A DNA stretch of 32,137 bases from Clostridiales bacterium (GTDB lineage: Bacteria > Bacillota > Sulfobacillia > CADDZV01): contig CADDZV010000014.1 of NCBI GenBank assembly GCA_902812875.1, positions 1 through 32,137 of the forward strand. Direction: 5' to 3'. A model generated the notes under the pieces. It saw only the letters and a program-made list of their open reading frames with translations. It made no database searches and had not been told where the DNA came from. The translations under genes were made by a program, and so were the position numbers. This document shows positions 1 through 32,137 of this stretch, piece by piece; position 1 is the first letter of the stretch, and the number at the start of each line of letters is the position of its first letter.

Positions 1-383
1 TCTTCGGCCACCACGCGGATGCCTTCTTCCCGCAAGGCCGCCCGGACCGCCGCCACGTTGGCGGCCCCGATGTCGGGCAAATCGACCCCGGCCAAAAGGT
101 GCGCCCCACCGACCAGTTTGGCCACCAGCCGGCGGCGGTCGCTGCCGCGGCGGGTAAGCTCCGTGACCGCCCAGCGTACGGCGGCCGGTGCCGACCTGGC
201 GGGAGTATCGTCAGAAGCGTTGTCATCATGCGGCAGGACAACGTGGGCAACCGCGGCGAGTCCCATGTCGTGATCAAATATGAAAACGGCCACACATGAC
301 CCAAGACCCAGCACTGCTACCGGCTGTTCCGTCACTACGGCCTGCCCGAGCCCAACGGTCATAGCTACGGAAATGGCGCTCAT
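1..383 (-). CDS. cheD: Chemoreceptor glutamine deamidase CheD (C-terminus cut by window edge)
   Basis: CheD deamidates glutamines on methyl-accepting chemoreceptors and, in Gram-positive systems, binds CheC. About 127 residues are visible; the 3' end lies beyond base 1. Family signatures are GLGSCVAVFIFD with the catalytic Cys at residue 30, AHVVLP with the His at 47, KLVGGAH, and DIGAANVAAVRAAL. The ATG at 383 overlaps the cheC stop as ATGA, so the two genes are translationally coupled. Oddity: in the known Cys-His-Thr triad the Thr lies six residues before the Cys. Here that position is Val24 (VAVLGLGSC), so deamidase activity may be weak or lost. Identity is secure from the motifs and the operon; the activity statement is inference. 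Confidence 0.93.
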   Translation of the reverse strand, partial: MSAISVAMTVGLGQAVVTEQPVAVLGLGSCVAVFIFDHDMGLAAVAHVVLPHDDNASDDTPARSAPAAVRWAVTELTRRGSDRRRLVAKLVGGAHLLAGVDLPDIGAANVAAVRAALREEGIRVVAE

Positions 384-1000
384 GATTTTTTGTTCACCAG
401 TCCCTGCACCAGCGTCTCCAAACCTTCCACCGTCGGCAGGATAAAGCAGTCGCCCACGATGCCCCAGCCCTCGCCTTCAAACACGGTGCGGATCAGGACG
501 ACCTGTTCGGCATGCTGGGCAACCGGCACAAGCACCGATTCGAGGAGCGCCCCCGCCATGTCAGCCCGCACTGTCGGGCTGGACGGCAAAACCCGCAGAC
601 CCGCCGCATCCGCTAGGCCGTTCAGGATGCTGCTCCCGGTGATGTTGGCCAGCTCGGCCAGGGCCGACGTCTCAAGCGTGCCCAAGGTGATGGTCGTCTT
701 CGGGGGCTGGCCCAAAAGCCTGTCCACTAGGTCGAAACCGACCGGCATTGGAAACATGAACATGAGGTGTCCAGCCATGTCCCCGGTAATCCCGAGGTAG
801 GCCGCCACCACCGGCACCCCCGCCCCGCCCACCGATGGCGTGATCTCGTCGATGCCCACCATGGCCACGTCCGGAACGGCCACCCGGACAGGGCTTTGAA
901 CCATGGCCGACAAGGCACGGCCAGCCTTCTCAAGGCTTTGGCTGATCGCCGGCAGAAGGATCTCCCTTTGCCTCTGTGCGAATCCTACCACACTATCCAA
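380..1000 (-). CDS. cheC: CheY-P phosphatase CheC-like protein
   Basis: CheC-family proteins dephosphorylate CheY-P and bind CheD. The C-terminal half carries the second CheC active-site motif (SALAELANITGSSILNGLAD) with the expected Glu and Asn three residues apart, followed by a typical CheC sheet region. The N-terminal half keeps the VxVPDV strand, but its helix reads EILLPAISQSLEKAG instead of the usual EIGNIGAGN form, so the first phosphatase site appears lost. A longer frame reaches 1084 but would overlap cheA by about 90 bases. The TTG at 1000, with a GGAG four bases upstream, or the GTG at 991, just after the cheA stop, are better starts. Length of about 206 residues fits CheC. The stop overlaps the cheD start. 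Confidence 0.85.
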   Translation of the reverse strand: MDSVVGFAQRQREILLPAISQSLEKAGRALSAMVQSPVRVAVPDVAMVGIDEITPSVGGAGVPVVAAYLGITGDMAGHLMFMFPMPVGFDLVDRLLGQPPKTTITLGTLETSALAELANITGSSILNGLADAAGLRVLPSSPTVRADMAGALLESVLVPVAQHAEQVVLIRTVFEGEGWGIVGDCFILPTVEGLETLVQGLVNKKS

Positions 1001-3089
1001 CGCTCTCCGCCACCCTCCGTCCCGCCTGTCTCGAAAGCACCTGGGCAAGATGGGCGATGTCCACGATGAGAGCGATGGTGCCATCGCCCAAGATGGTCGC
1101 TCCGGAAAGGCCCGGAATCTCGCCGAGGTACTGCCCCAGGCTTTTTATTACTACCTCCTGTTCACCGAGAAGCCGGTCCACTGCCAGTCCCACGAGATGG
1201 TTGCCGACCTGGCAGAGCACGATATAATCCCCGGCCAGACCACCACCCCCGAAACCAACGGCCTCGGCGAGGGTCCATACCGGCACGACCTTGCCCCGCA
1301 CGACCATCGCCGGCCGCCCCATGATGGTGTGAAGCTCTTTGGCGTTCACCTGCCGGATCTCCGTGATGGCCGCAATCGGCAAGGCCCACAGCTGCCCCGC
1401 GGCTGCCACCAAAAGCCCACGCAGCGTTGCCAGGCTAAGAGGCAGACGGATGATGCAGGCCGTCCCGCCGCCAAGCTCGGTCTCCACCGTGATGCTGCCG
1501 TTGATGCGCTCGATGTTACGGCGCACCACATCCATGCCTACGCCGCGCCCGGAAACCTCGGTGATCCGCTCCGCCGTGGACAACCCGGGGAGGAAGATGA
1601 GGTCCAATACTTCCTGCTCCCCCAGCAAGGCCGCCTGCCCCTCGCTGATAAGACCCTTGGCCACCGCTGACCGGCGGACCCGCTCGAGATCGATCCCCTG
1701 GCCGTCATCGGCCACGGTGATCACGATGTGACTCTCCTGGTGCTCTGCCCGCAGAAGCACCCGGCCCACGGGCTCTTTTCCTTGTGCTATCCGCACATCC
1801 GGCGGCTCAATGCCGTGGTCCACCGCGTTGCGGATCAGGTGGATGAGGGGATCGCCGATGACCTCGATCACCGAGCGGTCGATTTCGGTGTCCTGACCGT
1901 CAATGATGAGCTCAACCTCCTTGCCGCTCTTGACGGCCAGGTCACGCACCATGCGGGGAAACTTCTTGAAAAGAATGTCAATGGGCATCATGCGGGCCCG
2001 CATGATTTTCTCCTGCAGGGTCTGCGTGGTTCTGGCCATGTGGGCGACGATCTCGTTCAGCCCGGCCGCAAGCTCGTCGTGCTCGCCCGTCTGCATGAGC
2101 GTCGCCGTGCTTTGCCCGAGCCGGTTGCGGTCAATCACCAGCTCGCCCACCAGGTTCATGATCTCGTCCAGAATCCCGGTATCGACACGGATGGTGTGAC
2201 CGAGCTCGGCCGTGCGGCTCTGCTCGGCAACCGGGCGGGCGGCGGTTTCACCGCCGGACTGCTCCCTCGCCTTTTCGGCCGTTTCGTCCTCCTCGTGCAC
2301 CGCAGCCAGCGTATCGTCCGTCCCACCCGCCGGCCTCACCTCTACCCGCTCCACCTCCGGCGTGGACGCGGCCGCCGCCTTGATATCCTCTGGCCGGGCA
2401 TTGGTACGCACGATAGCCCAGAACCGTCCCCCGACTTCCTCACGGTCGATCTCTTCGGAAGTGGGGTCTGAACGTACGACATCCCCGAGGCCCTCCAGCA
2501 TGAGCATGAGCTGCAACGCCCGCACGGCCGGCATCACGGCATCGGGTGCAAACGTCGCCTCCACTTCCCAGAGTCTTCCACCCTCGCCACCCTGGTCGGC
2601 CGCGCTGCCGGCGTTGTCCGCGCCGGGCCTCGTATTTGAGGGGCGGTAACTGGCCGGGGAAGCCACGTCCGGCTCGCCGGCGACCCGTTGCAGGGCCGCC
2701 ATGAGGTCAGCCGGGATTGATCCCGGATCGTCCACAAGCTCCTCCCCGGCTTCCACTGCCTCCCGCATACCCCGCGTGATGCCCCGCAAGGTGTCGACGC
2801 CCCACAGAAGTACCGTGACATCTTCTTTCCCAAGCGCGATCCGGCCGGCGCGGACACCGTCGAGCACGTCTTCCATAAGGTGGCACAACTCGGCCATGGA
2901 GGTGAGCCCGACCGTGCCGGCGGAACCCTTGATCGTGTGTGCCGCCCGGAAAAGGCGGGCTACCGTCTCCTCGTCGGAGCGGTCATCTTCCAGTGCCAAA
3001 AGCCCCTGGTCCAGCTCCTCGAGTTTTTCCTCGGTTTCGTCGAGAAAAAGCCCCAGTTCCTCAGGTGTCACGTCAAGCCCCATGGCCAC
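993..3089 (-). CDS. cheA: Chemotaxis histidine kinase CheA
   Basis: CheA is the receptor-coupled cytoplasmic kinase that phosphorylates CheY (and CheB). The 698 residues show the full domain order. P1 (Hpt) carries the phospho-accepting His51 in RAAHTIKGSAG. A P2-like response-regulator-binding region follows at about 170-255. P3 dimerisation begins at about 298 (HTIRVDTGILDEIMNLVGEL). P4 ATPase shows the N box (HLIRNAVDHGIE), G1 (VADDGQGID) and G2 (SGRGVGMDVV). A CheW-like P5 starts near TLRGLLVAAAGQLWALPI. An Ala/Glu-rich linker separates P2 from P3. The GTG at 3089 has AGGGGG five bases upstream; the ATG at 3083 is an alternative. It lies 26 bases after cheW and its stop overlaps the cheC start region. 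Confidence 0.97.
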   Translation of the reverse strand: MAMGLDVTPEELGLFLDETEEKLEELDQGLLALEDDRSDEETVARLFRAAHTIKGSAGTVGLTSMAELCHLMEDVLDGVRAGRIALGKEDVTVLLWGVDTLRGITRGMREAVEAGEELVDDPGSIPADLMAALQRVAGEPDVASPASYRPSNTRPGADNAGSAADQGGEGGRLWEVEATFAPDAVMPAVRALQLMLMLEGLGDVVRSDPTSEEIDREEVGGRFWAIVRTNARPEDIKAAAASTPEVERVEVRPAGGTDDTLAAVHEEDETAEKAREQSGGETAARPVAEQSRTAELGHTIRVDTGILDEIMNLVGELVIDRNRLGQSTATLMQTGEHDELAAGLNEIVAHMARTTQTLQEKIMRARMMPIDILFKKFPRMVRDLAVKSGKEVELIIDGQDTEIDRSVIEVIGDPLIHLIRNAVDHGIEPPDVRIAQGKEPVGRVLLRAEHQESHIVITVADDGQGIDLERVRRSAVAKGLISEGQAALLGEQEVLDLIFLPGLSTAERITEVSGRGVGMDVVRRNIERINGSITVETELGGGTACIIRLPLSLATLRGLLVAAAGQLWALPIAAITEIRQVNAKELHTIMGRPAMVVRGKVVPVWTLAEAVGFGGGGLAGDYIVLCQVGNHLVGLAVDRLLGEQEVVIKSLGQYLGEIPGLSGATILGDGTIALIVDIAHLAQVLSRQAGRRVAESVG

Positions 3090-3115
3090 CCCGGCCCCCT
3101 ACGGTCGTCGAATCG

Positions 3116-3586
3116 CTAAAACAGAAGGATCTTGCGGACATCCAAAAGCAGAATCAACCTGTCCCCGTCCCGGGCTACTCCCAGGACAAACTCGTTGTCC
3201 TGGGTGCGCACAAGGCTCGAAGGCGGTTCGATCTGTCCCGCCTCCAGGCTCTGGACCTCGGTCACCTGGTCCACCATCAGCCCGACCTGGCCTTTCTCGT
3301 GCTCAACTACAAGGATGCGGCCGCGGGTGCCCGGCGCCGCCTCGGGCTGTCCCATCCGCCGCCCGAGGTCGACGACCGGAATGACGTTGCCGCGGAGGTT
3401 GATGACGCCCTCCACCCAGCCGGACGTGCCCGGCACCCGCGTGATGGGAGACATGGGGATGATGCTCTGGACCGCCGCGACGTTGACGCCGTATGTCTCC
3501 GGGCCCACGGTCAGAATGACGTACTTGCCAGCCAGTTCCGCCGGTCCGGTAGCAGTCTTGTCAGTTTCGTAATGTGCTAGTGCCAA
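3116..3586 (-). CDS. cheW: Chemotaxis coupling protein CheW
   Basis: CheW links chemoreceptor tips to CheA in the signalling array. The 156-residue protein is a single CheW domain: KYVILTVGPETYGVNVAAVQSI at the front (two barrel strands and the connecting segment), then VEGVINLRGNVIPVVDL, the family's most conserved stretch, and a terminal strand LLLDVRKIL. The frame opens with a TTG at 3586 (coding MALAHYE) preceded by a G-rich Shine-Dalgarno; no ATG or GTG lies before the domain. It sits between mcp (29-base gap) and cheA (26-base gap), so it is almost certainly co-transcribed with them. Confidence 0.96.
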   Translation of the reverse strand: MALAHYETDKTATGPAELAGKYVILTVGPETYGVNVAAVQSIIPMSPITRVPGTSGWVEGVINLRGNVIPVVDLGRRMGQPEAAPGTRGRILVVEHEKGQVGLMVDQVTEVQSLEAGQIEPPSSLVRTQDNEFVLGVARDGDRLILLLDVRKILLF

Positions 3587-3615
3587 CGACCTCGCCCCCC
3601 TGCGTCCGGGACCGT

Positions 3616-5493
3616 TTATACGCGGAATCTCTGTACGGATTTGTCGAGATCGGTGGCCAGCTGGGCCAGGGTTTCGGCCGCGGCCGCGATTTCCTCGGAC
3701 ACCGCCGCCACACTCTGGACACGCTCATGCAACCGGTCAGCGGAGGCAAGGTAGCTCTCCGCGAAGGAGGCGACATCGCCGACGCTGGCCGAGGCCTGCT
3801 GCATGGCCTGTTGAATCTGAGCGCTGGCCGTACTTTGGGCCGTGGCTACGGTCTTAACGTTGTCCATGGCTTCGGCCACCTGCTTGGAGCTCGCGGCCAG
3901 CTCCTCGGCCGCCGCCGAGATGCCCTGGATCTGGTCGTTGGCAGCGTTCACGGCCTGCATGATCGCCTGCAAAGCCTCGCCAGCCTTGGCCGCCACCTGC
4001 ACGCCTCCTTGCACCTGCTGCATGGTGGCAGACATCGACTGCACGGATTCGGCCGTGTTCTTCTGGATCGCCCCGATGAGGGCGGCAATCTCTTTCGTGG
4101 CTTTGCTTGCCCGCTCGGCCAGCTTCCGCACCTCGTCGGCGACCACCGCAAACCCCCGCCCGTGCTCGCCGGCCCTGGCGGCCTCGATGGCCGCGTTGAG
4201 GGCCAAAAGGTTCGTCTGGTCCGCAATCTCGCTGATCATCTGCACGATGGCGCCGATCTGTCCAGACTGCTCGCCGAGCTCTTCCACCCGCTTGCCAAAG
4301 CCTGATACGGCTTCGTGAATGGCCTGCATGCCTTGGACGACGTCCTCGACCGCCTTCTGCCCGTGTTCGCCGGCCTGGGCCATCTGGTTGGCCCCCGCCG
4401 CCAGACCCTGGGCACTGGCCGCCACCTGCTCGATGGCCTCGATGATCTCCCCCAGCAGGCGGGCGGTGTCTTCCACGGCGGCCGCCTGCTCGGCGGCCCC
4501 GCTGGCCACCGTCTTCACCATGTCCTGGACCTTCGCGATGACACCGCTCACTTCGGCCAAAGCCTTGGACTGCTCGGTCGCCCCTTGCGACACACCCTGC
4601 ACCACGTCGCTGATCTCCTGCATGCTTTGGGCACTCTGCGTTACCGCCGCCGTGAGTTCCTCGCTGGACGAGGCCAGGTGCTGGCTCATTTCCTGCAGCT
4701 GTTTGATCAGGCTGCGCACAGAGGCAGCCATTTCAGTAAACGAACGTTGCAGTATGCCGCTTTCGTCCTTGCTCGCCTGCCGCTGCACGGCCCCTTCGCC
4801 GGAAAAGTCGCCCTCGGCCAGACGCGCCGACCAAGCCGCGATCCCCACAATCGGGGCGACGATGCGACGGCCGAAGACCATGCTGAGAAGGAGCGCCAGT
4901 ACGATCCCTGCGGCGAGAACGCCGCCAACGAGCAGGGCCGTGTTCTTCACACTCCCAACCACGGCCTGGCTGGATGCCGAGGCTGACTGTTCCGCCGCGT
5001 CCCCGAGGTTCCCGAGGGCAGTCACCAGCCGCTGGTAGGTGTCCTGCTCGGTGCCGCCGGCAATGACCTGGGCACGGACAGCAGGATCGGCAATCGCAAG
5101 GGCATCATTCTGGGCGCCTGTGTACGAATTCCAGACCTGGGCGACGAGCGCATAGGCAGCCTGCAGAGCCGGATCGTCCACCAGCTTGCCGATGGCATCG
5201 AGCCGCTCTTTAACGGCATCATTGGCAGTCGAAAGCTGGTTGCGGAGGCCGGCGGCTTCCGTGGGAGTTAATGCCACCTGCATAGCGAGGTTCTGGCTGC
5301 GGGCCACTTGCTGTTGCAGGTCCGCCACGGCAACGACTATTTCCAAGTCAACCTTTCCCATATGGTCGACCTGGGAAGCAAGCCCCCGCAGCCCGAAGAT
5401 GGCCACTACGCTGGCAGCCGCGGCAAACACGATCGCGATGGCAGAGACCAACATGAGCTTGTATGTTATCTTGAGGTTGTAAAACCAGGACAA
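3616..5493 (-). CDS. Methyl-accepting chemotaxis protein
   Basis: Membrane chemoreceptor feeding the CheW-CheA complex encoded just downstream. With the TTG at 5493 it has 625 residues and begins [13 protein letters not shown], the usual pattern before TM1 of four-helix-bundle receptors. TM1 is about 13-35, an extracytoplasmic helical sensor domain of about 150 residues follows, TM2 is about 187-208 ([20 protein letters not shown]), then HAMP and a long coiled-coil signalling domain. The hairpin tip reads [20 protein letters not shown], the conserved CheA/CheW contact. The frame is open back to 5571, but that extension overlaps the SigD-like promoter. GGAGG lies 13 bases before the TTG, slightly long. 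The ligand cannot be read from the sequence; no C-terminal CheR-tethering pentapeptide is present. Confidence 0.94.
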
Positions 5494-5549
5494 GATGCAC
5501 CACCCGCCTCCCCATTTTGTGCGAAACCAATAAGACAACCCAGACAAGT

Positions 5550-5575
5550 TCATCGGCACAGACCAGGGCAAGTTA
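5550..5575 (-). promoter_or_regulatory. SigD (FliA)-like promoter for mcp-cheWACD
   Basis: Read on the minus strand, TAAC (5572-5575), a 14-base spacer and GCCGATGA (5550-5557) match the flagellar sigma consensus TAAA-N15-GCCGATAA at 3 of 4 and 7 of 8 positions. It lies about 56 bases before the TTG of mcp, the expected place and the expected class of target. A similar element precedes the XRE-fliN pair (9792-9818), which strengthens both calls. Confidence 0.6.
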
Positions 5576-5612
5576 CAGACGCCCGTGTGCCGGTGGTCGA
5601 AGGGGGATGGAC

Positions 5613-6311
5613 ATGCCCGGCGATGACATCGTCATACAACTGCAGGCTTTTCCGGCGTTTGCAGCCTTGGCCCGGCCGCACCTGGAACAACTCGCTGCCA
5701 TCGCCCGCGAGCGCAGCTACCGGCCGGATATGTTCGTACTGGTGGAAGGTGAGCCAGTCGAGGCCGTGTATTTCATCCGTAGCGGTTTCGTAAAGGCCAC
5801 CCGCACGGGTGCCGACGGCCGGGAGCAGATCGTCAGCGTGCTAGGGCCCGGCGATTTTTTCCCGCACGTGGGCTTTCTCGATGCCGGGCCGGCCCCGGGC
5901 ACGGTGCACACGCTGAGCCCCTTGGTGGTGGCGGTGCTGCACCGGGTAGATTTTGTCCGTCTTCTGCGTGAGAACGGCGAGGTCGCCCTGTCCATCATCA
6001 GCGTGCTGGAAAAACGCATCCGTCTTCTGCAGAACCAGCTGGTGGCCATGGGCATAAAAAGTGTCCCCGCACGGCTGGCGGGACTCATCCTGGAAATGGC
6101 AGCACCGGGCGCCGGCGACAAAAGCCAGCGCCCGGTGGTAAACGTACACCTCTCGCGGCAGGAACTCGCGGCCATGATCGGCACCACGCGCGAAACCGTC
6201 AGCCGCACACTGAGCGATTTCCGCCGCGCCGGCATGATCGACTTCCAGCCGGATGGCAGCATCGTGATTGTCGATGCCGCTACCCTGAAGAACTTGGCCG
6301 GGGGTCCGTGA
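5613..6311 (+). CDS. Crp/Fnr-family transcriptional regulator
   Basis: Homodimeric DNA-binding regulator with an N-terminal cyclic-nucleotide-binding-like beta barrel and a C-terminal Crp-type helix-turn-helix. The barrel shows the conserved [17 protein letters not shown] and [15 protein letters not shown] stretches. The long dimer helix is [19 protein letters not shown], and the recognition region is [20 protein letters not shown]. The protein has no cysteine, so it cannot carry an Fnr-type Fe-S cluster. A haem-based NO sensor of the DNR/NnrR kind, or a metabolite sensor, fits better. The ATG at 5613 has AGGGGG six bases upstream; the ATG at 5607 is too close to that site. The adjacent, convergent gene is NO reductase, whose upstream palindrome is a plausible binding site. 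That link is inference. Confidence 0.93.
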
Positions 6312-8598
6312 CCCCACGCAGGTGCAAGACCCCCCACCAAACCGCTGCCGCCAGCGGCACCACACCAACGGCGATGAACACCGAATCCGGTATGATCCGC
6401 AGCCACAGCAAAAGATGCACGAGCGGCCGCTGATAGAAGGCCAAGGTGCGGGCAGACCAGAAGCCGGTGGTGTACGCCTCCTGTACCTGCAGGATACCCA
6501 CCGGCAGCAAGGTAACCAGGATCATACCCAGAAGCCCGAGGTTCATGCCCCAGAAGGCGATGTTAAACCATTTTTCTTTCCAGGCCGCGGGTTCCACGAT
6601 GTTACGCAGACTGTAGAGCATGAGGGCTACACCCAGGAAGGCGTACACACCGACCATCGCGCCATGACCGTGGGCAGCCGTCAGGAAAGAGCCGTGTTCA
6701 AAGTAATTCACGGCCGGCAAGTTGATGAGAAACCCGAGCACCCCGGCCCCGAGCAGGTTCCACACACCGCTCGCGGCCAAGAAGCGGAACGAAGCGCCAT
6801 ACGGGAAATGTCCGCCGCCTTCGGTCACGGTCCGATATTGCCGGTAGGCTTCCCATACCAGAAGCGTAAGCGGCACTACCTCCAGGGCAGAAAACACAGC
6901 CCCGAGGCCAATCCAGAACTCTGGCGATCCGTTCCAGTAGTAGTGATGCCCGGTGCCAATCACGCCGCTGCCTAAAAGGATAATCAACTGGAAATAGAGC
7001 GCCCGTAGCGTCGACGCTGTTGTCACGAGCCCCAGGCTTACCATCAGGTAGCCCATTACTACCACCGCGAACACCTCGAACATGCCTTCGACCCACAGAT
7101 GGATGACCCACCACCGCCAGTAGTCGGCATAGGTGATGTTCACCGCGGGGGTGATCAGGAACGCCGCGGCGTAAAACGCGGGAATGGCTACCGCACTGTA
7201 GAACAAAAGGTGCACAAGCCCGCCACGGTCGTTTTCACGTGCAAAAGCCAGCCGGAGGGCTCTGTACATGAGGAACAGCCAGATGCCGAGCCCCACCGCC
7301 AAAAGCACCTGCCATACCCGTCCGAGCTCGAGGTATTCCCATCCTTGTTGCCCCAAAAGCCACCACAGTTTGCCGAGATATCCCTTGGTGCCAAGCCATT
7401 CGCCCGCCAGGCTGCCGCCTACCACTACGACCAGTGCCCAAAACAGGATATCCACCAGAAGCCCCTGCTTGCGCGGTTCCTGACCGCTGGCCGCTGGTGA
7501 AATGTACAGTCCGGTAGCAAGCCAGGCAGTGGCAATCCAGAAGATCGCCAGCTGCAGGTGCCAGGTACGGGCAATATTGAACGGCAAAATGCGGCCGATG
7601 TCGAACCCGTAAAAATCGCTCCCGGTGACGTAATAGTGCGACAGGAGGCCGCCCAGCAATACCTGGGCCAAAAACAGGGCCGCGACCACGGCAAAATACT
7701 TGGCGGTTTTCTTTTGGCTTGGGGTGAGCGGCACCGTTTCGACCTCCGCCACCGGGAATCGGCTTTGATCGTCGTAGGCGGGTTCCATATCCGGCCGGAA
7801 CCGGAGATAAAGGTAGTAGATGAGACCCAGCATCAGCACCAGCAAAGCCACACTCGCCGCGCTCCACCACACGCTGGCAAAGGTCATCGTATTCCCGGCC
7901 GCCGGGTCATACGGCCAGTTGTTCGTATACGAATGCGTCAGGCCAGGACGGTCAGCCGCCGACAGCCACGCAGTCCAGAAGAAAAAGTCGCTCATCTGGA
8001 CAACCTCGGACTCGTCCGCTGCCACCCATGGCGTACCGGCCGGCGGGCGCCGGTCCGGCACACTGCCCGGCTCGAGGCCCTGCTGTTCGGCGCCGGCCGC
8101 AAACCGGTCATGGTAGTAGTTACGCACCTGCGTGAGGGCGTAAACCTCTGCGGCGCTCAGGGTGAGCACCCCGGTGCTGGCGTCGTAACGGTCGGTCTTG
8201 AGGTCCTCGATCACCTGGGCGGCCACCCCGGCCTGACGCGTGGGGTCCACGCTGGTGTAAGGCTGACCGAATTGCTGCCGCGCGTAGTAATCGCGCATGG
8301 CATCGGTGACCACGTGCAGGGTGGTAGCCGTGAAATCGTCGCCGAGATAGGCACCGTCACCAAGTGTGGAGCCCCAGTCCATCAAACCGTATTGCTGGTA
8401 CACCGCCTGGCCGCCGCGGATCGTTGCGGCCGTGGCCAGCACGGCACCGTCGGGTGCACGAATCTCCTGCGGCACCGGTGCCACGCCGCGGAACACGCCA
8501 ACACCGCCCGCAACGAGCACCGTGAAGCTCAAGAGCACCGTCAGTAGAAGGGCATGCCGCCATAGGTCGCGCCTGGTGCCCTCGGTCTTGGTCGACAC
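6280..8598 (-). CDS. norZ: Quinol-dependent nitric oxide reductase (qNOR)
   Basis: Single-subunit membrane haem-copper-superfamily enzyme reducing 2 NO to N2O with electrons from quinol. The 772 residues comprise an N-terminal TM, a large extracytoplasmic cytochrome-c-like domain without haem c (about 40-215; no CxxCH), then about 12 TM helices. Haem/FeB features are ARTWHLQLAIFW, HLWVEGMFEVF with the active-site Glu, IGTGHHYYW, and HGSFLTAAHGHGAMVG with the haem-ligand His residues. Length matches the NorZ class rather than NorB. The GTG at 8598 (MSTKTEG) has AGGGG eight bases upstream; an ATG at 8661 is in frame but has no ribosome site and lies inside the inverted repeat. The 3' end overlaps the convergent Crp-family gene by 32 bases. 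Likely roles are NO detoxification or denitrification. Confidence 0.95.
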   Translation of the reverse strand: MSTKTEGTRRDLWRHALLLTVLLSFTVLVAGGVGVFRGVAPVPQEIRAPDGAVLATAATIRGGQAVYQQYGLMDWGSTLGDGAYLGDDFTATTLHVVTDAMRDYYARQQFGQPYTSVDPTRQAGVAAQVIEDLKTDRYDASTGVLTLSAAEVYALTQVRNYYHDRFAAGAEQQGLEPGSVPDRRPPAGTPWVAADESEVVQMSDFFFWTAWLSAADRPGLTHSYTNNWPYDPAAGNTMTFASVWWSAASVALLVLMLGLIYYLYLRFRPDMEPAYDDQSRFPVAEVETVPLTPSQKKTAKYFAVVAALFLAQVLLGGLLSHYYVTGSDFYGFDIGRILPFNIARTWHLQLAIFWIATAWLATGLYISPAASGQEPRKQGLLVDILFWALVVVVGGSLAGEWLGTKGYLGKLWWLLGQQGWEYLELGRVWQVLLAVGLGIWLFLMYRALRLAFARENDRGGLVHLLFYSAVAIPAFYAAAFLITPAVNITYADYWRWWVIHLWVEGMFEVFAVVVMGYLMVSLGLVTTASTLRALYFQLIILLGSGVIGTGHHYYWNGSPEFWIGLGAVFSALEVVPLTLLVWEAYRQYRTVTEGGGHFPYGASFRFLAASGVWNLLGAGVLGFLINLPAVNYFEHGSFLTAAHGHGAMVGVYAFLGVALMLYSLRNIVEPAAWKEKWFNIAFWGMNLGLLGMILVTLLPVGILQVQEAYTTGFWSARTLAFYQRPLVHLLLWLRIIPDSVFIAVGVVPLAAAVWWGVLHLRGVTDPRPSSSG

Positions 8599-8612
8599 GT
8601 GACATCCCCTGC

Positions 8613-8674
8613 CTTTGGGTTTTTCTCCGCCCAGCACAATGGGACGGTAGATCAAATTCATGAAAAACCCAAAG
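8613..8674 (-). repeat. 13-bp perfect inverted repeat upstream of norZ
   Basis: CTTTGGGTTTTTC (8613-8625) is the exact reverse complement of GAAAAACCCAAAG (8662-8674), with 36 bases between. On the norZ strand the second arm ends two bases before the AGGGG ribosome site (8606-8610). A leader hairpin here would therefore stand against the site of translation initiation. No U-run follows, so it is not a standard terminator. The loop contains a TTGATCTACC segment that recurs in the palindrome at 8710-8723. Confidence 0.7.
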
Positions 8675-8709
8675 ACGGCCGCGTGCCGTGACGAAAATCA
8701 GTAGGACAC

Positions 8710-8723
8710 GTGAGGTAGATCAC
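8710..8723. promoter_or_regulatory. Crp/Dnr-type palindrome upstream of norZ
   Basis: GTGAGGTAGATCAC is a perfect GTGA-N6-TCAC palindrome, the core of Crp-family operators (TGTGA-N6-TCACA). It lies between the end of fliN and norZ, about 112 bases before the norZ start. A Crp-family gene is the neighbour of norZ, so autonomous control of norZ by that protein is the simple reading. No good -10 element was found to fix the promoter geometry. Confidence 0.5.
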
Positions 8724-8741
8724 ATGCTCGGAAGGGGGATT

Positions 8742-9197
8742 TCAGGAGGTCTCGCTGCGGCCGAGCCCGCGGGCGCGGGCAGCCGGTGACACCAGCTTGA
8801 GTAGCCGTACGCCGAAATGGTCGCCCACCACCGTCAGCTCCCCGGTAGCCACCGGCCGGCCATTCATCGATACTTCCACCGGCGCCCCGTATGGCTCTGC
8901 GAGTTCGACTACTTGGCCAGGTTTGAGGGTCATGAGCTCCCGCAAGGGACGGCGGGCCGAACCGAGAATGACGGTAACCTCCAGGGGCAGCGAGAGCAGG
9001 CGTTCGAGCGTGCGCGAGCCCGCGATATCCGTCCCGGCCTCACTGACGCCACCGGCAGGTTGCCCTGCTGGTTGCTCTGCCCCCGGCTGCTCTCCGGCCG
9101 CGCCGGCCGCCTCCGCCGCGGCCTCGCCCTTGGCCTGGGCTTCCAGGCTTTTCAACAGGGCATCGATTTCTTCCTGGGTCAGGAATTCTTCTCCCAT
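8742..9197 (-). CDS. fliN: FliN/FliY-like flagellar motor switch protein
   Basis: Component of the flagellar C-ring or a paralogue. The N-terminus FLTQEEIDALLKSL matches the CheY-P-binding peptide of FliM and FliY. Residues about 20-58 are an Ala/Gly/Pro/Gln-rich linker. The C-terminal SpoA/FliN domain (about 62-138) contains LLSLPLEVTVILGSA, LMTLKPGQVVEL and VATGELTVVGDHFGVRL. At 151 residues it looks like FliY without the internal CheC-like phosphatase domain, or FliN with a FliM-like head. The ATG at 9197 lies inside the end of the XRE gene (19-base overlap), so translation is coupled. It is separated from any flagellar operon visible here, so it may be a second FliN paralogue. Confidence 0.9.
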   Translation of the reverse strand: MGEEFLTQEEIDALLKSLEAQAKGEAAAEAAGAAGEQPGAEQPAGQPAGGVSEAGTDIAGSRTLERLLSLPLEVTVILGSARRPLRELMTLKPGQVVELAEPYGAPVEVSMNGRPVATGELTVVGDHFGVRLLKLVSPAARARGLGRSETS

Positions 9198-9670
9198 GGG
9201 TGACCCTCGTCGCCGTTATTCGGCAAAGCTGTTCGCCGCAGCGGCGGCGGTTCCCTTTTTTCCGGGGCCGCCAGGTCGATCATGGCCGACCACGATTCCA
9301 ACACGCGCTGCTGCAGTAATGGGGGCAGCCGAGACAGCCGGTTCAAAAGGCCGATGAACTCTGGTCGGGAAACAAGACCGGCCAGTTGCCGTCCGGCCGC
9401 CGTACCCATGAACAGGACGCCGCCGCACCCGTCGTTGAGAAAATATCCCATGCTGACGCCGTAGAAATCGGCCAGGTTCAGAAGCGTTCCGAGCTTCGGC
9501 CGGCGGCGTCCGGTCTCGTAAGAGAAAAGGCTGTGGGCGGAAATCCTGCCGCCGCTCAGCTCCTCGACCTGCCGGCGGCTGAGGCCGTAAGCCCGCCGCA
9601 GGTGCAGCATGCGCTCGGCGATGACGTTTGTCCGGACATCGCTTTGTGCCAACGTTTTCTTGCCGGCCAC
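9179..9670 (-). CDS. XRE-family helix-turn-helix regulator
   Basis: Probable DNA-binding regulator of 163 residues. The Cro/cI-type HTH occupies about residues 12-75: IAERMLHLRRAYGLSRRQVE, SGGRISAHSLFSYETGRRRP and LLNLADFYGVSMGYFLND. The C-terminal 75 residues, with LPPLLQQRVLESWSAM, match no domain I recognise; the tail is charged and proline-rich. The frame extends to an ATG at 9760 without a ribosome site. The GTG at 9670 has GAAGGAGA about nine bases upstream and is preferred. A SigD-like promoter lies upstream and fliN overlaps the 3' end, so this regulator appears tied to flagellar expression. Its target is unknown. Confidence 0.85.
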   Translation of the reverse strand: MAGKKTLAQSDVRTNVIAERMLHLRRAYGLSRRQVEELSGGRISAHSLFSYETGRRRPKLGTLLNLADFYGVSMGYFLNDGCGGVLFMGTAAGRQLAGLVSRPEFIGLLNRLSRLPPLLQQRVLESWSAMIDLAAPEKREPPPLRRTALPNNGDEGHPWEKNS

Positions 9671-9791
9671 AGGCGGTTTCTCCTTCTCGGAACAGGTTTG
9701 CAAGATCTTTGACCAGGGACCGAAAAGGCACAACGCAACCGGGAAGGCGGAACCGGACATTCAGCCACGAGGGAGGGATAGGTCAGTAGAT

Positions 9792-9818
9792 GGATCGGCA
9801 AAAGGGCATGGCGAGTTA
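9792..9818 (-). promoter_or_regulatory. SigD (FliA)-like promoter for the XRE-fliN pair
   Basis: On the minus strand TAAC (9815-9818), a 15-base spacer and GCCGATCC (9792-9799) match the flagellar sigma consensus at 3 of 4 and 6 of 8 positions, with ideal spacing. It sits about 120 bases before the XRE GTG start, in the 163-base gap after the antiporter gene. The flagellar nature of fliN supports it. Confidence 0.5.
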
Positions 9819-9833
9819 ACGGCACCCCAGGAC

Positions 9834-11048
9834 TCACACCGGGGCACGCCCGCTGGCACCAGGAATTCCGGCACCTCGGAACACAAGCCGCAGGAGAACG
9901 GGCGTGGCCAGCGTGGTAACCAGCGTCATCAAGACCATGATGGTGAACACGCTCGCACCGATGACACCTGCGGCCAAGCCAATGTTGGCCACAATCAGCG
10001 CCACCTCACCGCGCGAGATCATGCCAATCCCAAACCGCCACGCCTGTAGCCACTGGAACCCGCCGATCTTTGCCCCCAGGCCCGCCCCCAGGAATTTGGT
10101 CAGGATCGCCACCACCGCGATGGTGATCCCGAAAATCCAGCCATCGCCGATCGCCCGCGCGTCAGCATCAAGCCCGACACTGATGAAAAAAACCGGCACC
10201 AGAAATCCATACGATACGGCATGAAACCGCTCCTCAAGCTGGTGCCGGTGGGACGACTGGCTGAAAAGCACCCCAGCGACGTACGAGCCCGTGATGGCCG
10301 CCACGCCACCCCAAGCTTCCGCCAACCAGGCAAAAAACAAGGCCACCACTGCGCCAAAGGCGAAAAGGCCTTCCCGCACCGGCAAGCGCAACGCCAGATG
10401 GGCGACGCGCTCGACCCCGACCCAGCCGACCAGGGCCACCGCCCCAAAAAACGCCGCCACGCGCACGAGCCCAACCCAAATCCCGGGCTCTGCCCCACTT
10501 CCTGACGGGGCCATGGCCACCACCGCTGCGAGTGCCAATAGCCCGAGCACGTCGTCGACCACGGCCGCCGCAAGGATGGCCGTTCCTTCCAGGGAGCGCA
10601 ACTGCCCGAGTTCGATGAGCGTTTGTGCCGTGATGCTGACGCTTGTGGCCGCCAGCACCACCCCGATGAACCACGATTCATAAAGCCCGTAACCAAATGT
10701 GCGGGACACCCAGTACCCGGCCAGGACCGGCAATATCACACCGCCGACGGCGCCCACCACGGCCACCAACCCCACCCGAAGCATCGCCGCCAGGTCGGTT
10801 TCCAGCCCCGCCAGGAACATGAGAAAGATCATCCCCAACTGTGCCAGGGCAGCCACCGTCTCGTGGATGGCGGGTGCGGCGAAAACCGGCCACGACTGCA
10901 GGCCGAGCACTGTCGGACCCAGAATGATCCCCATGGCCAGCTCGCCGAAAACAGCTGGCTGCCCGATGCGGGCAGCCAGACTGCCGCCAGTCTTGGACGC
11001 AGCTATGATTACCGCCAGCAAAAGAAAAAGGTCAGCCGCACCGGTCAT
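9834..11048 (-). CDS. CPA2-family cation/proton antiporter coupled to nuoN
   Basis: Integral membrane Na+/H+ or K+/H+ antiporter of 404 residues, about 12-13 TM helices. The front shows the KefB/NapA-type pattern (GQPAVFGELAMGIILGPTVLG, then MFLAGLETD). The ion-binding Asp pair is D165-D166 in AAAVVDDVLGLL, and the unwound-helix SVSIT segment precedes it. No C-terminal TrkA-N/RCK domain is present, so it is not a full KefB/KefC. The ATG at 11048 overlaps the nuoN stop as ATGA, making it the twelfth gene of the nuo operon and translationally coupled. NuoL, M and N are themselves antiporter-like, so an added exchanger could convert the Nuo proton gradient into a sodium or potassium gradient (inference). 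Confidence 0.93.
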   Translation of the reverse strand: MTGAADLFLLLAVIIAASKTGGSLAARIGQPAVFGELAMGIILGPTVLGLQSWPVFAAPAIHETVAALAQLGMIFLMFLAGLETDLAAMLRVGLVAVVGAVGGVILPVLAGYWVSRTFGYGLYESWFIGVVLAATSVSITAQTLIELGQLRSLEGTAILAAAVVDDVLGLLALAAVVAMAPSGSGAEPGIWVGLVRVAAFFGAVALVGWVGVERVAHLALRLPVREGLFAFGAVVALFFAWLAEAWGGVAAITGSYVAGVLFSQSSHRHQLEERFHAVSYGFLVPVFFISVGLDADARAIGDGWIFGITIAVVAILTKFLGAGLGAKIGGFQWLQAWRFGIGMISRGEVALIVANIGLAAGVIGASVFTIMVLMTLVTTLATPVLLRLVFRGAGIPGASGRAPV

Positions 11049-12475
11049 CGCATCAAGAGCGTTACCCCGCTGGCCGTCCAACGGAGGATGGTGTCGCTGT
11101 AAATCCCCGCCACAAGCGTTCCCACGGCCAAAAGAACCACGGCAGCACTGATCGTCCAGGCCGCGCGCACAGGCGGCACTCCCTCGGCGTCACGCAGAAA
11201 CGACACCTTGACCACGCTGTAGTAGTAGCCGACCGAGATCGCACTGTTGATTCCAAGAATGACACCAAGCCAGACCATGTGGGCATCGACCGCCGCTAAG
11301 AACAGCTGGAGCTTGGCAAAAAATCCGATCGTGGGCGGCACCCCTACGAGGCTGAGGAAAAACACCGCCATGGCCACCGCCGCCCACGGGGCCCGATAGG
11401 CGAGCCCGCGGAAGGCGTCGATCTCGGGTGCCTGACCCTGGTCCTCGACCAGGATAACCACCGCGAAGATGCCAAGGTTCATGATCGCGTACGCCGCCAG
11501 ATAGGTCAGCACAGCCGAAAGGTCACGCGGCGGCAAGGCCGCGATACCCACCAGCATGTAGCCGACGTGGGCGATGGAAGAGTACGCCAGCATACGCTTG
11601 ACGTTAGTCTGGAGGAGAGCGGTCACGTTACCAAAGGTCATGGAAATAGCCGCCAGGACAGCGATCATGAGCCGCCAACCGGCTCCCAGCGCCGGCAGGC
11701 CCAAAAACGACAGCACGAATATCCGCAGGATGGCCGCCATGGCCGCCGCTTTCGGCCCCACGGAGAAAAATGCGGTCACCGGCGTCGGTGCCCCCTGGTA
11801 AGTATCGGGGATCCACATGTGGAACGGCACCATGCCCACCTTGAGGCCAAACCCCGCCAGGAGGAAAAGCCCCGCCGTCACTACCAGCGCCGGGGGCGCC
11901 AGCTGCAACCGGCCCACGGCATCGACGATATCCGTGGTGCCGGTAAGCCCGTAAACGAGCGACATGCCGAACAATGCGATGGCCGACGCCACCGACCCGA
12001 TGAGGAAATACTTCAAGGCTGCCTCACCGGAGCGGGGTTCGTCCTGCAACATACCGGCCATGACATACGAGGAAATGGACGACAGCTCGAGCCCGAGGTA
12101 GATGACGATCAGGTTATGCGTTGACGCCATGAGCATCATGCCGAGCGTGGTGAACACGAGCAGATGGTAGAACTCGCCGATCGCCATCTTGGTGCGCCGC
12201 GCATACTCCCACGATACAAGCACTGCCATAAAGCCGACGGCCAAAAAAAGCGTGCGGAAGAATAGCGATACGCTGTCGATTGAGTACATCTGCCACAACA
12301 CCTGAGTGTTCTGGCCGACCGACGGACCAAGCCCGGCCAGCGCCGCAAGGAAGCCGATCCCCGCCACCGCCGGGACGGCTCCCTTCCGGTCCTCCGCTAA
12401 CCCGAGGTCCAAAAGGATCAGGACGATGCCGGTGATCGTGAGGATGATCTCCGGCAGGATAAGCATGTAGTCCAA
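11045..12475 (-). CDS. nuoN: NADH-quinone oxidoreductase-like subunit N
   Basis: Antiporter-like proton-channel subunit of the complex I membrane arm, 476 residues with about 14 TM helices. Family features are LGLELSSISSYVMAG carrying the conserved TM5 Glu, VPFHMWIPDTYQGAPTPVTA before the broken helix, and the Lys of SVGPKAAAM and of NVKRMLAYSSIAHVGYM. The frame opens with a TTG at 12475; the ATG at 12466 (MLILPEI) is an equal alternative. It starts a few bases after the nuoM stop and its own stop overlaps the antiporter start. Confidence 0.96.
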   Translation of the reverse strand: MDYMLILPEIILTITGIVLILLDLGLAEDRKGAVPAVAGIGFLAALAGLGPSVGQNTQVLWQMYSIDSVSLFFRTLFLAVGFMAVLVSWEYARRTKMAIGEFYHLLVFTTLGMMLMASTHNLIVIYLGLELSSISSYVMAGMLQDEPRSGEAALKYFLIGSVASAIALFGMSLVYGLTGTTDIVDAVGRLQLAPPALVVTAGLFLLAGFGLKVGMVPFHMWIPDTYQGAPTPVTAFFSVGPKAAAMAAILRIFVLSFLGLPALGAGWRLMIAVLAAISMTFGNVTALLQTNVKRMLAYSSIAHVGYMLVGIAALPPRDLSAVLTYLAAYAIMNLGIFAVVILVEDQGQAPEIDAFRGLAYRAPWAAVAMAVFFLSLVGVPPTIGFFAKLQLFLAAVDAHMVWLGVILGINSAISVGYYYSVVKVSFLRDAEGVPPVRAAWTISAAVVLLAVGTLVAGIYSDTILRWTASGVTLLMR

Positions 12476-12478
12476 TCC

Positions 12479-13939
12479 CTACACCCCCGCCATGTGCGTG
12501 ATGAACTGCTGGAGGGCAGTGTTGAACATGGCAAATAGCGTGCCGGGCATCACACCCCACAGGGCCAGAAGTACGATCAACGGCACCACCGTGGCCAAAT
12601 CAAGCCGCGTGGCATCGTGCAGACCACGGTACTCCTCCTTCTCCTCGCCCATGAGCACCGCCCGCATCATGCGGAGGATGAAGGCAGCGGTCACCACCAG
12701 GCCCAGCACCGCCAGTATCACAAACCCCGGGTACACGCTGTACGACCCGAGAAGCACAAACAACTCGGCAATGAACCCCGCCAGCCCAGGCAGGCCCATG
12801 GAGGCCAGGGAGGCGAAGGCGAGCGTCACGCCGATCACCGGCACGCTCGTGAAAAGACCGCGCAGCCGGGCGATCTCACGCGTATGCGTGCGGTCGTAGA
12901 TCTGGCCGACCATGAGGAACATCATGCCCGAGGAAAGCCCGTGGGCGATCATCTGATAGATAGCCCCGGCCACCGCCAGCGGGGTGCCGGCCGCGAGACC
13001 AAGCATCACGAACCCCATGTGGTTGATACTGGAGTAGGCCACCATCTTCTTGAGATCCTTCTGCGACATGGCCACCAAGGCACCGTACACGATGTTGATC
13101 AGTCCCAGGATGGCTACCGCGTACGCCCAGTGCTTAGCACCCTGCGGCAGAAGCGGGTAGGCGATACGCACAAAACCGTAAGTCCCCATCTTCAGGAGGA
13201 TTCCGGCCAGCAACACGCTGATGGGCGTTGGTGCTTCCACGTGGGCATCCGGAAGCCACGTGTGGAGCGGGAACACCGGCACCTTGACGGCAAACCCGGC
13301 CCACAGGGCCGCAAACGCCCACACCTGCAGCCGCGGGTCGAACGGGAACTTCATCAGTTCGAGGATGTTGAACGTGTGGGCGGGGTCGGCCAGGTACATG
13401 GCCAGGATCCCCACCAGCATGATGACCGACCCGAGCAAGGTGTAAATAAAGAACTTCAAGGCGGCATACTCGCGCCGCGGCCCGCCCCAGATGCCGATCA
13501 GGAAGTACATAGGCACGAGCACGAGTTCGAAGAACACATAGAACAGGATCAGGTCGAGCGATACAAACACACCGAAGACTGCTGCCTGCAACAACATGTA
13601 CCAGGCGTAATACTCTTTCTCACGCGTCTTGATGCTGGCGGATGCCAGGGCGGCCAAGAACCCAAGCAGTGCAGACAGGACCAGAAGAGCCAGGCTGATG
13701 CCGTCCACACCCACGAAGTACGACACCCCGATGCTGGGTATCCAGTTGTACTGCTCCACGAACTGCATGCCCGGCTGGTGGTAGTTGAAAGTGAACAGCA
13801 TGTAGACCACGATCAGGATCGGTATGAACGTGGCCACCAGCGTAATCTTCCGGTGGGCTCCGGCCCGGTCCTTCGGGGTGACGAGGATGGCCAAAAGACC
13901 CAGAAGCGGAACTACGATCAGTAAAGTCAGCACTGGCAT
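12479..13939 (-). CDS. nuoM: NADH-quinone oxidoreductase-like subunit M
   Basis: Antiporter-like proton-pumping subunit of the complex I membrane arm; 486 residues, about 14 TM helices. Recognised by FYVFFELVLVPMYFLIGIWGG with the essential TM5 Glu, the FPLHTWLPDAHVEAPTPISV segment, the LLAGILLKMGTYG Lys, and KKMVAYSSINHMGFVMLG. The ATG at 13939 uses a GGGAGGG ribosome site formed by the last codons of nuoL, which ends four bases upstream. Length and motifs are normal for NuoM. Confidence 0.97.
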   Translation of the reverse strand: MPVLTLLIVVPLLGLLAILVTPKDRAGAHRKITLVATFIPILIVVYMLFTFNYHQPGMQFVEQYNWIPSIGVSYFVGVDGISLALLVLSALLGFLAALASASIKTREKEYYAWYMLLQAAVFGVFVSLDLILFYVFFELVLVPMYFLIGIWGGPRREYAALKFFIYTLLGSVIMLVGILAMYLADPAHTFNILELMKFPFDPRLQVWAFAALWAGFAVKVPVFPLHTWLPDAHVEAPTPISVLLAGILLKMGTYGFVRIAYPLLPQGAKHWAYAVAILGLINIVYGALVAMSQKDLKKMVAYSSINHMGFVMLGLAAGTPLAVAGAIYQMIAHGLSSGMMFLMVGQIYDRTHTREIARLRGLFTSVPVIGVTLAFASLASMGLPGLAGFIAELFVLLGSYSVYPGFVILAVLGLVVTAAFILRMMRAVLMGEEKEEYRGLHDATRLDLATVVPLIVLLALWGVMPGTLFAMFNTALQQFITHMAGV

Positions 13940-13943
13940 TCCG

Positions 13944-15878
13944 TTACCCTCCCATCACTTGGAACACGATGAGTCCGGCCACAACCACCAGGGCCAGGGT
14001 GAGCAGATACGCTTGCAGCTGGCCGGTCTCGGTGCGGCGGGTTGCCCGCCCTACCGCCACGGTACCAGCCGCTACTCCGTTCACGGCCCCGTCTACCACT
14101 GCCAAGTCAAAGGCACCGGCACCACTTGACAAAGCCACGCCGGCAGCACCCACCGCATTGACGACGCCGTCGACGCCGTGAGCATCAACCCAGCCTGCCG
14201 CCTCGGCAAGCCACAGCACCGGCCGCACAATCGCCCAGTCATAGAGCTCATCCACATACCACTTGTGCTTGAACAGCTGGTAGAGCGGATACAAGGCTTT
14301 GATGACAGCCTGCCGGTTCACCAGCTTGGTGCCATACACCAGATATCCGACCAAAATCCCCAAAAGCCCACTGCCGAGCGCCAGCCCCATCACGAGCGGG
14401 TTGGGCGAAAGCTCTTCGGCCGGCTGCCACAGGATGAGGTGCGGGAAGAACTCCCCGGTCAACAAAAGCTTGCCGCCGATCACGGCCAGGATGCCGAGGA
14501 TGACAAGCGGCACCGTCATCATCCAGGGCGACTCGTGGGCGTGCTCGTAGCGGTGGTGGTCACGCGGTTCGCCAAAGAAGACCAGGAAAGCCACCCGCGT
14601 CGTGTAGTAGGCAGTGAGGAAAGCAGCCAGGATTCCCATCCAGAAAAAGATCGGGTACTGCGAGTTGTAAGCCGTGAGGAGAATTTCGTCTTTACTGTAG
14701 AACCCGGCGAACGGCCAGATCCCGGCCAGTGCCAGCCCGCCGGCCAGGAAGGTCACCCCGGTGATGGGCATCTTTTTGATGAGGCCACCCATCTGGTGCA
14801 TCTCCTGCGTCTCGGTGCCGTGGATGACACTGCCCGCAGTGAGGAAGAGAAGGGCCTTGAAAAACGCATGGGTGGTCAGGTGGAACATGCCCGCCGTAAG
14901 GTTTCCGACCCCCAGCCCCAGGATCATGTATCCGAGCTGGCTAATAGTGGAGTACGCCAGCACTTTTTTCATGTCGGTCTGCACGGTAGCGATGGTAGCC
15001 GCGAACAGGGCGGTCACCGCACCGATCAGGGCCACCCAGAAAAGGGCCTGCGGCGAGGCGTAGAAGATCATGTAAGACCGCGCGACCAGGTACACCCCGG
15101 CCGCCACCATGGTCGCGGCATGGATGAGAGCCGACACCGGCGTCGGGCCCTCCATGGCGTCTGGCAGCCACACATGCAACGGGAACTGGGCCGACTTCCC
15201 CACGGCACCGCCCAAGATACCGAGTGCCCCGAGCGTGATCACCCACGGTGCGACCGCCCCTTCACCGATCAGGGCGGCGAGCTTGTCAAACGCCACCGTG
15301 CCCGTGGCGCTCCAGAGAATCAGGATGCCGATGAAAAACCCCACATCGCCGATGCGGGTGGTGATGAACGCCTTGATGGCGGCCTTCTGGGCCGACGGCC
15401 GCTCAAAGTAATGGCCGATCAAAAGATATGAAGCCACACCCACGAGCTCGAAGAAGATAAAGAGCGTGATCAGGTTGTCCGCCAGCACAAGGCCCAGCAT
15501 GGAAAAGGTGAAGAACGACAAGGTCCCATAGTACCGGCCGTAACGCTTGTCGCCGTGCATATAACCGAGAGAATACAGCTGTACCAAGAACGATATGAAA
15601 GTGACTACGGACAGCATGATGGCCGTAAGACCATCAACCTGGAAACCGATGTTGATCTGGATCGGCGATATGGTGCCTATGACTGCCCAGGGCAGCACGA
15701 CATGTGCCCCGGCACCATGGGCGACCTCCCACAGCACTCCCAGCGCATACACAAACGCCAGGAAGGTGAAACTGATACCGACGTATGATCCCCGGTCTGG
15801 CAACCGCTTCTGCCAAAGCGTGATGATCAGCCAGGACAAAAGGGGTAAAGCCGGTATGACCCAAGCGTACTGTGCCAT
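13944..15878 (-). CDS. nuoL: NADH-quinone oxidoreductase-like subunit L
   Basis: Distal antiporter-like subunit of the complex I membrane arm, with the long lateral C-terminal helix. 644 residues, about 15-16 TM helices. Motifs are IFFELVGVASYLLIGHYF with the TM5 Glu, SAQFPLHVWLPDAMEGPTPV, HAATMVAAGVYLVAR and KKVLAYSTISQLGYMILG. A His-rich loop (RDHHRYEHAHESPW) lies between late TM helices. The ATG at 15878 has GGGGGA eight bases upstream, and a 77-base gap separates it from nuoK, the longest break within the operon after the nuoI-nuoH gap. Confidence 0.97.
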   Translation of the reverse strand: MAQYAWVIPALPLLSWLIITLWQKRLPDRGSYVGISFTFLAFVYALGVLWEVAHGAGAHVVLPWAVIGTISPIQINIGFQVDGLTAIMLSVVTFISFLVQLYSLGYMHGDKRYGRYYGTLSFFTFSMLGLVLADNLITLFIFFELVGVASYLLIGHYFERPSAQKAAIKAFITTRIGDVGFFIGILILWSATGTVAFDKLAALIGEGAVAPWVITLGALGILGGAVGKSAQFPLHVWLPDAMEGPTPVSALIHAATMVAAGVYLVARSYMIFYASPQALFWVALIGAVTALFAATIATVQTDMKKVLAYSTISQLGYMILGLGVGNLTAGMFHLTTHAFFKALLFLTAGSVIHGTETQEMHQMGGLIKKMPITGVTFLAGGLALAGIWPFAGFYSKDEILLTAYNSQYPIFFWMGILAAFLTAYYTTRVAFLVFFGEPRDHHRYEHAHESPWMMTVPLVILGILAVIGGKLLLTGEFFPHLILWQPAEELSPNPLVMGLALGSGLLGILVGYLVYGTKLVNRQAVIKALYPLYQLFKHKWYVDELYDWAIVRPVLWLAEAAGWVDAHGVDGVVNAVGAAGVALSSGAGAFDLAVVDGAVNGVAAGTVAVGRATRRTETGQLQAYLLTLALVVVAGLIVFQVMGG

Positions 15879-15955
15879 GTCTTATCCCCCATCCTACCCG
15901 GCGGCCGCCCCGATCGCGGCGCCTGGTTTCACCCCGGTGTTTTCGACGGCCGGGC

Positions 15956-16264
15956 TCACCACTTCATGAGATTGATCTTGTCTACCTCGATGACCCCGCG
16001 CTGTCTGGCCACCAAAAGCACGATCGCCAGCCCTACCGCCGCCTCGGCGGCAGCCACCGTGATCACGAACACCGCAAACACCGCACCCGTCACCAGTCCG
16101 GGTGTGAGGTACTGGGCGAACGCCACCAGATTGATGTTGACCGCATTCAGCATCAATTCAATCGCCATGAGGATGCGGATGGCATTCGTCCGTGCCAAGG
16201 CCCCGTATAGCCCAAGTCCAAAAAGGAACGCTGCCAGGACGAGGTAACCGTGCAGGGACACCAT
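15956..16264 (-). CDS. nuoK: NADH-quinone oxidoreductase-like subunit K
   Basis: Small three-TM subunit in the proton path of complex I. The 102 residues keep both conserved membrane glutamates, Glu36 in MAIELMLNAVN and Glu74 in AAAEAAVGLAIV. Length is typical of NuoK. The ATG at 16264 directly follows the nuoJ stop codon with no spacer (TAG-ATG), so initiation is probably by coupled reinitiation. Confidence 0.97.
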   Translation of the reverse strand: MVSLHGYLVLAAFLFGLGLYGALARTNAIRILMAIELMLNAVNINLVAFAQYLTPGLVTGAVFAVFVITVAAAEAAVGLAIVLLVARQRGVIEVDKINLMKW

Positions 16265-16801
16265 CTATTTCTGCCCCCTTATGGCCAAGACTATCGCCCC
16301 GACCATGGCCACCAGCAAAAGGACCGACGCCACCTCGAAGGGCAACAGGTAGGTGGTCATGAGGCTTTTGCCGAGCGGCTCCGTGATCAACCCCGGCGGC
16401 ACCGACCCCACCGGCCACGCCTGCCGGCTGTACGCCCAAGTCATGCCGAGGGCAAACAACAAGCCTGCTGCCACCGGCGCCAGCCCCCACTCCACCGACG
16501 CCACGGCCCGGCCCATCCTGGTCGCGCCACCCCGCCGGTCTTTCTCTTCAGTCTTGATTTCCCGGAGCGGGGATAGCATGATGGCGAAAATGATGATGGT
16601 GACGATGGCACCGACATAAATCAGCACCTGGATGATAGCCAGAAACTCGGCCTGCAACTGCAGGTAGATCCCCGCCACTCCTACCAGGGCCACCGCAAGC
16701 CATAGGGCGGCATGCGTTATCACCGCGCTGGTGACCACGCGGTAGGCGGCATAGAGAATAACCAAGCCGAGAATGTAAAACGTAACTAGCTGCCAGTTCA
16801 C
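16265..16801 (-). CDS. nuoJ: NADH-quinone oxidoreductase-like subunit J
   Basis: Membrane subunit of complex I with five predicted TM helices; 178 residues, normal for NuoJ. The most conserved part is EFLAIIQVLIYVGAIVTIIIFAIML, the TM3 region whose glycine-linked bulge moves between active states in known structures. A charged loop rich in Lys, Glu and Arg follows, then two more TM helices ending VGAIVLAIRG. It starts with a GTG at 16801 that overlaps the nuoI stop as GTGA. Confidence 0.95.
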   Translation of the reverse strand: MNWQLVTFYILGLVILYAAYRVVTSAVITHAALWLAVALVGVAGIYLQLQAEFLAIIQVLIYVGAIVTIIIFAIMLSPLREIKTEEKDRRGGATRMGRAVASVEWGLAPVAAGLLFALGMTWAYSRQAWPVGSVPPGLITEPLGKSLMTTYLLPFEVASVLLLVAMVGAIVLAIRGQK

Positions 16802-17496
16802 GCACCCTCACCTGCCTTCTGGGCCCCGGTGTCTTGCGGCCGTGTCGTGCCCGTGGCTTCCCGTGCCGATTCGGCAGGTACGGAGGCCCCTACCGGCGTT
16901 TTCCCGGCCGGCTCCCCGCCGCCCCCACCCGGAGTGAGCGTGACGCCGGTCTGGGCGATCTTCGCCGCCCGCGGCCCGCGCGGCGTACCAGTGCCAGCAC
17001 CCGGGGCATGGTGCTTGGAAGTCACCCGCGCGGGGAAGTGATGCTCTTCGCCCTCCTTGGGCCAGAAGTATTTTGCGTAGAGCTTGGCAAGGTCGTTCTT
17101 GTACAGTACGAGCGGCTCACGCGTGTAAGACGCCAGCTCGAACTCGGGTGCCATCACCAGGGCATCAAAGTTGCACGATTCCACGCACAGGTTGCACTGC
17201 AGGCAGCGACCCACCTCCAGCCGGAACTCATCCATGGCCCGTTTGCGGTCCACCATGACCGTGTCGAGCTGGATGATCCCGATCGGGCATGCCCGTACGC
17301 ACGCCATGCAGGCTGTGCATGTGAACTCGCCGGTCGGCAGTTGCACCAGGACCGGCACGCCGCGGTAACCGTCCTTGACGGTCGCCGGCGTGTCCGGATA
17401 AAAGTTCGTGATCGGCTTTTTCAACTGCTCGCCAAAGGTCACACCGAGACCCTTCGCGATGTTGACAGCGGCCTTGCCAATATCCGCAACCTTCAA
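16798..17496 (-). CDS. nuoI: NADH-quinone oxidoreductase-like subunit I with C-terminal extension
   Basis: Peripheral-arm subunit holding two [4Fe-4S] clusters that pass electrons to NuoB. Cluster one uses Cys60, 63, 66 and 70 in CTACMACVRACP. Cluster two uses Cys98, 101, 104 and 108 in CLQCNLCVESCN. The residue after the last Cys is Asn instead of the near-universal Pro. Residues about 150-232 form a low-complexity tail rich in Gly, Pro, Ala and Thr, not found in ordinary NuoI (about 140-180 residues). The TTG at 17496 starts the frame (MKVADIGKAAV) with GGGGTGACAGG upstream. The stop overlaps nuoJ. Tail function is unknown. Confidence 0.94.
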   Translation of the reverse strand: MKVADIGKAAVNIAKGLGVTFGEQLKKPITNFYPDTPATVKDGYRGVPVLVQLPTGEFTCTACMACVRACPIGIIQLDTVMVDRKRAMDEFRLEVGRCLQCNLCVESCNFDALVMAPEFELASYTREPLVLYKNDLAKLYAKYFWPKEGEEHHFPARVTSKHHAPGAGTGTPRGPRAAKIAQTGVTLTPGGGGGEPAGKTPVGASVPAESAREATGTTRPQDTGAQKAGEGA

Positions 17497-17553
17497 GACC
17501 TGTCACCCCACTATCTTGGGTTTTCCGGGGTTACGCCCAAAGCCGAGCCAGGC

Positions 17554-18531
17554 TCACAGCAGTGCCAGCACGATGCCGGTCACCGCGATGTCCGCCAAGG
17601 CAAGCGGCAAAAGGAACTTCCATCCAAAATCGAGCAGCTGGTCGATGCGGACACGCGGCAGCGTCCAGCGGATCCACATGGCCACATAGACCAAAAGGTA
17701 TGTCTTGATCAAAAACCACACCGGCCCGGGCAAAATAGGCCCCCGCCAGCCCCCGAGGAACAAGGTGGCGGCAATGGCTGACGTGCCGACCAGGCTGCCG
17801 TATTCAGCCAGGAAGAAGAACGCCCACCGGAGCCCGGAGTACTCGATGTTGGCACCGGCCACAAGTTCGGATTCCGCCTCGGTAAAGTCGAACGGCGTAC
17901 GGTTGGCCTCCGCAAGGGAAGCAATGTAGTAAATAAGGAAGGCCACTGGCTGAATGAGAATGAACGGCACCCGCGACTGGGCATTCACCACGTCATTCAT
18001 GTTAAGGGACCCGGCCGTCATCCCCACGGCCAGAATCGCAAGAACCATCGGCAACTCGTAGCTGATCATGGCGGCTGCCGTACGCATGGCCCCGAGCAAG
18101 GCCCATTTGTTGTTCGAGCCCCAGCCGGCCATGAAAAGCCCCAGCACCTCGAAGCTTGTCACCGCCACCACAAAAAGAAGCCCGATGTTCAGGTTGAGCG
18201 GGATGAGGTTCTTCCCCCACGGCACCACCAGGAACATCAAGGTAATCGCCGCGAAGGGAATGGCCGGCGCCAGAAGGAATACCCACTTGTCCGTGGCTTC
18301 CGCCCGAACGTCCTCTTTCACGAGAAGCTTAAATACGTCAGCGATGGTCTGTGCCCACCCGATCGGGCGGCCCACCCGCTGCGGTCCAATGCGGCGCTGG
18401 ATGCGGCCGGAAACCTTTCGTTCAAGCCAAACGGCCACGATCGCATTGACGGCCAGGAAAATAATGATGAATAACGCCCAAACTACTGCCCTGATCACGG
18501 ACCACCAGGGTTCGGGGATGCCAAACATCAC
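17554..18531 (-). CDS. nuoH: NADH-quinone oxidoreductase-like subunit H
   Basis: Membrane subunit that forms the quinone chamber with NuoB and NuoD; 325 residues, eight TM helices. Signatures are AVWLERKVSGRIQRRIGPQR near the N-terminus, the VKEDVRAEATDKW loop, and the acidic quinone-site loop FDFTEAESELVAGANIEYSG, all highly conserved in NuoH. The GTG at 18531 overlaps the nuoD stop as GTGA and has GGGGGAGG seven bases upstream; the next codon is an ATG, which is also possible. A 57-base gap separates it from nuoI. Confidence 0.97.
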   Translation of the reverse strand: MMFGIPEPWWSVIRAVVWALFIIIFLAVNAIVAVWLERKVSGRIQRRIGPQRVGRPIGWAQTIADVFKLLVKEDVRAEATDKWVFLLAPAIPFAAITLMFLVVPWGKNLIPLNLNIGLLFVVAVTSFEVLGLFMAGWGSNNKWALLGAMRTAAAMISYELPMVLAILAVGMTAGSLNMNDVVNAQSRVPFILIQPVAFLIYYIASLAEANRTPFDFTEAESELVAGANIEYSGLRWAFFFLAEYGSLVGTSAIAATLFLGGWRGPILPGPVWFLIKTYLLVYVAMWIRWTLPRVRIDQLLDFGWKFLLPLALADIAVTGIVLALL

Positions 18532-19661
18532 CGGTCCACCTCCCCCAGGATGATGTCAATCGTACCGATGAGAACCACCATGTCCGCCACCAGGTTGCCG
18601 GGCGCCCAGTGCGGCAAAAGCTGCAGATGCGTGAAACACGGGGACCGCCAGTGCATGCGGTACGGGTTCACCGTCCCGTTGCCTACCAGGTAGCAGGCCA
18701 CCTCACCCTTGGGAGCCTCGACCCGGGCGTAAGCCTCGCCGGTTGGCTTCATCGCCTTCGGGACTTTGCCCTGGATGTCCCCGGGTGGAATTTGCTTGAT
18801 CGCCTGGCGGATGATCCGCAGGCTTTGCTCCATCTCCAGCATGCGGACGAGATAACGGTCGTAGGCGTCGCCGCTCGATCCCACCGGCACCGCGAAATCA
18901 AGCCGGTCATAGACGCTGTAGGGCTCGTCACGCCGCAGGTCACGCGCCACGCCCGAGCCCCGGAGCACTGGCCCGGAGGCCCCGAACGCGATCGCCTCCT
19001 CGGCGGAAAGCGGACCGATGCCTTTGGCCCGCACCTCGAAGATGGGGTTTTTGGTGAACAGGGTGTCGTACTCGATCAGGGCCTGGTCCATGGCCTTCAG
19101 GAAGCGGTCGAGCGCCTGCCAGCCGTCGTCGTCGATGTCGTTGCGGACGCCACCAATGCGAAGGAAGTTGTACAACTGGCGCGTGCCCGTGACGGTTTCC
19201 ATGAAGTCGTAGCCGGTTTCCCGTTCGCGCCACGCATAAAGGAACGGCGTCACCGCCCCCATGTCCATGGCGAAAGAACCGAACCAGATCAGATGGCTGA
19301 GCAGGCGCTGCACCTCACCCATGATGACCCGGATGTATTCGGCCCGCTCCGGCACCTCGACACCCAACAGGCGCTCGGCCGCCAAGGCGTATGCCCATTC
19401 GTCCGTGATGGCCGCCACGTAATCGGTGCGATCGGTGTACGGCATCACTTGCGGGTAGGTAATGCCCTCGGCGATCTTTTCAAAGCAGCGGTGCAGGTAA
19501 CCGATATCGGGGTCTGCCGCCTCCAGGGTCTCGCCGTTGAGCGTGATTTTTACACGCAGCACGCCGTGCGTGCTGGGGTGCTGCGGGCCCATGTTTACAA
19601 CCAGTTCCCGCGCCCCTTCATCAGGCATGGTGATGGGAGTGCTGCGGAGGTTATCAGGCAT
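18528..19661 (-). CDS. nuoD: NADH-quinone oxidoreductase-like subunit D
   Basis: 49-kDa subunit of the peripheral arm lining the quinone site; related to [NiFe]-hydrogenase large subunits but without metal-binding Cys pairs. It carries MGPQHPSTHGVLR with the quinone-binding His, DIGYLHRCFEKIAEG, DMGAVTPFLYAWRERE and the C-terminal VADMVVLIGTIDIILGEVDR. It has 377 residues from the ATG at 19661, ten bases after GAGG; a GTG at 19670 would add three. It follows nuoC by about 12 bases, and its stop overlaps nuoH. The protein is separate from NuoC, unlike the NuoCD fusions of enterobacteria. Confidence 0.97.
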   Translation of the reverse strand: MPDNLRSTPITMPDEGARELVVNMGPQHPSTHGVLRVKITLNGETLEAADPDIGYLHRCFEKIAEGITYPQVMPYTDRTDYVAAITDEWAYALAAERLLGVEVPERAEYIRVIMGEVQRLLSHLIWFGSFAMDMGAVTPFLYAWRERETGYDFMETVTGTRQLYNFLRIGGVRNDIDDDGWQALDRFLKAMDQALIEYDTLFTKNPIFEVRAKGIGPLSAEEAIAFGASGPVLRGSGVARDLRRDEPYSVYDRLDFAVPVGSSGDAYDRYLVRMLEMEQSLRIIRQAIKQIPPGDIQGKVPKAMKPTGEAYARVEAPKGEVACYLVGNGTVNPYRMHWRSPCFTHLQLLPHWAPGNLVADMVVLIGTIDIILGEVDR

Positions 19662-19673
19662 GCTGTTCACACC

Positions 19674-20315
19674 TCACTCGCCAGACTCGCGGCCGTCTTT
19701 TTGGTCCGGCCAGATGACCGGCCACGGCCGGGCCTCCGGCTCGCGCAGGGCCGGCTTGCTGGTAAAGTCCTTGCGTAACGGATGGCCCGGGAACCAATCC
19801 GGCAGAAGGATGCGCCTGAGGTCTGGATGGCCTTCGAACTTGATACCCATGAGGTCATAGACCTCCCGCTCATGCCAGTTCGCGGTCGGCCACAGGGAGG
19901 TAACGCTGGGGATAACGGGAGCGTCATGTGGCACATCGCATTTCACGATCACGGAGGCCACCGTGGCCGCCACCATTACCGGCGTGCCTTGGCTTGTCAA
20001 AAGGCCCTCCGACCGCTGCCCGATCTCCTGGCGCGTGCGGGTGTCCATGACCTGCATCGCCGGGGCATCGCTGGTAGCCCCGTACGCATCCAGGTACAGC
20101 ACGAGCTCAAAGCGATCAGGGGGATAATCGACGGCAGTAATCATGGACAAAAACTTGAAACCTTGCTGGTCCCTGAGATACCGGCAAAAATCCAGATATT
20201 CGCCCGGGCTCACGCGCGCAACCAGTTCGCCACGCGGCGTGACCTCGGTGGCCACGCCCGGGAATTGCTCCTTGATGCTGGCTTCCAAAGCAGAGGCTCG
20301 TTCAGCCTTGCCCAC
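19674..20315 (-). CDS. nuoC: NADH-quinone oxidoreductase-like subunit C
   Basis: 30-kDa peripheral-arm subunit. The C-terminal signature is unmistakable: [20 protein letters not shown] followed by [11 protein letters not shown] and HPLRKDF. The middle contains [11 protein letters not shown] and [11 protein letters not shown], also typical. The GTG at 20315 is favoured because GAGGTGGG lies about six bases upstream; an earlier GTG at 20330 would add five residues but has only a weak ribosome site. It begins about 30 bases after nuoB and ends about 12 bases before nuoD. Length of 213 residues is normal for a stand-alone NuoC. Confidence 0.95.
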
Positions 20316-20345
20316 GGGTGCCCACCTCACTTCTCATGGCCAACT

Positions 20346-20825
20346 CTAGACCTTCTCTGCGGCCTGCGCCCGGATTTTCTCCTGCAGCTGCAGGATGCCG
20401 TAAATCAATGCCTCTGGACGCGGCGGGCAGCCGGGTACGTAAACATCGACCGGAATAACCTGGTCGACACCATCCACCACGTTGTACGCACCTTTGTACG
20501 GCCCGCCAGTGCTGGCGCAGGTACCCATGGCGATGACATACCGTGGCTCCGCCATCTGGTCGTACAGAGTCTTGACCACTTCCGCCATTTTGTAGTTCAC
20601 GGTACCGGCCACGATCATGAGGTCAGACTGCCGCGGCGAGGCCCGGAAGATAAGACCGAAGCGGTCGAGGTCGAAGCGGGAGGCGCCGGTACCCATCATT
20701 TCGATGGCGCAGCAGGCAATACCGAAGGTCATGTACCACAAGGAGTTCCGGCGGCCCCAGGCCAGAAGCTTTTTGAGGTTGACCGTGATAATGCCAGGCA
20801 AAATCTCGCTGTCCATCAGACCCAT
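20346..20825 (-). CDS. nuoB: NADH-quinone oxidoreductase-like subunit B
   Basis: Peripheral-arm subunit carrying the terminal [4Fe-4S] cluster N2, next to the quinone site. The four ligands are present: tandem Cys38-Cys39 in [11 protein letters not shown], Cys103 in [11 protein letters not shown] and Cys133 in [11 protein letters not shown]. The ATG at 20825 lies within the end of nuoA (10-base overlap) with GAAGG seven bases upstream; the ATG at 20816 is an alternative. The open frame continues upstream to 21302, but that part is nuoA in another frame. 159 residues, a normal size. Confidence 0.97.
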
Positions 20826-21175
20826 CTCAACACCTTCTTCTTCCAGGCATACACAAGACCCACCACCAGGATGGCGATAAAGATGAGTGCTTCCACCAGT
20901 GCGAACAGGCCGAGCTGTTTGAACACCACGGCCCACGGGTACAGGAAAGCTGTCTCCACGTCGAACACTACGAACAGCAGGGCGAAGACGTAGTAGTGCA
21001 CGGGGAACCTGACCCGGGAGTCTCCGATGACGGGAACTCCGCACTCGTAGGTGGTGAGCTTCTCGGGAGTGGGGTTGTGCGGGGCGAGTAACCTGGCAAT
21101 TCCGAAACTGATAATGGGAAACAACAATCCGCCGGCCACGAACACTATCACATCGATAAATGATCGTGTATCCAC
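20816..21175 (-). CDS. nuoA: NADH-quinone oxidoreductase-like subunit A
   Basis: Three-TM subunit at the junction of the membrane and peripheral arms, and the first gene of the nuo operon. The 119 residues contain [20 protein letters not shown] (the conserved first loop with its Cys), then [20 protein letters not shown] with the conserved membrane acidic residues. The GTG at 21175 has AAGGGG nine bases upstream. Frame extension to 21274 would remove the leader and overlap the promoter. It is preceded by a roughly 90-base untranslated leader from the SigA-like promoter. Confidence 0.96.
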
Positions 21176-21223
21176 GTGCCTGTGCCCCTTTCCACCAGAG
21201 GGATTCCTGGTAGAACATTGCTC

Positions 21224-21249
21224 CATTGTGTACAAATGCAGGCACAATG
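21224..21249. repeat. 7-bp inverted repeat in the nuo leader
   Basis: CATTGTG (21224-21230) and CACAATG (21243-21249) are exact reverse complements with a 12-base spacer. They lie just downstream of the nuo promoter, inside the presumed 5' leader. It could be a leader hairpin or an operator. The spacing is too long for the Rex consensus TTGTGAA-N4-TTCACAA. Confidence 0.4.
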
Positions 21250-21272
21250 AAGCGGCCCGCAGGCCAGAAGCC

Positions 21273-21302
21273 ATTATAAGACCGGGCTGAAAAACGTGTC
21301 AA
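21273..21302 (-). promoter_or_regulatory. Consensus SigA promoter of the nuo operon
   Basis: On the minus strand TTGACA (21297-21302) and TATAAT (21273-21278) are both perfect hexamers, 18 bases apart. It lies about 100 bases before the nuoA GTG and just past the HAD gene. It should give strong, perhaps constitutive, expression of the twelve downstream genes unless a repressor uses the flanking inverted repeats. Confidence 0.85.
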
Positions 21303-21308
21303 TCAGCC

Positions 21309-21331
21309 GCAAGATAGGCTTTCCATCTTGC
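21309..21331. repeat. 7-bp inverted repeat just upstream of the nuo -35 element
   Basis: GCAAGAT (21309-21315) and ATCTTGC (21325-21331) are exact reverse complements with a 9-base loop. The repeat lies between the HAD stop codon and the nuo -35 hexamer, six bases from it. It could be an activator or repressor site, or the stem of a weak terminator for the HAD gene; no U-run follows on the minus strand. Confidence 0.4.
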
Positions 21332-21336
21332 CAGGT

Positions 21337-22050
21337 TCAGCCATTTCCGGCGGCCAGACGCGGCAACATTCCCACCAGGTCGTGCAAGGTCCCGTGGAAG
21401 TCGACGCGCGCCCCGTCTGGCACCGCTGATACCAGGAAGGTGCGGAGCCCGAGGTCAACGTCCGGCAGGTCCATCTCGGGATCGTTGCCCACCATCAGGC
21501 ATTCGTCCGGCCGCCGGTCGATGACCGCCAAAATTTCCTCGAAGTACGCCCGTGACGGTTTCGTGTAGTGCGAATTTTCCATGGTAGTTACGTGCCGGAA
21601 CCGGATGCCGCCAAGCCCCGCCCACGCAAGCCTGGTCTCGATGGCGATGGCAGGGAAAATAGGGTTAGTCGCCACTACCACGTCGAGGCCGTGCTCCATG
21701 GCAGCCTGCACCAGGACTCTGGCCTCCGGCACTTGACGCGTGTAGCGTGCCAAGTCCGGAAACACTTCCTTATAGAACCTGACAAACACCGGTTCTATGG
21801 CTTGGCGGTCGACGTGCACACGGGCCGTGAAATCCGACCAGAACGCCTCCTCGTTGGTGAGACCGGGGTGAGCCTGCATCATCACCTGGGTGGAGGCCAT
21901 GATCGCTTTTACAACATCCACCCTTGGCAGGTACGGACTGACGTAGGGTACCAACGTGGCGAAATACGGCTTCATGAACTTTTCCATATCCACATCCAAA
22001 AGCGTCCCGTCGAGGTCACACAAAAGAGCTTTTACCGGCACGCGGTCCAT
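21337..22050 (-). CDS. HAD-superfamily hydrolase
   Basis: Predicted Mg2+-dependent phosphatase of 237 residues. Motif I is ALLCDLDGTLLD with nucleophile Asp12 and Asp14. Motif II is VVVATNP. The motif III Lys is in YTKPSRAYFEEIL. Motif IV is MVGNDPEMDL. A helical cap lies between motifs I and II (about 25-105). The ATG at 22050 has GGGAGGG seven bases upstream. The closest general class is phosphoglycolate-phosphatase-like or haloacid-dehalogenase-like; the substrate cannot be read. It follows the DUF1003 gene by 59 bases and precedes the nuo promoter, so it is not obviously part of the nuo operon. Confidence 0.9.
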   Translation of the reverse strand: MDRVPVKALLCDLDGTLLDVDMEKFMKPYFATLVPYVSPYLPRVDVVKAIMASTQVMMQAHPGLTNEEAFWSDFTARVHVDRQAIEPVFVRFYKEVFPDLARYTRQVPEARVLVQAAMEHGLDVVVATNPIFPAIAIETRLAWAGLGGIRFRHVTTMENSHYTKPSRAYFEEILAVIDRRPDECLMVGNDPEMDLPDVDLGLRTFLVSAVPDGARVDFHGTLHDLVGMLPRLAAGNG

Positions 22051-22109
22051 GCCGTTTCCCTCCCTGTCAACCAACCCCGTTTATGAAAAGGCATACGCCC
22101 CGCACCGTT

Positions 22110-22595
22110 CTAATCCTGCCCAGCCGGGCCCTCTTTCCCCCTCTGCCCGGACCACATGGCCATGAGCTTTGTAATATCGTCATGCACATGTTCGAGGGCT
22201 TCGTTCTGGGCTTCGAGGTGTTGGATGATCAACGCCACTTCTTTTTCAGCCTTGAGATTGACCTGGAAGTCCTGCTCGGCACGCAGGCGGTCTTTTTTGG
22301 CCTCCCGGTTCTCACTCATCATGATGACGGGGGCCGAATAGGCCGCCTGAAAACTCAAGGCAAGGTTGAGGAGGATAAAAGGATAAGGATCCCAGTGTCG
22401 GGCCCAGGCCACCACGTTGACCACAATCCACCCGGTCAGCACAAACGTCTGAATTATGATGAATGTCCATGACCCCACTGTTCTGGCAAAAGCGTCTGCC
22501 AGCCGATCCCCTAGAGTGAGGGCTTCTTCGCTCAGTTCGTTCACGTTGCGCACAGATGGGTGCTCATGGCGGTATTTTGCTGGAAACCTGAACAT
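22110..22595 (-). CDS. DUF1003 family membrane protein
   Basis: Matches the uncharacterised DUF1003 family: LADAFARTVGSWTFIIIQT, then WIVVNV, DPYPFILLNLALSFQAAYSAPVIMMS and the following NREAKKDRLRAEQDF. Two TM helices (about 42-62 and 72-95) are followed by a charged helical tail that looks coiled-coil (about 100-150). 161 residues. The ATG at 22595 has AAGGAA about eight bases upstream. It is divergent from cydA across a 193-base region. Function unknown; the highly conserved NREAKKDR stretch faces the cytoplasm if both helices form a hairpin. Confidence 0.9.
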   Translation of the reverse strand: MFRFPAKYRHEHPSVRNVNELSEEALTLGDRLADAFARTVGSWTFIIIQTFVLTGWIVVNVVAWARHWDPYPFILLNLALSFQAAYSAPVIMMSENREAKKDRLRAEQDFQVNLKAEKEVALIIQHLEAQNEALEHVHDDITKLMAMWSGQRGKEGPAGQD

Positions 22596-22649
22596 CGGTC
22601 ATTCCTTCCCTTAGGCACACCGTTACACAGGTCATTCTACTGTCACCGC

Positions 22650-22665
22650 CTTGGCCGCCGCCAAG
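22650..22665. repeat. 6-bp inverted repeat in the DUF1003/cydA divergent region
   Basis: CTTGGC (22650-22655) and GCCAAG (22660-22665) are perfect reverse complements with a 4-base spacer. It sits between the two divergent starts, upstream of the candidate cydA promoter, and is a possible operator for either gene. Compact GC-rich palindromes can arise by chance. Confidence 0.3.
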
Positions 22666-22706
22666 CAAAATGCGCTCCAGACCCGATGGCCATCTTAAGT
22701 TATTTC

Positions 22707-22735
22707 TTGTTTTTTAAAGAAGGAAACACTATTAA
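22707..22735 (+). promoter_or_regulatory. Candidate SigA promoter for cydAB
   Basis: TTGTTT (22707-22712), a 17-base spacer and TATTAA (22730-22735) lie in the only AT-rich stretch of the divergent region, about 54 bases before the cydA GTG. Each hexamer matches four of six consensus bases. No Rex or Fnr site of consensus quality was seen beside it. Confidence 0.5.
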
Positions 22736-22788
22736 GTTCGCCGAAGTTCCGAAGTGTGAACGGTGTTCTCCACGGGAGGTGCAATGGT

Positions 22789-24150
22789 GTGGACCCTGTC
22801 ACTCTATCCAGAATCCAGTTTGGGCTTACCGCCGGTTTCCACTTTCTTTTTCCGCCGGTGACCATCGGACTGGCCTTGCTCATCGCGGTGATGGAATTCC
22901 TCTTCTGGCGCCGCAGCGACCCCATTTACGACCGCATGGCCAGATTCTGGTCGCGGATTTTCATCATTTATTTTGTGGCCGGCGTGGCCACCGGCATCAC
23001 GATGGAGTTTCAGTTCGGCACCAACTGGTCGGAGTACGCAAAATTCGTGGGAGACATCTTCGGGGCGCCGCTGGCGGCCGAAGGGATTTTCGCCTTCTTT
23101 CTGGAGTCCACGTTCGTGGGGCTACTGGCTTTCGGACGCGACCGCATATCGCGCGGTATGCGCTTTGTCTCCGCGTTGCTCGTGGCCCTGGGCAGCACCC
23201 TTTCTGCCTTCTGGATCATCGTGGCCAACTCGTGGCAACAGACACCGGTGGCTTACAGGATCGAAGGTAACCGTGCCGTTTTGACCGATTTCCTGGCGGC
23301 GGTCTTCAATCCCTCCACCCTGCCCAGGTACTTGCACACGGTGGACGCATCCCTCATCACGGGTGCGTTTTTCGCTATGGGCATCAGTGCCTATCTCCTG
23401 CTCAGGAACCGGAACACTGATTTGGCCAAAAGATCGCTCGTAATTGCCCTGGTGGTCGCGGTGGTAGCCGCGCCGCTCCAGATTGTGCTCGGCGACGCGC
23501 ACGCCCGGGAGGTGGCCCAATACCAGCCAGCGAAGTTGGCCACCTTTGAAGCCCTGTGGGATACCACGGCCCACGCCCCGCTCGACATTGTGGCGATCCC
23601 GGTACCGTCGGAGAACAAAAACCTTGTGGCCATAGGCATACCGGGGCTTCTGAGCTTTCTCACCCAGGGCAGCACCGCGGCTTCGGTGACGGGTTTAAAC
23701 GATATTCCACCCGCCGAACGCCCGCCCATGATCCCAACCTACACAAGCTTCCGCGTCATGGTGCTTCTCGGCATGTATTTTGCCGCCCTCATGCTGTGGG
23801 GACTGTACCTGTGGTGGCGGCAGACGCTTTTCGGGCACAAGCTTTATCTGAAACTGCTCATGTACTCCGCCCCGCTTCCCCTGCTAGCCGATGAAACCGG
23901 CTGGCTCGCGGCGGAACTCGGCCGGCAGCCGTGGGCGGTCTATGGCGTACTCCGTACTGCTGAGGCCGCTTCACCGCTGCCAGCCGCGGCAGTACTCCTG
24001 ACCACAGTAGGTTTCACTGTCCTGTACACGGCCCTGGTCGCGGGGGTGTGGTATCTCACCAGTTGGGTCATCAAAAGTGCCCTGGCCGAGGGCTCACCGG
24101 CGACGGCAACCCCGCCTGCAACGGCAGTACTGGAGACGGAGGTGTCCTGA
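22789..24150 (+). CDS. cydA: Cytochrome bd ubiquinol/menaquinol oxidase subunit I
   Basis: Haem-bearing subunit of the high-affinity bd-type quinol oxidase, which reduces O2 to water. The 453 residues show DPVTLSRIQFGLTAGFHFLF with haem-ligand His18, the proton-path glutamates Glu98 and Glu106 (AAEGIFAFFLESTFVGLL), haem-ligand His183 (YLHTVDASLITGAFF), SFRVMVLLG with the Met ligand, and GRQPW near the C-terminus. The Q-loop between helices 6 and 7 is short, as in Gram-positive and bd-II-like enzymes, compared with about 520 residues in E. coli. The GTG at 22789 has GGGAGG nine bases upstream; the frame upstream has no better start. cydB follows after one base. Confidence 0.97.
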   Translation: MDPVTLSRIQFGLTAGFHFLFPPVTIGLALLIAVMEFLFWRRSDPIYDRMARFWSRIFIIYFVAGVATGITMEFQFGTNWSEYAKFVGDIFGAPLAAEGIFAFFLESTFVGLLAFGRDRISRGMRFVSALLVALGSTLSAFWIIVANSWQQTPVAYRIEGNRAVLTDFLAAVFNPSTLPRYLHTVDASLITGAFFAMGISAYLLLRNRNTDLAKRSLVIALVVAVVAAPLQIVLGDAHAREVAQYQPAKLATFEALWDTTAHAPLDIVAIPVPSENKNLVAIGIPGLLSFLTQGSTAASVTGLNDIPPAERPPMIPTYTSFRVMVLLGMYFAALMLWGLYLWWRQTLFGHKLYLKLLMYSAPLPLLADETGWLAAELGRQPWAVYGVLRTAEAASPLPAAAVLLTTVGFTVLYTALVAGVWYLTSWVIKSALAEGSPATATPPATAVLETEVS

Positions 24151-24151
24151 G

Positions 24152-25168
24152 ATGGCGCTCAACACGGTGTGGTTTTTGCTCATTGCGGTGTTGTTGGGAG
24201 TCTACGCCGTCCTCGACGGTTTTGATCTGGGCACGGGGATTTTGTACCCGCTCCTTGGCCGGTCGGACGGGGAAAAGCGGGCGTTACTGCAGTCCATCGG
24301 ACCATTCTGGGACGCGAACGAGGTCTGGCTTCTGACGGCCGGCGGCGCCCTGTTTGCCGCCTTCCCGGCGGCGTATGCGTCTGTATTCAGCGGCTTCTAC
24401 CTGGCGGTGATCCTCCTTGTGTTCGCACTGATTGCCAGGGCTATTGCCACGGAATTCCGGAGCAAGGCACCGGCAGCGCGCTGGCAGCACTGGTGGGATA
24501 GGCTTTTTTCCCTGGCAAGCGCCTTGGCATCTTTACTTTTCGGCGTGGCACTGGGAAACATTGCGAGGGGCATCCCGCTTGATGCCGGGCAGCATTATAC
24601 CGGTACGTTTTTCGGACTTCTTAACCCGTACGCCCTCATCTTTGGACTGACCGGTGTGGCTGCCTTCGCGCTGCAGGGTGCCACGTACGGGATGGTGAAG
24701 CTGGGAGGAGCCATGGCGGAACGCTCCCGGCGGCTTGCCGGCGTCGCCTCTGGCCTCGTGCTTGGCCTGAGCGCGTTCCTCACGGCTTATACGTGGATGG
24801 CCGTGCCGCGCATGTACGCGAACTTCCAGACTCACCCAGTGCTTTTCCTCATACCGGCAGCAATGGGAACGGCCATTCTGCTGACCTGGTGGCAAAGCGC
24901 CGCCGGGCGGCCGGCATCGGCGTTTGCATTCTCCTCTGTTGCCCTGGCGGGCATGGTCGCCACGGTGGCAGCCTCTCTTTATCCGTACCTTGTGCCGGCT
25001 TTCGATCCGGCCGCTAGCCTGACCATATACAATGCCGCGTCGTCGCCTTTGACACTAAAGGTTATGCTGGTGATCGCCCTTTCGGGACTGCCCTTTGTGA
25101 TTTTCTACACCGCCTACGTGTACAGAGTGTTTCGCGGCAAAACCGGCCTCGGGCCGGAAGGATATTAG
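24152..25168 (+). CDS. cydB: Cytochrome bd ubiquinol/menaquinol oxidase subunit II
   Basis: Haem-free partner subunit of cytochrome bd, 338 residues with about eight or nine TM helices. The N-terminus shows VLDGFDLGTGILYPLLGR and IGPFWDANEVWLLTAGGALF, both diagnostic of CydB, followed by FRSKAPAARWQHWWDRLF. The C-terminus has LVPAFDPAASLTIYNAASS. The ATG at 24152 lies one base after the cydA stop with GGAGG nine bases upstream. No cydC or cydD transporter genes lie in the window. Haem b and haem d assembly factors must be elsewhere. Confidence 0.96.
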   Translation: MALNTVWFLLIAVLLGVYAVLDGFDLGTGILYPLLGRSDGEKRALLQSIGPFWDANEVWLLTAGGALFAAFPAAYASVFSGFYLAVILLVFALIARAIATEFRSKAPAARWQHWWDRLFSLASALASLLFGVALGNIARGIPLDAGQHYTGTFFGLLNPYALIFGLTGVAAFALQGATYGMVKLGGAMAERSRRLAGVASGLVLGLSAFLTAYTWMAVPRMYANFQTHPVLFLIPAAMGTAILLTWWQSAAGRPASAFAFSSVALAGMVATVAASLYPYLVPAFDPAASLTIYNAASSPLTLKVMLVIALSGLPFVIFYTAYVYRVFRGKTGLGPEGY

Positions 25169-25199
25169 TGAGGGTTCGAAACCTAAACACGGCACAAAA

Positions 25200-25227
25200 A
25201 CGTGCGACCGCGCCGGATTCCGCACGT
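25200..25227 (+). repeat. 7-bp inverted repeat after cydB
   Basis: ACGTGCG (25200-25206) and CGCACGT (25221-25227) pair perfectly around a 14-base GC-rich loop, 31 bases after the cydB stop. No U-run follows, so it is not a classical intrinsic terminator. It may be a transcript-end stem, a Rho-type or processing site, or an operator for the DUF3243 gene. Confidence 0.35.
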
Positions 25228-25279
25228 GTGACGCGGGCATACTAAGTGCCGACACATCCACTGCGAGGGAGGGCTTCAC

Positions 25280-25537
25280 ATGTCGATGATCAACGACTTC
25301 GACGAATGGAAGAAGTTTTTGGGCCAGGCCGTAGGGGTGGCCAAGGACATGGGGTTCAAGCAGGACCAGATCAACGACGTAGCCACCCGCCTGGGCAACG
25401 TGCTCGCAGAGCGGATCGACCCGGCCAACCGGGAACAGCGCGTCCTGAAAGAACTGTGGGAAGCGGCGGACGAGCACCAGAAGCGCACCATCGCCGAAGT
25501 GGTCAGTAAAGTCGTCTCAAAGGAAGCGAAATCCTAG
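25280..25537 (+). CDS. DUF3243 family small protein
   Basis: An 85-residue soluble helical protein matching the Bacillota family DUF3243 (YmfJ of Bacillus subtilis is an example). The pattern is NDFDEWKKFLGQAVGVAKDM, then NVLAERIDPANREQRVLKEL and DEHQKRTIAEVVSKV. The ATG at 25280 has GGGAGGG six bases upstream. Function is unknown. It lies 111 bases downstream of cydB and could be read through from it. Its stop is two bases from the end of the convergent membrane protein gene, so no terminator can fit between them. Confidence 0.9.
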   Translation: MSMINDFDEWKKFLGQAVGVAKDMGFKQDQINDVATRLGNVLAERIDPANREQRVLKELWEAADEHQKRTIAEVVSKVVSKEAKS

Positions 25538-25539
25538 CT

Positions 25540-27051
25540 TCATGGCCGGCTTTCGGGCAGTACCTGCCAGATCATCTGGTCGGTCAAAAACTCGACCGGG
25601 GCCCGGTCATCCGTGAGCAAAAGTCCCTGGGTGCGGCCGGCTGGCGTGAGGCCGGCCGCAAGCGTTTTGGCGACGCTCGCCAGGATGGTGCCGTCCAACT
25701 CCCCAAGGCCACTGGCGTCCACCGGCTGGTCCGTCCCGATCACCACGTAGTTGTACGATCCCGGCACCGGTACCTGGTAGGTATAGGGAAAAACCGCCGC
25801 TACCGTCCGTTCGATCGCCAAAAGCAATGAAGACTCCGGGCTTACCGCGTTCACATTCAGGGCGACCAGGCTACCCGGGCGCAGGTGTTGTTTCACGCTG
25901 GCGAAAAATTCACGGGTCGTCAGCTGGAACGGTATGTACATTTGGTGGCTGTAAGCATCCACGATAATGATGTCATAGCGGGCCTGGCTCGCCGCCAGCC
26001 AGGGGCGGGCATCCGCTATCACGACGTGCACCCTGTCCGGATCGAGACCGAAGTAAAGCGGTCCCAAAGACGCCACTACCGGGTCGATTTCCACGCCCGT
26101 CAGATCGAGATGGTAGCGGTTACCAAGCACCGTGTAGTATTGACGCAGGATGGTTCCGCCCGCCGCCCCCAGTACCAGCACGTTCTTGTCCTGGCCTGCC
26201 CGCAAAAGCGGCAAGGGCAAGTAGTAGTCGTAGTACATGCCCGTAAGGATGCTCTCGGCGTTGAACACCGATTGGATGCCACCGCCCTCGTTGACGATGA
26301 GAAAGCGATCGCTCCCCTGCGTCACCACCTGCACAAACTGGTACGGAGTTTCCCGTTCGTAAACGAGACCCGGCACGGGTTTCACGACCGGGGGACCCAC
26401 GAAGTACACCGCCAGCGGCAGAAAAAGCCACAAAAGCCTGGCCCGCCGCCCGGGACCGAAGGCGCCTGTAGCGATCAGCAGGGCCGCGGAAATGAGTATG
26501 GTCTCGCGGGTACCGATAAACGGGATCGTTACAAAGGCCGGCACAAACGTACCGATTATGCTGCCCAGGGTGGAAAATGCGTAAAGGTTGCCCGCCACCT
26601 GGCCGCTTTTGGCGACCTGAAAGGTGGCCAGACGGATGGCAAATGGGCTTACAAATGCCAGCAAGAAGACTGGCGGGAAAAATACCAGCAGGATGGCGAC
26701 GAAAGAGGCAACCACTTGCGGCACGGGCGTATCGGTGATCCCGCTCGCCATGAACCGGAATATGCCTTGGCCTGCCAGCGGCACCAGAGTGGCGAAAACA
26801 CCCCCCGCCACCACCACATTGGCGAGTACCCGGCCGTCCGGCAAACGGTCCGCCAGCCGGCCGCCGACGTAATATCCAGCCGAAAGGGCAATCAGAATCA
26901 ATCCGATGAGGTTGGCCCAGACCGGCAGCGACGTGCCGAAGTAAGGGGCAAGAAAGCGCGAGGCCGCCATTTCCAGCGCCATTACCGCCGTGCCGGTGAC
27001 AAGCGTGGTCACATAGAGCCAGCCGGCCGTGCCGCGATGCCCGTCGTTCAC
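25540..27051 (-). CDS. Membrane protein with spermidine-synthase-like domain
   Basis: A 503-residue fusion. The N-terminal 230 residues hold about seven TM helices (for example LALEMAASRFLAPYFG-like TM1 and the VPQVVASFVAILLVFFPPVF segment). The C-terminal part is a Rossmann methyltransferase-like domain: Gly-rich LVLGAAGGTILRQY, acidic GVEIDPVV, IADARPWL and YDIIIVDAYSHQ. This architecture is common in bacteria and annotated as spermidine synthase. The active-site loop differs from true aminopropyltransferases, so polyamine synthesis is doubtful. The GTG at 27051 overlaps the LD-carboxypeptidase stop as GTGA, with GAGGAGA ten bases upstream. Substrate unknown. Confidence 0.87.
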   Translation of the reverse strand: MNDGHRGTAGWLYVTTLVTGTAVMALEMAASRFLAPYFGTSLPVWANLIGLILIALSAGYYVGGRLADRLPDGRVLANVVVAGGVFATLVPLAGQGIFRFMASGITDTPVPQVVASFVAILLVFFPPVFLLAFVSPFAIRLATFQVAKSGQVAGNLYAFSTLGSIIGTFVPAFVTIPFIGTRETILISAALLIATGAFGPGRRARLLWLFLPLAVYFVGPPVVKPVPGLVYERETPYQFVQVVTQGSDRFLIVNEGGGIQSVFNAESILTGMYYDYYLPLPLLRAGQDKNVLVLGAAGGTILRQYYTVLGNRYHLDLTGVEIDPVVASLGPLYFGLDPDRVHVVIADARPWLAASQARYDIIIVDAYSHQMYIPFQLTTREFFASVKQHLRPGSLVALNVNAVSPESSLLLAIERTVAAVFPYTYQVPVPGSYNYVVIGTDQPVDASGLGELDGTILASVAKTLAAGLTPAGRTQGLLLTDDRAPVEFLTDQMIWQVLPESRP

Positions 27052-27980
27052 GACGTGGCAGTCTCCTCGATGAGAAGCCTGCCGTTGTCGGCGTCCACCT
27101 GTGCCATGACGCCGAAAGGAACCGTGAGGATCTCGTCCCCGTGGCCGACCGCCAGTCCGTAGATGGTGGGCTTGCCGAGCGGCACGAAGTAATCGTCCAG
27201 TACCTCCGCCAGGGTGAGCGTGTTTTGTTCTGCCCGGTCGTCCCGGCAGCGGATGCACTCGCCGATCACGAAGCCAACAGCAGCGTCGAGCACGCCGGCC
27301 TGTTTGAGCTGGTTCAGCATGCGATCGATGCGGTACGGAGCCTCGTCCACATCCTCGATGAGGAGTATCCTGCCCTCCGCCTGGACCGCGTAGGGAGTGC
27401 CGATGCTCGCGGCCAAAAGCGAGAGATTTCCGCCCGTGAGAAGGCCGCGGGCCTTGCCAGGTACGATGGTCAGGACGGGGGAACCGTTGGCAGGGTTGTA
27501 AATACCGCCGAGCGGTTCCGGGCGGGTGAGAGCGTCCAGCAGGCTTTCCCAGGAGACGTCACGCTGCCGGCGCCCCAGGGTTTCCAGCATCGCTCCCTGG
27601 AAGGTCACCCAGCCGAGGAAACGGCCAAAAGCAAGGTGCAGGGCGGTGATGTCACTAAAGCCCACAAAGGGCTTGGGATGGGCCGCCACAAGCTCCCAGT
27701 CGATCAACGGGATGATCCGGCCGCTGCCGTAGCCACCGCGGGCCGCGATGACGGCGTCGACGTCGGGCGAAACCAGCATCGATACGAGATCGTTGGCCCG
27801 GTCCTGGTCAGTACCGGCCAGATACCCGCGGCGGTCAAAGATATGCTGCCCGTAGACGACCCGGAAGCCCATGGCCTCGAGCCTTTGCCGGGCCTGGTCG
27901 ACAAATTCTTTCTCCGGCGGGGACGACGGCGACACCACGCCGATGGTACCCCCCGGTTTCAACCGCGGCGGCTTGATCAC
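27048..27980 (-). CDS. Peptidase S66 family LD-carboxypeptidase
   Basis: Serine peptidase related to LdcA (murein tetrapeptide carboxypeptidase) and MccF (microcin immunity). The 310 residues contain the N-terminal PGGTIGVVSPSSP, then IAARGGYGSGRI. The nucleophile Ser109 lies in VGFSDITALH, Glu209 in LLIEDVDEAPYRIDRML and His280 in AVGHGDE, the full Ser-Glu-His triad. The GTG at 27980 has GGAGG nine bases upstream. Peptidoglycan recycling is the default role. Operon partners are the DoxX gene upstream (42-base gap) and the spermidine-synthase-like gene downstream (overlap). LdcA versus MccF cannot be settled from the sequence. Confidence 0.92.
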   Translation of the reverse strand: MIKPPRLKPGGTIGVVSPSSPPEKEFVDQARQRLEAMGFRVVYGQHIFDRRGYLAGTDQDRANDLVSMLVSPDVDAVIAARGGYGSGRIIPLIDWELVAAHPKPFVGFSDITALHLAFGRFLGWVTFQGAMLETLGRRQRDVSWESLLDALTRPEPLGGIYNPANGSPVLTIVPGKARGLLTGGNLSLLAASIGTPYAVQAEGRILLIEDVDEAPYRIDRMLNQLKQAGVLDAAVGFVIGECIRCRDDRAEQNTLTLAEVLDDYFVPLGKPTIYGLAVGHGDEILTVPFGVMAQVDADNGRLLIEETATS

Positions 27981-28022
27981 TACGTTTACCCTCCCCCGTT
28001 TAGCTGTCTTGCCTGCCCGGCC

Positions 28023-28568
28023 CTACCGCACAGCTGATTTGCTGCGGGCCCCGAGGGCAGGCAACACCCAGCGGTCCAACCCCCAATAGCCGGCAATCCG
28101 CCAAGCCAGGATCAAAAGAATGGCCAGGGTAAACAACACCGGGTTGGTGCTGGTGGTACCGGCCATCATGTAGTTGAAATTCATGAACCCACCGATAAAG
28201 GCGGCGATGCCGGTGAGAAACCCCAGGATGAGGGCGACGCCGACAGCCGTCTCTCCCACCATGACAAGCTTCGCAAACCACGTGTACTGCCCGGTCCTCA
28301 GCATGTACTCGATAAACCGGCGGTACCAGTCGTAATGGATGACGGCCGTGGGCTCCGTGACCACTGCCCTGGTCCAAAAGCCTTTCAACGCCTGGCCGCT
28401 GATCCACGCCGGGTTGTGGATTTTCTCCCAGCCGGCCGTAAACCACTGGTAGCCCACCCAAACCCGTACGATCAGCCACAGCCACGCCCACTCGGGACCG
28501 GCAAAAAGCCGCTCCAGCCACGAGGGATTCGCCAAAGGCGGCGTTACTCCTTGCTCCCTGGTAGTCAC
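28023..28568 (-). CDS. DoxX family membrane protein
   Basis: A 181-residue protein with four predicted TM helices. The N-terminal WLIVRVWVGYQWFTAGWEKI is the family's signature, followed by a soluble loop (about 52-95), VMVGETAVGVALILGFLTG and MNFNYMMAGTTSTNP. Related proteins include the DoxD part of archaeal thiosulfate:quinone oxidoreductase and bacterial DoxX proteins linked to redox stress; the function here is not determined. The GTG at 28568 has AAGGGG nine bases upstream. It heads a minus-strand group with the LD-carboxypeptidase and the spermidine-synthase-like gene. It lies 101 bases downstream of trpA. Confidence 0.88.
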   Translation of the reverse strand: MTTREQGVTPPLANPSWLERLFAGPEWAWLWLIVRVWVGYQWFTAGWEKIHNPAWISGQALKGFWTRAVVTEPTAVIHYDWYRRFIEYMLRTGQYTWFAKLVMVGETAVGVALILGFLTGIAAFIGGFMNFNYMMAGTTSTNPVLFTLAILLILAWRIAGYWGLDRWVLPALGARSKSAVR

Positions 28569-28603
28569 CTGATGACACCCCTTGCAGCAAAGGATTTTGC
28601 CAG

Positions 28604-28639
28604 CAAAAAGCCGGCGAAGTCAGTGTTCCCCGCTGCCGG
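28604..28639 (-). terminator. Weak candidate terminator after trpA
   Basis: On the minus strand CCGGC and GCCGG can pair around a 19-base loop and are followed by CTTTTTG. It lies 30-65 bases after the trpA stop and before doxX. The stem has only five pairs and the loop is long, so it may not work. If real, it separates the trp genes from the doxX group. Confidence 0.3.
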
Positions 28640-28669
28640 GATGTACATCAGTTGAAATAAACCCGCTTT

Positions 28670-29479
28670 TTAGCCATCCAGGGCACGCCTGATCGACGCC
28701 ACAAACTCGGCCGCCGCCTCGAAGGCGTGTGGCCCGGCCGCATGCGCCCGCTCCACGAGGGCACTGCCCACAATCACGGCGTCCGCAAAGCGGCTCACTT
28801 CCCGTGCAGCGTCTGGTCCACTGATGCCAAAACCCACCGCCAGGGGCACATCGGTGTATGCCCGGATGCCGCGGATGAAGTCGGGCAAACCTGGCCACAG
28901 CTTCGTACGGGCGCCGGTCACGCCCGTGACCGCCACGCAGTATATAAAGCCCCGGGCACCGGCGGCGATCAGTCTTTGCCGGGCCGGCGGGGTGGTCGGG
29001 GCGATAAAGTCCACGAGCAAAAGTCCGTACCGGTCCAAGGTTGCCCGCAGGGGGCCAGTCTCTTCGAAAGAAAGGTCCGGCACCACCAGTGCATCGATGC
29101 CACAGTCGGCGGCCTGGCGGCAGAAGTTTTCAAGACCCTGTTGGTACACAGGGTTGTAATAGGTCAAAAGGGCCACCGGCACGCCGCCCGTGGCCGACTG
29201 CGACGCCTGCAGGCGGCGAGCCATTTGGAGCACTCCCTGCGTGGTGACGCCCGCTTCGAGGGCGCGCTGGGCGGCCGCCTGCAGCACCGGGCCGTCCGCC
29301 AGAGGATCGGAAAACGGCAGACCGAGCTCGATCACGTCTGCTCCTGCCGCCGCCAACTTTTGTGCCATGGCCAACGACGTGTCAAGATCCGGATCGCCAG
29401 CGGTGATATAGGCGATCAGACCCGGCCGGTGCTCCTGTTTGAGCCTTTGCATCACAAGCTCAAGGCGGTTAGCTGTCAT
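28670..29479 (-). CDS. trpA: Tryptophan synthase alpha chain
   Basis: Alpha subunit of tryptophan synthase, which cleaves indole-3-glycerol phosphate and channels indole to TrpB. The 269-residue TIM barrel has catalytic Glu51 and Asp62 in [16 protein letters not shown], the [10 protein letters not shown] loop, the phosphate-binding GFGISGPD and IVGSALV near the end. The ATG at 29479 lies within the end of trpB (11-base overlap), so the two subunits are translationally coupled, matching their 1:1 complex. The longer open frame to 29617 is inside trpB and is discarded. Confidence 0.97.
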
Positions 29480-30686
29480 GGCTAACACCCACGTTTGCAT
29501 CCAGGGCAGCAACCTCGGCCACGTCCTTGTCGCCACGGCCCGAAAGCCCCACCACCACGATGCCGCCCGGTCCCATCTCGCGTGCCAGCCGCACGGCGTG
29601 GGCCACCGCATGGGCACTCTCCAGGGCCGGTATGATGCCCTCGGTGCGGGCGAGCAGCCGGAACGCCGCGAGGGCCTCGTCGTCGGTCACGGCCGTGTAG
29701 GTCACCCGTCCCACCGAGTGCAGGTAGGCATGCTCTGGACCGACACCAGGATAATCCAGCCCCGCCGAGACCGAGTGGGTGGGCAGGATCTGCCCGTCCG
29801 GGTCCTGCAAAAGATATGAGTAGGCCCCGTGCAGCACGCCCGGCCGGCCGGCGCCAATACTCGCCGCATGCTGCCCGGTTGCAAGCCCCTTCCCGCCCGC
29901 TTCGACACCGAAAATGCGGACGCTCTCGTCAGAAAGGAACGGGTGAAAAAGCCCGATGGCGTTCGATCCGCCGCCCACACACGCCACCAGGGCGTCCGGC
30001 AGGCGGCCGCACGTCTCCAGACATTGGGCCTTCGTCTCTTTCCCGATCACCGACTGGAACTCCCGCACCATGAGCGGATACGGGTGAGGTCCGACCACCG
30101 AACCCATGCAATAGTGGGTGTTTCGCACGTTGGTCACCCAATCGCGGATGGCCTCGTTGATGGCGTCTTTCAAGGTCCGCGAACCCGACTTGACCGCTAC
30201 CACCTCGGCCCCCAGGAGCCGCATGCGGAACACATTCAAGGCCTGCCTAGCCATGTCGAGTTCTCCCATGTACACGGTACATTCCATTCCGAACAGGGCG
30301 GCAGCCGTAGCGGTCGCCACCCCGTGCTGGCCGGCGCCGGTCTCGGCGATCAGTCTTTTTTTCCCGAGGCGCTGGGCCAGCAGAGCCTGGCCCAAGGTGT
30401 TGTTGATCTTGTGAGCCCCAGTGTGGTTCAAATCCTCGCGTTTGAGGTAGATCTGTGCTCCCCCGGCATAGGCAGAAAGCCGGCGGGCCGGTGTCAAGGG
30501 AGTCGGCCGCCCACTGTACGTATGCCACAGCTCGGCCAGCGCCGTCGTGAACGCCGCGTCGTGCCTGGCTTTCTCAAAGGCTTCTTCGAGTTCCCCGAGT
30601 GCCGGCATTAAGGTCTCGGGCACGAACTGGCCGCCGAACGGTCCGAAATGGCCCGTGGCGTCCGGTTCCCACCTGGCAGTTGTCAT
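29469..30686 (-). CDS. trpB: Tryptophan synthase beta chain
   Basis: PLP-dependent beta subunit joining indole and serine to make tryptophan. The 405 residues show the PLP Lys93 in [16 protein letters not shown], the adjacent [21 protein letters not shown], the phosphate-binding [10 protein letters not shown] and the [13 protein letters not shown] loop. This is the TrpB1 form, which pairs with TrpA. The ATG at 30686 has GGGAG nine bases upstream at 30696-30700. That ribosome site directly touches the T-tract of an intrinsic terminator, so expression probably depends on read-through (see the leader entries). Confidence 0.98.
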
Positions 30687-30692
30687 AGGATA

Positions 30693-30728
30693 TCACTCCC
30701 AATAAAAAGGGCACCGCCCCGGTGCCAT
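30693..30728 (-). other. Possible 11-codon leader ORF across the trpBA terminator
   Basis: From an ATG at 30728 the minus strand encodes MAPGRCPFYWE and stops at 30693-30695. The ORF begins at the foot of the terminator stem, runs through it and the T-tract, and contains one Trp codon (TGG). It is in frame with trpB and ends two codons before its start. An AGG lies five bases upstream. A translating ribosome would melt the terminator. An ORF this short can occur by chance. Confidence 0.3.
30701..30726 (-). terminator. Intrinsic terminator or attenuator in the trpBA leader
   Basis: On the minus strand GGCACCG and CGGTGCC form a perfect 7-bp stem with a 3-base loop (30710-30726), followed by CTTTTTATT (30701-30709), a standard intrinsic terminator. 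It lies after the PilZ gene and directly abuts the trpB ribosome site. Because no promoter can fit between it and trpB, it either ends PilZ transcripts with partial read-through or works as an attenuator. Confidence 0.75.
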
Positions 30729-30760
30729 CTTTGCCTGCAAAAAGGTTTTTTCCCCCGACG

Positions 30761-30779
30761 GCGGGCTTTTTCAGCCCGC
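30761..30779 (-). repeat. 7-bp perfect hairpin over the PilZ stop codon
   Basis: GCGGGCT (30761-30767) and AGCCCGC (30773-30779) pair perfectly around a 5-base loop; the PilZ TGA (30771-30773) lies in the loop and stem. No U-run follows on the minus strand. It precedes the trpBA terminator hairpin by 34 bases. Its GCCCGCC arm region could compete with the GGGGCGG loop side of the terminator, but this pairing is speculative. Confidence 0.45.
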
Positions 30780-31469
30780 ATCGGCAGAAGAGGCCGGGTT
30801 GGGCGGGGTATGTTGCCGCAGCATGGCTTCTTTGATAAGACGAATAAGTGCACGTTCCACCAGGCGGTCGTTCCCGTAAAAACGCAGGCCGGTCACGAAA
30901 CGGCCGTTGGCCTCGGCCTCGACCCGCATGACCACCGCACGCAGTTCGCCCAGGTTCGACCACGGTGCCTGGTCGAGCAGCAACCCCACCACCAGCCCCG
31001 GCTCCAGCCGCAGGTCGGTGACAATGCCGATGCCGCTAGCGCTGATATCGCGGCTTTGCCCCCGTCCCACCTGGTGCCCCAGGCTCAGGTCCATGCCTCG
31101 ATATTCCAGCAGCCGGAAGATCACGGGTACCAGAAGCGGCACCCGTACGGCACCGCGGCGCTGGATGACCGGTATGCGGCCCGGCAGGATGGCCCGGTAG
31201 CCGTCCCGCGGACTGCCGGTGCAGAGAGCACGGAAGGCGTAAATTCCGGCGGGGCTCAGGATTTCGATTTCGGCCCAGGCATACCCGTTGATGTTCGGAC
31301 CGGTGGTGGCGGCCACCCACAGGCCGCCGTGGTCGCCGGTGACCCGCCCGTTCACCGGGTCCCGCCAGACATCCTCCGGAAACCGAAGGTGCACCGGCAC
31401 CCCCACGAGGTCGGAGAGCTTGTTCTCGAAGGCATCGCGCGATGTCGACCCGGACTGCCAGACCTCCAC
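30771..31469 (-). CDS. PilZ domain (YcgR-like) c-di-GMP effector
   Basis: A 232-residue protein with an N-terminal YcgR-type beta domain (about 10-98) and a C-terminal PilZ domain. The c-di-GMP motif is complete: QRRGAVRVPL (the RxxxR part, Arg105 and Arg109) and SRDISASGIGI (DxSxxG, Asp141, Ser143 and Gly146). YcgR-family proteins slow or bias flagellar motors when c-di-GMP is high. The GTG at 31469 has GGGGGA close upstream. It lies between trpF (90-base gap) and trpB, an unexpected place; the terminator follows it. Flagellar brake is the best inference, given the motility genes elsewhere in the window. Confidence 0.88.
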   Translation of the reverse strand: MEVWQSGSTSRDAFENKLSDLVGVPVHLRFPEDVWRDPVNGRVTGDHGGLWVAATTGPNINGYAWAEIEILSPAGIYAFRALCTGSPRDGYRAILPGRIPVIQRRGAVRVPLLVPVIFRLLEYRGMDLSLGHQVGRGQSRDISASGIGIVTDLRLEPGLVVGLLLDQAPWSNLGELRAVVMRVEAEANGRFVTGLRFYGNDRLVERALIRLIKEAMLRQHTPPNPASSADAG

Positions 31470-31478
31470 TGTCCCCCA

Positions 31479-31528
31479 CCGGTCAGGCCATTTACCGTCT
31501 ATGTCTTTGCGTCATTTTGCCTGGCCGG
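31479..31528. repeat. Imperfect inverted repeat upstream of the PilZ gene
   Basis: CCGGTCAGGC (31479-31488) pairs with GCCTGGCCGG (31519-31528) at nine of ten positions, around a 30-base loop. It fills much of the trpF-PilZ gap and ends about ten bases before the PilZ GTG. It could be a leader hairpin or a protein site. Confidence 0.35.
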
Positions 31529-31559
31529 AAAACGATTTCCATATCGGTCGGCGCAATTC

Positions 31560-32137
31560 CTACGTGCTCCCGCGCTCCCAGGCACGCACCGCGGCCAAGA
31601 ACGCCCGCATCCTGGTTGGGTCTTTCACCCCCTCTTTTTCCACACCGCTCGAAACATCCACGCCGTAGGGACGCACCGCCTCGAGGGCCATCGTTACATT
31701 CTCCGGGTCCAGGCCACCGGCCAGGATGAGCGGCAGTGGGTAGTTTTGCGGTGACACCCACGACCAGTCGAACACTTGCCCTGTCCCGCCGGCCACGCCG
31801 GGCACCTTGGTGTCAGCCAGGATGGCATCGACGCCTGCATCCGCATAAGCGGCCACCACCTCCGCCGGCAGCGGTCCCTCCACCCGCAGGGCCTTGATCA
31901 CGCGCCGCCCCGACAGTTCACGCAGGGCCTGGCAGTACTCGGGCGACTCATGACCATGGAGCTGGATGACGTCGAGGGCAAGCTCCTTAGCCAGTGCCGC
32001 CACTGTTTCCAGCGAAGCATCCACGAACACGCCCACCCGGCATACAAATGGCGGCACTGCCGCCAGCACCTCCCGGGCGGCCGCCGGAGAAAGCTGGCGG
32101 CGGCTGGGAGCCAACACCACCACCGCCGCGTCGGCGC
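31560..32137 (-). CDS. trpF: Phosphoribosylanthranilate isomerase (N-terminus cut by window edge)
   Basis: TrpF performs the Amadori rearrangement of phosphoribosylanthranilate in tryptophan synthesis. About 192 residues are visible; the first 15-20, with the catalytic Cys, lie beyond base 32137. Recognised from APSRRQLSP, VDVIQLHGHE-like strand DVIQLHGHES, VIKALRV, ILADTKVPGVAGGTGQVFDW with the general-acid Asp, LILAGGLDPENV and GVDVSSGVE. The reading frame is open to the window edge, so the internal GTG at 32123 is not the true start. trpA and trpB follow after the PilZ gene. Confidence 0.95.
   Translation of the reverse strand, partial: ADAAVVVLAPSRRQLSPAAAREVLAAVPPFVCRVGVFVDASLETVAALAKELALDVIQLHGHESPEYCQALRELSGRRVIKALRVEGPLPAEVVAAYADAGVDAILADTKVPGVAGGTGQVFDWSWVSPQNYPLPLILAGGLDPENVTMALEAVRPYGVDVSSGVEKEGVKDPTRMRAFLAAVRAWERGST

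Follow-up and report, generated by a model that had tools for sequence, protein, structure and literature searches.

In the window analysed here, by which we mean the whole stretch of 32,137 nucleotides, a gene for a second FliN-type switch protein (FN2) carries a FliM-type CheY-P docking peptide that the FliM of the same genome lacks, and this gene overlaps that of an XRE-type regulator behind a candidate flagellar-sigma promoter (Table 1). The reading we prefer, at a probability of roughly 0.5, is that the two genes form a late-class operon, that FN2 joins the C-ring and adds the CheY-P docking missing from FliM, and that the XRE protein is a late regulator coupled to it. The flagellar sigma factor would transcribe XRE-FN2 with the late class; FN2 would assemble with FliM and the main FliN (FliN1) through its FliN domain and contribute high-affinity docking sites for CheY-P; and the motor would turn chemotaxis-competent once the late genes (flagellin, MCP, motA) come on. 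XRE, for its part, would be a late-class regulator held in fixed ratio to FN2 by translational coupling, its presence at the FN2 locus probably being a local addition.

Table 1. Features at and around the XRE-FN2 pair (window coordinates).
Feature	Position	Strand	Details or basis
XRE-family regulator	9179..9670	-	163 aa from GTG 9670; 193 aa (9179-9760) if ATG 9760
Shine-Dalgarno GAGAAGGAG of XRE gene	9680..9688	-	sequence
FN2, FliN-type second switch protein, 151 aa	8742..9197	-	PF01052 1.2e-20, residues 65-136; start ATG 9197
GAGGG ribosome-binding site of FN2, within XRE gene	9204..9208	-	sequence
FliM-type CheY-P docking peptide LTQEEIDALL, FN2 residues 6-15	9153..9182	-	motif role: available text of PMC9126983 and PMC6946799
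FliMN_C / SpoA domain of FN2	8790..9005	-	domain search
SigD/FliA-like promoter TTAAC-N15-GCCGATC	9793..9819	-	box shared with other late genes; leave-one-out matrix
CPA2 antiporter gene	9834-11081	-	overlaps end of nuoN-like gene, same strand, as if in complex I operon
Weak hairpin and T-tract between FN2 and nitric-oxide reductase gene	8665..8689	-	possible terminator; 5-bp stem, consensus match only

As read from its sequence and predicted fold, FN2 is a FliM-type docking helix joined by a flexible linker to a FliN domain. The protein begins MGEEFLTQEEIDALL, and its peptide obtains 10.5 of a possible 10.5 in our in-house peptide score. In the structural model (mean pLDDT 69.6), a helix spans residues 8-25, residues 24-60 are of low confidence, and FliN-like strands follow after residue 65. 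The FliMN_C (SpoA) domain scores 73.7 bits against the Pfam cut-off of 23.8, and the NCBIfam fliN equivalog model (TIGR02480) gives 70.4 bits, below its cut-off of 84.05, so FN2 is filed as a FliN-type paralog and not as a FliN equivalog. This C-terminal domain is common to FN2 and FliN, with solved relatives in the FliM-FliN fusion 4yxb and in FliN (1o6a, 8umd); what sets FN2 apart from FliN is that it is an additional copy, encoded outside the flagellar cluster, and that it has the FliM-type helix and a linker about 40 residues long. FliY of Bacillus and Thermotoga likewise combines an N-terminal EIDALL peptide with a C-terminal FliN domain, whereas FN2 is without the CheC-like middle domain: no CheC match was found, and the linker is modelled at low confidence and without structure. 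The third comparison is with the N-terminal CheY-P docking region of FliM, which FN2 resembles in carrying the peptide at its extreme N terminus, but here the peptide sits on a FliN paralog. The available text of two articles identifies EIDALL as the motif through which FliM and FliY dock CheY-P (PMC9126983; PMC6946799).

A seemingly full flagellar cluster lies on another contig (C11, 36,278 bases) of this genome, which is 96% complete in 88 contigs; the genes of the cluster, flhF and flhG included, were named from their open reading frames except for the families tested. Three FliMN_C domains are present in the genome, those of FliM, FliN1 and FN2; FliN1 holds the place beside fliM on C11, and FN2 lies on contig C14, outside the cluster and not next to fliM. 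The sequence-only reading had described a FliN/FliY-like motor-switch gene away from any flagellar operon in view. Its isolation is true of the window, but the full cluster exists on C11, and the window itself contains an MCP gene at a distance of about 3.6 kb; likewise the gene is FliN-type, but what it encodes is an additional FliN bearing a FliM-type docking peptide, and it is not the principal switch gene. The FliM gene begins immediately after fliL, with too little space for a peptide at the N terminus: its frame is open for only four codons further up, and no EIDALL is found there. FliN1 begins MNKDLSGEEINALL, and its peptide LSGEEINALL is degenerate and weaker than the LTQEEIDALL of FN2; since FliN1 retains this degenerate motif, docking may not be confined to FN2.

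The absence of the peptide from FliM recurs across the class. A FliM match was found in 129 of 154 class genomes, and one genome was scored for each of the 74 genera represented, a FliM peptide being counted as present at 9 or more out of 10.5 and as doubtful at 6.5-8.5. The peptide was present in 32 genera, doubtful in 6 and absent in 36; among these 36, the operon FliN or FliY has the peptide in 15 and a degenerate form (8-8.5) in 8, and in the other 13 either no motif or no FliN was found. At least three FliMN_C matches occur in 52 of the 154 class genomes by hand count. We then have 34 loci, mostly stand-alone FliNs, collected with the copy from family f37 as query and from earlier fetches, and comprising part of that query's matches: 32, this locus included, score 9.5 or more of 10.5 with LSQxEIDALL-like peptides, although one of the 32 (L195) sits in a flagellar operon; of the other two, L204 has no motif and L224 reads LSQKEIDLL, clipped by the extraction window. 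Stand-alone docking FliNs are found in 11 genera (g1, g6, g22, g32, g43, g44, g56, g64, g76, g77 and g78), and FliM is without the peptide in ten of them; because these genera are related (six belong to family f6), they are not ten independent events. The exception, g22, has a peptide on FliM and a stand-alone FliN too, which counts against the preferred reading.

The stand-alone copies with LSQxEIDALL come from several families, and their company is often chemotactic. All nine found in family f37 (L184-L192) adjoin cheX and an HD-domain gene, and seven also a flagellin-like gene, a conserved block mostly near flagellin; in the two f37 genomes surveyed, the peptide is on neither FliM nor FliY. 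Six f6 copies have cheR and cheB alongside. A separate arrangement is seen in genome G053, where a second switch set (L098) lies away from the main fliM-fliN pair, in which FliM has no motif; the set comprises genes of CheY-like and CheX-like type, another FliM, bearing LTQKDVDNLI, and a FliN-like protein bearing LTQEELDALF. In a FliN-domain tree (89 columns, weak), FN2 falls among operon FliNs (85/85) on a branch of 1.33 changes per column, away from the stand-alone copies of f6, f37 and g22, and at least two label changes are forced. By this placement, weak and with FN2 on a long branch, third FliMN_C copies elsewhere were rejected as FN2 orthologs. Placed with operon FliNs and not with the f6 and f37 stand-alone copies, FN2 probably represents a separate case in which the same solution was reached. 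There is precedent both for second FliN copies and for EIDAL motifs on FliN: full or degenerate EIDAL motifs occur sporadically in FliN and FliY, together with independent second copies, according to the available part of a 2020 mBio article, which in that part mentions neither stand-alone, chemotaxis-linked copies accompanying loss of the FliM motif nor a partner regulator (PMC6946799). According to the available text of another source, every motile bacterium has the motif in its FliM and FliY (PMC9126983). Our search of open-licence articles returned no paper on an XRE-FliN pair or a stand-alone docking FliN.

The main rival to CheY-P docking concerns the same helix, which might bind FlhG instead of, or besides, CheY-P, so that the operon would set flagellar number or C-ring assembly. 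In other bacteria, FlhG has the N terminus of FliM, or FliY, as a binding partner (available text of PMC12826062), and flhF and flhG are present in the C11 cluster. We nevertheless judge this unlikely, because the stand-alone relatives adjoin cheX, cheR/cheB or CheY-like genes, and not flhG, in the flanks seen, and because late sigma control suits chemotaxis better than an early assembly checkpoint. Late entry of FN2 into the C-ring, where it would supply CheY-P docking, remains the most likely function.

In the usual teaching, docking of CheY-P is an invariable feature of FliM. More tentatively, we suggest that in this class the CheY-P peptide may have moved off FliM, more than once, onto stand-alone FliNs made together with chemotaxis or late genes; chemotaxis input would then reside in a subunit under regulation of its own, and the amount of docking FliN could serve cells to adjust the motor's response; here that FliN would be made in fixed ratio to XRE. 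Portability of the switch's input module would be demonstrated by a lineage where roughly half the genera surveyed lack the FliM peptide and some have a separate docking FliN gene; whether C-ring composition sets chemotactic gain would then become testable. XRE would be of consequence here only if motility genes turn out to be what it targets.

That the predicted XRE-FN2 promoter is of the flagellar-sigma type is well supported, though not proven. The textbook SigD pattern (TAAA-N-GCCGAT) is found genome-wide about as often as chance predicts (14 sites, and 10 for its reversal), and by itself this generic consensus lends the promoter no support; an organism-specific form does. TAAC-N14-16-GCCGAT has eight sites in the genome against four for the reversed-pattern control, and five of the eight precede flgM, an MCP gene, XRE-FN2, motA and an EAL gene (FlgM 1.5e-18, MotA_ExbB 2.9e-31 and EAL 1.5e-49 in Pfam), the other three preceding ORFs without a Pfam family; this form was picked after a scan of the window and the flagellar contig had revealed three sites, and the motA and EAL sites are independent of that choice. 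A matrix trained without the XRE site, on those of flgM, MCP, motA, EAL and hag, gives the XRE site a score of 15.64; in the window and C11 together (68 kb, both strands), just one position scores higher. The next in rank, at 15.34, lies before fliD and was likewise outside the training set; among sites that do not precede a motility gene the top score is 13.2, and the XRE value was not attained in any of 10 shuffled strands of 32 kb. The flagellin site, TTAAG-N15-CACGATA, was included on visual inspection. The extended TTTGCCGAT is identical in the XRE, motA and EAL sites, and the genome encodes a FliA-type sigma factor (TIGR02479, 269.9 bits, above cut-off). The GCCGATA-type -10 element and the spacing of about 15 are those of SigD/FliA late promoters, but the -35 element in this genome is TTAAC and not TAAA. 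The flagellar-sigma-like promoter of the sequence-only reading thus holds up, in the TAAC form that is found, slightly altered, before flgM, motA, EAL and MCP genes.

The gene order upstream would allow another origin for the transcript. On the same strand, nuoL-M-N (named by eye) are followed by the CPA2 antiporter gene and then by XRE-FN2, beyond which comes a gene for a quinol-type nitric-oxide reductase. The antiporter gene ends about 15 bases before the promoter box, and no clear terminator was seen on that strand before the box, so the pair could be the tail of a nuo-antiporter operon that shares its neighbourhood alone, with the promoter incidental. The rank of the box in a matrix built without it, and the fact that FN2 is a motility-type protein, make this reading quite unlikely. 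Read-through from the antiporter gene into XRE-FN2 may nevertheless occur.

The regulator and FN2 overlap by 19 bases (9179-9197) on the minus strand, an XRE-type gene (PF13560/PF01381) against a FliN-like one (PF01052), just as had been reported from the letters. This overlap, with the GAGGG of FN2 inside the XRE gene, makes translational coupling, and through it proportional synthesis of the two proteins, plausible. XRE is taken as 163 aa, since GAGAAGGAG lies just 5' of GTG 9670 and the 30 codons between the alternative starts look non-coding: their codon-position GC (0.43/0.53/0.70) is dissimilar to the 0.65/0.48/0.76 used for comparison. No Shine-Dalgarno sequence precedes ATG 9760, and GTG 9670 is probably the true start. 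The helix-turn-helix (HTH) domain is found in the 193-aa frame with PF13560 at 7.4e-9 and PF01381 at 1.3e-8, passing the HTH_3/HTH_31 cut-offs (35.2 versus 23 and 36.2 versus 27 bits). AlphaFold2 models the protein at a mean pLDDT of 75, with the HTH at about 90 or more and three C-terminal helices less sure. Its closest solved HTH is that of BldD (2ewt, Foldseek E 8e-4), and SinR (3qq6) ranks lower; the HTH fold is like that of such regulators, but the C-terminal helices match nothing convincingly, and the domain search found no named binding domain there. Only the HTH matches SinR, and no antagonist gene was recognised nearby. The signature of BldD is R-x-D; BldD-like binding of c-di-GMP was considered for XRE and rejected, the protein scoring 32.3 bits against a cut-off of 250 in the BldD equivalog model (NF050110) and R-x-D being missing from its sequence.

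Within the genomes searched, which sample the surroundings of this one poorly, the pairing itself occurs just once. No XRE ortholog was found in 154 class or 398 phylum genomes (counts that include this genome), the best matches, at 38 bits, all being at HTH level. An XRE HMM built from XRE and 16 homologs, which divergent XREs may escape, found nothing in 45 loci fetched for FliN-type matches and, among the 34 loci described above, only this one, with flanks of 1.5 to 5 kb searched and genes beyond them liable to be missed. No related loci emerged when GTDB contigs were scanned with either FN2 or XRE. The nearest genomes compared share only the class, so it is at that distance that the pair was looked for. 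The XRE-FliN adjacency, proposed as a conserved feature and as a general circuit, was therefore not borne out, the pair being found nowhere else searched. XRE homologs with a similar tail (family f16) were also considered as a conserved motility link and dropped, as they adjoin a citrate-synthase-like gene (named by eye) and not motility genes.

The possible feedback circuit of the sequence-only reading could mean that FN2 and XRE act on each other; free FN2 would, for example, hold XRE until C-ring assembly consumes it, giving feedback on late genes. Such a circuit would fit the 19-base overlap, the fixed order and the shared late promoter. We consider it decidedly unlikely: the pair recurs in none of the class or phylum genomes or FliN-type loci searched, the C-terminal part of XRE is poorly modelled and without a named binding domain, and no operator-like repeat is common to the XRE promoter and other late promoters. 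One weak inverted repeat lies upstream, and, apart from one further word in the MCP region, every 8-mer shared with other late promoters belongs to the promoter box. Least probable of all is that FN2 is a decaying or redundant FliN duplicate with no function of its own, as its long branch and its occurrence in one genome might suggest, for its frame is intact with coding-like codon positions, its docking peptide is nearer to consensus than that of FliN1, and it has its own regulated promoter.

Several smaller observations concern the neighbouring genes and the late regulon. At 5517-8661 of the window, a CRP/FNR-type regulator gene adjoins that of the quinol-type nitric-oxide reductase, whose true start is probably a GTG near 8600 and not ATG 8661. 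A second flagellar-sigma-like box, TAAC-N14-GCCGATGA, lies at 5552-5575 on the minus strand, over the annotated TTG start (5571) of the MCP gene, which probably starts further down and is a member of the late regulon. At C62:7674-7698 of G000 (L091), a flagellar-sigma-like box is followed about 17 bases on by the start of an EAL gene, a c-di-GMP-type gene in the late flagellar regulon.
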